Assembly: GCF_029502005.1 (NCBI RefSeq) | Contig: NZ_JAMQOT010000004.1 | Location: forward strand, 248,001 to 312,000 | Direction of reading: 5' to 3' | Length of the DNA: 64,000 nt | Origin: Natrinema salsiterrestre | Lineage (GTDB): Archaea; Halobacteriota; Halobacteria; Halobacteriales; Natrialbaceae | Part shown: positions 1 through 64,000 of the stretch, in pieces | Layout: every line of letters starts with the position of its first letter | Position numbering within the stretch: the first letter of the stretch is position 1 | Made by a program: the position numbers and the translations under genes | Notes under the pieces: model-generated | The model's database searches: none | What the model saw: the letters and a program-made list of their open reading frames with translations, nothing else | What the model was told of the DNA's origin: nothing

Positions 1-185
1 TGGTCCCGATCGAAATCCTCCCTCGTGAAGGTGTTGACAAGACCAAGCGCGAGGGTGAACATCGTTCCGAGCCCGATGACCGCGCTGGTCACGAACTCAG
101 CGAGTGCAAGGCTGACGACAGTCACGAGACTGCCGATCAGTCCCAGTCCGAAACCGACGACATAGAGCTGCCGGGTGTCCATCAT
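1..185 (-). CDS. Small membrane protein, 3' part cut off by window edge
   Basis: The minus-strand frame opens with two successive ATG codons (183-185 and 180-182) and stays open for 61 codons to the window edge, so the C-terminus is missing. The visible protein begins MMDTRQLYVVGFGLG and contains two hydrophobic stretches separated by a short turn with Glu and Thr, followed by a polar segment with TREDFDRD. This looks like a two-helix hairpin in the membrane. I do not recognise a family. It is too short to give a function; either ATG could be the start. Confidence 0.5.
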   Translation of the reverse strand, partial: MMDTRQLYVVGFGLGLIGSLVTVVSLALAEFVTSAVIGLGTMFTLALGLVNTFTREDFDRD

Positions 186-289
186 CACATCGAGCCGACA
201 CTACAATCACGGCGGATATGTATCTGCCGACCGTACGCTCCGCCGGAACGAACTCCTAATCCGTTATTGAAGCGAGTATAGAATTATAT

Positions 290-534
290 GGCCGGGAGCG
301 CGCCCGAACGAACGTGAGGGCGCGTGACCCGGGGGAGGGCAGGCAGTTGAACGATCTCGACCGCGAGCGAACCCGAAGGGTGAGCGAGCGGGCCGACGAC
401 TGATGTGAGTGAGGACTGGAGGGACGAACGAACGGAAGGAGGAGTGCTTTTGATCGAAATTTTACCGAGTGACGGCGGACTGTGCGACAGCTACGCTGTC
501 GTCAGTCCGCCAGAACGCAGAGTAAAATTTCGGT
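290..534. repeat. Structured intergenic element with nested inverted repeats
   Basis: This non-coding stretch lies between the edge gene and the stop codon of the TbsP gene. It contains a 7-base stem at 299-305/318-324, GAGCGA-type periodic sequence at 360-400, then a nested palindrome: GAAATTTTAC at 456-465 pairs with GTAAAATTTC at 522-531, GGCGGACT 474-481 pairs with AGTCCGCC 504-511, and CGACAGC 485-491 pairs with GCTGTCG 495-501. It begins 4 bases after the tbsP stop, so it could end that transcript, but its size and layering look more like a dispersed haloarchaeal intergenic repeat. Bases 186-289 upstream show nothing else. Confidence 0.55.
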
Positions 535-535
535 T

Positions 536-1354
536 CTAGTTGAGAATCGACTGGGCGACCGTCGCGAGCTGGCCGTTGTCGGCCTCGCTGAGGCGGTCGT
601 CGCCGATCTTCAGGCGGAGCCGCGGACGACCGACGTCGATGGGGACCTTCTCGGTGTCGATCAGGCCCATGTCCTCGAGCTTGGTCTTCGTTCGGGAGAA
701 CGTCGCCTTGGAGGCGATGCCGACGTCCTCGCCCCATTTGCTGATGTCGTAGAGCAGGGCTTCGTTCTTGGCTGCGACGAGCAGCGAGATGGTGACCTCG
801 TCGAGGCCGTCGCCGTCGCCGCGGGCGGTCTCGAGCGAGTTGAGGATGGCGGTGAAGTCTTCCTCGGCGGCGGGGCTGATCTCGTCGGAGAGGGTTTCGC
901 GGACGTTCGTGATCGGGGGCGTCCGGAGATTGAAGTCGGCGGCGTCCTCCCAGCGACCGGCGTACGTGTCGTAGGTGTCGTCGACGAAGCTGTCGTCGTC
1001 GGTGATGAGCCCGCCGACGCGGTCGCCGGCGTGGACGAGTGCGATGACGCGGTCCTCGCTGACGAGCAGCGAGTTCTCGGGCGCCTCGTCGAGGGTGCGC
1101 AGCGACAGCGCGCCCTCGCTGATGAGGTCGGCGGCGTTCGAGGCGACGATGAAGTCGTCCATGACGTCTTTCAGCGTCCGCTCGTCGGCGAGCATGTGTA
1201 CCGACGGCAGGTCGCCGTCGAATGCGGTCGCGACGGAAACGAACTCTTCGATGGCGTCCCGCGACGGGTTAACCATGTACACGTCACCGCTCGCATCCCC
1301 GAGCACTGACTCGAGGATATCGTCAATCTGGTGGTTTAGTAAATTCGAGGTCAT
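536..1354 (-). CDS. tbsP: Transcriptional regulator TbsP (DUF5821-type)
   Basis: The 272-residue protein matches my memory of the haloarchaeal TbsP/DUF5821 family, a small-genome-wide conserved regulator reported to work with TrmB on the gluconeogenic glyceraldehyde-3-phosphate dehydrogenase gene. The N-terminal two thirds (residues 1-170) begin MTSNLLNHQIDDILE and contain a conserved NPS motif and a sensor-like alpha/beta region. Residues 180-255 form a winged helix, with ISKWGEDVGIASKATFSRTK as the likely recognition helix region and LRLKIGDDRL as the wing. It is monocistronic, with a TATA-like element about 30 bases before the ATG. Family recognition is from memory, not a search. Confidence 0.75.
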   Translation of the reverse strand: MTSNLLNHQIDDILESVLGDASGDVYMVNPSRDAIEEFVSVATAFDGDLPSVHMLADERTLKDVMDDFIVASNAADLISEGALSLRTLDEAPENSLLVSEDRVIALVHAGDRVGGLITDDDSFVDDTYDTYAGRWEDAADFNLRTPPITNVRETLSDEISPAAEEDFTAILNSLETARGDGDGLDEVTISLLVAAKNEALLYDISKWGEDVGIASKATFSRTKTKLEDMGLIDTEKVPIDVGRPRLRLKIGDDRLSEADNGQLATVAQSILN

Positions 1355-1381
1355 GCCTATACAGAAGTAATCGAGAGCGGT

Positions 1382-1394
1382 CTACTTAATTTTG
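1382..1394 (-). promoter_or_regulatory. TATA/BRE element of tbsP
   Basis: Read on the minus strand this is CCAAAATTAAGTAG, a purine-rich BRE followed by a TTAA box, centred about 30 bases before the tbsP ATG. The spacing fits a leaderless haloarchaeal transcript. Confidence 0.45.
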
Positions 1395-1762
1395 GTGGCC
1401 GTTTGCACACCAGAACTTCTCCTCTCGGGCCTGTACCGGTAATTTTTGTCCCATAATTCGTTAGTTCGCCGATGAATGATGGCTATCACTTACATGCGTC
1501 GGTGAACGTTGAACGCCACTGTCGGTAATTCGATCAATCGGCGCGGCGTATGACGATCGTCTGACTGGTATCCGCATCACCAATATCTATATATCGGAAG
1601 CGTGTTAGTCGGTATCGTATGGGTGTTCGACATGTGCGACCGTGGTGGGTCGTTCAGGAGCTGGTCGACCGAGCGCGAACGATGCGAGAGACCGATCGTC
1701 CGACGGGACGGTTTCCCGCACGAGCGAAGCGCGTCAGTACGTACGGCGGGCCGTAACCGTAG
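1395..1762. other. Gene-poor gap with a possible promoter
   Basis: This 370-base gap lies between the tbsP promoter and the end of the CHAT protein gene. The only recognisable signal is an AT-rich TATA-like run at 1583-1594 (CAATATCTATATATCGG), which sits 28 bases before a short open frame listed separately. I see no RNA gene or repeat here. Confidence 0.5.
1619..1756 (+). CDS. Possible 45-residue small protein
   Basis: An ATG at 1619 opens a 45-codon frame (MGVRHVRPWWVVQELVDRAR...) ending TAA at 1754-1756. The protein is basic and Arg-rich, unlike the acidic norm of this genome, which argues against it. In favour is a TATA-like TATATAT centred near 1591, exactly 28 bases upstream, as expected for a leaderless gene. 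It ends 7 bases before the convergent CHAT gene. I recognise no family; the signal could equally drive a non-coding or antisense RNA. Confidence 0.25.
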   Translation: MGVRHVRPWWVVQELVDRARTMRETDRPTGRFPARAKRVSTYGGP

Positions 1763-3946
1763 TCAGCGTTCGAACTGGCGACTCAGTTCTTTCGACCAGT
1801 AGATGTCTCCGTCGTAGATCACCGACGCCGCCGTTTCGTCGAGCATGGTTGCGAGCGCCGACTCCGTGAGGGTGAAACTGGATTCGTTCCCGCAGAGGTG
1901 GGCGTACTCGTTACCGTCGGTGTGGGGGAAATAGTACGAGCCGGTTACCCGCGTGGAGTAACAATCGAGCGTCAGCAGGTACTGCCGTTCGCCATCGATC
2001 TCGTCGAGTTCCTCGAGTTTCGCAGTCGTCGGGAGCTGGTTTTCACCCTGGACGAGCGAGTGGGTCCCGTCTCCGACGACGGCGTAATCCTTGCCCATCA
2101 TGATTCGGTTGCGGGCGAGTCCCATCGCCCGCTCGATGCTGAAGCCGTGGACCAGCAGTTTGGCGAACGTCGATCCGACCTTGACCGCGTGGTCGTTCAG
2201 GACTTTCGTGAACGTCACGGCACCGGCGACGCTCCCCTTTTCGATCAACTGCATCCCTTCGTAGTAGGAGCCACAGGCGTTGAGGAAGAACGTCTGGGCG
2301 TTACACCGGCTCAAACTCGAGGTCGCGAGCGTCCCGTCGGGACAGCGGAGTCCGCTGGTCTCGCAGTGGCCGATATAGTGCACGAAATCGTGATCGTCCT
2401 CGAAGATCCCGGCAAGCGCATCGGTCTCGAGGGACTCCGCGACGGTCACGTCCATCGAGAGGTCCTCCGATCGCTGGCGGTAGATCTCGGCGACGTCGTC
2501 GTGTTCGCCGGCCATTTCGGGATCGTTGAGCACGACGCAGATCGAGGTCGAGTCGCTCGCCCGCTCGAGGAAGTCGAGTCGGTTGTGGTAGGCCTCGGGA
2601 GCGGATTTGAAGACGTCGATCGGAACGCCGTCCGCGAGCCAGCCGTGCGCTCGGCCGCCCCGGAGTTCGGGTTTGACGATGTCAACCGAGGCGACCTGTC
2701 CGGTACTGGCCCTGTAAGAATCGATCGGTCCCGCGTTACTGGCGCCCGTTCGGGAAGTGGTTCCGGCCCCGGCCCCCGCGCTGGGAGCTGGTCCCTGACC
2801 CCGATAGAAGTCCTCGAGGGAGCGTTCGACCAGTTCCTGCCCCTCGAGTTCGGAGGTCCGAGGGGTGTAAATCATACTCAACCGATCGAGCAGGAAGGGC
2901 AGCGTTTCGACGCTGTCGTAGGTCGGCGTCACGTACGTCGACAGGTGCCACTCGGGGAGGCGGTGTTTGATCGCCGCGTACGGGACGTCGAGATACGTGG
3001 CGAGTCGATCCTGAAGCGAGGCGTGGTACAGGGCCTCCGCATCGAGACCGAGGGCATCCAGCAGGCTGCGCTCCGAGAGGTTCGTTCCGTAGGGGCCGAC
3101 GTTACGCACCAGGCAGTCCAGGAAGAACGTCTTCCGGAGCAGTCGCTCGACGTCGCGCTCCAGCTCGGGCATCGGTGAAAGCTCCTCTTCGATCGCGTGA
3201 TCGAGCAGTCGGAGTCGCGGCTGGGTACGATCCGACCTGGGTCGGTTCCCGAGCACTTCCTCCGTCGTCCGCACCGTCGCCTGCACGTAGTACGCCAGCG
3301 GCGCAGTCGTGAACAACGACTCGTAGTCCGGCGGGACGATCAGTTCGATCCCGTTCTCGGGAGTGTCGGACCGGATGTACTCCGGGACCTCGAGGGAATC
3401 GCCGTGCTCGATCAGCGACGGGTGGCCACGGAGGGTGGGGTACGACCGGTCCGGTCCGTCGGTTTTGTGCGAGGCGGCCATGTGGGTGACGGCTTCAGCA
3501 ATCGCCGAGGGGGAGTCGGGGACGGTGATGGTGCCGGCGGGGAACTCGTGACGGCACCGGACGCCGAGGATAACGCGAGTTCGGTCCGGAAAGGAGACGA
3601 TGATCGACTCGTAGTCCTCGGTTTTCTGGATCGTTGCACCGCCGGAAAACCGGAGATACGCCTTGATCTCCGTGTCGACGTCGACGACGTACTCGCCGGG
3701 AGACAGCGTGAGGGGGTCCCCGCCGGGGTCGAGTTCGTACTGGTCCTCGAGACCGAGCGAGAACGCGTAGACGACCGCGTGCGGGAACCGAAGCTCGTCC
3801 GTCGTCAGGACGATCGTGTCGTCGACCGGACGCGAGATGTCGACGCCGGAGTCGTCGACGACGAGTTCGTCACCGTTGACCGTTAGCTCGGCGTTGTCCG
3901 CGTCGGTGACGTGGAGGGTGTCGCCGTCTACCGCCCACTCTATCAT
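1763..3946 (-). CDS. CHAT-domain (caspase-like) protein
   Basis: This 727-residue protein carries a C-terminal CHAT peptidase domain of the caspase/separase clan. The catalytic His is in HYIGH (His527) and the catalytic Cys in FLNACGS (Cys558), followed by the glycine-rich VVGDGTH segment typical of CHAT. About 350 N-terminal residues are beta-rich and unassigned (short repeats such as LHVTDADNAELTVNGDELVV), and residues 380-410 are a Ser/Gly/Ala linker. About 110 residues follow the CHAT core. CHAT proteases cut partner proteins, sometimes in defence or cell-death systems (for example Craspase), but no partner gene sits beside it here. It is transcribed alone and divergently from glyA. Confidence 0.8.
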   Translation of the reverse strand: MIEWAVDGDTLHVTDADNAELTVNGDELVVDDSGVDISRPVDDTIVLTTDELRFPHAVVYAFSLGLEDQYELDPGGDPLTLSPGEYVVDVDTEIKAYLRFSGGATIQKTEDYESIIVSFPDRTRVILGVRCRHEFPAGTITVPDSPSAIAEAVTHMAASHKTDGPDRSYPTLRGHPSLIEHGDSLEVPEYIRSDTPENGIELIVPPDYESLFTTAPLAYYVQATVRTTEEVLGNRPRSDRTQPRLRLLDHAIEEELSPMPELERDVERLLRKTFFLDCLVRNVGPYGTNLSERSLLDALGLDAEALYHASLQDRLATYLDVPYAAIKHRLPEWHLSTYVTPTYDSVETLPFLLDRLSMIYTPRTSELEGQELVERSLEDFYRGQGPAPSAGAGAGTTSRTGASNAGPIDSYRASTGQVASVDIVKPELRGGRAHGWLADGVPIDVFKSAPEAYHNRLDFLERASDSTSICVVLNDPEMAGEHDDVAEIYRQRSEDLSMDVTVAESLETDALAGIFEDDHDFVHYIGHCETSGLRCPDGTLATSSLSRCNAQTFFLNACGSYYEGMQLIEKGSVAGAVTFTKVLNDHAVKVGSTFAKLLVHGFSIERAMGLARNRIMMGKDYAVVGDGTHSLVQGENQLPTTAKLEELDEIDGERQYLLTLDCYSTRVTGSYYFPHTDGNEYAHLCGNESSFTLTESALATMLDETAASVIYDGDIYWSKELSRQFER

Positions 3947-4068
3947 TCGGTTGGCTGAATGTCACTGAGACAAGTTAGTTGTATCGGGCTGAGATGAATT
4001 TCCTGGGAAGCCGCGCTCGGACGGAACTGATTCCCGATCGGGTAGTGGCTCGACTTGCCGGGGAAGGG

Positions 4069-4080
4069 TACACTTATACA
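4069..4080 (+). promoter_or_regulatory. TATA box of glyA
   Basis: ACACTTATACAG is centred about 27 bases before the glyA ATG at 4103, the spacing of leaderless archaeal promoters. Confidence 0.6.
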
Positions 4081-4102
4081 GCCGCCAGACCGCATTTCGG
4101 AT

Positions 4103-5350
4103 ATGAACCACGATCCGGTTCGGGACGTCGATCCCGCCGTCGCAGACGCCCTCGAGGGCGAGGTAGACCGCCAGCGAGAGACGCTACAGATGATCGCCAG
4201 CGAGAACCACGCCAGCGAGGCCGTCATCGACGCGCAGGGGAGCGCGCTGACGAACAAGTACGCCGAGGGGTATCCCGGCGAGCGATACTACGGCGGCTGT
4301 CAGTACGCCGACGAGGTCGAGGAGCTCGCGATCGACCGCGCGACGGAGCTGTTCGGTGCCGAGCACGTCAACGTCCAGCCCCACGCGGGGACGCAGGCCA
4401 ATCAGGCGGTCTACTTCGCGATGCTCGAGCCCGGCGACAAGATCCTCTCCCTGGATCTGAACCACGGCGGCCACCTCAGTCACGGCCATCCGGCGAACTT
4501 CACGGGACAGCTCTACGAGGTCGAACAGTACGAGGTCGATCCCGAAACGGGCTACATCGACTACGACGATCTGGCGGACCACGCCGCCGAGTTCGATCCC
4601 GACATCATCGTCTCGGGATACTCCGCGTACCCGCGCGAGATCGAGTGGGAACGCGTTCAGGCGGCCGCCGACGACGTCGACGCGCTCCACCTCGCGGACA
4701 TCGCCCACATCACCGGCCTCGTCGCCGCCGGCGTCCACCCCTCGCCGGTCGGCATCGTCGACTTCGTCACCGGTTCGACCCACAAGACGATCCGCGCCGG
4801 TCGCGGCGGGATCGTCATGTGCGACGAGGAGTACGCCGACGACATCGACGCGGCGGTCTTCCCCGGCGGACAGGGCGGCCCGCTCATGCACAACGTCGCC
4901 GGCAAGGCCGTCGGCTTCAAGGAAGCCCTCGAGCCCGAGTTCGAGGACTACGCCGAGCAGACGGTCGCGAACGCCAAGGCTCTCGGCGAGTCCCTCACGG
5001 AGAACGGTCTCTCGCTCGTCTCCGAGGGCACGGATAACCACCTCGTGCTCGTCGATCTCCGCGAGAGCCACCCGGACACCTCCGGCGGCGACGCCGAAGA
5101 GGCGCTCGAGGAAGCCGGCATCGTCCTCAACGGGAACACGGTGCCCGGCGAGACGCGCTCGCCGTTCAACCCGAGCGGCATTCGCGCCGGCACGCCGGCG
5201 CTGACCACGCGCGGATTCGACGAGGACGACTGTCGAAAAGTCGGCGACCTGATCACCCGCGTCGTCGACGCTCCCGAGGACGAGGCCGTCCTCGAGGCCG
5301 TCCGCGACGAAGTCGCGACGCTGTGCGAGGAGAACCCGCTGTACGAGTAA
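4103..5350 (+). CDS. glyA: Serine hydroxymethyltransferase
   Basis: GlyA interconverts serine plus tetrahydrofolate and glycine plus 5,10-methylene-tetrahydrofolate, using pyridoxal phosphate in the cytoplasm. The 415-residue protein has the family signatures: IASENHAS near the N-terminus, NKYAEGYPGERYYGG at 51-65, and the PLP-lysine motif GSTHKTIRAGRGG with Lys228. Length is normal for the enzyme. The ATG at 4103 is preferred to an upstream in-frame codon because MNHDPVRDVDP begins the conserved part and a TATA box sits 27 bases upstream. It belongs functionally with folD, purD, thyA and folA in this window. Confidence 0.96.
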   Translation: MNHDPVRDVDPAVADALEGEVDRQRETLQMIASENHASEAVIDAQGSALTNKYAEGYPGERYYGGCQYADEVEELAIDRATELFGAEHVNVQPHAGTQANQAVYFAMLEPGDKILSLDLNHGGHLSHGHPANFTGQLYEVEQYEVDPETGYIDYDDLADHAAEFDPDIIVSGYSAYPREIEWERVQAAADDVDALHLADIAHITGLVAAGVHPSPVGIVDFVTGSTHKTIRAGRGGIVMCDEEYADDIDAAVFPGGQGGPLMHNVAGKAVGFKEALEPEFEDYAEQTVANAKALGESLTENGLSLVSEGTDNHLVLVDLRESHPDTSGGDAEEALEEAGIVLNGNTVPGETRSPFNPSGIRAGTPALTTRGFDEDDCRKVGDLITRVVDAPEDEAVLEAVRDEVATLCEENPLYE

Positions 5351-5506
5351 GCCGTCCCGATCGGTTACGCGCCGACGCATCGGTTCGACCGTTTTTCCCC
5401 GTGCCGCACCGAGCCAGTGGGACATCGACTCCGTCTCCGCTCGAGGGAGCGGACCCCTGTCACTCGCCGGCACGCGGTTTTTCAACGGAGTCGCCGTACC
5501 GCCGCC

Positions 5507-6463
5507 ATGGCCACACGCCCGACTGGGACGATTCTGGACGAGGATCGACTGCTCGAGCTCCGGGAGGCGACGGAGACGGCGGCATCGGCGCTAGGCATCG
5601 AGGTGACGCCGGTGGCGGACTACGCGGGCGCGTCGAGCGGCGACCACATCGACTGGGACGTCGACGACTACGGGGACGAGCCGATGCTGGTGTTCGCCGG
5701 AATCGAGGAAGCGGCCGCCGGCGACGCGCCGTATCCGCGGCGACTCCGCGAGGAGGACGGCGAGATCGTCGCGCCGGTTCCGGACCCGCTGGTGCGCGCC
5801 GACCCGCCGGCGGGACTCGGCCTCGATCTCGAGGAGTACGACGCCGACGACCCGTTGCTGTTCGACGCCATCACCGCCGGCGAGACGATCGGACTCGTTC
5901 CGGTTCGATTCGACGACGGCCGCTCGTATCGCGCCGAACCGCTGCCGGGCGTCGCGGACGACAGCGATCCCGTCGCGGAGGGGATCGTCGAACACGAAGG
6001 ACGGGGCGATCCGACACCGCGCCCCGAGACGACGAGCGCGCCGATCGATGCCGACGTACTCGAATCGGCCCTCGACGAGACCGAGCGCGACGTCGCCGAG
6101 ACCGACGTCGTCGGACTCCTCGAGGCGATCGAGCGGCTGGATCTGGTCGGGACGGGCGATCACGTCGCCGGCGTCCCGCCGCTCTCCGCGGATCACCGGG
6201 CCGTCTGCCTGCTCGAGGCCGACGTCTGGACGGACCGGTTGGGCCCCGAACTCGAAGCGAACGACGTCGACGTCGATCCCGACGCGCTGGCCGTCGCGCG
6301 GGCGGTTCACGAGCGTCAGGCCAGCGTACTGATCGACGCGGCGGGGACGACCGAGTATCGGGGGCTCGAGGACGAGTACGCACTGATAGTGACCGACGCG
6401 AGCGACACCGCCGAGTGGGACGTTTCGGAACCGGGTACCGCCGATCGAAGCGAGACGAACTGA
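5507..6463 (+). CDS. Haloarchaeal hypothetical protein (acidic, soluble)
   Basis: This 318-residue, very acidic protein has no membrane segment or signal. It starts MATRPTGTILDEDRLLELREA at the ATG at 5507; the longer frame upstream is Arg-rich and not coding-like. The N-terminal part contains DYGDEPMLVFAGIEEAAAG and PYPRRLREEDGEIVAPVPDPLV; the C-terminal part has a helical region with VAVARAVHERQASVLIDAAG. I do not recognise a domain. It follows glyA on the same strand after 156 bases, with a T-rich stretch (5391-5397) between that may end the glyA transcript, so it probably has its own promoter. Confidence 0.75.
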   Translation: MATRPTGTILDEDRLLELREATETAASALGIEVTPVADYAGASSGDHIDWDVDDYGDEPMLVFAGIEEAAAGDAPYPRRLREEDGEIVAPVPDPLVRADPPAGLGLDLEEYDADDPLLFDAITAGETIGLVPVRFDDGRSYRAEPLPGVADDSDPVAEGIVEHEGRGDPTPRPETTSAPIDADVLESALDETERDVAETDVVGLLEAIERLDLVGTGDHVAGVPPLSADHRAVCLLEADVWTDRLGPELEANDVDVDPDALAVARAVHERQASVLIDAAGTTEYRGLEDEYALIVTDASDTAEWDVSEPGTADRSETN

Positions 6464-6545
6464 TCCGCCCGGGGTATCGGTCGCTGCCTCTCGCGTCGTT
6501 CCGGATGACGTAGCTTTTTCTACATGTGTTACGTTATCTCTGCCC

Positions 6546-7358
6546 ATGACCGAGCGTTCCGCAGCCGACATGTATCGAGCCAGACCCGACGCGCTGACGA
6601 CCGACGTCGGGGAGGGGCAGCCGGTGGTCTTCGCACACGGGACGCTGATGGACCGGACGATGTTCGCACCGCAACTCAGGGCCCTGAAGGACGAATACCG
6701 CGCCGTTGCGTATGATCTACGCGCGCGAACGGACCGATACGCGCCGGGCTACGATCTGCGGGATCTGGCCGACGATTGCGATGCGCTACTGGACGGGATC
6801 GGCGAGGACAGCGCCGTCATCGCCGGCATGTCGATGGGCGGCTTCATGGGCCTTCGGTTCGCGCTCGAGTACCCCGAGCGCGTCGACGGCCTCGTCTTGA
6901 TCGACTCGATGGCGGCGCCGCACACCGCCGAAGAACGGGAGGTCTACGGCGAGCTGGTCGAACCGCTCGAGGGATCGACCGATGCGAACCCGCGGGATCT
7001 GGCGGAAGGCGTGACGGGGTACCTCTTCGGCGAGACGACCCGCGAGGAGAACCCCGAACTGGTCGAGGCGTGGGTCGACCGCTGGGCGACCTATCCCGGC
7101 GCGGCGGTCTACAACGAGTTACACTCCTGGCTCGACCGGCCGGACGTGACGGACCGACTCTCGGAGATCGACGTTCCGGTCCTGATCGTCCACGGCGAGG
7201 AGGACCCCTCGATCGATCCCTCGAGAGCCGAGCCGATGCTCGATGAACTCCCCGACGCCGAGATGGAACTGATTCCCGAGGCCGGCCACACGTCGAACCT
7301 CGAAAATCCGGGCCCCGCCACCGACGCGATCAGATCGTTCCTCGACGAGCGATTCTGA
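6546..7358 (+). CDS. Alpha/beta-fold hydrolase
   Basis: The 270-residue cytosolic protein is a classical alpha/beta hydrolase. The oxyanion HGT segment is at 31-33, the nucleophile elbow GMSMGGF holds Ser96, the acid is probably Asp in the VLIVHGEEDPSIDPS segment, and the catalytic His is in EAGHTSNLENP near the C-terminus. The substrate cannot be told; close families include esterases, epoxide hydrolase-like and 3-oxoadipate enol-lactonase-like proteins. It is monocistronic, with a T-rich TATA-like element (TTTTTCTA) about 29 bases before the ATG, and is followed by a perfect inverted repeat. Confidence 0.88.
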   Translation: MTERSAADMYRARPDALTTDVGEGQPVVFAHGTLMDRTMFAPQLRALKDEYRAVAYDLRARTDRYAPGYDLRDLADDCDALLDGIGEDSAVIAGMSMGGFMGLRFALEYPERVDGLVLIDSMAAPHTAEEREVYGELVEPLEGSTDANPRDLAEGVTGYLFGETTREENPELVEAWVDRWATYPGAAVYNELHSWLDRPDVTDRLSEIDVPVLIVHGEEDPSIDPSRAEPMLDELPDAEMELIPEAGHTSNLENPGPATDAIRSFLDERF

Positions 7359-7364
7359 GACGAT

Positions 7365-7384
7365 ATATACACGAGCGTGTATAT
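7365..7384. promoter_or_regulatory. Perfect inverted repeat (operator candidate)
   Basis: ATATACAC-GAGC-GTGTATAT is an 8-base perfect inverted repeat with a 4-base spacer, 6 bases after the hydrolase stop codon and 72 bases before folD. Its form (arms ending in TATAC/GTATA, 4-base spacer) is like the vapB operator at 22542. It could be a regulator site upstream of folD or a 3' hairpin of the hydrolase transcript. Confidence 0.5.
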
Positions 7385-7456
7385 TCTTGCCAGATATAGA
7401 GCTGTTCTGAGCACGAATCCGGGGATTAATGAGCCTCGCGGCCGCCCACTCGAGTA

Positions 7457-8350
7457 ATGACAGAGATCATCGACGGCAACGCCGTCGCGAGCGAGATCCG
7501 AGACGATCTGACGGCTGCGATCGAGACGCTGGCCGACGCGGGTTCGCGACCGGGACTGGCGACCGTGCTCATGGGCGACGACCCCGCGAGCCAGACCTAC
7601 GTGAACATGAAACAGCGCGACTGCGAGGAGGTCGGCATCGAGAGCCATCACGTCGACGTCGACGGCGATGCTCCGCCCGAGGAGCTGTACGACGCAATCG
7701 CGGACCTCAACGAGGACTCCGAGGTTCACGGATACATCGTCCAGGCCCCGGTGCCGGACCACGTCGACTACCGCGACGTGATCCGCCGGGTCGACCCGAT
7801 CAAAGACGTCGACGGGTTCCACCCCGAGAACGTCGGCCGGCTCGTCGCCGGCGACGCCCGCTTCCGTCCCTGCACGCCACACGGCGTCCAGAAACTGCTC
7901 GAGTCGGCGGACATCGACACCGAAGGCAAGGACGTGACCATCGTCGGCCGCTCGGATATCGTCGGCAAGCCGCTCGCCAATCTGCTGATCCAGAAGGCCG
8001 ACGACGGCAACGCGACGGTGACCGTCTGTCACTCGCGAACCGACGATCTCGCCGCGAAGACCCGGAGCGCGGACATCGTCGTCGCCGCCGCTGGCGTCCC
8101 GGAACTCGTCGACGGCTCGATGCTCGAGGACGGTACGGTCGTCATCGACGTGGGCGTCAACCGCGTCGACGCGGACACCGACAAGGGCTACGAACTCGTC
8201 GGCGACGTCGAGTTCGAGAGCGCGAAAGAGAAGGCCAGCGCGATCACGCCCGTCCCCGGCGGCGTGGGCCCGATGACGCGCGCGATGTTGCTCTACAACA
8301 CGGTCAAGGCCGCGAGCCTGCAGCGAGACGTCGACGTCGAGCTTCCCTGA
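7457..8350 (+). CDS. folD: Bifunctional methylene-tetrahydrofolate dehydrogenase/cyclohydrolase
   Basis: FolD oxidises 5,10-methylene-tetrahydrofolate with NADP and hydrolyses the methenyl form to 10-formyl-tetrahydrofolate, feeding purine synthesis. The 297-residue protein has the catalytic YVNMKQRDCEEVGI segment (Lys52), the GYIVQAPVP and DVDGFHPENVG substrate-binding motifs, the Rossmann-like VGRSDIVGKPLANLL, and the C-terminal signature PVPGGVGPMTRAMLL. Length is standard. A TTAA-type box lies about 29 bases before the ATG. GlyA makes its substrate and is encoded 2 kb upstream. Confidence 0.97.
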   Translation: MTEIIDGNAVASEIRDDLTAAIETLADAGSRPGLATVLMGDDPASQTYVNMKQRDCEEVGIESHHVDVDGDAPPEELYDAIADLNEDSEVHGYIVQAPVPDHVDYRDVIRRVDPIKDVDGFHPENVGRLVAGDARFRPCTPHGVQKLLESADIDTEGKDVTIVGRSDIVGKPLANLLIQKADDGNATVTVCHSRTDDLAAKTRSADIVVAAAGVPELVDGSMLEDGTVVIDVGVNRVDADTDKGYELVGDVEFESAKEKASAITPVPGGVGPMTRAMLLYNTVKAASLQRDVDVELP

Positions 8351-8431
8351 ACTCCGACCCGGTACCGCGTTTGCAAGTCGTCTCTGCGGATCGTTTTGCA
8401 GTCGGTCGTCCGAATCGCTCGTTCGGTTCCG

Positions 8432-9157
8432 TCAGTCGATCGACCCGAACTCGAGCGCGTCAAGCCGTTCCTCGGCCTGTGAGAGTGCGACCTCGTCGCC
8501 GCGCAATCCGTTCGCCAGGTCGCGGGTCGCGCCGATCAGTCGCTCCGCGATCCGCGGATCGACGTCCCCGTCGAGCATCCGAATCCGCTTGACGTGCTCG
8601 CCGAGTGTCTCGAGGGCGGTCCGTTCGCTCGCCGTCAGTTCCCGATCTTCCGTCCAGGTCCGGACGTCGCGGCGGTACTCGCGAACCGCGTTCGCGTACG
8701 CGAGTCCGCGAGCGGCCTGGAGCGATTCCGGGACCTCCTCCACGGAGGGGCGCTCACCTCGATCGGCATCCCGGAGCAGGGAGAGGAAGTAGAGCTCCTC
8801 GCGCTCCTCGAGCGTGATTTCGCGGGCGACGATGTCCGCGACGTGGAGGAGTTCGATCGCGGCGAGGTAGTCGTCGTCGAGTTCGCGAAGGGTGCCGGCG
8901 TTGACGAACCCCCGGCGGCGAACGTACTCGCGACATCGGTCCCGTGCCCGGTCGGCGAGCTCGTCGGTCGAGGTCTCGTCGATCGCGTTCCGAACGGGGG
9001 TGAGGTCGAACGCGACCTCGAGATCGGTGTGTTCGGTGCGTTCGTCGACGCCGACGCTTCGCAGACTCCCACAGGCCGGACACCCGACGCTCCCGGTCTC
9101 GTAATACGACCAGCGCGTCCCACACTCCGTGCACTCGCGCTCACCCCGGATCTTCAT
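8432..9157 (-). CDS. Zinc-ribbon protein, DUF7117-like
   Basis: The 241-residue protein begins with a zinc ribbon: MKIRGERECTECGTRWSYYE gives CxxC at residues 9-12 and a second CPACG follows at about 27-30. The rest (40-241) is a long, acidic, all-helical region without a known catalytic motif. The ATG at 9157 is chosen because the 59 residues upstream in frame are basic and not coding-like. I associate it from memory with a haloarchaeal DUF7117-type family of unknown function; this is not verified. It is convergent with folD (81-base gap) and stands alone. Confidence 0.75.
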   Translation of the reverse strand: MKIRGERECTECGTRWSYYETGSVGCPACGSLRSVGVDERTEHTDLEVAFDLTPVRNAIDETSTDELADRARDRCREYVRRRGFVNAGTLRELDDDYLAAIELLHVADIVAREITLEEREELYFLSLLRDADRGERPSVEEVPESLQAARGLAYANAVREYRRDVRTWTEDRELTASERTALETLGEHVKRIRMLDGDVDPRIAERLIGATRDLANGLRGDEVALSQAEERLDALEFGSID

Positions 9158-9602
9158 GGATGTCGCTACGGTCGGGACAGCAAAAGTCCCACCGGACCCG
9201 TCACGCGGGAGTGACGATCCCGGTCGACCCACGGAGTGATTCTCACGAGGCTTCGAGTTAGCCTTGCGATCTGAGAGGTGCTGTCCCCTTTCTCGTGACA
9301 CGGCGCGCCCGTGAAGATGCGAGCACGGTGACAATCATCGATCGTTCGGCGTCGTTCAATACAGTATTATCGGGTAGCTAGCGAAGGCCACGACGGAAAA
9401 CGAGAGCGACTGATAACTCACGATCGGTTCCTGCAGGCCGAGTTCCGTCTTACATCGCTCTTCCCGGACGACCATTGAGAATCGTTTCAGCACCGAAACT
9501 CCGTCCTTCCCGACGGAAACGGAGCGCGAGGTCCCCCACTCCCGGCCACCACCGACCGTCAGCGTGACGGCTTTTTTGCCTCCCCGGCCGAAAGTCACCG
9601 GT
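9158..9602. other. Non-coding gap between divergent genes
   Basis: About 445 bases separate the zinc-ribbon gene and the next small gene. No coding frame with the genome's codon bias, no RNA fold and no repeat was noticed. A TATA-like GCTTTTTTGCC at 9569-9579 lies about 29 bases before the ATG at 9603. Confidence 0.5.
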
Positions 9603-9749
9603 ATGCGCGACGAAGAAGAAATCCGAGAGCAGTACGAATTCCTCAAAGAGCACCTCGAGAGCGACGAGATGCGACACGACGGCGTCGAGGAGATGTTCAC
9701 GTACTACAAGCGCGCGATCGGGTGGGTACTCGAGGAAGAGCACATCTAA
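9603..9749 (+). CDS. Small acidic helical protein (48 residues)
   Basis: The 48-residue protein starts MRDEEEIREQYEFLKEHL and ends WVLEEEHI. It is strongly acidic with a heptad-like pattern of hydrophobic residues, so it is probably a short helical hairpin or coiled coil. The ATG at 9603 is preferred because a T-rich TATA element lies about 29 bases upstream; the in-frame extension upstream is basic. Codon use matches real genes of the window. Such short proteins are common in haloarchaea, but I know no function. Confidence 0.65.
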   Translation: MRDEEEIREQYEFLKEHLESDEMRHDGVEEMFTYYKRAIGWVLEEEHI

Positions 9750-9809
9750 TCGCGCCCGAGCGTGGCGGGGTCGTTTCTCGTCGGCCACTACTCCGCACCG
9801 TGTCGTTAC

Positions 9810-9817
9810 ATTTAAGT
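9810..9817 (+). promoter_or_regulatory. TATA box of candidate small RNA
   Basis: ATTTAAGT is a good archaeal TATA box with no start codon of a plausible gene about 27 bases downstream. Instead the first base of a strong hairpin falls there. Confidence 0.5.
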
Positions 9818-9837
9818 AGTCTCCACAGCATCGTCCA

Positions 9838-9940
9838 CGTGACGCTTCGCTTGGAGGGCCGAAGCGTCAGCGGGGACCAATTCAGGGCGGCAAGCGATCG
9901 CGTGACACTTTTCCGTCACGCGATCTGCTTTCCTGTTTCG
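9838..9940 (+). ncRNA. Candidate small RNA with two perfect hairpins
   Basis: Two perfect stems lie in tandem in this gene-free stretch. TGACGCTTCG (9840-9849) pairs with CGAAGCGTCA (9860-9869) around a 10-base loop. GATCGCGTGAC (9896-9906) pairs with GTCACGCGATC (9915-9925) around an 8-base loop. A TATA box at 9810-9817 would start transcription at about 9838-9841, exactly at the first stem, and a pyrimidine-rich CTGCTTTCCTGTTTC follows the second stem as a possible terminator. I see no box C/D or ACA arrangement that would make it a guide RNA. A long + frame through this region has poor codon use and was rejected. Confidence 0.45.
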
Positions 9941-10216
9941 AAATCGCTACTCTCGTAGTGTCGACACCGCCGAACCATTATTCATATAATAAATCCCGTT
10001 AATACATCCCCCAAACATATAATAGTACCGTAATACAATTCCTGAACAGTAAACATGAACTGCTCATTATGTGTGGTTTAGCGGTCGATTCGTCACGGGG
10101 GTTATGAGTCTACCGGGCTGAAAACGAGACTGCTCACTGGTAATAGCCCCCTTTCGGTCGAAACAACCCGATAGCCTTATTAAAATTCGACAGTAAGTAA
10201 GATTGGTACTTTCCCA
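9941..10216. other. AT-rich intergenic region before padR
   Basis: Bases 9976-10070 are unusually AT-rich for this GC-rich window, with several overlapping TATA-like runs (CATATAATAAATC, ACATATAATAG). The motif GTTTACTG occurs in reverse at 10047-10054 and CGAGACTGCTCACTG at 10125-10139. A TTATTAAAATTC box about 35 bases before the padR ATG probably drives that gene. No coding frame was accepted. Confidence 0.5.
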
Positions 10217-10492
10217 ATGTACGACCTGACAGGATTTCAGCGTGACTTGCTCTACGTCATCGCTGGCGAGGACGAGCCCCACGGACTGGCGATCAAAGAG
10301 GAACTCGAGCAGTATTACGAGAAGGAGATCCACCACGGGCGACTCTATCCCAACCTCGACACCCTCGTCGACAAGGGCCTCGTCGAAAAGGGCCGGCGCG
10401 ATCGTCGAACGAACTTCTACACGCTCACCCGCCGCGGCCGCCGCGAACTCGAGGCGCGCCGCGATTGGGAGGCTCAGTACGTCGATCTGTAG
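10217..10492 (+). CDS. PadR-family transcriptional regulator
   Basis: The 91-residue protein is a compact PadR winged-helix regulator. It starts MYDLTGFQRDLLYVIAGED, continues with the PHGLAIKEELEQYYEKEI helix-turn-helix, the conserved HHGRLYPNLDTLVDKGLVEK segment and a wing with RRTNFYTLTRRGRREL. It lacks the C-terminal dimerisation arm of long PadR proteins, as is usual in haloarchaeal small forms. Its long AT-rich upstream region suggests it controls itself. The next gene, an MgtC/DUF4010 membrane protein 96 bases downstream on the same strand, is a possible target, but that is only inferred from position. Confidence 0.93.
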   Translation: MYDLTGFQRDLLYVIAGEDEPHGLAIKEELEQYYEKEIHHGRLYPNLDTLVDKGLVEKGRRDRRTNFYTLTRRGRRELEARRDWEAQYVDL

Positions 10493-10587
10493 CTTTCGGA
10501 CGTCGTTCGATTCCGTCAGGGCTCGTTCCGTTCCACCGAGTGGCTACGTTACCGGCCCCTTCATGGCTCGGCTCCGGCGCGTCGCTT

Positions 10588-11916
10588 ATGTACGGTCGTG
10601 GCAAACGATCAGCAGTGAGTGAGGTCGTGCTGCAGATCGCCGACGCGCCCCTCGAGGAGACGGTCGTCAGACTCGCACTGGCCAGTGCGCTGGGGATGTT
10701 CCTCGGACTCGAGCGCGAGTGGTCCCAGAAGTCCGCGGGGATCCGGACGTTTTCGCTGATCAGCCTGCTCGGCGCTGTCTTTACCGTCCTCGTTCTCGAG
10801 AGCGATATCGGCGAAGGGCTCCTCGTTCTGGGCGGGGTGCTCGTCGTCGTCCAGGGTATCTTGCTCGCCGTGCAAGGGCTCACCGAGGAGGATCCGGCCG
10901 ATACCGGTCTCTCGCTGACGACGTCGGTGTCGATGCTCGTCGCCTACGGTATCGGCGTGCTCGTCGCCGTCGGGTTCATCCTCGAGGGCGTCACCGTCGC
11001 CGTTCTCTCGTCGCTGCTGTTGGTACTCAAACGGGAGCTCCACGAGTTCGCCTGGGGACTCTCTCGGCAGGAGATGCGCTCGACCACGGAGTTCGCCATT
11101 CTCGCCTTCGTCATCTACCCGATCCTCCCGGCCAGATACGAGTTCGACATCGCCGGCATCACCATCCCGCTCGAGCCCCAGGTCATCTGGCTGATGGTCG
11201 TCGCCGTGGCGGGAATCGGGATCGTCAACTACGCGATCGTCTCGACCTACGGCGGCCGCGGCATCGCGATCACCGGCTTTTTCGGCGGCCTGGCCTCCTC
11301 GACGGCCGTCGTCGGGACGATGCTCGACCACGTCAACCAGCGGCCCGAAGCGGCCTCCTACGCCGTCGCCGCGATCCTGCTCGCGAACGCCGCCATGGCG
11401 ACCCGAAACCTCGCGATCGCGGTCGGATTCACGGCGGGCGGTGGCACCGACATCCTCATCGAAGCGATCGTCCCGCTGGGAACCGTCATCCTGCTGGCCT
11501 TCGCGGTCGCGGCCCTCACCGCAGACTGGAGCGAATCCGGTCCGATGGAACTCGAGAGTCCGTTCTCGCTCAAGAACGCGCTCGGGTTCGGCGCCGTCTT
11601 CCTCGTCGTTCTCGTCTTCGGGTCGCTGGCCGAGACGTGGTTCGGGACGCTCGGCTTCTACGCGACCGCCGTGGCCAGCGGGTTCGTCTCGAGCGCCGGT
11701 GCGACCACGTCCGCGGTCGTCCTCTATCGCGGCGGCCAACTGGGGGCACCGGAGGCGACGATCGCGATCTTGCTCGCGACGGTCTCGAGCATCGTCGTCA
11801 AGGCGCTGCTGGCAGCGACGTCGACGAACGACGGGTTTCGGAACCGGATCGCTGCCTACAGCACGGTTCTGCTGGTCGGCGGCGGATTGGCCGCGGTAGT
11901 CCTCGTCGTCGTGTAA
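10588..11916 (+). CDS. MgtC/SapB-DUF4010 membrane protein
   Basis: The protein of about 440 residues has roughly 12 hydrophobic segments. The N-terminal third is an MgtC/SapB domain (LALASALGMFLGLEREW, then GIRTFSLISLLGAVF) and the rest is a DUF4010 domain (FGGLASSTAVVGTMLDHVNQ, SAGATTSAVVLYRGGQLGAP). This fusion is widespread in archaea and bacteria; its role is unclear, with magnesium homeostasis or small-solute transport suggested for the family. The ATG at 10588 gives a short polar lead; a GTG at 10615 is an equally good start. It follows padR on the same strand. Confidence 0.85.
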   Translation: MYGRGKRSAVSEVVLQIADAPLEETVVRLALASALGMFLGLEREWSQKSAGIRTFSLISLLGAVFTVLVLESDIGEGLLVLGGVLVVVQGILLAVQGLTEEDPADTGLSLTTSVSMLVAYGIGVLVAVGFILEGVTVAVLSSLLLVLKRELHEFAWGLSRQEMRSTTEFAILAFVIYPILPARYEFDIAGITIPLEPQVIWLMVVAVAGIGIVNYAIVSTYGGRGIAITGFFGGLASSTAVVGTMLDHVNQRPEAASYAVAAILLANAAMATRNLAIAVGFTAGGGTDILIEAIVPLGTVILLAFAVAALTADWSESGPMELESPFSLKNALGFGAVFLVVLVFGSLAETWFGTLGFYATAVASGFVSSAGATTSAVVLYRGGQLGAPEATIAILLATVSSIVVKALLAATSTNDGFRNRIAAYSTVLLVGGGLAAVVLVVV

Positions 11917-11944
11917 CGCCGGTTCGACGGCTCGAACACATTAC

Positions 11945-11953
11945 TTTTATTTA
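11945..11953 (+). promoter_or_regulatory. TATA box of the aminotransferase gene
   Basis: CTTTTATTTAA is centred about 25 bases before the ATG at 11974, fitting a leaderless transcript. Confidence 0.55.
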
Positions 11954-11973
11954 ACGGTTGGCGTAGATATTGT

Positions 11974-13332
11974 ATGGACCGAGCAACGGTCGAACCACAG
12001 GTCGACTCGATCCCCGGCGAACGAGCCAGCGAGTGGGTCGAGTACCACCATCAGTTCGCCGCGCCGAGCACGTACGTCTACGAGTTCGTCTGGGACGCGA
12101 GCGGCGAGGCGGTCGGCCCGTTCTGCACCGACGTCGACGGCAACGTCCTGCTGGACTTCACGAGCCACGTCGCGGCCGCGCCGCTCGGCTACAACAACCC
12201 GACGATACGGGAGAAGCTCCGCGAGTTCGGCGTCGTCGACCCGCTCAAGATCGCGGGACAGGACTTCTACGTCAGCGGGGGCGGCTCGCCCGAGGACCCC
12301 GAGTTCCCCGGCCCGACGCAGCTGATGGATCGATTGATCGCGATGACCGACCACTACGACATGGACCGGGTCTTCCTCTCGAACTCCGGTGCGGAAGCGG
12401 TCGAGAACGCGATCAAGATCTGCTACGCCGCCGGCGGGCACCGCGCGTTCACCTTCGATGGCGCCTTCCACGGCCGGACGCTGGGTGCGCTCTCGCTCAA
12501 CCGTTCGAAAGCCGTCCACCGAAGCGGTTTTCCGGAAATCCCGGGCGTCGTCAGCGTTCCGTACCCTGCGACCGACGACGACTACGAGACCCGATGGCGA
12601 ACGGACGGCCCCGGTGGCAACGTCGTCGCGGACGCGCTCCACCCCGAACGCGGCGTCGTCGACCCCGACGAAGTCGCCTACCTCATCCTCGAGCCGATCC
12701 AGGGCGAGGGCGGCTACCGGGTCGCCCACCCCGAGTTCGCCCGCGACCTCGAGGCGCTCCGCGACCGGTACGGGCTCCGGATCGTCGCCGACGAGATCCA
12801 GTCCGGACTGGGGCGCACGGGCGAGCTGTGGGCCGTCGATCACCTCGATCTCACGCCGGACGTCATCACCAGCGCGAAAGGACTGCGCGTGGGCGCGACG
12901 ATTTCGCGGTCCGACGTGTTCCCCGAGCAAACGGGTCGGCTCTCCTCGACGTGGGGCGCGGGCGACCTCATCGCCGCCATGCAGGGCGTGCTCACGATCG
13001 ATACGATCCACGAGGAGAACCTGCTCGCGAACGTCCGCGAGCGAGGCGACCAGCTGCGGATGCGACTCGAGGACGCCGTCGAAGACGGTGACGCGCCCGG
13101 CACGATCGACGTCCGCGGCCGCGGACTGATGCTCGCCGTCGAGTTCGATACGAAAGCGCGCCGCGACGCGGTCCTCGAGAGCGCGTTCCGCCGCGGCCTG
13201 TTGACGCTGGGCTGTGGCTACAAAACGCTTCGATTGCTGCCGCCGCTGGACGTCACCGAACGGGAGATCGAGCTGGGGACGAGATTGTTGCTCGAGTCGA
13301 TCGCGGACGTTTCGGACGAAATTGCAGCGTAG
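11974..13332 (+). CDS. Class III pyridoxal-phosphate aminotransferase
   Basis: The 452-residue protein is a fold-type I, class III aminotransferase of the GabT/omega-amino acid type. Visible marks are LSNSGAEAVENAIKIC (cofactor phosphate region), FDGAFHGRTLGALSLN, LEPIQGEGGY, the IVADEIQSGLGRTG signature (Asp273 against the pyridine nitrogen) and the PLP lysine in ITSAKGLRVG (Lys302). The substrate is not certain: 4-aminobutyrate, ornithine, lysine epsilon-amino, or the archaeal amino-acid racemase branch of the same family all look alike. It is convergent with purD and has its own TATA box. Confidence 0.9.
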   Translation: MDRATVEPQVDSIPGERASEWVEYHHQFAAPSTYVYEFVWDASGEAVGPFCTDVDGNVLLDFTSHVAAAPLGYNNPTIREKLREFGVVDPLKIAGQDFYVSGGGSPEDPEFPGPTQLMDRLIAMTDHYDMDRVFLSNSGAEAVENAIKICYAAGGHRAFTFDGAFHGRTLGALSLNRSKAVHRSGFPEIPGVVSVPYPATDDDYETRWRTDGPGGNVVADALHPERGVVDPDEVAYLILEPIQGEGGYRVAHPEFARDLEALRDRYGLRIVADEIQSGLGRTGELWAVDHLDLTPDVITSAKGLRVGATISRSDVFPEQTGRLSSTWGAGDLIAAMQGVLTIDTIHEENLLANVRERGDQLRMRLEDAVEDGDAPGTIDVRGRGLMLAVEFDTKARRDAVLESAFRRGLLTLGCGYKTLRLLPPLDVTEREIELGTRLLLESIADVSDEIAA

Positions 13333-13374
13333 GTGGGTGTGGAGACGGTATCGTCGCCTATCGGCGTCGACTCG

Positions 13375-14667
13375 TTATTCCCCGCGAAGCTCGTTCATGT
13401 GATCGATTCGACGCTGGATGAGATCCGCCTTGCCGATGTCGTGGCGCACGCGCAGCCCCTCCTCGCCGGCGACTGCGAGCGCGTCTTCTGCGATCTCCTC
13501 GGCCGCGGGGATCGAGTCGGCGACGCCGACCAGCGCGAACGATCGGGAGGTGGTCGTGTAGATGCCGTCGTCGCGTTCGTCGACGCTGGCGTAGTACAGC
13601 AGCGCGTCGCCGGCGCTTTCCTCGTCGACCTGGACCTTCGCCCCGGCTTCGGGATCGGTCGGGTACCCCTCCGGCACGGCGTACTTGCAGACCGTCGCCC
13701 GGGAGGCGAACTCGAGGTCCGGCAGCGACTCGCCGTCGCGAGCGGCGGTGAGGACATCGAGGAAGTCGGTCTCGAGCACGGGAAGCGTGTTCATCGCCTC
13801 GGGGTCACCGAAGCGGGCGTTGAACTCGACGACGCGCGGGCCGGTGGTGGTCAGCATGAACTGGCCGTAGAGGATGCCCCGGTAATCCTCGAGGGCGTCG
13901 ACGGTGGCCTCGATGATCGAGACGGCCTCGTCGTAGTCGTCCTCGGTCATGAACGGCAGTTCGTCGCTCGCATCGGAGTAGCTGCCCATGCCGCCGGTGT
14001 TGGGGCCCTCGTCGCCCTCGTAGGCGCGCTTGTGGTCCTGCACCGCCGGCGCGGTCCGGAACTCGCCGTTGGCGACGAACGCCTGGACCGTGAACTCCTC
14101 GCCGATCAGCCGCTCCTCGAGGACGATCCGGTCGTAGTCGGACTCGCGGATGTACGCCTTGCCCTCCTCGGCGGTGACCTGATCGCCGATGACTTTGACG
14201 CCCTTGCCGCCGGTGAGACCGACGGGCTTGATCGCGAGGTCGCCGTCGTACTCGTCGATGAAGTCGCACGCGGCCTCCATGTCGTCGAACGTCTCGAAGT
14301 CCGGACAGCCCGGAACGTCGTTCTCCTGCATGAACTCCCGCTGGAACGCCTTGTCCGTCTCGATGCGGGCCTCCGCTTCTTTCGGGCCGAACGGGTACAC
14401 TCCCGCGGCCTCGAGCGCGTCCGCGACGCCGGCCTCGAGATACGCTTCGGGGCCGATGACGGCGATGGTCGCGCCGACGTCCTCGGCGTAGTCGACGACG
14501 GCCGCCGGATCGGTCGTCTCGAGCGTCTCGAACCCGGACGCGATGCGGGCGATACCGGGGTTCCGGTTGCCGGCACAGGCGTACAGGTCGGCCTCGCTGT
14601 CCTCGAGCGCGCGGGCGATGGCGTGCTCGCGGCCGCCACCCCCGATCAACAGAACGTTCTCTCGCAT
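13375..14667 (-). CDS. purD: Phosphoribosylamine-glycine ligase
   Basis: PurD joins glycine to phosphoribosylamine with ATP in the second step of purine synthesis. The 430-residue protein starts MRENVLLIGGGGREHAIARA, the usual N-terminal nucleotide-binding signature. ATP-grasp features follow: LAIKPVGLTGGKGVKVI, IVLEERLIGEEFTVQAF, EGDEGPNTGGMGSYS and the metal-binding VVEFNARFGDPE. The ATG at 14667 is preferred over in-frame codons further upstream because the signature begins there. It is monocistronic; glycine would come from GlyA in the same window. Confidence 0.96.
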   Translation of the reverse strand: MRENVLLIGGGGREHAIARALEDSEADLYACAGNRNPGIARIASGFETLETTDPAAVVDYAEDVGATIAVIGPEAYLEAGVADALEAAGVYPFGPKEAEARIETDKAFQREFMQENDVPGCPDFETFDDMEAACDFIDEYDGDLAIKPVGLTGGKGVKVIGDQVTAEEGKAYIRESDYDRIVLEERLIGEEFTVQAFVANGEFRTAPAVQDHKRAYEGDEGPNTGGMGSYSDASDELPFMTEDDYDEAVSIIEATVDALEDYRGILYGQFMLTTTGPRVVEFNARFGDPEAMNTLPVLETDFLDVLTAARDGESLPDLEFASRATVCKYAVPEGYPTDPEAGAKVQVDEESAGDALLYYASVDERDDGIYTTTSRSFALVGVADSIPAAEEIAEDALAVAGEEGLRVRHDIGKADLIQRRIDHMNELRGE

Positions 14668-14813
14668 GGTCGAAAACGAAACGCACGAACCTGTAAGCGT
14701 TGCTCTTTTGTCGGCTGGAAGTATCCACAACCGTGGATATATTTTCCGGCGGCGGCCAGTGACGCCGACCGAGCCGGCGGCCGGAACGAGCTCGGATCGA
14801 CGACGATCGGCTG

Positions 14814-15632
14814 CTATCGGAGGAATTCGTCGTCGAAGGTGAGGCTCCCCTCGTCGACTGGCGTGAACTCGGCGGCGACCAGATTGCCCGCCGGGTCGAA
14901 GATTTCGGCGTCGTCTCGCATCACGTACAGCCGGTCGGTTTCAGTTTGCGCGCCCTCCTGCGGGAAGAAGAGGAACCGCTCGTTCGTGCCCAGGTACTGT
15001 GCGTGGACGGTGTTGTAGTCGGTGAACAGGCCGCTCTGCTCGATATCCTGCGGGATCCAGCCCTGTGGTCCCGAGGTGATTTCGAACAGGGCCTTCGAGT
15101 AGAAGTCGTCGGGACGGACGGCCGCTTCACCGCCGGCCCCTTCCAGGATCTCGAAGTCCTCGCCCTCCTCGATCTCGAACGGGAGATCCGCGCCGGTGAG
15201 CGGCCGATACTGGACGCGGAGGAGGTTCTCGACCGCCAACGCGTCGGCGGCCCGGTCCCGCAGTCGGTCGTCGAACACGTACACCTCGCCTTCCGTGACG
15301 GCGGCGTCCGCCGGAACGAAGAGATACCCCTGATCGTTGGTATTGAAATGCTCGATGACGCGCGCGTCGTAGCTCTCCAACACGTCTACGTCGCCGACGG
15401 CGGGCGAGTCGTTCAGCGGCGGTGAGACGACCCGAAAGACGGCACCCGAGAAGTACGCCGCTCGAGTCGCGATCCCCTCCCGGAACTGGCCGTCCGTGCC
15501 CCCGTCTTCGTTCTGTGCGGTCGCTTCTCCCGTCGCTGCGCTCCCGGTCGCTCCGAGCCCCAGCGCGGCAGAGGCGGCTGCGCTCCGCGTTACGAACCGT
15601 CGCCGTGACTGCTGAATCGGCTGGTCGGTCAT
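14814..15632 (-). CDS. Tat-exported hypothetical protein
   Basis: The 272-residue protein starts with a twin-arginine signal (SRRRFVTRSAAASAALGLG, cleavage near ATGEATAQ), so it should be exported folded. The mature part is acidic and Gly/Asp-rich, with no lipobox cysteine and no further membrane helix. Segments such as NDQGYLFVPADAAVTEGEVYV and GWIPQDIEQSGLF suggest a beta-rich secreted domain. I do not recognise a family. The ATG at 15632 puts the RR motif at the normal distance from the start. It stands 182 bases upstream of nothing on its own strand except purD downstream. Confidence 0.8.
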   Translation of the reverse strand: MTDQPIQQSRRRFVTRSAAASAALGLGATGSAATGEATAQNEDGGTDGQFREGIATRAAYFSGAVFRVVSPPLNDSPAVGDVDVLESYDARVIEHFNTNDQGYLFVPADAAVTEGEVYVFDDRLRDRAADALAVENLLRVQYRPLTGADLPFEIEEGEDFEILEGAGGEAAVRPDDFYSKALFEITSGPQGWIPQDIEQSGLFTDYNTVHAQYLGTNERFLFFPQEGAQTETDRLYVMRDDAEIFDPAGNLVAAEFTPVDEGSLTFDDEFLR

Positions 15633-15756
15633 GGTGAATCGAGTGTCCCTCTCGGGCACGCGGCCGTTCGCCCCATCACAGGATAGTACTCGTGCTGGCT
15701 CTTGCAGCCGTCGACAGTGGTCGCGCGCGACCGAGGATCCGAAGACTGCCGACGAC

Positions 15757-16371
15757 CTACCCGTTCGAATCGGAGCGCAGTCGCCCCCTGAAGAATCCCA
15801 CGAGCTCGCCGACGGATCCCGTCCCCCAGACCGCCACGATCACCGCGCCGACGGCGTTGAACACGAAATCGGTGACGATGTCGTCGATCCCGTAGACGGT
15901 AACGAGTCCGCCGAAGGCGAACTCCAGTACCTCCCAGAAGACCCCCACCGCCAGGACGAACACGACGATGAACACCGATCGAAATTTCGGCGGTACGTCG
16001 ATCTCGTCGGTGTGGAGTTCGACCGCTCGGAACGAGGCGTAACCCAGTCCCGCGATCACGCTCGCCGAAACCGTGTGCGTGATCTCGTCGTACCACTGAT
16101 ACCACTCGTAGAGACCGAGCGCCCCGACGGTGTGGAGGACGACCGCCCCCGTGATCCAGAGGGTGAGCCCGGCGTCCATCGAGTACCCGTACTCCCGGCG
16201 CAACGCCGCCGGCAACAGCGTGATCGCGAGCGCGAGACCGGCCGTCACGGCGATGCTGTACCGGCCCGTCGCCGCTCCGTATCCGACGAGCGCGAGCAAG
16301 ACGAGTTGCAGCGCGCGCACGATACGTCGCTCCTGAGAGTCCGACAGCCCGAGCGTCTCGCCGAGTCTCAT
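15757..16371 (-). CDS. Integral membrane protein, DUF2238/YjdF-like
   Basis: The 204-residue protein has about six hydrophobic helices. The core motif WYDEITHTVSASVIAGLGYA followed by VFWEVLEFAFGG with acidic residues inside the membrane is like the DUF2238 (YjdF) family, whose function is unknown. The correct start is the ATG at 16371, which overlaps the stop of the upstream gene as ATGA; a longer frame upstream is a shadow of that gene. The two membrane proteins are therefore translationally coupled and may form a complex. Confidence 0.8.
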   Translation of the reverse strand: MRLGETLGLSDSQERRIVRALQLVLLALVGYGAATGRYSIAVTAGLALAITLLPAALRREYGYSMDAGLTLWITGAVVLHTVGALGLYEWYQWYDEITHTVSASVIAGLGYASFRAVELHTDEIDVPPKFRSVFIVVFVLAVGVFWEVLEFAFGGLVTVYGIDDIVTDFVFNAVGAVIVAVWGTGSVGELVGFFRGRLRSDSNG

Positions 16372-16955
16372 GCTGACCTCGAGTCGTTCGTCGGTCGGCC
16401 GACGGCACCGACGGGTTCGAATCGCGCGACGTACCACTGAAAGAACCCGCCCAGAACGAGCCCGACTGCGGTGACGATGACGAAGTCCCACTGGAGTTCG
16501 GTCTGTGAACGCAGGAATTCGGTCCCGAGCCACTGGTCCGAGTAGAACTGGGCGACCGTCCAGAGCGCCTGCAGCGCGACCGCCGTCAGGACCGCGAAGA
16601 CGACCGCGAACCGTCGAGTCAGTTCGACCGACGTGAACGCGTCGAGTTCGACGACGACGACGAGTGCGAGCGTCGCGATGACGAGATACGCCGCCGCTTC
16701 GAGCGGAAAGCCGGCCGCTCTGGCGACGACTGCGATCGCGGCGACCGACAGGAGCGGCCAGGAAACCATCGCCGTCCAGTCGCGGGTCACGAGCGCCGGT
16801 ATCGACGCGACGACCACGACGATCAGTTCGAAGCCGCCCCAGAGGGGGACGTCCCGCAGCACCCCTTCGATCCCGTCGAGCGCCACGATTCCGAGCAGTA
16901 CCCATCCGATGACGGCGTTCGTCCGCTCGTCGTGGACGAGACCCTCGAGCGTCAC
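16368..16955 (-). CDS. Integral membrane protein, first of a coupled pair
   Basis: The 195-residue protein has about six hydrophobic segments, starting after MTLEGLVHDERTNAVIGW and including LIVVVVASIPALV and LVIATLALVVVVELDAF. The C-terminus is polar. I do not recognise the family; it resembles its downstream partner in size and in having an acidic residue at a helix end. The ATGA overlap at 16368-16371 couples its translation to that partner. A TATA box at 16980-16988 lies 29 bases before its ATG, back to back with the thyA promoter. Confidence 0.8.
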   Translation of the reverse strand: MTLEGLVHDERTNAVIGWVLLGIVALDGIEGVLRDVPLWGGFELIVVVVASIPALVTRDWTAMVSWPLLSVAAIAVVARAAGFPLEAAAYLVIATLALVVVVELDAFTSVELTRRFAVVFAVLTAVALQALWTVAQFYSDQWLGTEFLRSQTELQWDFVIVTAVGLVLGGFFQWYVARFEPVGAVGRPTNDSRSA

Positions 16956-16979
16956 TACCTGCTAGGACGGTGCGGTGAC

Positions 16980-16988
16980 ACTAAAATC
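16980..16988 (-). promoter_or_regulatory. TATA box of the membrane-protein pair
   Basis: Read on the minus strand, GGATTTTAGT is centred 29 bases before the ATG at 16955, consistent with a leaderless transcript. Confidence 0.5.
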
Positions 16989-17097
16989 CGAACCACGCAT
17001 CCGGCAGAGACGAGCCGGCGACGTCCCCCGCTGGATCGCGGCGATCGACCGCCTCGAGAGCACGGTCCGCTCGACCGATTCGGTCCCCGGATCGATA

Positions 17098-17108
17098 CCG
17101 ATAAATTC
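17098..17108 (+). promoter_or_regulatory. TATA box of thyA-folA
   Basis: CCGATAAATTC is centred about 29 bases before the thyA ATG at 17132. It should drive both thyA and the overlapping folA. Confidence 0.55.
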
Positions 17109-17131
17109 GCACGGTTTGAACGTCACGCTCA

Positions 17132-18148
17132 ATGCGACAGTACCTCGAGCTCGTCGACGCGGTCCTCACGACGGGGACGCACAAGCCCAACCGGACCGGC
17201 GTCGACACCATTTCGTCGTTCAGCGAGCACTACGAGGTCGATCTGCAGGAGGGGTATCCGCTGCTCACGACCAAGGAGATGGACGGCTACCGCTGGAACT
17301 CGATGCTCCACGAGGTCTGCTGGTATCTCTCCGGCGCGGAACACATCCGCGACCTCCGCGAGGAGACCAAGATCTGGGACGCCTGGGCCGACGACGAGGG
17401 GCGGCTGGATACCGCGTACGGCCGCTTTTGGCGGCGGTTCCCGGTTCCCGAGGACGAGGCGCGACTCGAGGGCGAATCCTGGCCCGACGAAAGCCAGCAG
17501 TGGGTGACCGAGGAAGCGGACGGCCGGCGGACTTTCGATCAGCTGCAGTACGTGATCGACACGCTCTCCGATTCGCCCAACTCCCGGCGGCTCGTGGTCA
17601 ACGCGTGGCACCCCGCCAACGCGGCCGTCTCGACGCTGCCGCCCTGTCACTACTCGTTCGTCTTCAACGTGCAGGGCGACCGGCTGAACTGCCATCTCAC
17701 GCAGCGGTCGGGCGACACCGCGCTCGGCATCCCGTTCAACATCGCGGCCTACGCCCTTCTGACGAAAGTGATCGCCCAGCAGACCGGCTTCGAGCCCGGG
17801 ACCTTCGCTCACACCGTCGTCGACACGCACGTCTACTGCGGCCGCGGCGCGCGCGGCGACTGGTACGCGGAGAACCTCGAGGCCCTCCAGTCGAAGCTGG
17901 CCGACGCCGACGAGAAGGAGGACTATCTGGACATCAAGGCGTGGCTCGAGTCCGAAACGCCGCCCGAGGCCGACGGCGACGAACGACTCGATCACGTCCC
18001 CGGCCTGCTCGAGCAGCTCTCGCGGGAGCCACTGGAGCGCCCCACGCTCGAGGTGGCGGACGTCTCGATCGACGAACTGGAATACGAGGACGTCGAGCTT
18101 CGAGGCTACGAGTCCCACGACGGGATCGAGTTCTCGGTGGCCGAATGA
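17132..18148 (+). CDS. thyA: Thymidylate synthase (ThyA type)
   Basis: ThyA methylates dUMP with methylene-tetrahydrofolate, leaving dihydrofolate. The 338-residue protein contains the catalytic motif NAWHPANAAVSTLPPCHYSF with nucleophile Cys172, the phosphate-binding RSRR-equivalent NSRRLVVN, and the QRSGDTALGIPFNIA dUMP-binding segment. It is about 70 residues longer than the E. coli enzyme; extra acidic sequence lies around residues 105-130 and 265-305. The folA start overlaps its stop as ATGA, which makes sense because ThyA turnover demands dihydrofolate reductase. Confidence 0.96.
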   Translation: MRQYLELVDAVLTTGTHKPNRTGVDTISSFSEHYEVDLQEGYPLLTTKEMDGYRWNSMLHEVCWYLSGAEHIRDLREETKIWDAWADDEGRLDTAYGRFWRRFPVPEDEARLEGESWPDESQQWVTEEADGRRTFDQLQYVIDTLSDSPNSRRLVVNAWHPANAAVSTLPPCHYSFVFNVQGDRLNCHLTQRSGDTALGIPFNIAAYALLTKVIAQQTGFEPGTFAHTVVDTHVYCGRGARGDWYAENLEALQSKLADADEKEDYLDIKAWLESETPPEADGDERLDHVPGLLEQLSREPLERPTLEVADVSIDELEYEDVELRGYESHDGIEFSVAE

Positions 18149-18690
18149 GCGGGGATCGGGAGGAGGTGCCGTCCGTCGAGACGGACCGCGAGCTCGTCGC
18201 GATCGTCGCCGTCGCGGACAACGGCGTTATCGGGCGGGACGGCGACATGCCCTGGCACATTCCGGCCGACCTCACGCATTTCAAAGAGACGACGATGGAC
18301 TGTCCCGTGATCATGGGCCGGGTGACCTACGAGGGGATCCTCGAGACGCTGGGCGAACCACTACCCGGCCGGACGACCGTCGTCCTGACGAGTCGTGACC
18401 TCGAGACGCCGGAGAATGCGATGGTAGCGCACGGACTCGAGGCGGCCGTGGAGACGGCGGAGACGGCAGCGCGGGAGCGCCACGGCGACGCCGACCGGAT
18501 CTTCGTCGCCGGCGGGGCGACGGTCTACGAGCAGTTCCTGCCCGCAGTCGATCGGCTCGTCGTGACCGAGGTCCACGACGATCCGGACGGAGACACGTAT
18601 TTCCCCGAGTGGGATCGCGAGGAGTGGCGTGAACTCGAGCGGGACGACCGCGGCGGGTTCGCGTTTGTGGAGTACATCCGCGGGGAGTGA
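18145..18690 (+). CDS. folA: Dihydrofolate reductase
   Basis: This enzyme reduces the dihydrofolate made by ThyA back to tetrahydrofolate with NADPH. The 181-residue protein has an acidic lead of about 15 residues, then LVAIVAVADNGVIGRDGDMPWHIPADL with the conserved WHxPxDL substrate motif, PVIMGRVTYEGI, the NADPH-binding IFVAGGATVYEQFLP, and VTEVHDDPDGDTYFPEWD. Its start codon at 18145 overlaps the thyA stop, so the two are translated together. Haloarchaea may have a second copy; the symbol here is by activity. Confidence 0.95.
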   Translation: MSGDREEVPSVETDRELVAIVAVADNGVIGRDGDMPWHIPADLTHFKETTMDCPVIMGRVTYEGILETLGEPLPGRTTVVLTSRDLETPENAMVAHGLEAAVETAETAARERHGDADRIFVAGGATVYEQFLPAVDRLVVTEVHDDPDGDTYFPEWDREEWRELERDDRGGFAFVEYIRGE

Positions 18691-19399
18691 GTGCTGAGGG
18701 AGAGACGTCCGCCGATCGCCTCGAGCCCGATATATACCCTCTTTCCGACGACGCAATTCGGCGTTTGCGGCTCGTTTCGGGCCCACCGGTCGACGAAGCC
18801 GGACGATGCGGAGGTGATTCGGCCCCGTTTCGTGAAATCGATGCCGTCAGCGGCCTCCGCTCGTTCTCGAGAGTGGAGCGCGAAGTCGGCCGGCGTTCTC
18901 TCGCACTGTCCGCGGATCGAAACGGGCGTTCGGCGGTTCCGTGGGCGCGGGGGAGTCACGGACTCGTGGCGTGGTCGGTGACGGCCGTGAAATGAAACGG
19001 GTTTCGCGCGGTGACGTTCCGGTGATCACTCCGAGGAAACCATCTGTTTCGGGTTCGGGAGTGACGCGAACCGAACCCGACTGCAGACCGGCTATCGAAG
19101 GCGAATCACAGCACCTCGACCGACGTCCACTGGAGCGAGACCGGCCGATCACGGCCGCCGTCCGAGACGGTTTGTAACAGTTAAGAGATTCAACTACTCG
19201 AGTCCGTTCCGACGGATAACAAATCGTTTCTGACACGAATCGCATTCTCGGCGGGAACCGGGAAAAGGGGATCGAGAGAGGGGGGCAAAGAGCTATTTGT
19301 GATCACAAGGCTCCATGGACGGTGAAACGATGGTCCTCACTTATGCGAAAATTGGGGGAAGAAGCATCTACCCCCAACAGGGGACTCAGAGTGAGAGAC
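18691..19399. other. Long gap without an accepted gene
   Basis: This 709-base stretch follows folA. I accept no coding frame: the longest + frame starts with a GTG overlapping the folA stop but has poor third-position GC. Signals seen are an AT-rich GATATATACC at 18729-18738, a possible TATA box CAGTTAAGAG near 19177-19186, and a perfect 12-base palindrome at 19297-19308. Local GC bias is lower than in the flanking genes. Confidence 0.5.
19297..19308. promoter_or_regulatory. Perfect 12-base palindrome upstream of Tat protein
   Basis: TTGTGATCACAA is a complete palindrome 92 bases before the ATG of the Tat-exported protein at 19400. It may be a regulator-binding site for that gene. Confidence 0.35.
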
Positions 19400-19954
19400 A
19401 TGACAGAAGAGACTGACAGCGGATTATTCGACGACACGCGGCGATCGTTTATGAAAAAAGGTGCCCTCACTGCGGGCGCAGTAGCGCTCGGAACTGCAGG
19501 TGCAGGAACTGCAGCCGCCCAGGACGGCGGTAGCGTGGTCGTGTTCGCAGACGACTACGAACCCGGCGTCGAGTTCACCGTCGCTTCCGCGCTGAACGAC
19601 GGAACGAAGGACGAACTGTTCAGCGAAGCCGGACTGGAAGACGAGTTCGACACGCCGGACGACTGGGACATCTACATCATCAGCTACGACCTGGGCGGGT
19701 CAGCCCCGCAACTGGGGTTCCTGATGTCCGAAGATGTCGACCTCAGTGCCGGCGACAGCGAGACGATGGGCGCGGACGGCCAGTTCCGTAACGCCGAACT
19801 GAGTCTGGTCGAGGCCACCCCGGGTGAAAGTGGCAATAGCAGCGCCGACGAAGAAGACGATGAAGAAGACGAGGAAGACGACGAAGAAGACGACGCTGTA
19901 GCTACGCCAAGCAACAACGAGACGGAGACCGATAATAGCAGCGTCGGAAACTAA
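19400..19954 (+). CDS. Tat-exported acidic protein with Asp/Glu-rich tail
   Basis: The 184-residue protein carries a twin-arginine signal (TRRSFMKKGALTAGAVALG) with likely cleavage after AGTAAAQD. The mature domain of about 110 residues (SVVVFADDYEPGVEFTVASA to NAELSLVEATPG) looks beta-rich. The tail is an almost pure Glu/Asp run (about 30 residues) followed by a Ser/Thr/Asn-rich end, probably disordered and exposed outside the cell. The ATG at 19400 is used because the RR motif then lies at residue 14-15; an upstream in-frame start adds basic residues. No family recognised. Confidence 0.78.
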   Translation: MTEETDSGLFDDTRRSFMKKGALTAGAVALGTAGAGTAAAQDGGSVVVFADDYEPGVEFTVASALNDGTKDELFSEAGLEDEFDTPDDWDIYIISYDLGGSAPQLGFLMSEDVDLSAGDSETMGADGQFRNAELSLVEATPGESGNSSADEEDDEEDEEDDEEDDAVATPSNNETETDNSSVGN

Positions 19955-20263
19955 TCCGATCATTTTCCTTCATCTCGCGTTTTATCCGCGCGCCGATAGT
20001 ACGGACTCAGTTCGTCGACCGTGTGGAACCACTCGCCAGACGACTGGTAAACGGAGCCGAGGAGTAGTCCGATGAATCAGTAATCGGTCCCGAAGCGAGG
20101 GCTGATCGTTCCGGAACTCGACACTGCACCCGCTCGAGTCCGGGTTCGACTACCTTGCACGTTCAGCCTTTCGAGTGGCATCGGTACCGTCGCTCGAGCG
20201 GGGAGGAGAGCGGTCGGTCCGGATCACCTGTGGCTTTTAGCCGCGTCGGCCGTAGGAACACCC
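19955..20263. other. Intergenic region before the YyaL-type gene
   Basis: This 309-base stretch holds no accepted frame. A TATA box CTTTTAG at 20234-20240 lies 27 bases before the next ATG at 20264. Nothing else stands out. Confidence 0.5.
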
Positions 20264-22459
20264 ATGGACGATCCCACTCGGCGCAATCGGCTCGACGAAG
20301 AGGAGAGCCCGTATCTGCGCCAACACGCGGACAATCCCGTCAACTGGCAGCCGTGGGACGAAGCCGCCCTCGAGGCCGCCAACGAACGGGACGTGCCGAT
20401 TTTCCTCTCGATCGGCTACTCGGCGTGTCACTGGTGTCACGTCATGGAAGAGGAGAGCTTCGAAGACGAAGCCGTCGCCGACGTGCTCAACGAGAACTTC
20501 GTCCCGATCAAGGTCGACCGCGAGGAGCGCCCGGACGTCGACAGCATCTACATGACCGTCTGCCAGCTCGTGACCGGGCAGGGCGGCTGGCCGCTCTCGG
20601 CGTGGCTCACCCCCGAGGGCAAGCCTTTCTTCATCGGGACCTACTTTCCGCCCGAGGAGCAACGCGGTCAGCCCGGCTTTCGCGACCTCTGTGAGCGAAT
20701 CAGCGACTCCTGGGCGAGCGACGAGGACCGCCCCGAGATGGAGACCCGCGCCGAGCAGTGGACCGACGCCGCGAAAGACCGGCTCGAGGAGACGCCGGAC
20801 GCGGCGGATGCCGATGCCCCCGGGTCTGCGGGCCCGCCCTCGAGCGACGTGCTCGAGACGGCCGCGGACGCGATCCTCCGCAGTGCCGACCGCGAGTACG
20901 GTGGCTTCGGATCCGGCGGGCCGAAGTTCCCACAGCCCGCTCGGCTGCGCGTGCTCGCCAGAGCGTACGACCGGACCGGCCGGGAGGAGTGTCTCGAAGT
21001 GTTCGAGGAGGCCCTCGACGCGATGGCCGCGGGCGGGCTCTACGACCACGTCGGCGGGGGCTTCCACCGCTACTGCGTCGACCGGGACTGGACGGTTCCC
21101 CACTTCGAGAAGATGCTGTACGACAACGCGGAGATCCCGCGAGCCTTCCTGTCGGGCTACCAGCTGACGGGCCGGGATCGCTACGCGACGGTCGTCTCGG
21201 AGACCCTCGCGTTCGTCGACCGGGAGCTGACCCACGACGAGGGCGGCTTCTTCAGCACCCTCGACGCCCAGAGCGAGTCGCCCGAGACCGGCGAGCGCGA
21301 GGAGGGGGCGTTCTACGTCTGGACGCCCGACGAAGTACGCGAGGTCCTCGAGAGCGAGACCGACGCGAGCCTCTTCTGCGCTCGGTACGACATCTCGGAG
21401 TCGGGCAACTTCGAGGGCCGGAATCAGCCCAACCGCGTGGCTCGGGTGTCGGAACTCGCCGCCCAGTTCGATCTCGAGGAGAGCGAGATCCTGAAGCGAC
21501 TCGAATCCGCCCGTCAGAAACTGTTCGAGGCTCGCGAGGAACGGCCTCGACCCGACCGCGACGAGAAGGTGCTCGCCGGCTGGAACGGCCTGATGATCTC
21601 GACTTACGCCGAGGCCGCGCTGGTACTCGGCGAGGACGAGTACGCCGAGACCGCCGTCGACGCGCTCGAGTTCGTTCGCGACCGGCTCTGGGACGACGAC
21701 GAAGGGCGGCTCTCGCGGCGATACAAGGACGGCGACGTCAAGGTGGACGGCTACCTCGAGGACTACGCCTTCCTCGCGCGGGGCGCGCTGGATTGCTATC
21801 AGGCAACCGGCGAGGTCGACCACCTCGCGTTCGCCCTCGAGCTGGCTCGCGTCGTCGAGGCCGAGTTCTGGGACGCGGACCGGGGGACGCTCTACTTCAC
21901 GCCCGAGAGCGGCGAGTCACTGGTTACTCGGCCGCAGGAACTGGGCGACCAGTCGACCCCCTCCGCAACTGGCGTCGCGGTCGAAACCCTGCTCGCGCTC
22001 GACGCCTTCGCCGCCGAGGACTTCGAGGGAATCGCCGCCACCGTCCTCGAGACCCACGCGAACACCATCGAGGCGAGCGCGATCGAGCACGCGACGCTCT
22101 CTCTCGCCGCCGACCGGCTCGCGGCCGGCGCGCTCGAGGTGACGGTCGCCGCCGACGAACTCCCCGACGAGTGGCGCGAGCGATTCGCGTCGCGGTATCT
22201 GCCCGACCGACTCTTCGCACTTCGGCCGTCTACCGAAACAGGTCTGGAGAGCTGGCTCGATCAGCTGAGACTCGGGGATGCGCCTGCGATCTGGGCTGGC
22301 CGCGAGGCGCGCGACGGCGACCCGACGCTGTACGTCTGCCGCGATCGGACGTGTTCCCCGCCGACCCACGACGTCGAGGATGCCCTCGAGTGGCTCGGTG
22401 AGAACGCCGATGCCGTCGGCTCGAGCGAGACGAGAGACGAATCGGGGAGTCCGTTCTAG
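20264..22459 (+). CDS. Thioredoxin-domain protein, YyaL/DUF255 family
   Basis: The 731-residue cytosolic protein has an N-terminal thioredoxin-like DUF255 domain (residues 1-165): SPYLRQHADNPVNWQPWDEAA, then SIGYSACHWCHVMEEESFED with the redox CxxC, and TGQGGWPLSAWLTPEGKPFF. The remainder is an (alpha/alpha)6 glycosidase-like domain with GGGFHRYCVDRDWTVPHFEKML and KVLAGWNGLMIS. The family (spermatogenesis-associated protein 20/YyaL) is conserved from archaea to man, but its reaction is unknown. Size is typical. It is transcribed alone from a leaderless-type promoter. Confidence 0.93.
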   Translation: MDDPTRRNRLDEEESPYLRQHADNPVNWQPWDEAALEAANERDVPIFLSIGYSACHWCHVMEEESFEDEAVADVLNENFVPIKVDREERPDVDSIYMTVCQLVTGQGGWPLSAWLTPEGKPFFIGTYFPPEEQRGQPGFRDLCERISDSWASDEDRPEMETRAEQWTDAAKDRLEETPDAADADAPGSAGPPSSDVLETAADAILRSADREYGGFGSGGPKFPQPARLRVLARAYDRTGREECLEVFEEALDAMAAGGLYDHVGGGFHRYCVDRDWTVPHFEKMLYDNAEIPRAFLSGYQLTGRDRYATVVSETLAFVDRELTHDEGGFFSTLDAQSESPETGEREEGAFYVWTPDEVREVLESETDASLFCARYDISESGNFEGRNQPNRVARVSELAAQFDLEESEILKRLESARQKLFEAREERPRPDRDEKVLAGWNGLMISTYAEAALVLGEDEYAETAVDALEFVRDRLWDDDEGRLSRRYKDGDVKVDGYLEDYAFLARGALDCYQATGEVDHLAFALELARVVEAEFWDADRGTLYFTPESGESLVTRPQELGDQSTPSATGVAVETLLALDAFAAEDFEGIAATVLETHANTIEASAIEHATLSLAADRLAAGALEVTVAADELPDEWRERFASRYLPDRLFALRPSTETGLESWLDQLRLGDAPAIWAGREARDGDPTLYVCRDRTCSPPTHDVEDALEWLGENADAVGSSETRDESGSPF

Positions 22460-22541
22460 ACTGTTTACTGTTCGAACCGGGCGGGCAGTTTTCCATCGGA
22501 CTGTCCACAGCCGAGTTCGATAACACCCGACCATTGATAAG

Positions 22542-22563
22542 GTCGTATACCCGAGTATACGAC
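22542..22563. promoter_or_regulatory. Operator palindrome of the vapBC-type module
   Basis: GTCGTATAC-CCGA-GTATACGAC is a perfect 9-base inverted repeat with a 4-base spacer, 5 bases before the antitoxin ATG (22569). A TTGATAAGG TATA-like box lies just upstream (22533-22541), so a protein bound here would cover the transcription start. This is the expected place for autorepression by a ribbon-helix-helix antitoxin. Confidence 0.7.
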
Positions 22564-22568
22564 AACGC

Positions 22569-22799
22569 ATGAGCAAATCGGTGCGAATTTCCGAGGAGTT
22601 CCACGAGTTCGTCACGTCTCACAAACGCGAGGACGAAACGATGGAAGAGACGCTCCGCCGGCTTATCGGGGGCCCCGATCCAGAGGACGTTGCCGGCATC
22701 CTGTCCTCCGAAACAGCAGACGCGATGCGAGATCATCTGGAAGACAAACGCCAGCGAGATGTCGAGGATAAAAGGGAACTTCGCGAGCGGTTCGAATGA
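22569..22799 (+). CDS. VapB-type antitoxin
   Basis: The 76-residue protein starts MSKSVRISEEFHEFVTSHKR with a ribbon-helix-helix pattern (a short strand, then EETLRRLIGG as the second helix), followed by an acidic, charged C-terminal helix (DHLEDKRQRDVEDKRELRERF) that would wrap around the toxin. Its gene overlaps the PIN-toxin start (ATGA at 22796). The operator palindrome directly upstream supports autoregulation. DUF7557-like haloarchaeal antitoxins have this size and layout. Confidence 0.85.
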   Translation: MSKSVRISEEFHEFVTSHKREDETMEETLRRLIGGPDPEDVAGILSSETADAMRDHLEDKRQRDVEDKRELRERFE

Positions 22800-23188
22800 T
22801 ACTCGATACGTCGTTTCTTATTGATCTCTTCGATGGCCAGCGAAACGCGTTCGAGAAAGGGAAGCAGTTGTCCGAAGAGGGAACCGTCCAGCGGGTCCCA
22901 GCACCGGTAGTCATGGAACTTTCCTACGGTGCTACCTTCGGTGACGAGGACGAGCGTCGGGCAGTTCGGAACGCTCTTCGGATGTATCCGGTTATCGAAC
23001 AGACGGATCAGGTCGCCCAACGTGCCGGTCGATTACTCGCTCGAGCAGATATCGATGCCGGCGGTCAAAGCGGAATTGATAAGGTCGATCCGATGATCGC
23101 GGCCGTTGCGGATCGATACGACGAGCCGGTATTGACGGCCAATACCGACGATTTCCGCGCACTCGGGGTGACCGTCGAAACGTACTGA
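22796..23188 (+). CDS. VapC-type PIN-domain ribonuclease toxin
   Basis: The 130-residue protein is a PIN nuclease. The acidic metal-binding residues are Asp4 in MILDTSFLIDLF, Glu41 in VVMELSYG, Asp98 in KVDPMIAAVA and Asp118/119 in ANTDDFRALG. VapC toxins cut tRNA or rRNA when freed from their antitoxin. The start codon overlaps the antitoxin stop, so both are made together with the antitoxin first. The gene is convergent with the thioredoxin gene 63 bases away. Confidence 0.9.
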   Translation: MILDTSFLIDLFDGQRNAFEKGKQLSEEGTVQRVPAPVVMELSYGATFGDEDERRAVRNALRMYPVIEQTDQVAQRAGRLLARADIDAGGQSGIDKVDPMIAAVADRYDEPVLTANTDDFRALGVTVETY

Positions 23189-23251
23189 TGGATTCACGAC
23201 TTCACTGATACCCAACTCGCTGTCCGACGTTGTAGGCAGAGAGTGGAACGG

Positions 23252-23626
23252 TTATGCCAATTCCCCCTGGATTTCCCCAGCCAACCAGACCGCCGGCGGG
23301 ACGTCCTCTTCCTCGACGAAGCGGGTGACCTCCTCGCCCTCGTCGTTCTCGACGACGATCGTCGGAATGTATTCGATGTCGTACTCTTCGACGCCGGGAC
23401 CCTGTTTGTCCTGATCCAGACTGAACTCCTGAATTCGATCGTCGGGAACGTCGGCCGCCTCGAGCGCCGCACCGAAATCGGGCAACAGGGCGCGACAGTC
23501 CTTGCACCAGTCCCCGGCCCAGATCTTGTACACCAGTTCGTCGCCGCGCGCTGCGAGCGTGTCGACCGCGTCCTCGTAGGACGCAGCGTCCCACGTGGGG
23601 TTCGGCCGCATCGTCTCGAGACTCAT
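23252..23626 (-). CDS. Thioredoxin-family protein
   Basis: The 124-residue protein has a thioredoxin fold with the active site WAGDWCKDCRALLPDF (Cys41-Lys-Asp-Cys44) and the cis-proline segment EYIPTIVVENDEGEEV. The Lys-Asp pair between the cysteines differs from the Gly-Pro of thioredoxin, so its redox partners may differ; DUF953 and TlpA-like proteins have such variants. No signal peptide is present, so it acts in the cytoplasm. The ATG at 23626 gives the typical length; 35 residues of longer frame upstream are not coding-like. Confidence 0.9.
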   Translation of the reverse strand: MSLETMRPNPTWDAASYEDAVDTLAARGDELVYKIWAGDWCKDCRALLPDFGAALEAADVPDDRIQEFSLDQDKQGPGVEEYDIEYIPTIVVENDEGEEVTRFVEEEDVPPAVWLAGEIQGELA

Positions 23627-23727
23627 ACACACGGGTTGTGCATCGGGCGGCTTAACCGCAGTGTTTCTGGCAGGATGCGTCTCGACGAGCTCTCGGAGGA
23701 TTTCGAAACGCCGAGGCGAACGGCTGC

Positions 23728-24057
23728 TCACTCGAACGTCTGAAATTCGACCGTCCGCCCTTCGGGATCCGACGCGAAGAACTGGTAGATATCGTAGGTC
23801 TCGTTGAACGCAGGCTCACCGTTGGCTCGGTCGGCCAGCTGCTCGTATCGTTCGTCGACGCCGTCGCGGTCGTCGAAGACGAACGTGACGATCCCGTCGG
23901 TATCCGCACGGTCCCTGTCGCAGAATCCGAACCGGAACGCGCCCGCCTCGAGGATAGTACAGTCCGGCTGCTCGAGCCAGACGTCAGCCCCGAGCGAGCG
24001 GTAGAAGTCGATCACGTCGTCGTGGCGCTCCGTCCGAAAGAAGACGATGCCGTCCAT
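23728..24057 (-). CDS. VOC (glyoxalase/dioxygenase-fold) protein
   Basis: The 109-residue protein is a single VOC module: MDGIVFFRTERHDDVIDFYRSLGADV, then FRFGFCDRD and the second half ending FFASDPEGRTVEFQTFE. The metal-binding positions usual in glyoxalases are only partly conserved (no clear His in the first strand), so it may not be a metalloenzyme. The ATG at 24057 is supported by an A/T-rich box (TTGAAATTTTTTGAC on the minus strand, around 24087) about 30 bases upstream. It lies between the thioredoxin and cysteine synthase genes. Confidence 0.82.
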   Translation of the reverse strand: MDGIVFFRTERHDDVIDFYRSLGADVWLEQPDCTILEAGAFRFGFCDRDRADTDGIVTFVFDDRDGVDERYEQLADRANGEPAFNETYDIYQFFASDPEGRTVEFQTFE

Positions 24058-24214
24058 ACCGGCTGGTCGCGACACGGGGTCAAAAAATTTCAAACGGGTA
24101 TCGTGTCCGGCTCGATCGGTGGCGCTGACAGCGTCCCAGTGGTCGGTCCGACACACCGGCACGTCCTGCCGAGGTCCCGCACCGGTTTACGTCTCGAACA
24201 CCTACAGCGGGCCA

Positions 24215-25198
24215 ATGAAAGGGAGCATCCTGGACACCATCGGCTCGCCGCTCGTCCAGGTCGACTCGCCGGAGGGAGCGACCGTCGCCGCGAAAGTCGA
24301 ATCGTTCAACCCCGGCGGCTCGGCCAAGGACCGGCCGGCCCGCGAGATGATCCGGGCCGCCGAACGCGACGGACTGATCGAACCCGGCGACTGGCTCGTG
24401 GAACCCACGAGTGGAAACACCGGGATCGGCCTCGCGCTCGTCGCTGCGGCTCGCAACTACGACCTGACGATCGTCATGCCGGCCTCGAAATCGAAGGAAC
24501 GCCAGCAGATCATGTCGGCGTACGGGGCCGACCTCGAGCTGGTCGACGGCGAGATGGCAGACGCCCGCGCTCGCGCGGAGGAACTCGAGGAGGAGGGGGC
24601 GGTCCAGCTCGGCCAGTTCGAGAACCCCGCGAACCCGCAGGCCCACTATCAGACGACCGGCGAGGAGATCGTCGAACAGGTCGGCGATCGGGAGGTCGAC
24701 GCCCTCGTCGCCGGCGTCGGGACCGGCGGCACGATATCCGGAATCGGACGGCGACTCCGCGAGGAGTTCCCCGACATCGAGATCGTCGCCGTCGAACCGG
24801 CCAGAAACGCCGTTCTCTCGACCGGCGAGGCCGGCCACGACGAGTTCCAGGGGATGGGGCCCGGCTTCATCAGCGACAACCTCGATCTCGACCTGCTCGA
24901 TCGCGTCGAGACCGTCAAACTCGAGGACGCCGAGGAGGAGTGTCGCCGCCTCGCACGCGAGGAGGGGATCCTCGTCGGTCAGTCCAGCGGTGCGACGAGT
25001 CTCGTCTCCCAGCGGGTCGCACGGGAGATCGCCGACCCCGACGTCACGTGCCCCGAGGTGCCGACCGCGTTCGACGAGGGGCGACAGTCGGCATCGCCCG
25101 AGACCGACGGCGGACAGGCGGCCGACGATTGCCCGCTGGTGGTCACCGTCTTCTGGGACAGCGGCGAACGGTATCTCTCGACTGGACTTTTCGACTGA
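24215..25198 (+). CDS. cysK: Cysteine synthase-family enzyme
   Basis: This fold-type II PLP enzyme makes cysteine from O-acetylserine (or O-phosphoserine/cystathionine-type substrates) and sulfide. The 327-residue protein has the PLP lysine in FNPGGSAKDRPA (Lys38), the SGNTGIGLA substrate loop, GTGGTISGIG phosphate-binding loop and GQSSGA. A stretch of about 30 polar residues (CPEVPTAFDEGRQSASPETD) interrupts the C-terminal part, which is unusual. The ATG at 24215 is chosen because MKGSILDTIGSPLVQ starts the conserved fold; the long frame upstream overlaps the VOC promoter. Which acyl-serine is used cannot be read. Confidence 0.92.
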   Translation: MKGSILDTIGSPLVQVDSPEGATVAAKVESFNPGGSAKDRPAREMIRAAERDGLIEPGDWLVEPTSGNTGIGLALVAAARNYDLTIVMPASKSKERQQIMSAYGADLELVDGEMADARARAEELEEEGAVQLGQFENPANPQAHYQTTGEEIVEQVGDREVDALVAGVGTGGTISGIGRRLREEFPDIEIVAVEPARNAVLSTGEAGHDEFQGMGPGFISDNLDLDLLDRVETVKLEDAEEECRRLAREEGILVGQSSGATSLVSQRVAREIADPDVTCPEVPTAFDEGRQSASPETDGGQAADDCPLVVTVFWDSGERYLSTGLFD

Positions 25199-25345
25199 TC
25201 GGACCTCCGGTTTCGTCGTTCTATCGGTCGCCTTCGGCCGCTTCACCCGCTGCAGGCGGAGGATCAGTTCCGAATCTCCCTAGCGAAAATGACTCTTTTA
25301 CCTTCCAGAATACACTTTAATCATCCCATCGTATCGCGAATCAGG

Positions 25346-26032
25346 ATGACACGTCCCTCCAGACGGACGGTGCTGTGCGGAGCCGGGTCCATACTCGCGC
25401 TCTCGGCTGGCTGTCTCTCCGACGACACCGGCGACGAATCGAACGGTAACGGCAACGGAAACGGCGATTCGGACGATAACAGCGGCGGCAACGGCGACAG
25501 TGACGAGGGATCGACCGACGGTGACGACACCGATGGAGAATCGACTCCGCCCGAGAAACTGGCGGGGCACGAAACCCACGCGTTCCAGTCCCCGGACCGG
25601 TCGGAATCGCCGGATGCGTCCCTGTTGCTCGAGCGCACCGGGGCCGAAGACTGGCTCGACGAGCGGGAGGAACCACCGGACGAACTGTCCGAATTCGTCG
25701 AGGCGACCGACTTCGAGACGTCGGTCCTGGTGCCGCTCGAGGCCGGCGCGCCGAACCCCTGCCACGGGATGGCCCTCGAATCGATCGGTATCGAGGACGG
25801 CGAGGACGGGGACGACGCGCTCGCCCTCGAGGCCGCGGTTCGAGAGGAATCGGACGACGACGAGGCCTGTATCACGCAGGAGGTGACCGTCGGCCGCCTC
25901 GTTCGAGCGACGTTCGACTCCGAGCGGCTAACGGCGGTCTCCGCGAGCATCGTCGACAGAAACGGACAGAGCCACGGGATCGGAATCGCGAGCGACAGCG
26001 CATCCGCGAGCGCGAGCGATAGCGAGGAGTAG
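25346..26032 (+). CDS. Tat-exported lipoprotein, Asp/Gly/Asn-rich
   Basis: The 228-residue protein has a twin-arginine signal with lipobox: RRTVLCGAGSILALSAGC, the last Cys at residue 22 being the lipid anchor. A disordered linker of about 50 residues rich in Asn, Gly, Asp and Ser follows, then a folded domain of about 120 residues (KLAGHETHAFQSPDRSES to GIEDGEDGDD, then VTVGRLVRATFDSERLTAVS). The C-terminus is a Ser/Ala/Asp repeat. No family recognised. A TTTAAT box lies about 28 bases before the ATG. Confidence 0.8.
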   Translation: MTRPSRRTVLCGAGSILALSAGCLSDDTGDESNGNGNGNGDSDDNSGGNGDSDEGSTDGDDTDGESTPPEKLAGHETHAFQSPDRSESPDASLLLERTGAEDWLDEREEPPDELSEFVEATDFETSVLVPLEAGAPNPCHGMALESIGIEDGEDGDDALALEAAVREESDDDEACITQEVTVGRLVRATFDSERLTAVSASIVDRNGQSHGIGIASDSASASASDSEE

Positions 26033-26104
26033 CCGGCACCCGTAGATCGTCCCTCCGTCTCGATCGGCGGTGTTCGCGCGACCGCGCTCCGAACGGGTGC
26101 CGCG

Positions 26105-26716
26105 TCAGGGGGTGTATTCGGATTCGGTGAGGCGGACGACGAGCGTTTCCTCGACAGCTCGGAGATCGTATTCGGGAAGCGAGCCGTCGGTTCGGCGCAC
26201 GTACAGCGGTTCGACGAGCCGATGGGTCGGCTCGGCGACGCCCGGCCGGTCGGCGTCGCTCGAGTCGTCCGCGCCCCCCGACGGTTCGCCGTCTCCCGCG
26301 GAGTCGGTCTCCCCGCTCGGGCCGTCGTCCGTTCTCGGAGTCGAATCGGCGGCTCCGGCAGGGGTGTCGGGCTCCGGGTCCACTCGCTCGAGCCCGTACA
26401 GCTTGCAGAATTCGTCGGTTTCGGCGGGCTCGAGGGCCCCGTTTCGGAGCTCCGTGGCCAGCGGCCGCGAGAGCCACTCGTCGTCGCTGATGCTCGGCTC
26501 CTGGACGAGTACCTCGTCGACGAACCGGGTGAGATACCAGTTGAGGTCGTTCAGCAGCGAGACGGCGGCCCCGATGCTCACCGTCCGGACGGCGAGCGAG
26601 TTCTCGAACGGTCGCTCGAGGTCGTAGGTCGCCAGCGCTTCGCGAGCCGTTTCGCGGGAGAGCAGCTCGTACTGGAGGTTGGTCCCGGCCTCGCCGATGA
26701 GACAGACGCGGGTCAC
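26105..26716 (-). CDS. DUF5804-like haloarchaeal protein
   Basis: The 203-residue protein has a conserved N-terminal half: MTRVCLIGEAGTNLQYELLS, then LATYDLERPFENSLAVRTVS and LLNDLNWYLTRFVDEVLVQE. A Gly/Ser/Asp-rich linker (residues 115-155) separates a short C-terminal segment that ends in RAVEETLVVRL. From memory the N-terminal half matches the haloarchaeal DUF5804 family; no function is known. It is soluble. It lies downstream of thiI on the same strand, separated by a palindromic element. Confidence 0.72.
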   Translation of the reverse strand: MTRVCLIGEAGTNLQYELLSRETAREALATYDLERPFENSLAVRTVSIGAAVSLLNDLNWYLTRFVDEVLVQEPSISDDEWLSRPLATELRNGALEPAETDEFCKLYGLERVDPEPDTPAGAADSTPRTDDGPSGETDSAGDGEPSGGADDSSDADRPGVAEPTHRLVEPLYVRRTDGSLPEYDLRAVEETLVVRLTESEYTP

Positions 26717-26823
26717 TACTGTGTGGTCGGAGCGACGGTGTAATGTCGGTTTCGGCTTCTAGATGCGTTCCTCGGGGGGTCAGACCGTTGTCGTAACACG
26801 GATCTATCCGGGACCGCGACCGT

Positions 26824-26941
26824 AGTGAAAGCCCCTGATCCGATCGACTCGATGGACTCGCTGCGCGCTTCGAGGTTCGCTTCGCTCACCTCTGTAGTGC
26901 TTGCGTCGTCCGTCTTCGTCGATCGGATCAGCCCCTTTCAG
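26824..26941. repeat. Large palindromic intergenic element
   Basis: TGATCCGATCGA (26836-26847) pairs perfectly with TCGATCGGATCA (26919-26930), flanked by GAAAG (26827-26831) and CTTTC (26935-26939). The inside holds smaller inverted repeats such as GAGGT/ACCTC around TCGCTTCGCTC (26870-26892). No coding frame fits. The layout GTGAAAGCCCC...CTTTCAGTCCCGCC is like palindromic elements I have seen repeated in haloarchaeal intergenic regions; repetition cannot be shown from one copy. Confidence 0.55.
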
Positions 26942-27008
26942 TCCCGCCCGAGCGGTGGTTCAGTGCATCAGCTACGAGGAGGGTGAAACCGAGATTCGTG
27001 ACGCCGGT

Positions 27009-28187
27009 TCAGGGTTCGATCAGTTCTGCATTTTTCGCGGCTTCCTCGGCGCGCTCGAGCAGGTCGTCGGGTTCGGCCCGCAGGAGCGGTTTCAGTCGCG
27101 CGTTGGTTTCGACCTGATCGGGGGTGACGCGGTTGCAGCCCGCGTTCATCGTCGAGTCGGTGAAGGTGCCGATCTCGCGGGCCTGTGCGACGATGTACTG
27201 TTTGTCCCGGGTCAGCAGCGGGCGGTGGATCGGAAGCCGTGCGGCGCGGCTGGTGACGCCGAGGTTCCGGACCGTCTGGCTGGACTTCTGGCCGGCGGCC
27301 TCGCCGGTGACGATCCCGTCCGCGTCGATGCGCTCGGCCAGCGTTTCGGCGGCGCGATAGAAGAACCGTCGCAGGGAGAGCATCCGGCCCTGTTCCATCT
27401 CCCGAACGAGGAGATCGACCGTCTCGCCGCCCGGGATCCGGTAGACCTGCATGTCGAAGTTCGGCGCGTACTCCGAGAGGATCCGGACCGTTTCCATGGC
27501 GCGCGCCTCGTGGTCGATTCCGCCGTAGTCGCCGAGGTCGACGTAGGCGGGGACGACCGGGCTGCCGCGTTTCATCATCTCGTAAGCGGCGACGGGCGAG
27601 TCGATCCCGCCGCTGACCAGGGCGATGACCGGTTCCTGCGATCCGAGCGGGAGCCCGCCCGGTCCGTCGACCGTCTCGAGGTAGACGAACGCCACGTCCT
27701 CGCGCACTTCGACGCCGAACGTGAGATCGGGATCGTCGAGGTCGACTTCGGGTTCGAACGCGTCCTCGACGGCCTCCCAGACGGTCGTACCGGCCTCGCG
27801 AGCCAGGTCTTCGCTATCGTAGGGGAGGCTCTTGTCCGCCCGACGGGCGTCGACCGCGAACGTCCCGCCGTCGTAGTGTTCGCGAGCGGTCTCTTCGACC
27901 ACCTCGAGGATGCGTTCCTTTTCCGGGCTAACGGTCAGGGCGGGGCTCGCGGAGACGACGCCGAAGGTGTCCGTCGCGGCGTCGGTCGCGGCCTCGACGG
28001 CGTCCGCGCTCGTGTGAACGAGCGGCCGGTTCCACCGGCGCTCGACCTCGCCGGGAATCGACCGGTCCGCGAGGAGGGCCTCGAGGTTCTCCGCGAGGCG
28101 GTCCTCCATGTACCGCTTGACCGTGTTGCTCTTGGTGTTGAGGTCCCCGTGACGGACGAGGACGGTATCGGCTCCCGGGGGGTGCAT
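27009..28187 (-). CDS. thiI: tRNA 4-thiouridine synthase
   Basis: ThiI adenylates uridine 8 of tRNA and transfers sulfur to give 4-thiouridine. The 392-residue protein has the N-terminal ferredoxin-like domain starting with DTVLVRHGDLNTKSNTVKRY, a THUMP domain (about 70-170), and the PP-loop ATPase motif ALVSGGIDSPVAAYEMM. Like other archaeal forms it lacks the C-terminal rhodanese domain of E. coli ThiI. Two cysteines remain, including the NAGCNRVTP motif near the C-terminus that may act in sulfur handling. A TATAAG box is 26 bases upstream of the ATG. Confidence 0.95.
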   Translation of the reverse strand: MHPPGADTVLVRHGDLNTKSNTVKRYMEDRLAENLEALLADRSIPGEVERRWNRPLVHTSADAVEAATDAATDTFGVVSASPALTVSPEKERILEVVEETAREHYDGGTFAVDARRADKSLPYDSEDLAREAGTTVWEAVEDAFEPEVDLDDPDLTFGVEVREDVAFVYLETVDGPGGLPLGSQEPVIALVSGGIDSPVAAYEMMKRGSPVVPAYVDLGDYGGIDHEARAMETVRILSEYAPNFDMQVYRIPGGETVDLLVREMEQGRMLSLRRFFYRAAETLAERIDADGIVTGEAAGQKSSQTVRNLGVTSRAARLPIHRPLLTRDKQYIVAQAREIGTFTDSTMNAGCNRVTPDQVETNARLKPLLRAEPDDLLERAEEAAKNAELIEP

Positions 28188-28209
28188 GGACTGTGATAGA
28201 CGGTTCGGG

Positions 28210-28216
28210 CTATAAG
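28210..28216 (-). promoter_or_regulatory. TATA box of thiI
   Basis: CTTATAG on the minus strand is centred 26 bases before the thiI ATG at 28187; the transcript would be leaderless. Confidence 0.55.
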
Positions 28217-28259
28217 GGGGTTACGAGGTCGGGGTCGCTCTCGAGGAGGCCACCGTCGG

Positions 28260-29513
28260 TCACGCGATCGATTCCTCGACGGTCGGGCTCAGGCTGCCGG
28301 TGTACGAGTAGATCCCGGCGACGAGAACGGCACCGGCGATCAGCGGGATTATCGCGCTGAGGGCGTACAGCACGTCGTAGCCGACGGCGGTGGCGAACGG
28401 AAGGGAGAGCAGCGGTCCGAGACCGCCGCCGACGTCGCCGAAGATGTTGTTGGTTCCCATCGCCCTGCCCATCCGATCCTCGGGCGTGAGGTCCGCGAGC
28501 AGTGCCGTCAACGGACCGCCGACGCCGCCCTGTCCAGCGCCGATCAGGATACAGCCGAGGACGACGGCACCCAACGACGGGGCGAGCGTGAGCACGACGA
28601 AGCCGGCACAGCTCGTCGCGAGGAACGCGATCAGGACGGGCATCCGAGCGCCGACGGCGTCGCTGATCTTGCCACCGGAGATGGTAAAGACCGCGCCCGA
28701 GAGCGCGGACACTGCCATCAACAGACCCGAAGTGCCCTGTTCCCCGTAGTCGATGCCGTAACCCGCGAGCTCGACCGAAAGGGTCAGCGATTCGACCTCG
28801 AGGTAGAGCACCAGCGTCGAGAAGAGGACGCCGATGTACGCGAAGTAGAGCCCGAAGTTGACCAGCCCGACGGTGAGCGCGGGCAGGGTCGTCTCGAAGT
28901 CCCAGGGTTTGATCGACGAGTCGGTCGATTCGACGTGGGTCTCGGGAACGATGAAGAACGCGATGACGCTCGCGAGGCCGGCGAAGGAGGCAGCCAGGGC
29001 GAACGCCCAGACGTTGGAGTAGACCTCGCTGACGATGCCGCCCAGCACCATGCCCGCGGGGAAGCCGAACGTGATCCCGGCCCGGACGATGCCCATGCTC
29101 GTGCCCCGCGAGCTGGCCTCGCTGACGTCGGCGGTGATCGTGTACGCCGTCGCGAACACGAGCGCGCTCCCGATCCCCCAGGTGACCCGCGCCACGACGA
29201 ACCAGAGCTCCGGCGTCGCGGACCTGATCGCGATCACGTAGCCGAACGTCGCCAGCCCCTCGACCGCCAGCCCGACGACGAACGGCGTTCGAGTCCCGAT
29301 TCGGTCGACTAGCACGCCCGCCGGCCCGTTCGCCACCAGTCGCGTCCAGCGGTTCGCCGAGAGAATGACGCCGACCATGAACGCCGAGATCCCCAGCACC
29401 TCGCCGAGGTTCGGCAGGATCGGAAAGACGACCCCGCCGCCGAAACCGACGAAGAAGGTGCTCGCGACGACGGCGTAGACGACGCGATCCGAACTGCTCG
29501 ATGGCGGTGACAC
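28260..29513 (-). CDS. Major facilitator superfamily transporter
   Basis: The protein of about 417 residues has 12 hydrophobic helices, an MFS multidrug/sugar-type layout with DRIGTRTPFVVG after helix 2 (the motif A region) and the second-half counterpart GGKISDAVGARMPVLI. No substrate can be assigned; the first half has FVGFGGGVVFPILPNLG. The GTG at 29513 gives a short N-terminal lead before helix 1; another GTG at 29546 or an ATG further up would add polar, Arg-rich residues and is less likely. It is divergent from the serine hydrolase gene. Confidence 0.85.
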   Translation of the reverse strand: MSPPSSSSDRVVYAVVASTFFVGFGGGVVFPILPNLGEVLGISAFMVGVILSANRWTRLVANGPAGVLVDRIGTRTPFVVGLAVEGLATFGYVIAIRSATPELWFVVARVTWGIGSALVFATAYTITADVSEASSRGTSMGIVRAGITFGFPAGMVLGGIVSEVYSNVWAFALAASFAGLASVIAFFIVPETHVESTDSSIKPWDFETTLPALTVGLVNFGLYFAYIGVLFSTLVLYLEVESLTLSVELAGYGIDYGEQGTSGLLMAVSALSGAVFTISGGKISDAVGARMPVLIAFLATSCAGFVVLTLAPSLGAVVLGCILIGAGQGGVGGPLTALLADLTPEDRMGRAMGTNNIFGDVGGGLGPLLSLPFATAVGYDVLYALSAIIPLIAGAVLVAGIYSYTGSLSPTVEESIA

Positions 29514-29748
29514 TGGTGCTCGCTCTCTCCCGTTTCGTTTCGACACGCAAGCCGCGGGTCGATTTGGGTCTTGCGATGGGGTCGCGCGCTGCCGGCCCCC
29601 ACACTGTGCAATCGCCATCGGCAACGGTTTCACCGGACGACTGTCGGTCGAACGAATCGAGCCCGTCGGGACTCGACGAGACTGCTTACTGTTGCCGTAT
29701 TAATGTGTATCAGAAAACATTTGTGTCCCGTTTCAATCACATTACGTA

Positions 29749-31653
29749 ATGCCCTCTCCCTGCAACCGTCGGCGTTTTCTCGCGGGTAGTGCCAGTGCCG
29801 GCGCTGCATTGGCCGCCGGCAGCGTCCCGAGCCGCGCGCAGTCGACGGATAGCGATCCCGATCCGGTCGATCACGACGACCTCGAGGCCTTCGTGGACGA
29901 CGCGGTCGAGTCGGAACTCGCGGAGACCGACGCTTCGGGTGCCGTCGTGTCCGTCGTCCACGACGGCTCGGTCGCGCTCTCGAAGGGATACGGAGAGACC
30001 GTGTTCGACGGAACGGACGTGACTGCGACCGAGACGCCGGTCCAGACCGGGTCGATCTCGAAACTCGTCACCTTCACCGCGGCGATGCAACTCGTCGAGC
30101 GCGGGGAGATCGACCCCCGCAGCGACGTGACCGACTCCCTCGAGTCGGTGTCGATTCCAGATGCGTACGACGACCCGATCACGCTCGCTCATCTGGCGAC
30201 GCACACTCCCGGGTTCGAAATCCGGTCGCGAAACGATACGGTCGGGGACCTCGCTCACCGCCAGCCGCTCGCGAAGTCGATCAGCAGCTACCGACCGGCA
30301 CGGATTCGCCCGCCGGGCGAGCTCATGGGCTACACGAACTACGCGGCCGCGGTGACCGGACAGCTCGTCGCCGACGTCGACGGATCGTCGTTTCAGGAGT
30401 ACGCCCGGCGGGAGATATTCGCCCCGCTCGAGATGGACCGAAGCACGTTCGCGCCCGTTCCCGACCACCTCGAGGGGGACGACCGCGACGCGCTCGTCGA
30501 TGCGCTTCCCTGGCACTCCAACGTCCCGCCGGCGTCCGGACTGTGGTCGACGGGGACGGACATGGCGCAGTTCATGCTGGCGCATCTCGGGGCCGGTCGC
30601 ACCGATGCGGGGCGAATCCTCTCCAGAGGGGCGACCGAAATGATGCACAGCCAGTGGTTCTCCCCTCACGAGGAACTCGACGGGATGGCGTTCGGGTTCT
30701 TCGAACGGATCAGGGACGACGTACGGATCCTGTATCACGGCGGCTCGGGGCCAAGCTACGGGAGCCAGCTCGTCCTCGTTCCGGAACTCGACCTCGGCCT
30801 GTTCGTTTCGTTTCAGGGCAGTCAGACGGGCGCGGCGGCGGGGTCGTTCGAGGACGCCTTCCTCGATCGATACGTGCCGACCACCGACGCGGCGTTGACG
30901 CCGGCGGGACGGCCGGAACGGGCCGACGAGATCGAGGGCAGCTACCGACCGTTTCCCGTCCATGAGCACACGACGTACGGGAAACTGCTGCTCTCGACGT
31001 ACACCGCCGATGTGGAGGTGCGAATCGAAGACGACGGTACGCTGGTCACGGACACCGGGAGTACCAGCCGCTGGGTCGAGGTCGAACCGCTCGTCTTTCG
31101 TCGGGTCGACGGCCAGCGGACGCTCGTCTTCCACGAGGACGGGGACGACATCGCGGCGCTCTCGAGCGACGGGATGCCGTGGGCGGCCGTGCCCATCACG
31201 CGGCTCGATGACCTGTCCGTCCAGGCCGGGCTCGCGCTCGGCGCGTCCCTCGTCGCGCTCTCGGGGAGCCTGGGATGGCCCCTCGCCGCGGCCGTGCGCC
31301 GATATCGCGGGTCGCCGCAGTCGCGGTCGGGACCGCCGCGACGGGCGCGGCTGGCTGCTGGGGGCGCCGGCGGATTGCTGTTCGGGTTCGTCGCCGCGGT
31401 CGTCGTCGCCTTCGCACTCGTGTCGACTCTCGACGCACCCTCGCTGCTCCAGCGACCGCCCCGCGGATTCGGGCTGCTGTTCGTGTTGCCGATCGCCGGT
31501 GCCGCCGCGACGCTCGTGGCCGTCGGCTACGTCGTTCAGGCGTGGCTCGAAGGGTTCTGGAGTCGTCCGGTCCGCGTACACTACACCGCAGTGGTCTGTG
31601 CGCTCGCGGTGTTGCTCTGGCTGTTCCGCTACTGGAACCTGTTCTGGCCGTAG
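29749..31653 (+). CDS. Membrane-anchored serine hydrolase, beta-lactamase class C-like
   Basis: The 634-residue protein carries a twin-arginine-type signal (NRRRFLAGSASAGAALAAGS) and a beta-lactamase/transpeptidase-like domain with all three motifs: SxxK in GSISKL (Ser102, Lys105), YxN in GYTNYAA (Tyr195, Asn197), and a His-Gly-Gly segment (YHGGSGPSYG). The C-terminal 170 residues hold about four hydrophobic helices, anchoring the enzyme with the catalytic domain outside. Such proteins are esterases or D-amino peptidases; archaea lack peptidoglycan, so the substrate is open. It has its own upstream region with an AT-rich promoter area. Confidence 0.88.
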   Translation: MPSPCNRRRFLAGSASAGAALAAGSVPSRAQSTDSDPDPVDHDDLEAFVDDAVESELAETDASGAVVSVVHDGSVALSKGYGETVFDGTDVTATETPVQTGSISKLVTFTAAMQLVERGEIDPRSDVTDSLESVSIPDAYDDPITLAHLATHTPGFEIRSRNDTVGDLAHRQPLAKSISSYRPARIRPPGELMGYTNYAAAVTGQLVADVDGSSFQEYARREIFAPLEMDRSTFAPVPDHLEGDDRDALVDALPWHSNVPPASGLWSTGTDMAQFMLAHLGAGRTDAGRILSRGATEMMHSQWFSPHEELDGMAFGFFERIRDDVRILYHGGSGPSYGSQLVLVPELDLGLFVSFQGSQTGAAAGSFEDAFLDRYVPTTDAALTPAGRPERADEIEGSYRPFPVHEHTTYGKLLLSTYTADVEVRIEDDGTLVTDTGSTSRWVEVEPLVFRRVDGQRTLVFHEDGDDIAALSSDGMPWAAVPITRLDDLSVQAGLALGASLVALSGSLGWPLAAAVRRYRGSPQSRSGPPRRARLAAGGAGGLLFGFVAAVVVAFALVSTLDAPSLLQRPPRGFGLLFVLPIAGAAATLVAVGYVVQAWLEGFWSRPVRVHYTAVVCALAVLLWLFRYWNLFWP

Positions 31654-31669
31654 CGGACGGCTCGGGCGG

Positions 31670-32875
31670 TCAGAACGTCGACAGTTCGCCCGCGATCACG
31701 CTGCGGGTGATTTCGGTGACGTCCGCGAGTTCCCGATCGACGATCGCCTCGACGTCGTCTTCGACGTCCGCGACCGAGACGCTCTCGTCAGTGACGACCT
31801 GGACGTCGGCGACGTGGGGCCGATCGATCGGCCGGCCGATCTGGCTCAGAAGCCGGACGCGGAGGTCGCGGATCCCGTCGACCTCGCCGACGACCCCCTC
31901 GGCGATCTCCGTCGACAGCAGGTTGTAGATCTTCCCGATGTGGTTGACCGGGTTCTTCCCGCTCGTCGCTTCCATCGACATCGAGCGGTTGGGCGTGATG
32001 AGCCCGTTCGCGCGGTTGCCTCGCCCGACGGAACCGTCGTCGCCCTGTTCGGCGGAGGTCCCCGTGACCGTGAGATAGATCGAGCCCTCGTCGTAGTCGT
32101 CGGCCGTGTTGACGTGGACGTCGACCGCGCGGTCAGTGTACTCGCGCGCGACGCCGTCGGCGAACTCGCGGACGGACTCGACCGCCTCAATGTACTCGTC
32201 CAGACTCCCAATGTACTCGTCGACCATCGCCGCCGCGACGGTGACGTCGATCTCGTCGCCCTCGCGCTTGCCCATGATCTTCACGTCCGGTCCGAGTTCG
32301 GGGTGTTCCTCGGCGTACTCCCCATTCAGCCGGCGCTCGGTCTCGAGGACGATCTGTTCCGTCTCCGTCAGCGGCGCGTGGCCGACGCCGAAGCTCGTGT
32401 CGTTGGCCATCGGCACGCTGACTTCGTCTTCTCCGAAGACCTCCTGCAGATCGCCGCTGCCCTCGCCGAGCTTGACGTCGACGACGATGTCCTCGCCGAC
32501 GGTCAGCTGGGGAATATTCGTCTCGAGGTACTCCCGCGCGGCCCGCAGCGCGATGGTCTCGGCGGGGATGGTCCGGCCCTCGTAGTGTTTGGTCGCGCGG
32601 CCGACGATCAGCAGGTAGATGGGGTCGACGACCTCGCCGCCGCCGAACGCGGGCGCGGCCTCGCCGGCGACGAGTTGCGTCTCGTCGGTGTTGAAGTGAA
32701 GTACTTCGCCGACGCGATCGAGATACTCGCGTGCGAGCGCCCCGGCGACGCTCTCGGCGATCCCGTCACAGATGGAGTCGGGGTGTCCGATCCCCTTTCG
32801 TTCGACGATTTCGACCTCCTGATCCTCGACCGCTTGCCGGTCGATCGACTCGATCCGGATGTTCCGCTCGCTCAT
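31670..32875 (-). CDS. mat: S-adenosylmethionine synthetase, archaeal type
   Basis: This enzyme makes S-adenosylmethionine from methionine and ATP. The 401-residue protein is the archaeal (class gamma) form, with [20 protein letters not shown] at the start, the conserved [40 protein letters not shown], and [11 protein letters not shown] motifs. Length and motifs fit Methanocaldococcus-type enzymes. A TATAAC-type box lies about 29 bases before the ATG. The convergent serine hydrolase gene ends only 16 bases away. Confidence 0.96.
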
Positions 32876-32899
32876 TGTCGGGACTTGACGGAGCGAGTT

Positions 32900-32910
32900 C
32901 GTATAACTTG
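32900..32910 (-). promoter_or_regulatory. TATA box of S-adenosylmethionine synthetase
   Basis: AAGTTATACGA on the minus strand is centred about 29 bases before the ATG at 32875. Confidence 0.5.
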
Positions 32911-32955
32911 CGGAAACAGATACCGCCCAGAAAATGCTCGCAGGTTATGTAGTTG

Positions 32956-33513
32956 TCAACTGGCAGTCGATTCGGACTCGAGCAACAACCCGAGATACGA
33001 GGTCCGAATCTGATCGTCGGGATCGAGTCCGAGTCGCTCGAGCACGTCGTAGGCTCCCTCGCGAGCCGCCTCGAGTTCGGACTCTGTCTCGACTTCGGTC
33101 TCGACCTCGACGTACTCGCCGACGTCGTCGACCGAGTCGAGCGTGATCGTGTACCCCTCCAGCGCGAACCGGTCGCGTTCCTTTCGGACGGTCGCGGCGG
33201 GATCGAAGCCGAGATTCGCGAGGATCGCGGCGAATTTCTCGCGGTCCGCCACGGCGGTCTCGACCTCCTCGCGGCTCTTGGACTCGTCGTCGAGGAGCGG
33301 CCCCTTGTAGGTGACGCGGGTTTCGTCGGAGTCGTCTTCGGGAGATTCCGATCGGATCCGCAGAGCCTCGTCGGTTTCGGCGAACTCGCGGTGGGGCGCG
33401 TCGTAGTACGTATCGACCTGGACGACGTTCCCCAGCGGCGTCGCCCCGCGGTCCTCGAGGCGGTCGCGGACGGCCTCGAGAGCGGCGGGCACCTTCACTT
33501 CGACCTCGTACAT
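32956..33513 (-). CDS. cyaB: CYTH-domain protein (CyaB class IV)
   Basis: The 185-residue protein belongs to the CYTH superfamily. It starts MYEVEVKVP, giving the ExExK signature (Glu3, Glu5, Lys7), and has the conserved basic and acidic residues of the tunnel (DTYYDAPHREF, ALRIRSE, RVTYKGP, YTITLDSVDDVGEYVEVE). Members bind organic phosphates and either make cyclic AMP (class IV adenylate cyclase) or hydrolyse thiamine or poly-triphosphate. Which is true here is unknown. The ATG at 33513 is fixed by the ExExK motif. It shares a divergent promoter region with the FKBP gene. Confidence 0.88.
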   Translation of the reverse strand: MYEVEVKVPAALEAVRDRLEDRGATPLGNVVQVDTYYDAPHREFAETDEALRIRSESPEDDSDETRVTYKGPLLDDESKSREEVETAVADREKFAAILANLGFDPAATVRKERDRFALEGYTITLDSVDDVGEYVEVETEVETESELEAAREGAYDVLERLGLDPDDQIRTSYLGLLLESESTAS

Positions 33514-33536
33514 GCCCGAGAGAACGCACAGCGGTC

Positions 33537-33545
33537 GTAAGTATC
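33537..33545 (-). promoter_or_regulatory. TATA-like box of the CYTH gene
   Basis: GATACTTAC on the minus strand lies about 28 bases before the ATG at 33513, in a short divergent promoter region. Confidence 0.4.
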
Positions 33546-33570
33546 GGTCGCTCTCGGCGCAAAGCGTCGT

Positions 33571-33579
33571 ACTTAAATG
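33571..33579 (+). promoter_or_regulatory. TATA box of the FKBP gene
   Basis: ACTTAAATG is centred about 27 bases before the ATG at 33602. Confidence 0.55.
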
Positions 33580-33601
33580 TAGACGGCCGGACGTACAACG
33601 T

Positions 33602-34570
33602 ATGACCGAGGAACAAGAGGCCGAGCTAGACGAGCAGGCCGATGACGTCGATGAAGAAGTAGCCGACGAAGACACCGAGGAAGCCGAGGGGCTGCAGGAC
33701 GGCGACTTCGTCGAACTCGAGTACACCGCGTACACCGTCGAGGACGACCAGCTGGTCGACACGACCGACCCCGAGGTCGCCGAGGAAGAGGGCGTCGACG
33801 ATCAGGGTCAGGAGTTCAAGCCGCGAACGATCGTCGTCGGCGAGGGCCACATCTTCGAGGCCGTCGAGGACGCGATCGTCGGCTCCGAACCCGGCGACTC
33901 CGGCACCGTGACCGTCCCCGCCGAGGACGCCTTCGGCGAGTACGACCCGGACGACGTCCAGACCGTCAGCGCGGAGAAGATCGACGAGGACGACCGCTAC
34001 CCCGGTGCGAACGTCCAGATCGAGGGCGAACAGGGCTACATCAGCACGATCATCGGCGGCCGCGCTCGCGTCGACTTCAACCACCCGCTGGCCGGTGAGG
34101 ACGTCGAGTACGAGTACACGATCGCCGACGAGGTCGACGACCGCGAACAGCAGGCCGCCGGCCTGTTCGAGATGTACCTCGGCATGGAGCCCGAGCTCTG
34201 GATCGAGACGGACGAGGTCGAGGAAGAGGTCCCCGTCGAACCCGACGAGGATGACGACGAGGACGCCGAGCCCGAATTCGAGACCGAGACCGTCGAGAAG
34301 GAGACGCTCTACCTCGAGGCCACGCCCCAGATGACCATGAACCAGCAGTGGATGATGGGCAAACAGCAGATCGGTCAGGACATCATCGACAAGATCGGTG
34401 TCGACCGCGTCATCGTCCAGGAAGTCATCGACGGCATGGGCGGCATGGGCATGGGCGGTATGATGGGCGGCATGGGCGGTATGGGCGGCGGCGACATCGA
34501 GGAGGCCCTCGAGGACGCCGACGTCGACGCCGACGAGATCGTCGACGAGCTCGAAGGCGCCGAGGAATAA
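33602..34570 (+). CDS. FKBP-type peptidyl-prolyl isomerase with GGM-rich tail
   Basis: The 322-residue protein begins with an acidic lead (about 30 residues) and then a long-type archaeal FKBP/SlyD domain: GDFVELEYTAYTVEDDQLVDTT, IVVGEGHIFEAVEDAIVG, FGEYDPDDVQTVSAEKI, and RVDFNHPLAGEDVEYEYT. A second region (200-275) carries the long-FKBP C-terminal chaperone part. The tail has a Gly/Met stretch (DGMGGMGMGGMMGG, continuing at 34432-34491) followed by an acidic end. GGM repeats are otherwise typical of chaperonin tails. The enzyme should aid protein folding in the cytoplasm. Confidence 0.92.
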   Translation: MTEEQEAELDEQADDVDEEVADEDTEEAEGLQDGDFVELEYTAYTVEDDQLVDTTDPEVAEEEGVDDQGQEFKPRTIVVGEGHIFEAVEDAIVGSEPGDSGTVTVPAEDAFGEYDPDDVQTVSAEKIDEDDRYPGANVQIEGEQGYISTIIGGRARVDFNHPLAGEDVEYEYTIADEVDDREQQAAGLFEMYLGMEPELWIETDEVEEEVPVEPDEDDDEDAEPEFETETVEKETLYLEATPQMTMNQQWMMGKQQIGQDIIDKIGVDRVIVQEVIDGMGGMGMGGMMGGMGGMGGGDIEEALEDADVDADEIVDELEGAEE

Positions 34571-34670
34571 CGCCAAACGTCGACTACCGCCCGTTTCGCG
34601 GACCGGTGACGACCACGAATCTGCGCGGGTCGACTTTTTCGAACGCGAGAACGTAGGCCGAGCGGCCACG

Positions 34671-35660
34671 ATGGATGATTCGTCGAGCGGTATCGCCGAG
34701 CGGTCGCGAATAACGACCGGAGCGGGTGAACGATGGCTCTTTCTGGAGGGCAATCGGTTCGCAATCGCAGCCGCCGTCGCGGCCGCGTTCGGGACTTTCT
34801 TTCTGGCACTGACGATGGCCAACGTCGCACCGCTCACAGATCCACAGCCGCTGTTTTACGCATTTAGCGCCCTGATTTCGGGAAACCTGACGCTAATCAC
34901 CGTCGTCGCCTCGATCAATCAGCTCCTGCTCTCGCGGGAGTTACAGTCACCGGGGGAACTCCAGTCGGAGATCGAGGCGACCGTCGAGTTCCGCCGCGAT
35001 GTCGAAGCGGTCACGAACCGGGCTGCGCCGGCCGAACCGTCCGGCTTCCTCCGGCTCGTCGTCGAAAGCGCGCGCCAAGACGCCCAGCGGCTCGGCGGCA
35101 CCGCCGCGGGGACGCTGCCGGCGGAGGTCTACGACGAGGTCGAGGACATCGTCGCCGAACTCACCGACGAGTTCGATCGGATCGACGAACTCATTCAGGA
35201 GTCCGACACCGGTATTTTCAACACGCTCTCGACGATGCTCGGCACCAATTTCGCCTACGAAATCCGCCGCCTCGAGGAAGTTCGCCAGGCCCACGACGCG
35301 TCGCTGACCGAGGAGACCAACGCAGCGATCGACGACATCCTCGACCGGTTGCGCGAACTCGATATCGCCCGGCAGTATTTCAAATCGGTGTACTTGCAGG
35401 TCGAACTCTCGCGGCTCTCTAGGTACCTGTTCTACGCGGGGCTCCCCGCCGTCGGCGTCGTGATCGCCACACTGTTCGTCTTGAGTGTCTCAGACCCGAC
35501 TCGATTCGGTCAATCGGTCCGCGTCGTCCTCTTTCCGATCGTCGTCACGGTCGGAACGCTCCCGCTCTCGTTGCTCTTTTCGTACATCCTACGGTTGATG
35601 ACGGTCACCGAGCGGACCGCCGCGATCACGCCGTTTACGACGCCGGAACAGGAGGACTGA
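34671..35660 (+). CDS. Four-helix membrane protein, unknown function
   Basis: The 329-residue protein has two hydrophobic helices near the N-terminus (FAIAAAVAAAFGTFFLAL and ALISGNLTLITVVASINQL), a soluble helical middle of about 180 residues rich in Glu, Asp and Leu (coiled-coil-like, with VEDIVAELTDEFDRIDELIQ), and two C-terminal helices (YLFYAGLPAVGVVIATLF, LFPIVVTVGTLPLSLLF). The middle would lie in the cytoplasm. I recognise no family; similar four-helix proteins occur in many haloarchaea. It is convergent with the RAD55-like gene 17 bases away. Confidence 0.78.
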   Translation: MDDSSSGIAERSRITTGAGERWLFLEGNRFAIAAAVAAAFGTFFLALTMANVAPLTDPQPLFYAFSALISGNLTLITVVASINQLLLSRELQSPGELQSEIEATVEFRRDVEAVTNRAAPAEPSGFLRLVVESARQDAQRLGGTAAGTLPAEVYDEVEDIVAELTDEFDRIDELIQESDTGIFNTLSTMLGTNFAYEIRRLEEVRQAHDASLTEETNAAIDDILDRLRELDIARQYFKSVYLQVELSRLSRYLFYAGLPAVGVVIATLFVLSVSDPTRFGQSVRVVLFPIVVTVGTLPLSLLFSYILRLMTVTERTAAITPFTTPEQED

Positions 35661-35677
35661 ACGTGGGTGGGTGCCGA

Positions 35678-36304
35678 TCACGCGATGTCGCGGCTCGTGT
35701 CGATCGCCACTTCCTCCGTGAGCTCGAGCTTGATCGCGTCGGTCGGCTGACTGCCGCCCCGGAACTTGGGGATCGTCAGGTGGTTCTCGAGTTCCGTCCC
35801 GGCGATCTCGGTCCGGAGATCGAAGACGGCGTCGGCGGCGTGGTAGGTCCGGGATCGGTTCGCCGGAACCGCGTCCCCCTTCAGGCAGTGGAGGACGGCG
35901 ATGCTCCCCGTCTCGAGCATCTTGGCTTTGAGGTCGTTGAGAAAGGTGACGTACTCGTCGGTGTCGCACCGCTCGAGGACGTCCATCGTGTCGATGATGA
36001 GGTTGGCGCCGTCCGGGAGGGCGCCGATGAGCCGGGTCGCCTCCTCGAGGGGCGTGTCGCTGGTAACGTGTCTGACCGTCGGGCTTCCGACGGACGACGG
36101 CGAGGCCTCGATCGCGTGACGAACGGCGTCGTCGGAGCGCTCGGTCGTCAGGTAGAGCGTGCCGCGGGCGGCCGTGAGTTCGTAGAGCAAGAGTTCGGAC
36201 TGGCTAGCCGGCTCGGCGGTGTACGCGACGATGCATCCCGGCGGGAGTCCACCGTCGAGCTTTCGGTCGAGTACGTCGATTCCAGTGTCCAGCCGACCGA
36301 CCAT
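35678..36304 (-). CDS. RAD55/KaiC-like ATPase-fold protein with degenerate Walker A
   Basis: The 208-residue protein has a RecA/KaiC fold: LDTGIDVLDRKLDGGLPPGCIVAYT leads to the place of the Walker A motif, but the sequence there is TAEPASQSELLLYE, without the GxxxxGKT lysine. The Walker B-like NLIIDTMDVLERC is present. RAD55-family haloarchaeal proteins with this change are known; they may bind but not hydrolyse nucleotide, acting as regulators or partners of other ATPases. The ATG at 36304 is used because MVGRLDTGID begins the conserved fold. It is divergent from pyrB. Confidence 0.82.
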   Translation of the reverse strand: MVGRLDTGIDVLDRKLDGGLPPGCIVAYTAEPASQSELLLYELTAARGTLYLTTERSDDAVRHAIEASPSSVGSPTVRHVTSDTPLEEATRLIGALPDGANLIIDTMDVLERCDTDEYVTFLNDLKAKMLETGSIAVLHCLKGDAVPANRSRTYHAADAVFDLRTEIAGTELENHLTIPKFRGGSQPTDAIKLELTEEVAIDTSRDIA

Positions 36305-36439
36305 ACAGGTTAACCAATTACTACAGTGCGTGTATAACTCTTTGCCTTGGTACACTGTCTCCTGAATCGAAGGGATGCGACTCCCGTTCGCGAGTCGAAT
36401 GGAGAGATTCAAGGGGCACGCCACAGCCTACACGAACGA

Positions 36440-37384
36440 ATGCGCCACGATCACCTCATCACGAGCAAACAACTCTCTCGGGGAGACATCGAGACCGTCC
36501 TCGACTACGCGGCCGAGATCGACGCCGATCCGTCGACCGTCGCCGACCGTCACGCGGGGACGCTGCTCGGGCTGCTCTTCTTCGAGCCGAGCACGCGGAC
36601 GAAGATGAGCTTCGAAACCGCCATGAAACGCCTCGGCGGCGACGTCGTCGACATGGGATCGGTCGAGTCCTCGAGCGTGACCAAAGGCGAGACGCTCGCC
36701 GACACGGTTCGGGTCATCGAAGGCTACACCGACGCGCTCGTCCTGCGCCATCCGAAACAGGGCGCGGCGACGATGGCGAGCGAGTTCGTCGACGTGCCGC
36801 TGGTGAACGCGGGAGACGGCGCGGGTCACCATCCGACGCAGACGATGCTCGACCTCTACACGATCCGGGAGAACGCCGGCCTGGACGACCTGACCATCGG
36901 GATCATGGGCGATCTGAAGTACGGTCGGACCGTCCACTCGCTGGCCTACGCCCTGACGAACTTCGACACGCGCCAGCACTTCATCAGCCCGGAGAGCCTG
37001 CAGTTGCCCCGCGAGGTCGTCTACGACCTCCACCAGCGACAGGACGGCACGGGAATCAAAGAACACGACTCCCTCGAGGACGTGCTCCCCTCGCTGGACG
37101 TGCTCTACGTCACGCGGATCCAGCGCGAGCGGTTCCCCGACGAGAACGAGTACCAGAAGGTCGCCGGCGAGTACCAGATCGACGCCGCGACGCTCGAGGC
37201 AGCGAGCGACGACCTGACCGTGATGCATCCGCTACCGCGGGTCGACGAGATCGCGCCCGAGATCGACGAGACGGACCACGCGGCGTACTTCGAGCAGGCG
37301 CACAACGGCGTTCCGGTCCGGATGGCGCTGCTGGATCTCCTCTTGAGCGACGACAGAGGGCTCGGAGGTGGAAGCGATGAGTGA
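36440..37384 (+). CDS. pyrB: Aspartate carbamoyltransferase, catalytic chain
   Basis: PyrB condenses carbamoyl phosphate with aspartate in pyrimidine synthesis. The 314-residue protein has [21 protein letters not shown] (carbamoyl phosphate binding), [18 protein letters not shown] with the active-site Lys, [12 protein letters not shown] and [10 protein letters not shown]. Its stop overlaps the pyrI start by 8 bases, so catalytic and regulatory chains are made together and form the classical c6r6 enzyme. The ATG at 36440 begins the conserved [14 protein letters not shown]; the in-frame codons upstream are not coding-like. Confidence 0.97.
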
Positions 37385-37865
37385 CGATCACGATCACCAC
37401 GACGGCGACGACGACCACGAGCTGCGGGTGAGCAAGATCCGCGACGGGACCGTCATCGATCACGTCCACGGCGGGCAGGCGCTGAACGTCCTCGCCATCT
37501 TGGGCATCGACGGGAGCAACGGCGAGGAGGTCTCGGTCGGGATGAACGTCCCGTCCGATCGGCTCGCCCGGAAGGATATCGTGAAGGTCGAAGGGCGCGA
37601 ACTGAGTCAGGACGAGGTCGACGTCCTCTCGCTGATCGCGCCGGACGCCACGATCAACATCGTCCGGGACTACGACGTCGTCGAGAAGCACCGCGTCGAA
37701 CGCCCCGACGTCGTCGAGGGCGTGCTCTCCTGTCCCAACGCCGGCTGTATCACGACCGGCGACGAGCCGGTCACGTCGCGGTTCTCGGTCCTCGAGGACG
37801 GCGTTCGCTGTTCGTACTGCGAGACGATCGTCCGCGACGAGATCGCTGATCTGATCGACACCTGA
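37377..37865 (+). CDS. pyrI: Aspartate carbamoyltransferase, regulatory chain
   Basis: PyrI binds the nucleotide effectors (CTP, ATP) and holds the catalytic trimers together through a zinc site. The 162-residue protein starts with an Asp/His-rich run ([17 protein letters not shown]) and then [23 protein letters not shown], the nucleotide domain. The zinc domain has CPNAGC and CSYC pairs in the usual order. The His/Asp-rich lead is longer than in bacterial PyrI. Overlap with pyrB places both in one transcript. Confidence 0.97.
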
Positions 37866-37952
37866 GGGCGACGACCGACAGGGGCGCTTCTTTCACTGAC
37901 GGACGACCATCCAGAATAGCTAAGTGATTCCCGGCCGATTCTCTACACGTAC

Positions 37953-38066
37953 ATGTCACGTACCGTCAAAATCGTGCTCGCCCTGTTCGTCATCGCCGTC
38001 CTCTACAAGGCCGCCGTCGGCGGCTCGTCGGACGTCGAAGTCGACTACGAACCGACCGAAGAATAG
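37953..38066 (+). CDS. 37-residue single-helix membrane microprotein
   Basis: The ATG at 37953 opens a frame of 37 codons ending TAG at 38064-38066. The protein has one hydrophobic helix (KIVLALFVIAVLYKAAVGG) and a short acidic tail ending YEPTEE, so it is likely a single-span membrane protein with N-terminus basic and inside. A TATA-like box ATAGCTAAGTG is about 32 bases upstream. Codon use is typical of the genome. I believe such tiny proteins are conserved in haloarchaea, but no function is known. It was found by eye because it is shorter than the usual gene-calling cut-off. Confidence 0.55.
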   Translation: MSRTVKIVLALFVIAVLYKAAVGGSSDVEVDYEPTEE

Positions 38067-38112
38067 CACCCGATTCCGAACGGCTTACGGTGACGGCGTC
38101 GTACCCTCTCGT

Positions 38113-38958
38113 ATGTACGGCGTCGTCACTCGGAACGCCGAAGAAGTACGGTGGCCGGAGTTCGACCGCGGCTTCTACGAAGTCAAAGACGTGACCGGCC
38201 GGTCCGCCGAACCGATCGCCGACGGAGTGAACATGGTCTCCTGTTTCGGCGACAACGCGGCCGCCGACGCCGATCCGTCGCTGGTTCCCGTGGACGATAT
38301 GGGACGGCCGGCCGACCGGGAACGGTCCTACTTCGACTGGGCGTACATCTGCCCCTCTCGGGAGGACTACCGACAGGGACTGTTCGAGATCATCGACGAC
38401 TGCGTCGCCGAAAACGAGGACGTTCGCCTCGACGATATCGGCTTCCCGCGCGCGGAGTACTGTCGCTGTGGCGTCTGCGAACAGGCGTTCGAAGAGAGCG
38501 AGTACGAGGACCGCATGGAGTGGCGGGCCAGCGTTATCACCGAGTTCGTCGACGCGGCGACCGAGCGGATCCCGGGAACGGTCTACATGACGCTGTACCC
38601 GGACCCCTACCCCGGCCACCTCTACGAGCGCGCCGGCATCGACCTCGAGGCCGTCGAGGAACACGTCGACGAGTTCGTCGTCCCGCTGTACGACACCGCC
38701 TACGGCACGACGTACTGGCTCGAGACGATCGCGAAAGGGTTCGAGAGCGCGCTCGAGACGCCGTTTAATGTCGAATTGTACGGGGTGAACGTCGACGTCG
38801 ACAATCTGATTCACGCGACGGAGGTCGCTCAGGAGTACGCCGACGGCGTCTTCTTCGGATACGAGGCGAGCAAAGGGCGTGCAGCGCTGCGCCGGATGCG
38901 GGCCGACGAACGAGAGGGAGTAACGCACGGCGAACCGGGTACCGACGCCGATACCTGA
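38113..38958 (+). CDS. TIM-barrel-like protein with CxC/CxxC cysteines
   Basis: The 281-residue protein starts MYGVVTRNAEEVRWPEFDRG and shows the pattern of glycoside-hydrolase-like TIM barrels (WAYICPSREDYRQGLFEIID, LDDIGFPRAEYC, GTVYMTLYPDPYPGHLYE, EFVVPLYDTAYGTTYWLE). It carries a cysteine cluster CRCGVCEQAF that could bind a metal. I cannot assign an enzyme or name the family; the ICPSREDY...GFPRAEY pairing resembles the sugar-binding part of GHL10-like proteins. The ATG at 38113 is chosen because the upstream frame is basic. The 37-residue microprotein precedes it by 46 bases, suggesting one transcript. Confidence 0.72.
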   Translation: MYGVVTRNAEEVRWPEFDRGFYEVKDVTGRSAEPIADGVNMVSCFGDNAAADADPSLVPVDDMGRPADRERSYFDWAYICPSREDYRQGLFEIIDDCVAENEDVRLDDIGFPRAEYCRCGVCEQAFEESEYEDRMEWRASVITEFVDAATERIPGTVYMTLYPDPYPGHLYERAGIDLEAVEEHVDEFVVPLYDTAYGTTYWLETIAKGFESALETPFNVELYGVNVDVDNLIHATEVAQEYADGVFFGYEASKGRAALRRMRADEREGVTHGEPGTDADT

Positions 38959-39199
38959 CGACGGCTCTACCGCGACGCGTCTGTTTCGTCGCTCCTAAGA
39001 TGTGATTAGGGAACCGTTCAGCGTGACTTTCATCGAATTATCCCAGCGCGAGAGAGTACTCGCCGTCCCCCGAGCACGACCGCGACGGGCCGGTTACGAG
39101 TGATTGAGCCACCGGTCCGATTGGAACCGACGACTGCCTTTATTTGCGTCTCGATTGCCCGCAATCGTGACCGAGGATCGACGGCGGCCGCGGATCCTC

Positions 39200-39206
39200 A
39201 GGTGAG
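39200..39206 (+). promoter_or_regulatory. Shine-Dalgarno site of the Met/Gln-rich protein gene
   Basis: AGGTGAG matches the anti-Shine-Dalgarno (GGAGGTGA) and lies 4-5 bases before the ATG at 39211. A TATA-like CCTTTATTTG about 70 bases upstream (39137-39146) would give a leader of about 40 bases. Leadered mRNAs are the minority in haloarchaea. Confidence 0.5.
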
Positions 39207-39210
39207 ACCT

Positions 39211-40299
39211 ATGAGAGATCACCAGACACAGCAGTCGACGGGCATGGACACGGAGCAGATGGCCGAATCGACGATGCATCAGGGGCAACGGACGATGGAG
39301 CAGCTGATCGAGCTCCAGCGCGACATGGCTCGCATGACGCTGAGCGCGCTCAAGTGGCAGGAAAGCGTCCAGAAGCAGAGCCTCGAGATGACGAAGTCGA
39401 TGTTCGAGAGCGCTCCCGCGCCGCAGTTTACCGAGTCGATGATGGAGAGCTATCTGCAAGGCATGGAGGCGATCATGCCGGAGATGGAGCAGGCGATGGA
39501 ACGGGGTATGCGGGCCGCCGCACGGCCGCAAATGGAGGGGATGCAACAGATGGGCGGGCGAATGGAGGGGATGGGCGGCCGGATGGGTGGCGGGAGAGGG
39601 ATGCACGGACAGGGCCAGCAACGGGGACCGAGCCAGCGGGGAACGAGCGGCCGAATGGAGGGCCAGCAGATGCGACCCCAGGATGCGGGCGGCCAGCAGA
39701 TGGGAACCCAGCCGCAGATGGGCGGGCAGCAGGAAGCGAGCGGCCGGTCGCGCGGACAGCCCCAGTCGCACTCTCAGCAGCCCAGCTACCCGTCACAAAC
39801 CGGCGAGTGGGTCACGCCACAGGAGTACGCCGGCGAATCGGCCGGTGCCTCCGGCACCCGGCGACAGTCGGGATCCGAGCGATCGGGTTCGCCGGGTCAG
39901 TTCGAGCAGGGCTACCAGCAAGAGCATCCGCGACGGGAGTCACAGCCGCAGACCGAATCACGGCAGGAGGGATACGGCCAGCACGGGGGACCGCACGAGC
40001 AGGGACGGCGCGGCCGAGAACACGGACAGCCGACTCAACGCCAGCAGTCGGCGATGCGGACCGATCAGGGTCGGTTGCGGGACCAGTATTCACAGCGAAC
40101 CGATACCGACCGGCAGGAGCGAGGGCAGCGGGAGCAGCAACACCAGCGCGAACGGTCGTCGCCGCGCGGCCCCGAAACGGACCTGACCGACGATGGGGGA
40201 CGCGACCGCGGTGAGACGGAGAGAGGGAGTGAGACCGGCGAGATGAACGTCTCCTCGGAGGACGCCGGCGAGGAGGACCACGAGTCCGAGGAGGAGTAA
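39211..40299 (+). CDS. Phasin-like helical N-terminus with Met/Gly/Gln/Arg-rich disordered tail
   Basis: The 362-residue protein has an amphipathic helical start (QRTMEQLIELQRDMARMTL, then ALKWQESVQKQSLEMTKSM) that resembles phasins or PhaE-type granule proteins. From about residue 100 the sequence turns into low-complexity tracts: Met/Gly-rich repeats (MEGMQQMGGRMEGMGGRMGG), then Gln/Gly/Arg/Ser-rich repeats, ending in an acidic run. This tail is almost certainly disordered. No polyhydroxyalkanoate synthase gene lies nearby, so granule binding is only a guess. It has a Shine-Dalgarno site, unlike most genes here. Confidence 0.72.
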   Translation: MRDHQTQQSTGMDTEQMAESTMHQGQRTMEQLIELQRDMARMTLSALKWQESVQKQSLEMTKSMFESAPAPQFTESMMESYLQGMEAIMPEMEQAMERGMRAAARPQMEGMQQMGGRMEGMGGRMGGGRGMHGQGQQRGPSQRGTSGRMEGQQMRPQDAGGQQMGTQPQMGGQQEASGRSRGQPQSHSQQPSYPSQTGEWVTPQEYAGESAGASGTRRQSGSERSGSPGQFEQGYQQEHPRRESQPQTESRQEGYGQHGGPHEQGRRGREHGQPTQRQQSAMRTDQGRLRDQYSQRTDTDRQERGQREQQHQRERSSPRGPETDLTDDGGRDRGETERGSETGEMNVSSEDAGEEDHESEEE

Positions 40300-40452
40300 C
40301 CCGGTCGTCCCTACCGGAACACGCGCTTCCCAGTCGCTCGCGGGCGTTCTCGACGGTCGACGGGGAACGCACCGACCTCCGTAGCGTCGAACGGAAAATC
40401 GAATTCGAAACCGAGGCCCCGTTGTTCGGTTCGTGGACCGTGAGAAACCGTA

Positions 40453-40893
40453 TTACCGCCCGCGATCGTCGGCGATACGGTCGTCGTCATCGTCGCCCAT
40501 CAGTCCCTCGTCGTCATCGTCGTCGCCGATAAGTCGGTCGTCGTCATCGTCGCGGATCACGCCCTCGTCGTCGCGGCCACTGATGTCGTCTTCGTCCCGA
40601 TCGATACCACGACTTCCCGTTCCTGTGCCGGTCGTCCCGGTCTCGCGACCGGAAATCTCGCTCTCGAGGTGGATCTCGTCGTCGGTCACGTGATCGACAG
40701 CCTCGTCCTGAAGCGGGTACGTGTCCTCGCCGCTGTCGCTCCAGCCGAGCGTCGCCTTGATCGAGTCCGTGATTCCGGGGTCCGGTTCGACGTGGGCGGT
40801 CCCGTGTTCGACGTCCGCGACCATCCCGACCTCGTCACCGTTGGCGTTGACGACGCGCTTGCCGATGTCGTCGTCGGTAATTCGTGGAGACAT
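40453..40893 (-). CDS. PRC-barrel protein with Asp-rich tail
   Basis: The 146-residue protein begins with a PRC-barrel domain (MSPRITDDDIGKRVVNANGD, EVGMVADVEHGTAHVEPDP, then a short DEAVDHVTDDEIHLES), followed by a tail of about 60 residues that is mostly Asp, Arg and Gly with repeated DDDDDR/EGLMGD units. PRC-barrel proteins bind RNA or protein partners; in haloarchaea some act in cell division. The tail is disordered and extremely acidic. The ATG at 40893 fits the conserved MSPRITDDDIGK start. It is convergent with the Met/Gln-rich protein. Confidence 0.85.
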   Translation of the reverse strand: MSPRITDDDIGKRVVNANGDEVGMVADVEHGTAHVEPDPGITDSIKATLGWSDSGEDTYPLQDEAVDHVTDDEIHLESEISGRETGTTGTGTGSRGIDRDEDDISGRDDEGVIRDDDDDRLIGDDDDDEGLMGDDDDDRIADDRGR

Positions 40894-40996
40894 TGCACCC
40901 CTATTGAAGGTCGATTCGCGCAAGGTCGTGGTGCTTGCGGACGCTTGCGACCGGTCGTACGGACGCGGCTCCGCGTCGGCTCGGAGACGTCTCCGG

Positions 40997-41761
40997 TTAC
41001 TCGAACTCCGGCTCCCGATCCTCGAGGAACGCGGTGACGCCCTCCACGTGCGCGTCCGAGGTGCGGGCCTGCGCCTGGAGCAGGTTCTCGTAGTCCAGCG
41101 CCTCGCCCCAGGACCGGCCCATGTTCTCGTGCATCGCCCGTTTCATCATCCCGATCGTGGCCGTCGGACCGTCGACGAGCCCGTCGACGGCGTCGGCGAC
41201 GCGGTCGTCGAGTTCCTCGGCGGGGACCGTCTCGTTGACGAGCTCGAGCTCGGCCGCGCGCTCGGCGTCGAAGAACTCGCCGGTAAAGGCCAGCTGTTTC
41301 GCGGCCCGCAGCCCGACGATGTGCGGGAGCATCACGGTGCCGCCGGTGTCGGGGATCAGGCCGACTCTGACGAACGCACAGGAAAACGTCGCGTCTGCGG
41401 CGGCGTAGGCGATATCCGCGAGCGCGACGATCGAGAGGCCCGCACCGATGGCGTCACCGTTTACCTTCGCGACGATGGGCACCGGACACTCGAGCATCGC
41501 TTCCACGACGCGGCCGAAGGTTTCGGTGACCCGCTCGTAGGCCTCCTGGGACGAGCCGGGCGTTTCCGCCATCGACTCGAGATCGCCGCCGGCGCTGAAC
41601 GCGTCGCCCGCTCCGGTGATGACGATCGCACCGTACTCCGCGGGCGTGGCGCCTTCGATCGCGTCGGCGAGTTCGTCGGCCGTTTCCATCGTCATCGCGT
41701 TGAGCGCGTCGGGTCGGTCGAAGGTCAGCCGTAAGACGTCGTCGTCGCTGTCGATCTCCAT
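40997..41761 (-). CDS. Enoyl-CoA hydratase/isomerase-family protein
   Basis: The 254-residue protein has the crotonase fold: LRLTFDRPDALNAMTMETADEL, the oxyanion-hole segment AIVITGAGDAFSAGGDLESM, GDAIGAGLSIVALADIAYAA and the trimer contact HIVGLRAAKQLAFTGEFFDA. The catalytic acidic positions are only partly conserved, so isomerase, hydratase or hydrolase are all possible. It acts on acyl-CoA in the cytoplasm. It is monocistronic between a PRC-barrel gene and the HTH-10 regulator; no other fatty acid genes are adjacent. Confidence 0.92.
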   Translation of the reverse strand: MEIDSDDDVLRLTFDRPDALNAMTMETADELADAIEGATPAEYGAIVITGAGDAFSAGGDLESMAETPGSSQEAYERVTETFGRVVEAMLECPVPIVAKVNGDAIGAGLSIVALADIAYAAADATFSCAFVRVGLIPDTGGTVMLPHIVGLRAAKQLAFTGEFFDAERAAELELVNETVPAEELDDRVADAVDGLVDGPTATIGMMKRAMHENMGRSWGEALDYENLLQAQARTSDAHVEGVTAFLEDREPEFE

Positions 41762-41894
41762 ACCTCTCGGCTCGGCGCCATGATCTTAACGATAGGCGAT
41801 CCGCGACTCGCGCAGCTGTCACCGTTGCGGGCAGCGGGGCAGCCGCGAAAAGCATCGAGGCGGGTGCGACGGACTCGGCGTCACTCCGGGAGGA

Positions 41895-42563
41895 TCAGTT
41901 CGACGGGATCTGCGGGGCAGCGGTCTCCTCTTCCGTCACGTTGAGTTCTGACGTGACGAGCGCGCGGTAGGCCCGGCGCAGTCGCTCGGAGAGCGCCTGA
42001 TGAGAGATGCCGAGCTCCTCGGACAGCTCCTGCATCGAGACCTCGCGGGGAATCTCGAAGTAGCCGTGATCGATCGCCGCCACCAGCGTCTCGTACTGGC
42101 GCGTCGTGAGGCCACACTGGGAATGGGTCTCCTCGGCCAGATCGAACAGCCGGACGATCGTCGGCGTGGCGTCGTTGTCGTCGAGGCGATCGTACAGCGA
42201 GCTGACGCTGTCGCGGTCCACGACGCGGACGCTGAGCAACCACTTGCCGTTCGAGGCCGAGGCGCTCAGTACGGTGCCCCCTTCCTCGAGGACGATTTCG
42301 AAGGGGTCGACGGTGTCGGGTTCGAACTGGATGTCGTACAGCCAGCGGTCCTCGTCGCTGCTGATCTGGGAGTAGGCACCGATCGAGTCGGTCTCGTCGA
42401 GGGCCGCCTCGATCTCCGACTGCGAGGGTCCCGACAGCCAGAGTCCGTGGCCGCTCGAGGCGATGACCCGTTCCATCTCGCACGTAAGCGAGGGGACCGC
42501 CTCGAACAGCTCGCCGGTTCCGGTTCCGTCGGCCGGGATCTCGATGTCTGCGATGGATGTCAT
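41895..42563 (-). CDS. Bat-type HTH-10 transcriptional regulator
   Basis: The 222-residue protein has an N-terminal bacterio-opsin-activator-type sensor region (SIADIEIPADGTGTGELFEA, then beta strands to about 150) and a C-terminal HTH-10 domain: LTTRQYETLVAAIDHGYFEI, REVSMQELSEELGISHQALS, ERLRRAYRAL. In Halobacterium the related DmsR activates DMSO-reductase genes. Here it lies just downstream of the molybdate/tungstate permease and on the same strand as the whole molybdenum-enzyme block, so it is a candidate local regulator. That link is inferred from position only. Confidence 0.9.
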   Translation of the reverse strand: MTSIADIEIPADGTGTGELFEAVPSLTCEMERVIASSGHGLWLSGPSQSEIEAALDETDSIGAYSQISSDEDRWLYDIQFEPDTVDPFEIVLEEGGTVLSASASNGKWLLSVRVVDRDSVSSLYDRLDDNDATPTIVRLFDLAEETHSQCGLTTRQYETLVAAIDHGYFEIPREVSMQELSEELGISHQALSERLRRAYRALVTSELNVTEEETAAPQIPSN

Positions 42564-42695
42564 GAGTCTCACCCGTGGATAGAACGACGATCTCCATAAT
42601 CCCACTTCCAAAGCACTTAGAACCGGGTAGCGGGACTTTCACTCGTTCTGATCGGTCGAGAGGGGGAGGATCGATGGCATCGCGGAGGCGGCAGG

Positions 42696-43553
42696 TCAGT
42701 GTCGGCGGGGCGTTCCGATCAGTAACTGCACCGCGAGGACGACGACCACTGCGATCGCGAGCAAGGCGAGTGCGATCGGGACGATCGCATCGATGCCGCT
42801 TGCGATAAACGAGACGCGGATCTGGGTCGGCATGGTTCGCGGCGAGTACGCGACCATCATCGTCGCGCCGAATTCGCCGATCGCCCGCACGAACGTGAGC
42901 ACGATGCCGGCGGCGATGGCGTTGCGTGCGAGCGGTAACGAGACCGATCGCACGGTCCGGAGCCGCCCGTACCCCAGCGTTCTGGCCGCCTCCTCGAGGC
43001 GCGGATCGACGCCGTCGAAGCCGGCGCGGGCGGTGACGACGAGAAACGGTGCCGCCACGAACGTCTGTGCGAGGACGATGCCGGCGCGACTGCCCGTCAG
43101 TGGCATCCCGAGCGCGGCGGCGGCCGCACCGATCGGCGTGTACCGGCCGACGACGGTCAACAGCATGACCCCGCCCACGATCGGCGGGACGACCAGCGGG
43201 AGCAAGACGAGGGCTTCGACCAGCCGCTTGCCGCGAAACGAGGCCCGAGAGAGGACGTACGCGAGCGGGACGCCGAAGACGGTCGCGATCGCCGTCGAGA
43301 TCGGTGCCGTCACCAGCGACGTCCCGATCGCGTCCCGAACCGTCGGATCCGCGAGTGCTGCGAGGACGTCGACATCTCGGGTTCGGGACAGAAAGATCGC
43401 GAACGGGACGACGAAGTACGCGAGCAACACCGAGCCCAGCAGTGCCGGGACGGCGAGCCCGGTCGGGAGCCACTCGAGCCCCGCGTCGAACCGGGACGCG
43501 CCCGCGTTCGTCTCCGACGGCTCGCCGTTCCGGTTCCGTTCGGCGCGACTCAC
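42696..43553 (-). CDS. Molybdate/tungstate ABC transporter permease
   Basis: The 285-residue protein has about six hydrophobic helices and the permease loop for the ATPase (EEAARTLGYGRLRTVRSVSLPLARNA with the EAA-Gly motif). The helix pattern and the LPLVVPPIVGGVMLL segment match ModB/WtpB/TupB permeases. Its start overlaps the stop of the upstream binding-protein gene (ATGA at 43550-43553), so they are co-translated. No ATP-binding subunit gene follows, which is unusual. Tungstate versus molybdate cannot be told, but neighbouring genes make molybdate or tungstate for the nearby molybdopterin enzyme likely. Confidence 0.9.
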   Translation of the reverse strand: MSRAERNRNGEPSETNAGASRFDAGLEWLPTGLAVPALLGSVLLAYFVVPFAIFLSRTRDVDVLAALADPTVRDAIGTSLVTAPISTAIATVFGVPLAYVLSRASFRGKRLVEALVLLPLVVPPIVGGVMLLTVVGRYTPIGAAAAALGMPLTGSRAGIVLAQTFVAAPFLVVTARAGFDGVDPRLEEAARTLGYGRLRTVRSVSLPLARNAIAAGIVLTFVRAIGEFGATMMVAYSPRTMPTQIRVSFIASGIDAIVPIALALLAIAVVVVLAVQLLIGTPRRH

Positions 43554-44503
43554 GGTTCGATCGCCTCCGGCGGCTCGCCGTGGAATCGGGGGAGGGAATC
43601 GTCGACGCGCAGGCCGTGTTCGACCAACAGGTCGTCGTTCTCGAGGAGGTAGTCGACGAACGCCCGTCCCGCGTCCGGATCGTCCGTGCCGCGTCGAACC
43701 GTGGCGGTGTAGATCACCGGCGATCCCTCGACCGTGTGACCGCTCTCGGTGGTGTAGCTCGCCCGCGCGTACCGGTCTGCGGATCCGGGATCACCGAAGT
43801 TGTAGGCGTCGTCGAGTGTGCGGACGGCGACGTCGCGCTCGGTAGCCATGTTGGCGTAGGCGACCGCACAGGCGCTGTTTCCGCTTTCGACGCCGGCGAG
43901 CAACCGCGGTTCGTCGGGAACGCGGTGGACCTCGTCGGCCATCGCGTCGCGGAACCCCTCGAGTCCGTGCTCGCGTTCGGCGAGTTCGAAGAGGAGGAGG
44001 GCGCGATACCCCAGCGGATCGAGGTCGGGATCGCTGATCGCGATCGCGCCGTCGTCGGCATCGGCGAAGACCTCGTACCACGGCTCGCCGTCCGCGAGCC
44101 GTCGTCCCGGTTCGGTCTCCGCGGCGTAGCCGATCACGACCTCGTTGGCCGCGAACTCGACGTCCCACCCGGCGCAGTCGGGGTAGAGCCGCTCCCGCAG
44201 GAGGTCGACGTCGGCACCGATCACGACGTCCGGATACTTCGTCCCGTCCTCGACCAGCCGCAACAGGGCGTTGGTTCCGTAGTATTCGCCCTCGTATCCC
44301 AATCCCGAGTCGGCCTCGAAGGCCGGACCGACGCCGTTCTCGAGGGCGACGGCCAGACTGCCCGCCGCGAGCACGCGAACGCTGTCCGTCTCACCGAGAC
44401 AGCCCGCGGTTCCGACCAGCCCCGCCGTGAGCCCGCCGGCCGCGGCGAGGACGCTTCGACGGCCCCTCGGAGCCGATCCGGCGCAGCCGTCGCGACTGTG
44501 CAT
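43550..44503 (-). CDS. Molybdate/tungstate-binding lipoprotein
   Basis: The 317-residue protein has a twin-arginine signal and lipobox (GRRSVLAAAGGLTAGLVGTAGC), so it is a lipid-anchored solute-binding protein outside the cell. The mature domain is of the ModA/WtpA type: VRVLAAGSLAVALENGVGPA, GTNALLRLVEDGTKYPDVVI, SDPDLDPLGYRALLLFELAE and DPDAGRAFVDYLLENDDLL. It binds oxyanions of the molybdate/tungstate kind. The ATG at 44503 is used because it places the RR motif properly. A TATA-like GTATTTG lies 27 bases upstream. Confidence 0.9.
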   Translation of the reverse strand: MHSRDGCAGSAPRGRRSVLAAAGGLTAGLVGTAGCLGETDSVRVLAAGSLAVALENGVGPAFEADSGLGYEGEYYGTNALLRLVEDGTKYPDVVIGADVDLLRERLYPDCAGWDVEFAANEVVIGYAAETEPGRRLADGEPWYEVFADADDGAIAISDPDLDPLGYRALLLFELAEREHGLEGFRDAMADEVHRVPDEPRLLAGVESGNSACAVAYANMATERDVAVRTLDDAYNFGDPGSADRYARASYTTESGHTVEGSPVIYTATVRRGTDDPDAGRAFVDYLLENDDLLVEHGLRVDDSLPRFHGEPPEAIEP

Positions 44504-44524
44504 ACGTCCCGTTGGATCTACGGC

Positions 44525-44533
44525 ACAAATACA
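44525..44533 (-). promoter_or_regulatory. TATA box of the oxyanion-binding protein gene
   Basis: TTGTATTTG on the minus strand is centred about 27 bases before the ATG at 44503. Confidence 0.45.
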
Positions 44534-44541
44534 ACTGGTTT

Positions 44542-44569
44542 CGGTTCCTATATTGTGGGAACACAACCG
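44542..44569. promoter_or_regulatory. Inverted repeats upstream of the oxyanion transporter
   Basis: CGGTT (44542-44546) pairs with AACCG (44565-44569), and inside them TTGTG-GGAA-CACAA (44553-44566) is a perfect 5-base inverted repeat. The site lies just upstream of the TATA box of the binding-protein gene, where an activator or a metal-oxyanion regulator could bind. Confidence 0.35.
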
Positions 44570-44645
44570 AATATGGTTACGTCAACTGACCGGCTCCGGT
44601 CGCGGTGACGGACCGAATCGGTTCGTTCCTGACCGCCAGGTCGGT

Positions 44646-45194
44646 TCAACAGTCCGTTTCGTCGGTCGGCGTGCCAGCGTGAGAGAACTCGAGCCCCTCG
44701 AGCGAACGGATCGTCCCGACGAGGTCGTCGATCGAATCGTCGCCGCGTCCGATGACGGGGCCGCCGACGGCGGACGGATCTCGCTCCCCGACGAGGATCG
44801 TCGGAAGGGGAGACTGGGCGAACCCCTCCACGAGCACGGTGTCGTACCCCCGGCGTGCGAGTCGCTCGAGGCCCCTCGAGAGCGCCCGAATTTCGCGGTC
44901 GTCCGACTCGAGAAGGGCGTCCCCGTCGGGCTCGTGTGGATTTCGCTTCCCCCGCGTCGCGATGTCGAAGGTCAGTTCCGGCGTGATTCCGACGACGGTT
45001 TCGGCACCGGCGGTCCGGTGGCGGTGCGTGTCGGTCCCGGGGGTATCGATCTCGACCTCGTGGTGGATCGACTTGACGGTCGCGACGCGGCCGTCCGCGC
45101 CCAGTCGGGACACCAGTTCCTCTACGAGCGACGTTTTGCCCGAATCGCTCGGTCCGGCCACACAGACGGCGCGGAGAGTCGAATCCTGACACAT
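44646..45194 (-). CDS. mobB: Molybdopterin-guanine dinucleotide biosynthesis protein MobB
   Basis: MobB is a small GTPase-fold protein that assists the attachment of GMP to molybdopterin. The 182-residue protein has a Walker A motif (VCVAGPSDSGKTSLVEELVS), the conserved TVKSIHHEVEIDTPGTDTHRH and YDTVLVEGFAQSPLPTILVG. Two in-frame ATGs (45203 and 45194) are possible; the shorter is used. It is the last gene of the run that starts with the molybdopterin enzyme, 92 bases after the Mrp gene, and fits the need of that enzyme for bis-MGD cofactor. Confidence 0.93.
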   Translation of the reverse strand: MCQDSTLRAVCVAGPSDSGKTSLVEELVSRLGADGRVATVKSIHHEVEIDTPGTDTHRHRTAGAETVVGITPELTFDIATRGKRNPHEPDGDALLESDDREIRALSRGLERLARRGYDTVLVEGFAQSPLPTILVGERDPSAVGGPVIGRGDDSIDDLVGTIRSLEGLEFSHAGTPTDETDC

Positions 45195-45286
45195 AGATCT
45201 CATCTCGGTATCCGGTCACAAGACCCGTTCGAACGGTCGGCGAACGAGGGGAAGGGGCGGATCGCGGCTGCGTCGACGGTTCGGGA

Positions 45287-46564
45287 CTACCGCGAGACGG
45301 CCATCACCCACTCGTCCGGCCCTCGCCGGCGCACGTCGTACACTTCGAAGGCGTCACCGGTCGGTCCGTCGCGGCCGACCGCTGCGACGAGCTCCGTCGC
45401 GAGCGGCGACGGATCGTGATCGTTGATCAGGTAGAACGGCTCGCCGGGCTCGGTCGCGCGGAACTCCTCGGTGGCTTGCTCGTGGCGGATCGGCTTCGGC
45501 AGCCCGCGCAGGTCGAGCGCGTGATCGGGAACCGAGAAGTCGCCGACGTCCTCGAGGCGCTCGCGGACGGCGTCGGCGAGATCGGTCGCCTCGGCTGGCA
45601 CGTCGTCGTCGAAGTCCCGAACGCGCTCGTCGAAGGGCAGTTCGCACAGCACCGGCTGGTCGAGTTCCCGCTCGACGTCCGTGTCGGGGAAGAGGTCGTG
45701 TTCGCGACCGCACTCGCAGGTGAACCCGCGCATGTTGACGACCGTCCCGAGCAGCGGGACGCCGTTTTCCTCGAACAGCGTGGCGCTGCGCGAGGTGTCG
45801 TCCACGCTGGTCGGGTGGGGCGTACTGACCAGCACTGCGCCGTCGATCGGCAGCGTCTGCAGCGCCGTCAGGACGATATCGCCGGTCCCCGGCGGCAGGT
45901 CGACGACGAGAGTGTCGAGCTCGCCCCACGCGGTGTCCTCGAACAGCTCGCTGACGGCCTCGTGAGCCATCGCGCCGCGCCAGGCCAACGGTTCGTCGTT
46001 CGCGATGAGGCCGACGCTCATCGCCGTGAGATCGTCGGTCTCGATCGGCTCGGCGCGTCCCTCCGCGTCGGCAGACACCGGCCCCTCGAGGTCCAGCAGT
46101 TCCGGCACGTTCGGCCCGTAGAGGTCGGCGTCGAAGATGCCGACGTCCCGATCGGAATCGGCCGCCAGCGCCCTGGCGAACTGCGTCGAGACGGTCGTCT
46201 TGCCGACGCCGCCCTTGGCGCTGGCGACGGCGATCACGGTGTCGACGCCCGCCGGACCGTCGATTTCGTCGTCCGCGGCCGCATCGGGCGCGTCGCCTTC
46301 GACCGTCGCACGCTCGACGCCGGGCGTCTTCAGGACCCGCCGCCGGATCGCCTCGGTGACGTCCTCCGCGGTCGGGTCGTCGAATCCGGCGAGATCCGCG
46401 GCGATCCGAACGGCCCCCTCGTCGGCCGAGACGTCAGTGACCAGCCCGGACTCGAGCACGTCGCCGCCCAGATCCGGGTCTTCGACGTCGCGCAGGCCGT
46501 TCCGGACGCGGTCGGCGAGGTCGTCGGTCGGGACGTCCTCGGGAACGATATCGTGTTTCGCCAT
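45287..46564 (-). CDS. Mrp/NBP35-type iron-sulfur carrier ATPase fused to DUF2249
   Basis: The 425-residue protein has three parts: an N-terminal MIP18/DUF59 domain (residues 12-95), the Mrp/NBP35 ATPase domain with deviant Walker A SAKGGVGKTTVSTQ (117-124) and DTLVVDLPPGTGDIVLTAL, and a C-terminal DUF2249 domain (about 345-425, ALDLRGLPKPIRHEQATEEF, then FYLINDHDPSPLATEL). The cluster-binding site of Mrp proteins, normally CxxC, is reduced to CxC (RGFTCECGREHDLF). It is one base from the upstream gene within the molybdoenzyme run, so it may load iron-sulfur clusters onto that enzyme. Confidence 0.88.
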   Translation of the reverse strand: MAKHDIVPEDVPTDDLADRVRNGLRDVEDPDLGGDVLESGLVTDVSADEGAVRIAADLAGFDDPTAEDVTEAIRRRVLKTPGVERATVEGDAPDAAADDEIDGPAGVDTVIAVASAKGGVGKTTVSTQFARALAADSDRDVGIFDADLYGPNVPELLDLEGPVSADAEGRAEPIETDDLTAMSVGLIANDEPLAWRGAMAHEAVSELFEDTAWGELDTLVVDLPPGTGDIVLTALQTLPIDGAVLVSTPHPTSVDDTSRSATLFEENGVPLLGTVVNMRGFTCECGREHDLFPDTDVERELDQPVLCELPFDERVRDFDDDVPAEATDLADAVRERLEDVGDFSVPDHALDLRGLPKPIRHEQATEEFRATEPGEPFYLINDHDPSPLATELVAAVGRDGPTGDAFEVYDVRRRGPDEWVMAVSR

Positions 46565-46565
46565 G

Positions 46566-47231
46566 TTACCAGGCCTCGAATTCGTCGGCGTCTTCGTCGG
46601 GTTCGCGCTCGGTCATCAGCGTCCCGCCGTAGGGACGGTAGTCGAGGTCGTAGGTGTTCGCGACCGTATCCAGCGCGTCCTCCCGCTCGGCGATCGTTCC
46701 GGTATCGAACTCGAAGGCCTCGACGGCCGCGACCAACTCTTCGTCGGTCACTCGTCCCTCGGCGTAGCCCGCCGCGATGCCGTCGCGGAGGACGTCGGCG
46801 TTCCGGCGCAGCCGCGTCGCCTCGTCGAACTGCTCGCGCATGTCGTCGTCGAGCCCGCCCCGATCGAGGGGAATCCCCTCGAGCAACTCGGTCGCCCGCT
46901 CGTCGAACCCATCGGCCATCGTGAGCAGCTCGACGACCTGTCTTTTCGAGGTGAGCGACTGCCAGGCAGCACGGGCGTCTTCGGCGACGACGGCGTCGAC
47001 GGCTTCGGTCCACTCCGTCGAGCGCTCGACGTCCTCGAACGCCTGCGCGACGAACGCCCCCACGTGGTCGTCGGGGATCGTCACGCCGAGCGATTCCTCG
47101 AGAGTCGACCCCGAAGCGCTGCTATCGGTCGTACAGTCCGCGTCGTGCTCGTCGCGGTCACGGTTTGCGTTCGATTCGCCGTTCGCGCTCCGTGGCTCGT
47201 CCGTGGGTGTGCTGTCGAGTTCGTAGGTCAT
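46566..47231 (-). CDS. Helical protein of unknown function in the molybdoenzyme operon
   Basis: The 221-residue protein has a disordered polar start of about 45 residues (TPTDEPRSANGESNANRDRD) and then a helical domain (VGAFVAQAFEDVERSTEW, TSKRQVVELLTMADGFDERA, ATRLRRNADVLRDGIAAGYA). The end is acidic (TEREPDEDADEFEAW). There is no signal, helix in the membrane or metal motif. I do not recognise it. Its ATG overlaps the stop of the HEAT-repeat gene (47228-47231) and its stop is one base from the Mrp start, so it is firmly part of the operon. Confidence 0.8.
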   Translation of the reverse strand: MTYELDSTPTDEPRSANGESNANRDRDEHDADCTTDSSASGSTLEESLGVTIPDDHVGAFVAQAFEDVERSTEWTEAVDAVVAEDARAAWQSLTSKRQVVELLTMADGFDERATELLEGIPLDRGGLDDDMREQFDEATRLRRNADVLRDGIAAGYAEGRVTDEELVAAVEAFEFDTGTIAEREDALDTVANTYDLDYRPYGGTLMTEREPDEDADEFEAW

Positions 47232-48118
47232 CGTCGATCACGCTGTCCCTGAGTCAGTCCGTCGATCGAACCGGCCGGTCCCTGCCCCGGACCGGGCCCC
47301 TGCCGCTCCTGTTCCCGCCGTGATCCCGGCCCGCCGCCGGGTGCCGCGTCGTCGTCCAGTCCGGCGTCGATCTGCTCCGGGTCGACGCCGCGTGCCGTCG
47401 CGAGCGCTCGCTTCGCCGACCGCCGCACGTCGTCGCTGCGATCGTTCAGGCCGTGTCGCTCGAGGACCTCCTCGGCGCGGTCCGTCCCGAGGTCGCCGAG
47501 GCTGGTCGCTGCCTTCGCCCGGACGAACGCCTCCGGATCGCGGGCCAACACTGCGGCGAGGATCCGAACCGTCTCGCCAACGTCGTCGGCGTACTCCCGC
47601 AGGTAGTCGGCCGCGTACTCCCGAACGCCGGAGTGGGGATCGGTCTTGAGCTGTTCGATCAGCAACTCCTGTGACGCCGCGCCCGTCTTCGACAGCGCGA
47701 TGACGGCGTTGCGCCGCACCCAGCCGCTGTCGTCCTCGAGCGCGTCCCTCAGCGGCGTTTCGTTTCCGGGTTCGGCCCGCGACTGGGCGACGACCGCCTC
47801 GGCGCGGACCCACTCGTGGTCGTCGTTCAGCGCCGCCCGAATCGCGTCGCCGGCCGCGTCTCCGCCGTCAGCATCCGCGGCGAGGCCGAGCGCCTCGACT
47901 GCGAACTGCCGCACGTCCGGGGAATCATCCGCGAGCACGAGCTCGACCAGCCCCCCGATCGTCGCCGGTGTCAACCCGCCGTCGTCCGCCAGATCGATCA
48001 GTCCGAGCGCGGCGCGGCGCCGATCGCGTTCGAGATCGGCTTCGAGCCGCGCGCGGAGCGTTGCCTCGTCGTCGTCGGGTGCCCGACCGCGGGCACTTCG
48101 GTTCGCGTAGTCGGTCAT
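47228..48118 (-). CDS. HEAT-repeat protein in the molybdoenzyme operon
   Basis: The 296-residue protein is built of about six HEAT/armadillo-like repeats between residues 35 and 255, with repeated units such as SPDVRQFAVEALGLAAD, HEWVRAEAVVAQSRAE, SGWVRRNAVIALSKTG, HSGVREYAADYLREYA and EAFVRAKAATSLGDLG. Such solenoids hold protein partners. The C-terminal 40 residues are Gly/Gln/Arg-rich and disordered. No catalytic motif is seen. ATGA overlaps at both ends couple it to the gamma-subunit gene and the helical protein. It may act in assembly or scaffolding of the enzyme. Confidence 0.85.
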   Translation of the reverse strand: MTDYANRSARGRAPDDDEATLRARLEADLERDRRRAALGLIDLADDGGLTPATIGGLVELVLADDSPDVRQFAVEALGLAADADGGDAAGDAIRAALNDDHEWVRAEAVVAQSRAEPGNETPLRDALEDDSGWVRRNAVIALSKTGAASQELLIEQLKTDPHSGVREYAADYLREYADDVGETVRILAAVLARDPEAFVRAKAATSLGDLGTDRAEEVLERHGLNDRSDDVRRSAKRALATARGVDPEQIDAGLDDDAAPGGGPGSRREQERQGPGPGQGPAGSIDGLTQGQRDRR

Positions 48119-49155
48119 TCGAGTTTCCTCCAGTAGCTGACGAGCCACGCGGCGACCGTCGCGAGGACGATCGCCGCGGGCCAGTTCGTCGCGGCATCGA
48201 CGAGCCAGCTCGCGGAGTCGGTTGCGCTGGCCACGATACCGCTGTCGGCGCTTTCGGCCTCGCTGCCGTCGCCGTTCCCGCCGGCGTCGGCCTTCGCGAG
48301 CGTTCCGTCCTCCGTATCGAGCGTGAGGAACTCGTAGGACAGCGACTTCTGTCCGTTCGCCTCGTCGGCGCTTCCGTTCCAGATCGCGTACGTGAGGTAC
48401 ATCCGCTCGCCGTCCTCGAACGACGCATCGTACTCGCCGCTCGCGTCGTGCTCGCGCTGGAACACCACGGCCCAGCCGTCGTCGGTCCGCTCGCCGTTCG
48501 CCGCGACGGGCTGGGTCTCGGCGTTCGTCAGCGAGCCGTAGCCCATCGCGTAGTAGTTCTGCCCGTACCGAGTATACGAGGACTGGGAGAGCGGGTTCCC
48601 CGCCGCCTGTCCCGGCTTCGTCCGGTTGTCCGGATGCGGATAGGTGTACATGTCGCCACCCGGGTCCGACTCCGAGAACTGCCAGCTCGAGCGCCAGTAC
48701 CAGATGTTGACCGGATTTCCGTTCGCACCCATGGTGATCGGCGGCTCGTCCCCGCTCCGGAGCATGACCGCCGCGGCGTCGCTGTAGGCGGTCGGCTCGT
48801 TGATCTCCGTGTCCATCGTCGGGTCCTCCCACTCCATGCGGAAGGCGACGTGCGTGTCGTTCGTCACCGACTGAACCGTCACGTTATCGACGCTGCCGCC
48901 GCCATAGGGTGGAATCATCTGCTGATTCTGGAGCGAAACGGTCTCGGTCGGCGCGTCCTCCCACGCCTCGGCGTCCGGCTCCGTCGGCACTTCGTTGACC
49001 GACAGGAGCGGCAGCGGACCGCCCGTGAGGACGGCGACCGCCAGCACCTGCACGACCATCACGAGACACAAGACGATTGCGGCCAGCTTCGTGGCCGTGC
49101 CCGCGGCGGCCCGGTCGATCGAGAGCGGCCCGATCTCGATCGGCTCCGAACTCAC
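48115..49155 (-). CDS. Heme-b gamma subunit of a type II molybdoenzyme (EbdC/DdhC-like)
   Basis: The 346-residue protein looks like the heme-b subunit of the type II DMSO-reductase family (ethylbenzene dehydrogenase domain). It has one hydrophobic helix near the N-terminus (KLAAIVLCLVMVVQVLAVAVL) and one at the C-terminus (WPAAIVLATVAAWLVSYW). The outer domain has VQSVTNDTHVAFRMEWEDPT, AAAVMLRSGDEPP, NIWYWRSSWQF and YLTYAIWNGSADEANGQKS. The axial Met/Lys ligands of this family cannot be assigned with certainty. Electrons would pass from the membrane pool to this heme. Confidence 0.82.
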   Translation of the reverse strand: MSSEPIEIGPLSIDRAAAGTATKLAAIVLCLVMVVQVLAVAVLTGGPLPLLSVNEVPTEPDAEAWEDAPTETVSLQNQQMIPPYGGGSVDNVTVQSVTNDTHVAFRMEWEDPTMDTEINEPTAYSDAAAVMLRSGDEPPITMGANGNPVNIWYWRSSWQFSESDPGGDMYTYPHPDNRTKPGQAAGNPLSQSSYTRYGQNYYAMGYGSLTNAETQPVAANGERTDDGWAVVFQREHDASGEYDASFEDGERMYLTYAIWNGSADEANGQKSLSYEFLTLDTEDGTLAKADAGGNGDGSEAESADSGIVASATDSASWLVDAATNWPAAIVLATVAAWLVSYWRKLE

Positions 49156-49856
49156 GGCGTCTCACCCCCGTTCGCCGCGTCCGCCGAGACGCTGGGGTCC
49201 GGGTGCTTTCCGTTGTCGTAGGTCACCAGCTCCTCGACGAGATCCGCCGCGGCCTCGTAGGCCGGTTCGTCCGTTGCCCGGCGAAGGTCGTGTGCTAGCG
49301 CCGGCACGAACTCGACGAGGTGATCGGCGAGCACCGTCGCCTCGGCCTGCCCGACGCGCTCTGCGGCCGCCGGCTCGCCCGACTCGAGCGCGACGGCCCG
49401 CTGGCCGGCCAGCACCTGCGCCAGCTCGAGTTCGGCGGCGACGTGGTCCTGCCGTTCCGCGAAGTCGTCGCTGGGCTCGAGGCCGAACTCCTCCATCAGG
49501 CCGACGACGGTCGCGATCCGGCGCTGCTCGCTGCTGATCTCGTCGCGGGTCGTGTAGTGGGCCTCGTAGGGGATCACGGCGTAGGTCCCGTCGTCGCTGG
49601 GGAGGCCGAACAGCTCGTTGTAAGCCGTCTGGAGCTCCTCGAGCGGCGTTTCCTCGAGGGCCTCGAGCAGCGCGGTCGCCTCCTCGGAGACGGTGAGTTG
49701 CTCGGCGGCCCGTTCGATCCCCTCGCGGGCCTCGGGATCGAGCAGTTCGCGAACGGTGTCCTCGGTCGGGTAGGTAAACGCCGCGGCGGCGGCGCAGTAC
49801 AGCGTGGCCCGCGCGGCGTGGTACTCGGGATCGGGAGTGGTGTGTGTCGGTGTCAT
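49152..49856 (-). CDS. TorD/DmsD/NarJ-type assembly chaperone
   Basis: The 234-residue helical protein has the features of molybdoenzyme-specific chaperones: ARATLYCAAAAAFTYPTEDT near the start, LEELQTAYNELFGLPSDDGTYAVIPYEAHY (the conserved LxxxYxxLF and PYE region), and QDHVAAELELAQVLAGQRAV. These bind the Tat signal of the catalytic subunit until the cofactor is in place. It lies between the beta and gamma genes, as in ser/ddh operons (alpha-beta-delta-gamma). ATGA overlap with the gamma gene. Confidence 0.88.
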   Translation of the reverse strand: MTPTHTTPDPEYHAARATLYCAAAAAFTYPTEDTVRELLDPEAREGIERAAEQLTVSEEATALLEALEETPLEELQTAYNELFGLPSDDGTYAVIPYEAHYTTRDEISSEQRRIATVVGLMEEFGLEPSDDFAERQDHVAAELELAQVLAGQRAVALESGEPAAAERVGQAEATVLADHLVEFVPALAHDLRRATDEPAYEAAADLVEELVTYDNGKHPDPSVSADAANGGETP

Positions 49857-49863
49857 CGGTCTA

Positions 49864-51045
49864 TTAGGGCTGATTGGTCCACATCTCGCCCTCCCGGACC
49901 TCCATCTCTTCCTCGAAGGGGATGTCGACGACCTTGTTCCCCTTGCGGTCCCACCCCTTCACGCGGTTCTCTTTGACGGTGTAGGTCTCGATGAGGCGGG
50001 TGGTCGCGCCGAACAGCTGGAGGATCCCGAGGGTGTGGTGGCTCGGGTTTCGGACGCGGTCCTGGACGATCTTGATCGATTCCTCGAAGGTGCTGCCGGG
50101 CCACTCGTTTCGTTTGTCCTCGGTGTTCGGCGTGAACATCTGGGTGAGGAACTCCGGCGGCACGTGGTAGGGCGGCATATAGAAGACCTGCGGCCGCGTC
50201 CCGAACTGCGGGTACAGCGGCAGCGCGATCTTCTCGTCGCTCTTGGCGAGGTAGTTCACCGGACTCCGACCGGCCGCCGCCGACTTGTTCCCGCCCGGGT
50301 GGCCGGCGTCGGGACCGCGATTGATGTTGCCGTGCAGACGCGTCTTCCCGATACACGAGGAGACGCACCGCGGGACGTTGCCCTCCTCGATGCGCGGGAA
50401 GCAGCCGACCGGCTTCTCCGAGACGCCCGTCTCGGGGTTGTACATCGGCTTGTGGTACGGACAGGACTTCACACACTTCCGGTAGCCCCGGCACCGCTCC
50501 TGATCGAGCAGGACGATGCCGTCCTCCTCGCGCTTGTAGATCGCCTTCCGCGGGCACGCCGCGAGGCAGGCGGGGTTCTTGCAGTGGTTACAGAGCCGCG
50601 GCAGGTAGAACTGCCACATGTCGTGGTACTCGTCGTTCTCGAGGTCGCTCTCGACGACGTCGCCGGTGGGGTACTCGCCGTGGACCTGGTCGTCGCCCAG
50701 CGCGGGATACTCCCACTCCTCTTTCTGTGCGACGTAGCCCTTGACTGTCTCCCCGTCGTCGGCGGCCTCGAAGATGGTCTCGTCGTCCTCGAGATCGTCG
50801 AGCAGCCGCATGTCCCAGCCCATCGGATAGCCGCCGTAGGGCTCGGTCTCGACGTTCATCCACCACATGTACTCCTCGCCCTTCCCGCTCGTCCAGGTGG
50901 ACTTGCAGGCGAACGAACAGGTATTGCAGTTGATACATCGGTTGATGTTGATGATCATCCCCCAGTGCCAGTCGCGCTCCTCCTCGCGGTGTTCGTAGGG
51001 GTAGCTGTGCTCGCGCCCGAGTTGTGGATTGTAGGTTTCCGGCAT
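49864..51045 (-). CDS. Iron-sulfur beta subunit of a type II molybdoenzyme
   Basis: The 393-residue protein is a NarH/DdhB/SerB-like electron-transfer subunit. Four cysteine groups are seen: CINCNTCSFACKSTW near residue 36, CNHCKNPACLAACPRKAI, CRGYRKCVKSCPYHKP, and GCFPRIEEGNVPRCVSSCIG. In the third group Tyr replaces the cysteine as Trp does in NarH, suggesting one [3Fe-4S] cluster beside three [4Fe-4S] clusters. There is no signal peptide, so it would be co-exported with the alpha subunit. Its ATG overlaps the alpha stop at base 51045. Confidence 0.93.
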   Translation of the reverse strand: MPETYNPQLGREHSYPYEHREEERDWHWGMIININRCINCNTCSFACKSTWTSGKGEEYMWWMNVETEPYGGYPMGWDMRLLDDLEDDETIFEAADDGETVKGYVAQKEEWEYPALGDDQVHGEYPTGDVVESDLENDEYHDMWQFYLPRLCNHCKNPACLAACPRKAIYKREEDGIVLLDQERCRGYRKCVKSCPYHKPMYNPETGVSEKPVGCFPRIEEGNVPRCVSSCIGKTRLHGNINRGPDAGHPGGNKSAAAGRSPVNYLAKSDEKIALPLYPQFGTRPQVFYMPPYHVPPEFLTQMFTPNTEDKRNEWPGSTFEESIKIVQDRVRNPSHHTLGILQLFGATTRLIETYTVKENRVKGWDRKGNKVVDIPFEEEMEVREGEMWTNQP

Positions 51046-54000
51046 CAGCTGTCACCTCCCTGCAGCGAACCGCTCACGTAGTCCTGGAATAGCTCGTCCT
51101 TCCGCGCGTCGCCGGGCCACCAGTCCGCCTCCTCGTACTTCTCGACTTCCACGAGGTCGTCCCGGTTCGTGCCGGTCGGCGCCCAGACGGTCTCCTCGTA
51201 GCCGTGCTCGAGTTCGGCCCCTTTCCAGACGATATCGTCCTCGACCTCCTCGGAGATGTTCGGATCGCCGAAGACGGCCTTGTGGACGAGGTCGTCGGTC
51301 TCCTGTGCGGGGTCGAGCCAGATGTTCGTCGTGACGTTGTACCCCTTGACGCTGTCCTCGTTCTCCTCGTCGTCCGGGAAGTGCTGGGGCCACCAGCCGT
51401 GCCAGATGGTCAGCTGGCCCATATCGCCCGCCGAGCGCGGCCGCTGGCGTTCGCTGATCATCACGCGCACGACGAGGTCGCCGCGCTTGCCGCTGATCCG
51501 GACGTAGTCGCCGTTCTCGACGTCGATGTCCGCGGCGTCTTCGGGGTGCATCTCGACGAAGGCCTCGCCCAGCGGCGGCGTCTCCTCCGTCTCGCCCTCC
51601 CCTTGCGGGAACGAGAAGTCGTCGACCAGCCGCTCGGTCCCCTCGGGATCCGCGTTCGTCGACCCGAAGTCCCGCGACGCCCAGATCAGGTTCCAGTCCG
51701 TCATCCCCCACGAGGAGTGCGTGCGGTACTTCGGGTGGGGCGTGTTGAAGTAGAACTGATACTCCTCGTCGTGATACAGCGGGTTCTCCTCGTCTTTCGC
51801 CTCGTCCCACTTCTTGTTCACCCCGTAGGGCGTCCCCTCCGGGCTCTCGATGTGGTCCAGATCGGCCCGGCCGAGCTCGAGGAAGCGGTCTTCCTCCTTG
51901 TGGAACTCCATGCGGCCGGTCTTGGTGTAGAACGGCCGGTCCTCGTTGATCTGGGAGTAGAAGGGAATCCGCGGATACGTCTTCAGCTGGAGGCGTTCCG
52001 GGCCGTCCTCGATGTCCTCGACGTCGATGTCGCGGGTCGTCATCCCCGCGTCCAGCGTCTGCTGGATGTAGTCGCGGACGTCCTTGTCGTCGTCGAGGAA
52101 CTTGTCGAAGTACGCCCGGTAGGAGTCGACGTTGCGCTCTTCGGGCGGAATCTTCTCGTCGAGTTTCTCGGCGACGAGCGCGACCGCCTCCCCGTCCTGT
52201 TTCGTGTCGTAGAGCGAGTCCATGACCCCGTGATCCATGTGGATGAACGGGTTCTCCGGCCCGACGGTGATGTCGGGGTAGTCACACTCGAGCCAGGAGG
52301 GGACCGGGAGCACGATGTCCGCGTGGCGCGCGGAGTAGGTCATGTGCATGTCCGAGACGATCGAGAGCTCGTTGCTCGTGTCGGGGTGTTTGACGAAGTT
52401 CTCGATGACGTGCTCCTGATGTTTGGTCTGGTTCAGGAGGTTGCAGTTCATCGTCCACAGGATCGTCGGCTTGGACATCGTGTACGACTCGGCGTTCGTC
52501 GGCACCACCGGCTCCTCGGCGTCGCCCTGTGGGACGAGGTCGAGATCGCGGTCGAAGTCGCCGCGGATCTCGTGGGCGTCGAGCTGCTCGCCCCCGAAGA
52601 ACGCGAACGCGTAGCCCGGATACATCCCGTGGGCGGAGTTCCCGTCGGGGTTGACGTATTCGGGGTAGCCGTCGAGCAACTCGATCTTGTACTGGCCGGA
52701 GTAGTTGTAGTAGCCGGCCCCTCGCTCGCCGATGTTGCCGAGCATCGACTGGACGAAGAAGATCGTCCGCTGGAGCGAGTCGTTGGAGTGGAACCAGTGG
52801 TTGATCCCCTCGCCCGTGAACCACTGGCCCTTGTCGGCCGCGGCGAACTCCCGGGCGGTCGTCCGGAGCGCGTCGGCCGGGATCGTCGTGATCTCCTCGA
52901 CCGTCTCCGGATCGTAGTTTTCCGTGATGTTCGCCTTCTGCCGGGTGAAGTCGGTATGAACGCCGACCGACTCGCCGTCGGCCAGTTCGATCTCGGAATC
53001 GACCTCGAGTCGGGGCGTGACGGCCATCTCGTCGCCCACTTCTTCGCGGGTGACTGGGACGGGATCGCCGTTCTCGTCGAGGGCGACGAAATCGCCCCAG
53101 TCGTTTTCTTCGTGCCGTTCTTTGCTGTCTTCCGCGGGCGGTTCGTGGTCCGGGAACACCTCGTGGGCGCGGAGGTACTTCCCGTTATCCTGCCGGATCA
53201 ACAGCGGCAGGGTCGTGAACTTCCGCATGAACGCCGCGTCGTAGAGTTCCTCGTCGATGATGACGTTGGCGATGCCCAGCGCGAACGCGGGGTCGCTCCC
53301 GGGGCGGACCGGAAGCCAGCGGTCGCACTTCTGGACCGTCGGCGAGTAATCGGGGTAGACGCCGACCATCTTCCCGCCGCGCTCGCGGGTCTCCTGGAGG
53401 AAGTGGTTGTCCGCGAGCTTGTTGTGAATCAGGTTCTTCCCCTGGATGATCGTGTAGTCGGCGGCCCGCCAGGCCGACGCGTCGGCGTCGCTGGTCTGAT
53501 AGCCCGTCGTGATGACGTGGCCCGGCGGCAGATCGGCGTACCAGTCGTACTCGGTCCACTCGCAGCCGCCGAAAATCGAGGCCAGTCGTCGTCCGGCCCC
53601 GTGCCGGGTGATCAGTCCGTCCGACTTGATGGCGTTGAAAATGTGGAACCGCTTCTCGTCTTCCAGGCTCGCCATCTTCTCGGCGATCAGGTCGATGGCC
53701 TCGTCCCACGAGACGCGCTCGAACTCGTCCTCGCCGCGGCCCTCGGGGTTCGGGTCGTCGGGACTCCACCCCTTGCGGACCATGGGATACTTGATCCGGC
53801 TCGGCTCGAACGTTCGGCGGTGGAGGGTCAGTCCCTTCATGCAGCCCCGGGGATTCCAGTGGCGGGTAACGCCCGCTTCCTCGTATCCGCCGGGGCTCCC
53901 CGGACCGGGACTCCCCTCCTCTTCGTGGTAGATCTGTTCGGCGCGGATCGGTACGCCGTTTTTCATGTAGAAGTTCAGCGCACACGACTGCGTACAGTTG

Positions 54001-54206
54001 GGGTGACAAACGGTCCAGTCCACCCTGTCGTACGAGTAGATGTCGTGATAGACCTGTTCCCAGTCCCGGTTCGGATAGGATTTGAGCGGGTTGTCGACCT
54101 GCGTGATCGAGTCGACGGTTTGCGTCGCTCCCCACGCGGAGCCGATGAGGGACCCGACAGCCCCCGTCCCGGCTGCCGCCAGGAAATCGCGTCGCGAGAG
54201 ACTCAT
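51045..54206 (-). CDS. Type II DMSO-reductase-family catalytic subunit (NarG/DdhA/SerA-like)
   Basis: The 1053-residue protein has a Tat signal (LSRRDFLAAAGTGAVGSLIG) and is therefore exported. The FS0 iron-sulfur site is CHPNCTQSC (Cys67, Cys71, Cys75) with Cys122 in RGCMKG. The molybdenum-site motif YDWYADLPPGH (221-230) matches NarG, whose Asp ligand is in this motif, placing it in the type II group. GVYPDYSPTVQKCDRWLPVRPG and the C-terminal GDYVRISGKRGDL cofactor region are present. The substrate cannot be deduced: DMSO/TMAO, nitrate, chlorate or selenate are all known in this group. A Shine-Dalgarno site precedes the ATG at 54206. Confidence 0.93.
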   Translation of the reverse strand: MSLSRRDFLAAAGTGAVGSLIGSAWGATQTVDSITQVDNPLKSYPNRDWEQVYHDIYSYDRVDWTVCHPNCTQSCALNFYMKNGVPIRAEQIYHEEEGSPGPGSPGGYEEAGVTRHWNPRGCMKGLTLHRRTFEPSRIKYPMVRKGWSPDDPNPEGRGEDEFERVSWDEAIDLIAEKMASLEDEKRFHIFNAIKSDGLITRHGAGRRLASIFGGCEWTEYDWYADLPPGHVITTGYQTSDADASAWRAADYTIIQGKNLIHNKLADNHFLQETRERGGKMVGVYPDYSPTVQKCDRWLPVRPGSDPAFALGIANVIIDEELYDAAFMRKFTTLPLLIRQDNGKYLRAHEVFPDHEPPAEDSKERHEENDWGDFVALDENGDPVPVTREEVGDEMAVTPRLEVDSEIELADGESVGVHTDFTRQKANITENYDPETVEEITTIPADALRTTAREFAAADKGQWFTGEGINHWFHSNDSLQRTIFFVQSMLGNIGERGAGYYNYSGQYKIELLDGYPEYVNPDGNSAHGMYPGYAFAFFGGEQLDAHEIRGDFDRDLDLVPQGDAEEPVVPTNAESYTMSKPTILWTMNCNLLNQTKHQEHVIENFVKHPDTSNELSIVSDMHMTYSARHADIVLPVPSWLECDYPDITVGPENPFIHMDHGVMDSLYDTKQDGEAVALVAEKLDEKIPPEERNVDSYRAYFDKFLDDDKDVRDYIQQTLDAGMTTRDIDVEDIEDGPERLQLKTYPRIPFYSQINEDRPFYTKTGRMEFHKEEDRFLELGRADLDHIESPEGTPYGVNKKWDEAKDEENPLYHDEEYQFYFNTPHPKYRTHSSWGMTDWNLIWASRDFGSTNADPEGTERLVDDFSFPQGEGETEETPPLGEAFVEMHPEDAADIDVENGDYVRISGKRGDLVVRVMISERQRPRSAGDMGQLTIWHGWWPQHFPDDEENEDSVKGYNVTTNIWLDPAQETDDLVHKAVFGDPNISEEVEDDIVWKGAELEHGYEETVWAPTGTNRDDLVEVEKYEEADWWPGDARKDELFQDYVSGSLQGGDS

Positions 54207-54212
54207 CGCCGA

Positions 54213-54219
54213 CCACCTC
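54213..54219 (-). promoter_or_regulatory. Shine-Dalgarno site of the catalytic subunit gene
   Basis: GAGGTGG on the minus strand lies 6 bases before the ATG at 54206. Together with a TATA-like box 65 bases upstream it indicates a leadered mRNA. Confidence 0.5.
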
Positions 54220-54263
54220 GTGTGGCGGAGCGTTTCGGTAGCATACACGACGGGGTTGCCACT

Positions 54264-54276
54264 CTATTCTTTAACC
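54264..54276 (-). promoter_or_regulatory. Likely TATA box of the molybdoenzyme operon
   Basis: GGTTAAAGAATAG on the minus strand, centred near 54271, would start transcription near 54244 and leave a leader of about 38 bases. A second TATA-like GACTTAAATACCC lies further upstream (54331-54343). Confidence 0.4.
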
Positions 54277-54285
54277 GAAACCGCC

Positions 54286-54306
54286 CGTTCCCATGCATTG
54301 GGGACG
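54286..54306. promoter_or_regulatory. Near-palindrome upstream of the molybdoenzyme promoter
   Basis: CGTTCCC-ATGCATT-GGGGACG has 7-base arms with one mismatch. It lies 10-30 bases upstream of the putative TATA box, where archaeal activators usually bind; the HTH-10 regulator at 41895 is a candidate ligand. Confidence 0.35.
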
Positions 54307-54451
54307 CTACCGCCAGAATCCTCCGAATAGTGGGTATTTAAGTCCGGACAGATATTTCGGCTGCAACCCTGCCCGTTAGTCGATCCGAGATGCGTCCCAG
54401 TATTCTGGAATCGGAACCCGAAATTTGTCATCTGCCGACCTTCGGTTCGAT

Positions 54452-54928
54452 ATGCCAACATGTCAACGGGAATCAGTGGTCGACGCTGACTTCGAGACCG
54501 TCTGGAAGTTCTACGACACCGTCGACGAACTCGCCGTACTGACACCCGACTGGATGGGACTCCGCCTCCCACGAGTGATCGGACCCGACGGCCGGCCGGA
54601 TCCCGACGGCTATCTGGTCGGCACGGAGATTCACCTCGAGACGCGGCCGCTCGATCTGGTCACCGCGACCGAGTGGGTTGTCGAGATCGTCGACCGCGAG
54701 GTAAGCGATGATCGCGCATCGTTCGTCGACGAACAGGTCGGCGATCGCGGCCCGTTCGACGCGTGGCGACACGCCCATCGATTCGTGGATCTCGGTGACG
54801 AGACGCTGATCCACGACCGGATCGATTACCGGGTGCCCGGTGGCGGCGAGCGTCCGGTGGCCACGGCGTTTCTCGCGGGTATGTTGTGGTACCGACACCG
54901 TCGAACGCGCGCGTTGCTCGCCGACTGA
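54452..54928 (+). CDS. SRPBCC-fold protein
   Basis: The 158-residue protein starts MPTCQRESVVDADFETVWKF, with the conserved helix entry of START/SRPBCC lipid- or ligand-binding folds, followed by GYLVGTEIHLETRPLDLVTA, a segment with HAHRFVDLGDETLIHDRIDY, and the C-terminal helix FLAGMLWYRHRRTRALL. This is the polyketide cyclase/coenzyme Q-binding type. The ligand is unknown. It is divergent from the molybdoenzyme operon and could be regulated with it, but this is not shown. Confidence 0.82.
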   Translation: MPTCQRESVVDADFETVWKFYDTVDELAVLTPDWMGLRLPRVIGPDGRPDPDGYLVGTEIHLETRPLDLVTATEWVVEIVDREVSDDRASFVDEQVGDRGPFDAWRHAHRFVDLGDETLIHDRIDYRVPGGGERPVATAFLAGMLWYRHRRTRALLAD

Positions 54929-54960
54929 GGAGTGCGGTGTGGCATCCGCTGCGACGTCGG

Positions 54961-55626
54961 TCAGAACAGCTCGACGCGGATCCCGTCGCTCTCGAGGTCG
55001 TCGGCGAACGTCTCGGCATCGGTCTCGATCGGCTCGAAGGTGTCGTAGTGCTCGGGCAGCACCAGTTCGGGGTCGACGCTCCGCGCGAAGTCCGCCGCCT
55101 CGCGACGGTCCATCGTGAAGTGACCGCCGATCGGCGGGACGAACACGTCCGCCGAGAGCGACTCGTGGTGGTCGAGGAAGTCCGTATCCGACGGGAAATA
55201 GATCGTCGTTCCGTCGATAGTCAGCACCAGCCCGATCACCTCGCCCTCGGCGTGGAACGGCTCTCCGTCCTCATCGACGTGATCGCCGTCGGGATCGTTG
55301 GAGGCGGGCACCGTCCGGACGTCGATCCCCTCGACGGTCGCCTCGCCATCGTGGGGCAGGTCGATCACGTCGAACGCGAGGTCACTGGTGTCGACGGCCT
55401 CGTAGACGGCGACGGTCGCGTCCGACCCCGCGACGGCCTCGATCGCGTCCGCGTCGTAGTGGTCCATATCGTCGTGCGTGACGAACACGACATCGCCGTC
55501 GTTCGGTTCGCCCTCGAGTACGTCCCCCCACGGATCGACGTAGATGACGGTTCCGTCGGCCGTCTCGAGACGGATGCTTGCGTGGCCGAGCCGTTCGAAC
55601 GTGATCCCTTCGTAATCGACGGGCAT
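54961..55626 (-). CDS. Metallo-beta-lactamase-fold hydrolase
   Basis: The 221-residue protein has the MBL fold with metal motif THDDMDHYDADAI, where His and two Asp/His positions match HxDxxDH with an Asp change, and downstream DGEATVEGIDVRTVPASNDP, IGLVLTIDGTTIYFPSDTDF and LPEHYDTFEPIETDAE. It resembles the UPF0173/UlaG-like group of hydrolases (ERLGHASIRLETADGTVIYVDPW). The first His of the usual HxHxDH is replaced (H-D-D-M-D-H). Substrate unknown; it acts in the cytoplasm. A CTTATA box lies about 32 bases before the ATG. Confidence 0.88.
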   Translation of the reverse strand: MPVDYEGITFERLGHASIRLETADGTVIYVDPWGDVLEGEPNDGDVVFVTHDDMDHYDADAIEAVAGSDATVAVYEAVDTSDLAFDVIDLPHDGEATVEGIDVRTVPASNDPDGDHVDEDGEPFHAEGEVIGLVLTIDGTTIYFPSDTDFLDHHESLSADVFVPPIGGHFTMDRREAADFARSVDPELVLPEHYDTFEPIETDAETFADDLESDGIRVELF

Positions 55627-55654
55627 TGTGGCTCGAGGGTACGGTACGAGTCGT

Positions 55655-55661
55655 CTTATAG
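55655..55661 (-). promoter_or_regulatory. TATA box of the metallo-hydrolase gene
   Basis: CTATAAG on the minus strand lies about 32 bases before the ATG at 55626. Confidence 0.45.
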
Positions 55662-55818
55662 GTCGGTTCGGTCGGTGTGCGAGAGGGGTCGGTCATCTAC
55701 TTTCGAGACGTCGATATCGTCCGTCGGGTTCTGGTTCGGCGCCTCGAGTCGCGGACGTGGCTCGCTCGAATCGCGGTAGCCGCGTTACTTGTCACGAATT
55801 TGTTCACGACAGGAAAGC

Positions 55819-55891
55819 GGGCCGGGCGCGATTTGAACACGCGACCGTCTGATTAAGAGTCAGACGCTCTGCCGAACTGAGCTACCGGCCC
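55819..55891 (-). tRNA. tRNA-Lys (anticodon CTT)
   Basis: On the minus strand the 73-base sequence folds as a complete cloverleaf: acceptor GGGCCGG/CCGGCCC, D stem GCTC/GAGC, anticodon stem TCTGA/TCAGA with loop CTCTTAA (anticodon CTT, lysine AAG codons), T stem GCGTG/CGCGC around TTCAAAT (the last pair of the T stem is G-C by wobble). CCA is not encoded. An ACGTATTTGAA element lies about 30 bases upstream (55916-55926), fitting a promoter. No intron is seen. Confidence 0.95.
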
Positions 55892-56020
55892 TGTACCTCC
55901 GACTTTCCCTCGGTCGTTCAAATACGTTTCCCTTGGCAGGCGGCGTGGCAGTGATACACGCGCGGCACGTATCGGTCGCGAGGCCTCGAGTACGAACTTT
56001 CAGGACGTACCACTCTTCGG

Positions 56021-56031
56021 GAACGTTAAGT
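56021..56031 (+). promoter_or_regulatory. TATA box of the TrkA-N/DHH gene
   Basis: AACGTTAAGTG is centred about 29 bases before the ATG at 56057, indicating a leaderless transcript. Confidence 0.5.
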
Positions 56032-56056
56032 GCGACCGGTCCGACCACTCGGGCAT

Positions 56057-57511
56057 ATGAGTACGGGGGTTACGATTTCGTCGATTTCTGACTACGCTAT
56101 CTTGGGCTGTGGCAGCGTGGGCTACGCCGTCGCGGAGGAACTCGTCGAACAGGGGAAGGACGTCTCCATCATCGACCGCGACGAGAGCCGCGTCGAATCG
56201 CTCCGGGATCAGGATCTGGACGCCCAGACGGCCGACATTCGCGACTCGGAGATCGCCGAGCTGGTGGCCGACCGCGACGTCGTCCTCATTCTCGCCTCGG
56301 ACGTCGAATCGAACAAACGCGCCGTCGAGCACATTCGCAATAGCGGCACGGATCAGTTCATCGTCGCCCGCGCGAGCGATCCCGTCTCCGGCGACGAACT
56401 CTCGGATCTGGGGGCCGACATCGTCATCAATCCCTCCTCGGTCATCGCCGAATCCGCCCTGCGCGCCCTCGAGTCCGGAGAGCTCGAATACAACGCCGGG
56501 AAGCTTGCCGAACTGGTCGAGCGGACGTCGACGCGGCTGGCGATCATCACGCAGGACAGTCCGGACCCGGACTCGATCGCCAGCGCAGCGGCCCTCCAGG
56601 CGATCGCGACGCACCTCGGCATCGAATCCGACATCATCTACCTGGGTGACGTCGGTCACCAGGAGAACCGCGCGTTCGTCAACCTGCTCGGGATCGACCT
56701 CGTCCAGTGGGACGAGATCGAGGACCACTCCGTCTACGATACCGTCGCCCTGGTCGACCACGCGACCTCGAGCGACATGGAGCTCCCCGTCGACATCGTC
56801 ATCGATCACAGCGAGACGGAGTCGGAGTACGAACCCGAGTTCGTCGACATTCGGCCGAACATGTCCTCGACGTCGACGATCATGACGAAGTACATCCAGG
56901 AGTTCGACATGAACGTCTCCGAGGAGGTCGCGACGGCCCTGCTCTATGGCATCCGCGCGGAGACCCTGGATTTCAAACGCGACACGACCCCCGCCGATCT
57001 CACCGCCGCCGCCTACCTCTATCCCTTCGCGAACCACGACACGTTAGAGCAGGTGGAGTCGCCGTCGATGTCCCCGGAAACACTGGACGTCCTCGCGGAA
57101 GCCATCACCAACCGCGACGTTCAGGGGAGTCACCTCGTCTCCAACGCCGGCTTCGTCCGCGACCGCGAGGCCCTCACGCAGGCGGCCAGCCATCTCCTGA
57201 ACCTCGAGGGCGTGACAACGACCGCTGTCTTCGGCATCGCCGACGAGATGATCTTCCTCGCCGGGCGCTCGAAGGACATCAGGATCAACATCGGCAAGGT
57301 GCTCGACGACGCCTACGGTGAAATCGGCGAGACGGCGGGTCACTCGACGCAAGCCAGCGCGGAGATTCCGCTGGGGATCTTCACGGGCATCGAAATCTCG
57401 GAGGATACGCGCGATACCTTGCTCGATTTGACCGAAGAGGCCGTCAAGCGAACGCTGTTCGACGCGATGGGCGTCGAAGGTGGAAGCAGCGAAGGATCGA
57501 ACGGGAACTAG
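56057..57511 (+). CDS. TrkA-N and DHH phosphoesterase fusion protein
   Basis: The 484-residue protein begins with a TrkA-N/RCK-type NAD-binding domain (YAILGCGSVGYAVAEELVEQ, SIIDRDESRVESLRDQDLD) and continues with a DHH phosphoesterase domain: ITQDSPDPDSIASAAALQAI (DxD-type metal site), TVALVDHATSS with the DHA motif, and VDIVIDHSETESEY (DHH-like). A DHHA1 domain follows (GIADEMIFLAGRSKDIRINI). Such archaeal proteins are thought to cleave cyclic dinucleotides or short oligonucleotides, controlled by a bound nucleotide. The ATG at 56057 is used because of the TATA box. It ends 2 bases from the convergent PRC gene. Confidence 0.9.
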   Translation: MSTGVTISSISDYAILGCGSVGYAVAEELVEQGKDVSIIDRDESRVESLRDQDLDAQTADIRDSEIAELVADRDVVLILASDVESNKRAVEHIRNSGTDQFIVARASDPVSGDELSDLGADIVINPSSVIAESALRALESGELEYNAGKLAELVERTSTRLAIITQDSPDPDSIASAAALQAIATHLGIESDIIYLGDVGHQENRAFVNLLGIDLVQWDEIEDHSVYDTVALVDHATSSDMELPVDIVIDHSETESEYEPEFVDIRPNMSSTSTIMTKYIQEFDMNVSEEVATALLYGIRAETLDFKRDTTPADLTAAAYLYPFANHDTLEQVESPSMSPETLDVLAEAITNRDVQGSHLVSNAGFVRDREALTQAASHLLNLEGVTTTAVFGIADEMIFLAGRSKDIRINIGKVLDDAYGEIGETAGHSTQASAEIPLGIFTGIEISEDTRDTLLDLTEEAVKRTLFDAMGVEGGSSEGSNGN

Positions 57512-57513
57512 CG

Positions 57514-57807
57514 TTACGCGAGGAGTTCGTCTTCTTCTTCGTCGGGATCGCGAACGCGTTCGACCACGTCGTTGATGAGAATGATATCCCCGACGGAGCG
57601 GACCCAGCGGTAGGGGACGATGACCCCCTGTCCGCTGCGGGCTTCTTCCGCGAAGAGTTCGGCGTTCAGATTCGAGAGCGCTAATCCGGTGACGGCTTCG
57701 TTGTCGACGTTCAGTCGCAGATCCTCGACTTCGCCGACGAAGATGCCGTTGTTCGAGTACACCTCGCGGCCGACGAGAGACGTGATTTCCTGGGGAATAT
57801 CGTCCAT
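57514..57807 (-). CDS. PRC-barrel protein, CdpB-like
   Basis: The 97-residue protein is a single PRC barrel: MDDIPQEITSLVGREVYSNNG, IFVGEVEDLRLNVDNEAVTG, then VIVPYRWVRSVGDIILINDVV. It resembles the small haloarchaeal PRC-barrel proteins CdpB1/CdpB2 that act with SepF and FtsZ in cell division. That identification is from memory and would need a search. The ATG at 57807 has a TATA box 28 bases upstream. It is convergent with the TrkA-N/DHH gene. Confidence 0.82.
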   Translation of the reverse strand: MDDIPQEITSLVGREVYSNNGIFVGEVEDLRLNVDNEAVTGLALSNLNAELFAEEARSGQGVIVPYRWVRSVGDIILINDVVERVRDPDEEEDELLA

Positions 57808-57830
57808 ACGTTGCCTCACGCGTGGTGGAC

Positions 57831-57839
57831 TCTTAATTC
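57831..57839 (-). promoter_or_regulatory. TATA box of the PRC-barrel gene
   Basis: GAATTAAGA on the minus strand is centred 28 bases before the ATG at 57807. Confidence 0.5.
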
Positions 57840-57897
57840 TTGGTCAGACGTGACAGTCACCGGTGCAAACTCGACGCGAATACCTCCCACTCGAGGC

Positions 57898-59028
57898 CTA
57901 TCCCAGAATCGCGTCGACGGCCGCGTGATCGGCCAACAGCCGTTCCATCCGGTCGACGGTATCGGCGTCTCGAGTGCGCCCGCTGCGGACGATATCCTCC
58001 GCGCGCTCGACGGTGGTGAGCGTGTCCGTCTGAACCGACAGGATCGGGACGCCCTTTTCGCTCGCCTGCCCCACGATCGCACCGGAGGGCCGGTGACCGC
58101 CGGTGAGGATGAGACAGCGGACGCCGGGTGCCTCGAGCGCAGCGGTGTGGATCTCGGCCCGGTCGCCGCCCGTGATGACGGCGGCGTCTTTCGTGCGCCG
58201 GAAGTGTCGCAGGGCGCTGTCGGGCCCCATCGCACCGACGGTAAAGCGCTCGACGTAGCCGTCCTGCCCCTCCTCGACGAGCGTCGCCGCCCCGAGTTCG
58301 TCCGCGAGTTCGGCGACGGTGACGCCGGAGAGGTCCCGTTCGCTCGGGAGGACGCCGTGGACCGGAATGCCGTGCCCCTCGAGGAACGGGACGACGTCCG
58401 TCTCGAGCTGATCGTAGGCCGCGTCGGGGACGTCGTTGAAGACGACGCCGGCGAGTCGGTCGCCGAACGCGTCCGCTGCGGCGAGCACGTCGTCGACGTC
58501 CGCCGGGATCTCGTACGGTGCGACCAGTAAGACGCGGGCGTCAAGCAACTCCGCGATGTCGGCGTCCGCGAGGTCGACGATGCCACCGACGTCGTATCTC
58601 CCGCCGCCCTCGACGAACATCCGGTCGTGACCGGCCGCGAGCGTATCGAACGCCTCCGCGACGCGCTCGCGGAGCTCCGCGGGATCCTCGCGGCCCCGAA
58701 TCGCCTGCTCGATGAACGTCGGCGAGTAGACGACGGGCTCTAAGTCGTGCATCTCGGCCTCGAGATCGAGCAGGTCGCGGGCGAGCAGCGGATCCTCGTC
58801 GAGGGTCTTTCCGACGTTGCTCTGCAGACGGGTCCCCTTCGGTTTCATGTAGCCGACGCTGTCGCCCTCGGCCGCCGCGAGCCGGGCCAGCGCCAGCGTG
58901 ATCGCGGTTTTGCCGGTGCTCTCCTCGAGCGAACTGACGAGGAGCGTCTCGACGGCGGTGTCGCCGGACGTGACGTCGCTGTCAGTGTCGGTACCAGTGT
59001 CGGTGGAGTCGGGTTCTGGGTCGGTCAT
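57898..59028 (-). CDS. BioD-like P-loop protein with DRTGG domain (phosphotransacetylase-family)
   Basis: The 376-residue protein has an acidic, disordered start (about 25 residues), a P-loop dethiobiotin synthase-like domain (LLVSSLEESTGKTAITLALA, GYMKPKGTRLQSNVGKTLDE, MFVEGGGRYDVGGIVDLADA) and a C-terminal DRTGG domain (FTVGAMGPDSALRHFRRTKD, AAVITGGDRAEIHTAALEA). The family is annotated phosphotransacetylase-like from its similarity to the Pta N-terminal region, but it lacks the Pta catalytic domain, so it should be regulatory. It overlaps the acyl-CoA synthetase gene by ATGA, indicating a joint role in acetyl-CoA/acetate metabolism. Confidence 0.85.
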   Translation of the reverse strand: MTDPEPDSTDTGTDTDSDVTSGDTAVETLLVSSLEESTGKTAITLALARLAAAEGDSVGYMKPKGTRLQSNVGKTLDEDPLLARDLLDLEAEMHDLEPVVYSPTFIEQAIRGREDPAELRERVAEAFDTLAAGHDRMFVEGGGRYDVGGIVDLADADIAELLDARVLLVAPYEIPADVDDVLAAADAFGDRLAGVVFNDVPDAAYDQLETDVVPFLEGHGIPVHGVLPSERDLSGVTVAELADELGAATLVEEGQDGYVERFTVGAMGPDSALRHFRRTKDAAVITGGDRAEIHTAALEAPGVRCLILTGGHRPSGAIVGQASEKGVPILSVQTDTLTTVERAEDIVRSGRTRDADTVDRMERLLADHAAVDAILG

Positions 59029-61136
59029 TGGTCCTTCGTATCGAGTTCGTCCGCATCGACGGTGAGTCGCAGATCGATCGCCTGTACGCCGTCCGGGCCC
59101 GCCACGAGCGGGTTGATATCGAGTTCGAGGATCGACGGGAAATCAGTCGCCAGCTGCGAGAGCCGCTGGATCGTCTCGACGACCCCCTCGACGTCCGCGG
59201 GCTCGCGACCGCGGGCACCGCGCAACAGCGGCGCGGCCTTGATTTCGTCGACCATCTCGCGGGCCTCGTCGTCCCCGATCGGGGCCACTCGAACGGACGT
59301 GTCCTCGAGAATTTCGACGAAGATCCCGCCGAGTCCGAACAGCAACAGCGGCCCGAACTGCGGGTCGCGGTTCATCCCGACGATGGTCTCGGTCGACGCC
59401 TCGAGATCGAGCAGCTCCTGGATCTGGACGCCGATGATGGTCGCGTCGGGCTGGTAGTTACGCGCCCGAGAGACGACGTCTTCGTAGGCGTCGTAAACGT
59501 CCTCGTCGGGCACACCGACTTTGACGCCACCGATGTCGGACTTGTGGGAGATGTCGGGACTGACGATCTTCATGACGACGTCGCCCTCGATTTCCTCGGC
59601 GACCTCGCGAGCGCGGTCGGGATCGTCGACGATCTCGCCCTGCGGCGTCGGGATTCCGTAGGCATCGAGAAGCTCCATCGACTCGACGCCGAGGCGGTTG
59701 TCGGTCCGTCCGCGAGCGCGCTCGAGGACCTCGCGTGCACGCTCTCGGTCGACGTCGAACCGTTCGGGCTCGTCGACCGACCGTTCGCGAACGTCTCGGA
59801 AGCGTGCGAGCGCGTCGAGTCCGGAGACCGCTCGCGAGGGGTCGAAGTAGTTCGGGACCCCCGACTCGCGCAGCGTCTCCTCGGCCTCGCGAGCCCGTTT
59901 GCCGCCCATGAAGCAGGTGACGACCGGCGTCTCGTGTGCCTCGAGCTCCTCGATCACCGTCTCGGCGAGGTCGTCGTAGGACAGCACCGCGGTCGGCGCG
60001 GCGACGACGACCGCGCTCCCGACGTTCGGATCCGCGAGTGCGATCTCGAGGGCCTCGCCGAAGCGCTCGACGTCGGCGTCGCCGATCGCGTCGATCGGAT
60101 TGTAGACGTTGGCCTCGTCGGGCATCGCGTCGCCCAGCGCCGCGATCGTCTCATCGGTGAAGCCGGCCATCTCGAGGGTCGAATCGCCGACGGCATCGGT
60201 CGTGAGGACGCCGGGACCGCCCGCGTTGGTGACGACGGCGACCCCGTCCGATTCGGGTTCCGGCAGGCCCGCGAGCGCCCGCGCGTAGTCGAACAGTTCC
60301 TGTACCGAGCGGGCGCGGATGACGCCGGCCTGTTCGAGCCCGGCCTCGTAGGCCCGTTCACTGCCCGCGATCGCGCCGGTATGCGACGAGGCCGCCTGCG
60401 CGCCGGCGTCCGTCCGACCGGACTTGACGAGCACGATCGGGGTATCGTCCGTGACCTCGCGGGCGGCCTCGATGAATCCCCGCCCGTCGTCGATGTCCTC
60501 GAGGTAGCCGATGACGACGTCGGTGTCCGGGTCGTCGCCCCACTCGCGGACGAAGTCCGTCTCGTCCAGCACCGTCTTGTTCCCCAGCGAGACGACGTCC
60601 CGGAAGCCGATCCCCTGCTCGTTGGCCCAGTCGAGGACGGCCGTGATGAACGCCCCCGACTGGCTCATGAAGGAGATCGACCCCTCGAGGGCGTCCTCGG
60701 GGCCGAACGTGGCATTCATGCCGACGGCCGTGGCCATGATACCGAGGCTGTTCGGGCCGACCACGTTGAGGCCGTGCTCCGCCGCGAGCTCGCGGAGCTG
60801 CCCTTCGCGCTCGGCCCCCTCGCTCCCCGTCTCGGAGAACCCGGCGGTGATGACGACGACGTCCTCAGTTCCCGCCTCGGCGAGGTCTCGGATCGATTCG
60901 ATGACGATATCGGGCGGTACGACGACCACCGCCAGATCGATCGGCGGTGCGCTCTTCGCGTCCGAATAACACTCGAGCCCGAGCACCTCCTCGCGCGAGG
61001 GGTTGATCGGGACGATCTCGCCGGCGAACCCGTCCCGCAGGTTCTCGAGAATCGCCCGTCCGACGGCGCCCTCGCGGTCGGTCGCGCCGACCACGGCGAC
61101 GCTCTCGGGGTCGAAGAGTGCGGATAACCGTCCCAT
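59025..61136 (-). CDS. acd: ADP-forming acetate/acyl-CoA synthetase, fused alpha and beta
   Basis: This enzyme converts acyl-CoA, ADP and phosphate to acid, CoA and ATP, the archaeal way of conserving energy from acetyl-CoA. The 703-residue protein has a CoA-binding domain (FDPESVAVVGATDREGAVGR), ligase-CoA domain with the phosphorylated His in AASSHTGAIAGSE, and a C-terminal ATP-grasp domain (AYGIPTPQGEIVDDPDRARE, VMKIVSPDISHKSDIGGVKV). Alpha and beta are one chain, as in haloarchaea. The ATG at 61136 starts the conserved MGRLSALFDPESVAVVG; a longer frame upstream is not coding-like. Confidence 0.94.
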   Translation of the reverse strand: MGRLSALFDPESVAVVGATDREGAVGRAILENLRDGFAGEIVPINPSREEVLGLECYSDAKSAPPIDLAVVVVPPDIVIESIRDLAEAGTEDVVVITAGFSETGSEGAEREGQLRELAAEHGLNVVGPNSLGIMATAVGMNATFGPEDALEGSISFMSQSGAFITAVLDWANEQGIGFRDVVSLGNKTVLDETDFVREWGDDPDTDVVIGYLEDIDDGRGFIEAAREVTDDTPIVLVKSGRTDAGAQAASSHTGAIAGSERAYEAGLEQAGVIRARSVQELFDYARALAGLPEPESDGVAVVTNAGGPGVLTTDAVGDSTLEMAGFTDETIAALGDAMPDEANVYNPIDAIGDADVERFGEALEIALADPNVGSAVVVAAPTAVLSYDDLAETVIEELEAHETPVVTCFMGGKRAREAEETLRESGVPNYFDPSRAVSGLDALARFRDVRERSVDEPERFDVDRERAREVLERARGRTDNRLGVESMELLDAYGIPTPQGEIVDDPDRAREVAEEIEGDVVMKIVSPDISHKSDIGGVKVGVPDEDVYDAYEDVVSRARNYQPDATIIGVQIQELLDLEASTETIVGMNRDPQFGPLLLFGLGGIFVEILEDTSVRVAPIGDDEAREMVDEIKAAPLLRGARGREPADVEGVVETIQRLSQLATDFPSILELDINPLVAGPDGVQAIDLRLTVDADELDTKDQ

Positions 61137-61160
61137 CGCTCGAGGGTTGGCGGAGTAGGG

Positions 61161-61170
61161 TGTTAAGGGT
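61161..61170 (-). promoter_or_regulatory. TATA-like box of the acyl-CoA synthetase gene
   Basis: CCCTTAACAC on the minus strand lies about 30 bases before the ATG at 61136. Confidence 0.4.
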
Positions 61171-61265
61171 GTGGCATGTTCCAGCGAATCGGGAGCGAAC
61201 AGTGCCTGTGGCTCGGCGTTCCGAGGGCGTTTTCCGGGAATTGTGCTATACCTCGTGGCGTACAC

Positions 61266-61281
61266 CAACACGAATATGTTG
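61266..61281. promoter_or_regulatory. Inverted repeat over the promoter of the HTH-PIN pair
   Basis: CAACA-CGAATA-TGTTG overlaps the likely TATA region (GAATATGTTG) about 28 bases before the ATG at 61303. It could be the site through which the HTH protein represses its own operon. Confidence 0.4.
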
Positions 61282-61302
61282 CCCCGGTCCGAATACAAAC
61301 GT

Positions 61303-61650
61303 ATGTCTCGGAAACGCGAGGAGAGCGGTCGATACACCGAGACCGTTACGGCGGCGGACGTCCTCGGTGTGTTCGAGTTGGTCGACGGACCGGTCGTCAC
61401 CTCCGGTGACGTCGCCGAGGCCTGCGAGTGTTCCCGCGAGACGGCGCGGCGGAAACTGCGCGCACTCGAGGACGAGGGCCGAGTCGCAAGCCGGAAGACA
61501 GCCGGACGAGTCGTGTGGTGGATAGTAGACCATGACCCGGATAACGGCGCCCCGGTCGATCCCGACGACCCGTTCTGGGACCTGCAACCCGGCGCGTCCG
61601 GCGAGCGCGACGTCTCCGAGAGCGTCGACGAGATCCTCTACGGACAATGA
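61303..61650 (+). CDS. Winged-helix DNA-binding protein, antitoxin candidate
   Basis: The 115-residue protein has a winged-helix domain: ADVLGVFELVDGPVVTSGDV, then AEACECSRETARRKLRALED (helix-turn-helix) and the wing GRVASRKTAGRVVWWIVD. The C-terminal 40 residues are acidic (NGAPVDPDDPFWDLQPGASG) and may wrap around the PIN protein. The gene overlaps the PIN gene by ATGA. The pairing of a winged helix, rather than a ribbon-helix-helix, with a PIN toxin is a known haloarchaeal variant. The promoter holds an inverted repeat. Confidence 0.82.
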   Translation: MSRKREESGRYTETVTAADVLGVFELVDGPVVTSGDVAEACECSRETARRKLRALEDEGRVASRKTAGRVVWWIVDHDPDNGAPVDPDDPFWDLQPGASGERDVSESVDEILYGQ

Positions 61651-62093
61651 GCGGCGCAGGTGCGACACCGTTGTTCGTCGACACCGGCGCGTTCTACGCT
61701 CGAGCCGACCGCGACGACAAGCACCACGAGACAGCCGTAGAGACCTTCGAAGCGATCCGCTCGGGGAAGCTACCGTACCGTCCGCTGTACACCTCGCAGT
61801 TCGTCCTCTCGGAACTGGCCACGCTGTTGCTGTACAAGTGCGGCCACGACGTCGCCGCCCGGACGTTGACGTCGATCCGCGAGTCCGAGAGCTTCGTCGT
61901 TCTCTCCGTCGATGAATCCGCGTTCGCGGTGACCGCCGACCAGTTCGTCGAGTACGACGACCAGCAGATCTCCTTCGTCGACCATACGACCGCCGTCCTC
62001 GCCGCGGAGCGCGACGTCGACCACGTGTTCGCGTTCGACAGCGACTTCCGGACGCTCGCATTCGCGTTGATCCCCGAAGACGACAGTCTGTAA
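61647..62093 (+). CDS. PIN-domain nuclease, toxin candidate
   Basis: The 148-residue protein is a PIN nuclease. Metal-binding acids are Asp12 (LFVDTGAFYARAD), Glu56 (FVLSELATLLLY), Asp112 (ISFVDHTTAVLA) and Asp131/Asp133 (FAFDSDFRTL). It would cut RNA when released from its partner. The ATGA overlap with the HTH gene suggests a toxin-antitoxin module of the VapBC-like class. It is convergent with the metal permease gene 64 bases away. Confidence 0.88.
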   Translation: MSGAGATPLFVDTGAFYARADRDDKHHETAVETFEAIRSGKLPYRPLYTSQFVLSELATLLLYKCGHDVAARTLTSIRESESFVVLSVDESAFAVTADQFVEYDDQQISFVDHTTAVLAAERDVDHVFAFDSDFRTLAFALIPEDDSL

Positions 62094-62157
62094 CCGGAGA
62101 TCGGTGGCGTTTCGTCGGCCCAGCGGTGACTGGCTCGCGCGTCCTCAGTGACCGCGA

Positions 62158-63174
62158 TCAGTGCGTCGAGATCGCCGCCGTCGATCGGCTCGAGGCCAGC
62201 ACCGCGAGCAGGTAACAGGCGATGGCGACGACGACGATCGAGCCGCCGGTGGGGAGGCCCTGCGAGATCGAGAAGGCGAAGCCGCCGATGACTGCGATCT
62301 GTCCGAACAGGATCGACAGGTACAGCGTTTCCCGGAAGCTGTGGGCGAGCTGCGTGGCCGTCGCGACCGGGACGACGAGCATCGCGGCGACGAGGATCAC
62401 GCCGAGGATCTGGATCGCGCCGACGACGACGACGGCGGTCATCACGATCAACAGCGTGTTGTACCAGGTGACGTTGAGCCGCGCGACGCGGGCCGCTTGC
62501 TCGTCGAACGTGATGAAGAGCAGTTGCTTGTAGGTCGCGACGACGGTGACGACGACGAGGACGCTGATGACGGCCATCAGCTGCGCCCCCGAGGGGGTGA
62601 CGACGGAGATGTTCCCGAAGAGGTAGTCCCTGACGTCGATTCCGGTCGTTCGGTCCAGACTGATGATGAGCGTCCCGATCGCGAAACTGCCGGTTAGCAT
62701 GATCGCGATCGGCACGTCGCCGTACGTGTCGGTCCGCTCGATCAGCCACTGAACGCCGAGAGCACCGAGGACGCCCACGACCAGTGCGACGACCATCAGC
62801 GGCCCGTCCCAGCCGGTTATCGCGTTCACGAGGAGGCCGATCGCGACCCCGGCGAACGCCGTGTGCGCCAGCGTTTCACCGATCAGGGCCATCTCGCGGT
62901 GGACGAGGTATGTCCCGACCAGCGGTGCGACGATCCCGATGAGAATTCCCGTCGCGACCGACCGCCAGATGAACGGATGGGAGAACACGTTCGTCCCGAG
63001 GGCCACGTCCAGCAACCGACCCGCGATCCGAGCCTGGTCGTACATACCTCCGACGACGGGGGAGGACCGCAGCGCGTCGACTACCAGTAAGCCGACCATC
63101 GCGATCGCGAGGATCGCGGTCAGACCGATACCGGCCAGCTCGAGCCGTCGTCGGAGTGATCTGGACCCGCTCAT
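62158..63174 (-). CDS. znuB: Zinc/manganese ABC transporter permease
   Basis: The 338-residue protein has about 8-9 hydrophobic helices of the ZnuB/MntB/SitC (ABC-3) type: GTYLVHREMALIGETLAHTAFAGV (the EAA-like loop), FITFDEQAARVARLNVTWYN and VATATQLAHSFRETLYLSIL. It forms the membrane channel for a divalent metal. Its ATG shares one base with the stop of the ATPase gene (63174), so translation is coupled. Zinc or manganese cannot be told from the sequence. Confidence 0.92.
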   Translation of the reverse strand: MSGSRSLRRRLELAGIGLTAILAIAMVGLLVVDALRSSPVVGGMYDQARIAGRLLDVALGTNVFSHPFIWRSVATGILIGIVAPLVGTYLVHREMALIGETLAHTAFAGVAIGLLVNAITGWDGPLMVVALVVGVLGALGVQWLIERTDTYGDVPIAIMLTGSFAIGTLIISLDRTTGIDVRDYLFGNISVVTPSGAQLMAVISVLVVVTVVATYKQLLFITFDEQAARVARLNVTWYNTLLIVMTAVVVVGAIQILGVILVAAMLVVPVATATQLAHSFRETLYLSILFGQIAVIGGFAFSISQGLPTGGSIVVVAIACYLLAVLASSRSTAAISTH

Positions 63175-63911
63175 CAGTGGTGGTGATGGACGACCTGGCC
63201 CGTCGCGCCGTAGGCCTCGGTCAGGGCATCGCTTTCGACGAACGATTCCGTGTCGCCGTGATGGTAGAGTTCCGTGTTGATACAGGCGATTCGGTTCGCA
63301 CGGTCCGTGACGACGCCGATGTCGTGTTCGATCAGGATGATCGTGATTCCCGAGTCGTTGAGCGACTCGAGCAACTGGTAGAACGCGTCGCGGGACTCGG
63401 CGTCGACGCCGACGGTCGGCTCGTCGAGGGCCAGCAGATCGGCCTCGGAGGCGAGCGCACGTGCGATGTAGGCCCGCTGGCGCTGGCCGCCCGAGAGCTC
63501 GTTGACCTGTCGGTCGGCCAGTTCTGTGATACCGACCGTCTCGAGGGCGTCGTCGACGGCCCCGCGGTCCGCGTCGGAGAGTCGTCCGTGGCCCGCGTGG
63601 GCGAATCGGCCCATGGTGACGGCCTCGCGGACGGTAACCGGCATCGAGCCGCCGCCGCTCGTCGCCTGTTGAGAGACGTAGCCGATCCGCTCGCCGTCGT
63701 CGAACGCGGCGACGGGCTCGCCGAAGAGCTCGATCGAACCGCTGTCGGGACTGCGAAGTCCGAGCATGAGATGCAAGAGGGTCGTCTTCCCCGAGCCGTT
63801 CGGGCCGATCAAGCCGAGGAAGTCGCCCTCCTCGACCGTCAGCGAGACGTCGCGGACGGCCGGCTGCTCGCCGTAGGCGAACGAAACGTTCTCGAGTTCG
63901 ACGACGGTCAC
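63174..63911 (-). CDS. znuC: Zinc/manganese ABC transporter ATP-binding protein
   Basis: The 245-residue ATPase has Walker A LIGPNGSGKTTLLHLML, Q-loop VSQQATSGGG, signature VNELSGGQRQRAYIARALA, Walker B DLLALDEPTVGVD and the switch His in ILIEHDIGVV. It belongs to the metal (ABC-3) group. The GTG at 63911 is the start: it overlaps the stop of the upstream binding-protein gene as GTGA. The C-terminus ends in His-rich VVHHHH, a possible metal-sensing feature. It powers the permease encoded next. Confidence 0.94.
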   Translation of the reverse strand: MTVVELENVSFAYGEQPAVRDVSLTVEEGDFLGLIGPNGSGKTTLLHLMLGLRSPDSGSIELFGEPVAAFDDGERIGYVSQQATSGGGSMPVTVREAVTMGRFAHAGHGRLSDADRGAVDDALETVGITELADRQVNELSGGQRQRAYIARALASEADLLALDEPTVGVDAESRDAFYQLLESLNDSGITIILIEHDIGVVTDRANRIACINTELYHHGDTESFVESDALTEAYGATGQVVHHHH

Positions 63912-64000
63912 TGTGCGTCTAGTACCTCTCTGAACGCGGGCAGGTTTATTTCTTCCATTTGGTCGCGGTACCCCCATCCCTTCTCCTGCCACTGCCCGAG
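63908..64000 (-). CDS. znuA: Zinc/manganese ABC transporter binding protein, C-terminal fragment
   Basis: The last 30 residues and stop of a gene that enters from the window edge read ...QWQEKGWGYRDQMEEINLPA... and end VLDAQ. The WGYRDQMEEINLP pattern is the C-terminal helix of ZnuA/TroA-family metal-binding proteins. Its TGA (63908-63910) overlaps the GTG of the ATPase gene. The N-terminus and metal-binding residues lie outside the window. This completes a binding protein-ATPase-permease operon in the usual order. Confidence 0.75.
   Translation of the reverse strand, partial: LGQWQEKGWGYRDQMEEINLPAFREVLDAQ

Follow-up and report, generated by a model that had tools for sequence, protein, structure and literature searches.

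The question raised by this locus is whether two inverted repeats in a short intergenic region of Natrinema salsiterrestre belong to the gene of a functional RNA and, if so, what that RNA might do. The window analyzed here is the whole stretch of 64,000 nucleotides from contig NZ_JAMQOT010000004.1, and an earlier note, made from its sequence alone, had proposed a small RNA with its own promoter at this position. The two perfect tandem stems of 10 and 11 bp that it described were confirmed (Table 1). Perfect hairpins of at least 10 bp with short loops occur three times in the window, compared with 0–5 (mean of ~2.7) in 64 kb of Markov-1 random sequence of the same dinucleotide makeup, and two of the three are no more than 86 nt apart. 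When positions 9834–9945 were folded as RNA, the predicted free energy was −53.3 kcal/mol (z = −4.66), and equal stability was reached in 0 of 200 shuffles. By themselves, the two hairpins are not above chance, and the case therefore rests on the comparison with other genomes; conservation, fixed promoter spacing, and covariation elsewhere are judged to raise the feature far above chance. The gene, its promoter, its structure, its distribution, and a set of complementary sites in 3′ UTRs were demonstrated by these comparisons. In our assessment, positions 9837–9940 quite probably encode a small RNA of the trans-encoded type that is present in essentially all Halobacteria, has its own BRE/TATA promoter, ends in a covarying hairpin and a pyrimidine tail, and would regulate specific mRNAs via pairing at their 3′-UTR sites.

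Table 1. Features of the predicted small RNA locus and of the genes carrying candidate target sites. Positions are those of the window unless a genome handle (G000, the genome to which the window belongs) is given.
Feature	Position	Strand	Basis
48-aa ORF, conserved syntenic upstream neighbor	9603–9749	+	near the RNA in 49 of 73 loci
Promoter: BRE-like CGTTAC (9804–9809) and TATA box ATTTAAGT (9810–9817)	9804–9817	+	195 loci compared
Predicted small RNA, ~105 nt	9837–9940	+	covariance model match 9835–9941, 128 bits; ends inferred
Predicted transcript start, A9837	9837	+	24 nt past TATA center; conserved C(−4)A(−3) initiator-like pair
Hairpin 1: stem 9840–9849/9860–9869 (10 bp), loop CUUGGAGGGC at 9850–9859 (10 nt)	9840–9869	+	sequence almost invariant
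Predicted target-pairing patch 1, UGGAGGG, in hairpin 1 loop	9852–9858	+	complement CCCTCC(A) is second half of 3′-UTR sites; duplex predictions
Predicted target-pairing patch 2 (main seed), GCGUCAGCGGGGA, in hairpin 1 3′ arm and linker start	9864–9876	+	peak of 11-mer complement scan
Single-stranded linker GCGGGGACCAAUUCAGGGCGGCA, ultraconserved	9870–9892	+	columns invariant or >90% conserved, 69 sequences
Hairpin 2: 11-bp core 9896–9906/9915–9925, 8-nt loop	9892–9930	+	variable sequence, pairing maintained
Hairpin 2 extension, AAGC/GCTT	9892–9895/9927–9930	+	covariation
Weaker extension of hairpin 2	9883–9887/9931–9935	+	
Pyrimidine-rich tail TTTCCTGTTTC, probable termination signal	9929–9939	+	sequence; TTTCC-type tail in most relatives
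Predicted RNA 3′ end	within pyrimidine tract	+	
PadR-family regulator, syntenic downstream neighbor	10217–10492	+	PF03551, E = 6.4e-18; near the RNA in 52 of 73 loci
Candidate target: Tat-type beta-helix-like protein gene	G000:C21:162394-163341		recurrent 3′-UTR sites
Candidate target: protein of 484–507 aa with N-terminal hydrophobic segment			recurrent 3′-UTR sites
Candidate target: small membrane protein, 117–125 aa	G000:C24:14401-14755		recurrent 3′-UTR sites
Candidate target: protein of 195–201 aa			recurrent 3′-UTR sites
Candidate target: ABC-2 permease			seen once

A blastn search with positions 9830–9945 as the query gave matches in 193 of the 194 genomes of the class Halobacteria and in 64 of the 65 genera. 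Covariance model R1, which was built on close relatives before being run on the whole set, located the RNA in 52 of the order's 53 genomes; a search of ~240 further genomes of the phylum gave no match. No match to the exact core was found in viral contigs, and no family in Rfam 15 was matched at either the gathering or the relaxed thresholds. The only genome of the order in which neither blast nor the covariance model detects the RNA is G034 (1.9 Mb, 98% complete), which is also devoid of the CGCTGACGC/CCCTCC pattern described below. Most genomes have one copy, and most of those in family f5, which contains Haloferax and Halorubrum, have two. Across these genomes, an RNA with an almost frozen 5′ domain and a fixed promoter appears to be universal to the class, being found in practically every member.

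The two paralogues of Haloferax (L212, 3004–3108; L214, 6403–6505 on the minus strand) differ in their promoters, linkers (AATCTAGGG or AATTCAGGG), and neighbors, and may have divided functions. Divergent extra copies are present on the megaplasmids of Halorubrum lacusprofundi (pHLAC01) and Haloarcula sp. GH36 (L472, 1495–1551; L473, 1499–1590); these keep the 5′ domain and have different 3′ halves.

Promoter positions were compared across 195 loci, counted from the first base of hairpin 1. Upstream of this base, CGNTACNTTTAAGT is found at constant spacing, with the intervening sequence free. The most constant positions are C at −36 (186 loci), A at −32 (185), T at −28 (194), T at −27 (190), and A at −26 (188), and TTWA begins at −29 in 148 loci and at −28 in 38. 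From its sequence and spacing, this conserved element is assigned as a haloarchaeal BRE/TATA promoter, and the predicted start at A9837 follows from its fixed distance. The TATA box singled out in the earlier note is confirmed and lies 23–30 nt before the first stem. A further motif, GAGCGAC, at 9945–9990 of the window and at the same place in relatives, was found in 45–47 of 197 loci, about a quarter, and was rejected as too loose to claim.

The conservation of the RNA itself is unevenly distributed. In an alignment of 69 diverse copies, the 5′ domain has 35 invariant columns, which comprise hairpin 1 with the loop CUUGGAGGG(C) and the linker. Hairpin 2 varies in length and sequence with its pairing preserved. 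In the model alignment of 79 sequences, 94.9% of the cells are paired and 19 of the 33 pairs have changed on both sides; the covariation score was determined to be 0.319, compared with 0.116 for shuffles and at most 0.064 for slid partners. This alignment was fitted to the model and hence favors the structure, and it is the slid controls and the raw sequences that make the result plain. Double-sided changes were found in every one of the 15 pairs that make up helices 3 and 4 (hairpin 2) and in 4 of 5 pairs of helix 2, and the paired cells in the covariation analysis amount to 97, 95, and 80% for these helices. RNAalifold missed hairpin 2 when applied to a sequence-only alignment, because the length of this hairpin varies. 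Hairpin 1 rarely varies at all. In two paralogues of family f4 (L420 and L424, around position 1500), the stem is altered (arm CGGAGCGUC) and the seed, GCGUCAGCGGGGACC, is identical; a U-A pair has become C-G in L424, a compensatory change, and L420 has the G-U intermediate. The pyrimidine-rich tract reported after the second stem is also present. The earlier note had asked for conservation and compensatory changes in related genomes as a test, and its proposal of a small RNA with its own promoter not only withstood this test (193 of 194 class genomes; 19 of 33 pairs) but proved to be an understatement.

The first clue to a possible function came from partial blast matches, among which sequences complementary to the core of the RNA were seen just past stop codons. 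For the two invariant patches, UGGAGGG and GCGUCAGCGGGGA, complementary sites of the form UCCCCGCUGACGC-N-CCCUCCA occur in 3′ UTRs, often in tandem; these are referred to here as CCCGCUGACGC-type sites. The sites were searched with the bipartite pattern CGCTGACGC-N(0–9)-CCCTCC, which is the complement of GGAGGG...GCGUCAGCG. Across 29 genomes of the genus, this pattern matches at 79 places: 29 correspond to the RNA gene itself, and the other 50 are located elsewhere; the reversed pattern has 6 matches. Of the 50 non-self matches, 47 are in same-strand 3′ UTRs, which make up 10.6% of the strand positions (binomial, p = 2e-42, although many sites are orthologous and per-site p values thus overstate their independence); in 46 of these 47, the stop codon is no more than 115 nt away. 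Up to three bipartite copies are found per UTR, and the sites follow about five distinct gene families in the genus (Table 1). Those without a Pfam match were described by inspection of their sequences, and gene boundaries near the sites were drawn with a simple codon-usage caller. The flanks, which were left free in the search, also fit the RNA, with C at −1 in 45 of 46 sites and A after CCCTCC in 22 of 46, compared with a background of 15%. The site element CGCUGACGC is found in the 3′ UTRs of the beta-helix-like and small membrane protein genes.

The gene for the beta-helix-like protein could be followed through 30 orthologues from many genera. The word CCCGCTGACGC (at most one mismatch) is present in 25 of the 30 3′ UTRs of 150 nt. 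By comparison, it is present in 5 of the 712 3′ UTRs predicted within the ~860 kb sampled from two genomes, and three of those five belong to targets. In the same 30 UTRs, the reverse complement and the reversed word were each found 0 times, and shuffled words were found 0.2 times on average (maximum of 7). An 11-mer complement scan along the 5′ domain peaked exactly at GCGUCAGCGGGGA, again with 25 of 30. In other families, 15 of 38 pattern matches are in 3′ UTRs, where 10.6% is expected by position (p = 3e-6). Outside the genus, 22 of 40 matches are coding background and the targets are less well defined. The predicted duplexes have net energies of −23 to −30 kcal/mol after the cost of opening hairpin 1, with hairpin 2 intact. 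A k-mer over-representation test of the sites gave nothing; an exact-word expectation derived from sub-words is the wrong test, and location and strand are the informative properties. The tandem CCGCTGACGC/CCCTCC modules just after the stop codon (L258–L284) turn over fast between species with the sRNA seed fixed, and this is possibly the birth and death of target sites.

By sequence, the RNA is an independent noncoding unit (own promoter, terminator-like end, no conserved frame) with conserved complementarity to mRNAs encoded elsewhere, as is characteristic of a trans-encoded base-pairing sRNA. The matching sites after certain exported or membrane protein genes suggest that these genes are regulated by base pairing of the RNA with their messages, and it is as part of the best explanation that we infer such regulation.

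The layout of the patches suggests how the pairing could proceed. The two patches flank and include the 3′ arm of hairpin 1, and the UGACGC of the target is a copy of the 5′ arm. The loop patch UGGAGGG with CCCUCCA, and the linker GCGGGGA with UCCCCGC of the site, would serve as footholds, after which UGACGC of the site would displace the 5′ arm that it mimics. Approximately 20 bp would be formed by this strand exchange, hairpin 2 would stay folded, and tandem sites would allow several RNAs to bind per message. We propose strand exchange as the simplest reading of the patch layout; the pairing would take place in the cell and would be regulatory. Archaeal precedents lean slightly toward stabilization of the mRNA as the effect.

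The extent of the conservation raises the alternative of a housekeeping RNA that acts via a bound protein, with the invariant 5′ domain as the protein site and the 3′-UTR sites either binding the RNA incidentally or serving some other factor. Hairpin 1 and the linker are conserved far beyond what is usual for base-pairing regulators, as the 35 invariant columns attest, and part of the linker, AAUUCAGGGCGG, is conserved although the target UTRs contain nothing complementary to it; this part may bind protein. However, the complementarity is bipartite, strand-specific, confined to 3′ UTRs, and directed to just the loop and seed patches, and the conservation may instead stem from several simultaneous targets or from a protein together with targets. 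We regard this alternative as unlikely. Complementarity of the loop, linker, and core to 16S and 23S rRNA was no better than that of shuffled sequences, and the tail, which is conserved only within the family of the window, scored slightly above the control mean. Two archaeal guide RNA classes were considered and rejected: H/ACA, given the uninterrupted hairpin 1 and the TTTCC tail, and C/D, given the absence of RUGAUGA and CUGA boxes from the conserved columns.

It is decidedly unlikely that the 3′-UTR sites are decoys that titrate the RNA, with the RNA itself as the regulated partner. The tandem sites, with as many as three bipartite copies in one UTR, would suit such a sponge, but recurrence of the same site-bearing genes across many species and genera is easier to account for if those genes are regulated, and the role of the RNA would be left unexplained.

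From Natrinema through Haloferax, the RNA gene is located between the 48-aa ORF and the PadR gene. The 48-aa ORF, which has no Pfam or NCBIfam match, is ~65–96% identical and in most families usually lies 46–210 nt before the RNA; it is possibly an unannotated conserved small protein. The PadR protein is unusually conserved, with identities mostly of 80–98% across the order, pointing to a core regulator. In most loci, PadR follows the RNA on the same strand, as it would if the RNA were its cis-acting, riboswitch-like leader, but its start is ~260–780 nt further on, at a variable distance and beyond the terminator-like tail. Moreover, the second copies in Haloferacaceae adjoin other genes and PadR has the opposite orientation in Halarchaeum (L201, L202). 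The copies elsewhere and the change of orientation argue that the RNA is not the leader of either neighbor, and we give this reading almost no weight. Equally remote is a conserved small protein, since the otherwise invariant loop of hairpin 1 differs in length by one base (CTTGG or CTTTGG), which shifts the frame, and hairpin 2 is free in length and sequence with its pairing retained. A stop-free frame does cross the RNA in some species; in Haloferax, for instance, it runs from a GTG at the base of hairpin 1.

Several known RNAs of Haloferax volcanii can be compared with this one. The 161-nt sRNAhts10 (HVO_2213s) is reported to be conserved in 18 other haloarchaeal genomes, and its deletion in 2014 gave mild phenotypes (PMC3956466). 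Copy B of Haloferax follows genes for an E1-alpha without E1-beta, RAM, TrkA, RAM, and DUF proteins and precedes a gene for a chemotaxis transducer. HVO_2209 is oadhA4 (PMC8305020), and from these neighbors the order of genes around copy B in other species of Haloferax is taken to correspond to HVO_2209 to HVO_2214. Judged by this gene order, copy B is most likely sRNAhts10; the reported 161 nt compares with ~105 nt predicted here. The mild phenotypes would count against regulation if sRNAhts10 is a paralogue, and the second copy could mask the effect. In the open-access literature, we found no description of a structure family, universal promoter, class-wide distribution, paralogy, or target for sRNAhts10. 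The chromosomal sRNA_61 (111 nt) is very abundant and ribosome-associated and has no protein product (PMC12482152); its size fits copy A, and it may, as a guess, be that copy. The sRNA132 of H. volcanii has a similar design, with two stems, a single-stranded linker, its own promoter, and predicted pairing with a target 3′ UTR (PMC6560208), but it is restricted to the genus Haloferax and has no reported sequence relation, whereas the RNA described here is class-wide and is predicted to pair through a loop and a stem arm at tandem sites.

The RNA shares with other archaeal and bacterial trans-encoded base-pairing sRNAs its own promoter, a terminator-like hairpin, and a seed complementary to several mRNAs. 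It differs from them in its 3′-UTR sites, which are bipartite and often tandem, and in a seed that is half buried in a stem predicted to be opened by the target and is almost unchanged across the class. A literature search for the RNA sequence itself returned nothing, and the family, its structure, its promoter, and its 3′-UTR sites were not found in Rfam 15 or in the open-access literature.

The small RNAs of haloarchaea have been described as poorly conserved, with 22 of the 27 studied confined to one species (PMC3956466). The present RNA contrasts with these in being universal to the class and in having a target code readable from sequence. With it, the questions of how targets are recognized by archaeal sRNAs and how expression is controlled by haloarchaeal 3′ UTRs become directly testable, and the covariance model and target pattern are ready for the annotation of any haloarchaeal genome. 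In haloarchaea, the direction of translational control is set by the 3′ UTR (PMC2636863). We tentatively suggest, as a possibility somewhat short of an even chance, that a single ultraconserved RNA could be the trans-acting factor of 3′-UTR-dependent control throughout Halobacteria, its hairpin opening itself by strand exchange on tandem bipartite sites and coordinating genes for exported and membrane proteins. If this is true, a universal trans-acting RNA would be the molecular agent for the so far unexplained setting of translational direction by the 3′ UTR.

Follow-up and report, generated by a model that had tools for sequence, protein, structure and literature searches.

Within the window, i.e. 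the whole 64,000-nucleotide stretch of Natrinema salsiterrestre DNA analysed here, the minus strand encodes a molybdoenzyme operon in the order alpha, beta, TorD-like chaperone, EB_dh-type gamma, HEAT, 221-aa protein and Mrp-DUF2249. The alpha subunit (51045-54248) of this type II DMSO-reductase-family enzyme bears a Tat-type signal (SRRDFL) and is followed by a beta (iron-sulfur) subunit of the NarH/DMSO type II family (49864-51045), a TorD/NarJ-family chaperone (49152-49856) and a gamma subunit of the ethylbenzene-dehydrogenase type (EB_dh, 48115-49155), all three recognized by profile matches. A HEAT-repeat protein (47228-48118), whose start was set at an ATG overlapping the gamma stop, precedes a 221-aa protein (46566-47231) which matches no Pfam or NCBIfam family at E 0.01 and is conserved between the HEAT and Mrp genes of type-1 operons, i.e. 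loci with a window-type alpha (a relative of the alpha at 51045-54248). The series ends with an Mrp/NBP35-family ATPase fused to DUF2249 (45287-46564), identified by translation and Pfam. From alpha to Mrp, each gene is separated from the next by 1-7 bases or shares 1-4 bases with it. After Mrp, on the same strand and with gaps of about 80 bases, profile matches identify MobB (molybdopterin-guanine dinucleotide biosynthesis, 44646-45203), then a solute-binding protein (SBP_bac_11, 43550-44566) whose gene overlaps that of an ABC permease (BPD_transp_1, 42696-43553) and whose substrate, from this context, is probably molybdate or tungstate. Directly downstream of the transporter genes, an HTH_10/BAT-type gene (41895-42611) is a possible regulator of the molybdoenzyme operon. 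Compared with solved structures, the window alpha best matches nitrite oxidoreductase NxrA (7b04; 432.7 bits, perchlorate reductase scoring 260.7), and its score of 439 with the NCBIfam type II model falls below the cut-off of 985, so that the substrate of the enzyme is not readable from its sequence.

The first-pass annotation had read 45287-46564 as an Mrp ATPase fused to DUF2249, and both the coordinates and the fusion proved right. The 425-aa translation of this ORF indeed contains three Pfam domains over their cut-offs: FeS_assembly_P (FSCA/DUF59, PF01883) at residues 18-88 (37.8 bits vs 23.5), ParA/NUBPL (PF10609) at residues 107-322 (222.8 bits vs 27.1) and, in answer to the profile search then advised, DUF2249 (PF10006) at residues 350-423 (56.5 bits vs 29.5, E 2.5e-15). 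Both ALDLRGLPKPIRHEQ and NDHDPSPL fall inside the DUF2249 region, which has no cysteine in 83 residues. DUF971 was absent from the eight Pfam families matched at E 0.01, and the NCBIfam equivalog cut-offs for MrpORP (187.3 bits against 450) and ApbC (174.2 against 348) were missed. Walker A, switch I and switch II are all intact; the Walker A of the window Mrp is of the deviant type, SAKGGVGKTT, where unfused Mrp read SGKGGVGKST. The expected CxxC motif reads FTCECGREHDLF in the window, where CxC is CEC and corresponds to C283/C285, and alignment with Haloarcula and Halosimplex relatives reading FTCPTCGD places a one-residue gap opposite CPTC, as the first-pass annotation had recognized. Judged by this signature, the window Mrp departs from the typical Mrp carrier, although it belongs to the fold family. 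Its gene is under purifying selection, with dN/dS of 0.17-0.21 vs three orthologues and of 0.18-0.25 for the DUF2249 part alone, the N-terminal domain changing faster than the rest.

The first-pass annotation had advised looking for a second, standard Mrp elsewhere in the genome. Two such genes were found, C22:178800 (CPDC, in CPDCG) and C22:363871 (CPSC, in CPSCG), and the profile search detected DUF2249 on neither. Other DUF2249 matches occur in the source genome: a 385-aa frame on C4 (L230, 7897-9051) has four tandem matches, one of them under the cut-off, near genes which by eye resemble a CODH-type molybdenum hydroxylase set, and a region on C22 (L229, about 9405-10259, i.e. C22:369404-370258) has three, the second unfused Mrp being about 5 kb and a nirK match about 9 kb away.

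The search for fused relatives covered 391 genomes of the class and scored four Mrp candidates per genome, so that counts are lower bounds. From these, 100 regions were taken and joined by 12 loci from named genomes; the 100 were chosen as full-length matches and are thus fused by selection, and further regions were chosen to fill gaps and as contrasts. Motif states were read in 128 fused and 38 unfused Mrp ORFs; of these 166, 138 have CxxC, 19 CxC and nine no motif cysteine. Every unfused Mrp sampled (38/38) has CxxC, 29 of them (L160-L188) coming from the genus of the window and 28 of those being the same housekeeping gene. The fused proteins divide into 100 CxxC, 19 CxC and nine cysteine-free, L192 and L193 (CPTC by reading) standing outside both these 128 and the tree. 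The shortened motif is thus not general among haloarchaeal Mrp, so that, with DUF2249 confirmed, neither observation which would have refuted the first-pass annotation was made. A profile built from the DUF2249 subfamily of the window matched 128/128 fused and 0/38 unfused proteins. Among 38 fused representatives, Pfam's own DUF2249 model misses the domain in 10 at E 0.01, and the FSCA N-terminal domain (PF01883) was found in 34.

The tree was computed on 139 rows (128 fused and 11 unfused Mrp, 27 of the 38 unfused being omitted) after removal of the motif columns, by a quick search without bootstrap whose output warns of long branches. It separates fused from unfused proteins with support 100 and requires three motif changes in the fused family. 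CxC arose once in the clade of the window (n=16) and once in a nar-type trio (L068, L071, L072), and the motif cysteines were lost once, in nine type-3 fused Mrp. A single event for CxC was rejected under the model used (all-CxC clade, p-AU 0.0009). Sequencing or alignment error was also ruled out, CxC being present in 19 proteins from 18 genomes and two clades; in the window Mrp itself, the same CxC in 15 other clade members argues against sequencing error. CxC is a mark of two subclades and not of the DUF2249 fusion itself. P-loop and switch motifs are intact in the CxC and CxxC classes. As for the cysteine-free clade, the beta subunits beside it have 15 cysteines each in 9/9 type-3 loci, which rules out a target devoid of clusters where Mrp has no cysteines.

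Operon context was analysed in 109 loci holding 110 fused ORFs, after exclusion of the duplicates L073, L077 and L083. An alpha or beta match was present in the locus for 102/110: 29 fused ORFs accompany a window-type alpha and 73 another type II enzyme, including one (L156_238) that was assigned to the nar-type alpha in its stretch although its own window-type alpha lies at the other end of the contig. The remaining eight have neither, four of their loci (L104, L107, L136, L159) ending at a contig edge and four not. Where inspected, loci of the second group belong to the haloarchaeal nar kind, the alphas examined reading STH(S/G)VNCTGSC, and by eye a cytochrome-b-like frame precedes alpha in 4/5 of the nar-type loci inspected. 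The Haloferax larsenii nar record, for instance, runs from a Rieske protein, cytochrome b, a short hypothetical, alpha, beta and EB_dh-type gamma to a TorD-like chaperone, a hypothetical, HEAT and a P-loop NTPase (the Mrp), then a short gene annotated as molybdopterin-dependent oxidoreductase and a molybdenum cofactor guanylyltransferase; two DUF2249 genes and nosZ come later in the record. At type-3 loci, alpha frames are mostly of about 1200 aa. The fused Mrp family is thus one clade, apart from ordinary Mrp, found beside three kinds of type II molybdoenzyme and kept in operons of many genera.

The alphas differ at the FS0 region, which has one histidine ligand in bacterial NarG. Window-type alphas (window, L018, L026, L067, L192) read CHPNCTQSC, a cysteine replacing the histidine of nar-type HSVNCTGSC, and type-3 alphas such as L198 read C-x3-D-x3-C; these residues are putative FS0 ligands. 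Unfused CxxC Mrp were also observed next to weak matches to a beta-like Fe-S protein and to an alpha of another, distant molybdopterin type (L219, L222, L224), and Mrp recruitment may thus be wider than type II enzymes.

As for co-occurrence with the enzyme, at least 35 of the 391 genomes have a window-type alpha (two candidates per genome scored), two of them with split genes, and a fused Mrp accompanies it in 33/35, in the same locus in 31 and at the other end of the contig in two (G088, a plasmid circular by record, and G294, whose circularity is deduced). It is absent from two window-type loci (L190, L191), whose genomes have a fused Mrp in nar-type loci (L135 and L102), and from one type-3 locus (L217). 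It is likewise absent from the stretches of nar-type loci L208-L216, nine loci which, being chosen as survey-negative, give no rate. Such loci indicate that the fused Mrp is not needed everywhere, or that another Mrp stands in. In L208-L216, alpha and beta are present, mostly with gamma, chaperone and HEAT genes.

Within the genus (29 genomes, every candidate scored), window-type Mrp (220-225 bits) was found in 10/29 genomes and window-type alpha in the same ten, as a two-piece gene in G034 and G091; an eleventh genome (G397) has a stop-containing fragment of this alpha and no window-type Mrp. These broken alphas may reflect enzyme decay in some members of the genus, or assembly errors. Type-3 Mrp (171-172 bits) and type-3 alpha are confined to the same three genomes. 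Such counts do not represent independent events. A Cu nitrite reductase over the cut-off was detected in 9/10 genus genomes with window-type alpha (the tenth, G164, having partial matches only) and in 8/19 others, a weak association. On a Halobaculum plasmid, the window-type operon is followed by a gene annotated as cbb3-type oxidase, perhaps a NO reductase, and by nirK, neighbours which suggest nitrogen-oxide respiration. The first-pass proposal of a specialised paralogue dedicated to the operon is thus upheld, by the tree split and by the co-occurrence in both genus and class.

Predicted folds gave further indications. The full-length AlphaFold2 model of the window Mrp (pLDDT 73, pTM 0.58) best matches ApbC (Z 24.1, rmsd 4.0, 237 aligned), followed by ATPase-type HypB (Z 21.8) and Cfd1 (Z 21.4), all these matches spanning residues 99-343 or less. 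For DUF2249 modelled alone (pLDDT 86), the best match is TsuB (Z 9.5, rmsd 2.3, 74 aligned), before a SirA-like protein (Z 8.3) and TusA (Z 7.8), with HP1264, not known as a TusA-family member (Z 7.6), and Smr domains (Z 6.7) as close runners-up and a best Foldseek E of only 2.8e-3. In this model, DUF2249 adopts a TusA/SirA-like two-layer alpha/beta fold without the TusA cysteine. Since it has no cysteine, it is not a TusA-type sulfur carrier, and docking is the putative role left to it.

Altogether, we consider it rather likely that the window Mrp acts in the cytoplasm as an ATP-driven factor, dedicated to its operon, in the maturation of the type II molybdoenzyme encoded just upstream. Its P-loop module, with all nucleotide-binding motifs preserved, would act as a nucleotide switch, next to an N-terminal FSCA/DUF59 module of the kind used in Fe-S protein maturation. 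Through DUF2249, the ATPase would probably bind the apo-enzyme or its TorD/NarJ chaperone, and this docking would let cofactors be inserted before Tat export. We infer the target, the docking role and the timing from the operon, the predicted fold and distant systems. Docking is deduced from the fold match of a predicted model and from a distant TusA-family protein of Pseudomonas, PA1006, for which interaction signals with NarJ and NarH are described (PMC3568144) and which is reportedly required for nitrate reductase activity. A relative of the window Mrp in the nar operon of Haloferax mediterranei is described as induced in denitrification (log2FC 3.60; PMC11218638).

Within this maturation role, Fe-S carriage is one of two live mechanisms. 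A classical carrier would hold a bridging [4Fe-4S] cluster on the CxC of a dimer and hand it to beta or to FS0 of alpha, a mechanism we regard as a serious candidate, at somewhat less than even chances. Membership of the Mrp/NBP35 family and a cluster-rich target enzyme speak for it, and so does the conservation of both C283 and C285 in 16/16 members of the clade, which suggests that these cysteines probably bind something and makes cluster carriage plausible. However, published work on other Mrp proteins presents CXXC both as the site of the bridging cluster and as indispensable to Fe-S biogenesis in vivo (PMC6345978). CxC has two separate origins here, and the motif region of the model is too weak for its geometry to be read (a monomer, with pLDDT <50 at residues 286-288). 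C307 is a possible extra ligand, found in 13/19 CxC proteins (13/16 of the window's clade) and in 0/100 CxxC proteins, but its presence follows lineage: the position is A or S in three members of the clade and A in 3/3 of the second CxC group, and as a compensating third ligand, absent from six of the 19 CxC proteins, it is only a lead. Nine type-3 fused Mrp have no motif cysteine though their betas keep 15 cysteines each, so that cluster carriage on the motif is not indispensable family-wide. The first-pass interpretation is supported in part, its cluster carrier for the beta subunit being a candidate role.

The other live mechanism is a cysteine-independent insertion ATPase similar to Thermococcus HypB, in which ATP would time the delivery of a cofactor (the molybdenum cofactor) with a partner protein, CxC being structural or zinc-binding; we hold it to be possible, if rather doubtful. 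One of the closest folds is indeed that of ATPase-type HypB, which was deposited as an Mrp homolog and whose aligned sequence has no cysteine opposite the motif; a fused clade is also devoid of motif cysteines. A MobB gene adjoins the window Mrp, the Mrp gene of Haloferax larsenii precedes molybdopterin-type and guanylyltransferase genes, and a TusA-like domain is present. By contrast, the invariance of both cysteines in the clade of the window and the Fe-S maturation family of the N-terminal domain do not favor this mechanism, and neither does the cysteine-free clade itself, which keeps Walker A and switch II with switch I altered from DADxYGPN to DANVYAPD, and which may thus have lost more than a cluster. 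Extended to the whole family, the same evidence permits a tentative reading, to which we lend limited credence: fused Mrp would have left the Fe-S carrier mechanism, the motif having undergone two shortenings and one loss with retention of the ATPase module, of DUF2249 and of operon linkage, and the function kept would be an ATP-driven, TusA-like-docked insertion or assembly step without a bridging cluster, by analogy with ATPase-type HypB in hydrogenase maturation.

A regulatory role, in which DUF2249 would sense nitrate or nitrogen oxides and the ATPase relay the signal, appears improbable. Thermus DUF2249 proteins DrpA and DrpB have been proposed as nitrate sensors (PMC6282519), but the DrpA histidines are reported in another Haloferax DUF2249 protein only and not in the Mrp fusion (PMC11218638). 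Moreover, the window Mrp gene lies among maturation genes, in a region which also has an HTH_10/BAT-type regulator gene, and Thermus mutants without DrpA and DrpB are described as showing little enzyme activity despite wild-type-like enzyme production (PMC6282519), a phenotype which fits maturation too. Finally, a decaying paralogue heading for loss, to which the altered motif in three lineages and the faster N-terminal domain might point, is hardly credible in view of the low dN/dS, of P-loop and switch motifs which both the CxC and the CxxC class have kept intact, and of retention in operons of many genera.

Among known systems, Ind1/NUBPL, a single Mrp module, resembles the window Mrp in that this Mrp-family factor serves the assembly of a single respiratory complex (complex I). 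Its CxxC is reported to be important for function (PMC6196649). HCF101 (FSCA-Mrp-DUF971), the targets of which are described as different from those of Ind1 (PMC7980591), likewise combines FSCA, Mrp ATPase and a small C-terminal domain, but this domain is DUF971 instead of DUF2249 and CxxC is kept. MrpORP similarly joins Mrp to a second domain, which is however a Di-Nase domain, and its CXXC is described as binding a cluster (PMC6345978). ATPase-type HypB of Thermococcus kodakarensis, an Mrp/MinD-family ATPase listed with the nickel chaperones that help [NiFe]-hydrogenase to mature (PMC7055735), is also devoted to enzyme maturation; its chain of 248 residues is too short to accommodate FSCA or DUF2249, and HypB serves [NiFe]-hydrogenase and nickel with a motif devoid of cysteine, whereas the window Mrp keeps two cysteines and belongs to a molybdoenzyme operon. 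TusA, SirA and TsuB share the fold of the DUF2249 model, but their persulfide cysteine is absent from the window domain; PA1006, although linked to nitrate reductases, similarly differs from a DUF2249 without sulfur-carrying cysteine.

The closest case described is E6P09_17415 of Haloferax mediterranei, a DUF2249-containing, iron-sulfur carrier-like P-loop NTPase with the same fusion, located in the denitrification-induced nar operon (PMC11218638). By its published description, with which the comparison was made and which, in its accessible part, is silent on the cysteine motif, it sits with the nar type and the window Mrp with the window-type enzyme; as it is in print, the fusion and its nar context are not new. 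The 2008 account of the Haloferax nar operon, in its accessible part, stops at narJ (PMC2483277), and the accessible parts of PMC8305020 and PMC7331816 contain nothing on the window gene or enzyme. Among the matches listed in our literature search, which covered few subscription papers, we found no account of the spread of the fusion over three kinds of type II molybdoenzyme, of the repeated motif change in fused Mrp, or of the TusA-like fold of DUF2249 in this setting.

From a mechanistic point of view, the fused Mrp points to a missing step in the way archaeal respiratory enzymes of the nitrate-reductase type mature. It also provides a concrete hypothesis for the domain of unknown function DUF2249, that of a cysteine-free TusA-like docking module. 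As its metal-binding motif was twice shortened and once lost among relatives, the fused Mrp may have ceased to function as a classical cluster carrier. The family offers a natural series, CxxC, CxC and no cysteine, each state found beside its own target enzyme, and with this series one can directly test whether every Mrp protein depends on a bridging cluster for its action.
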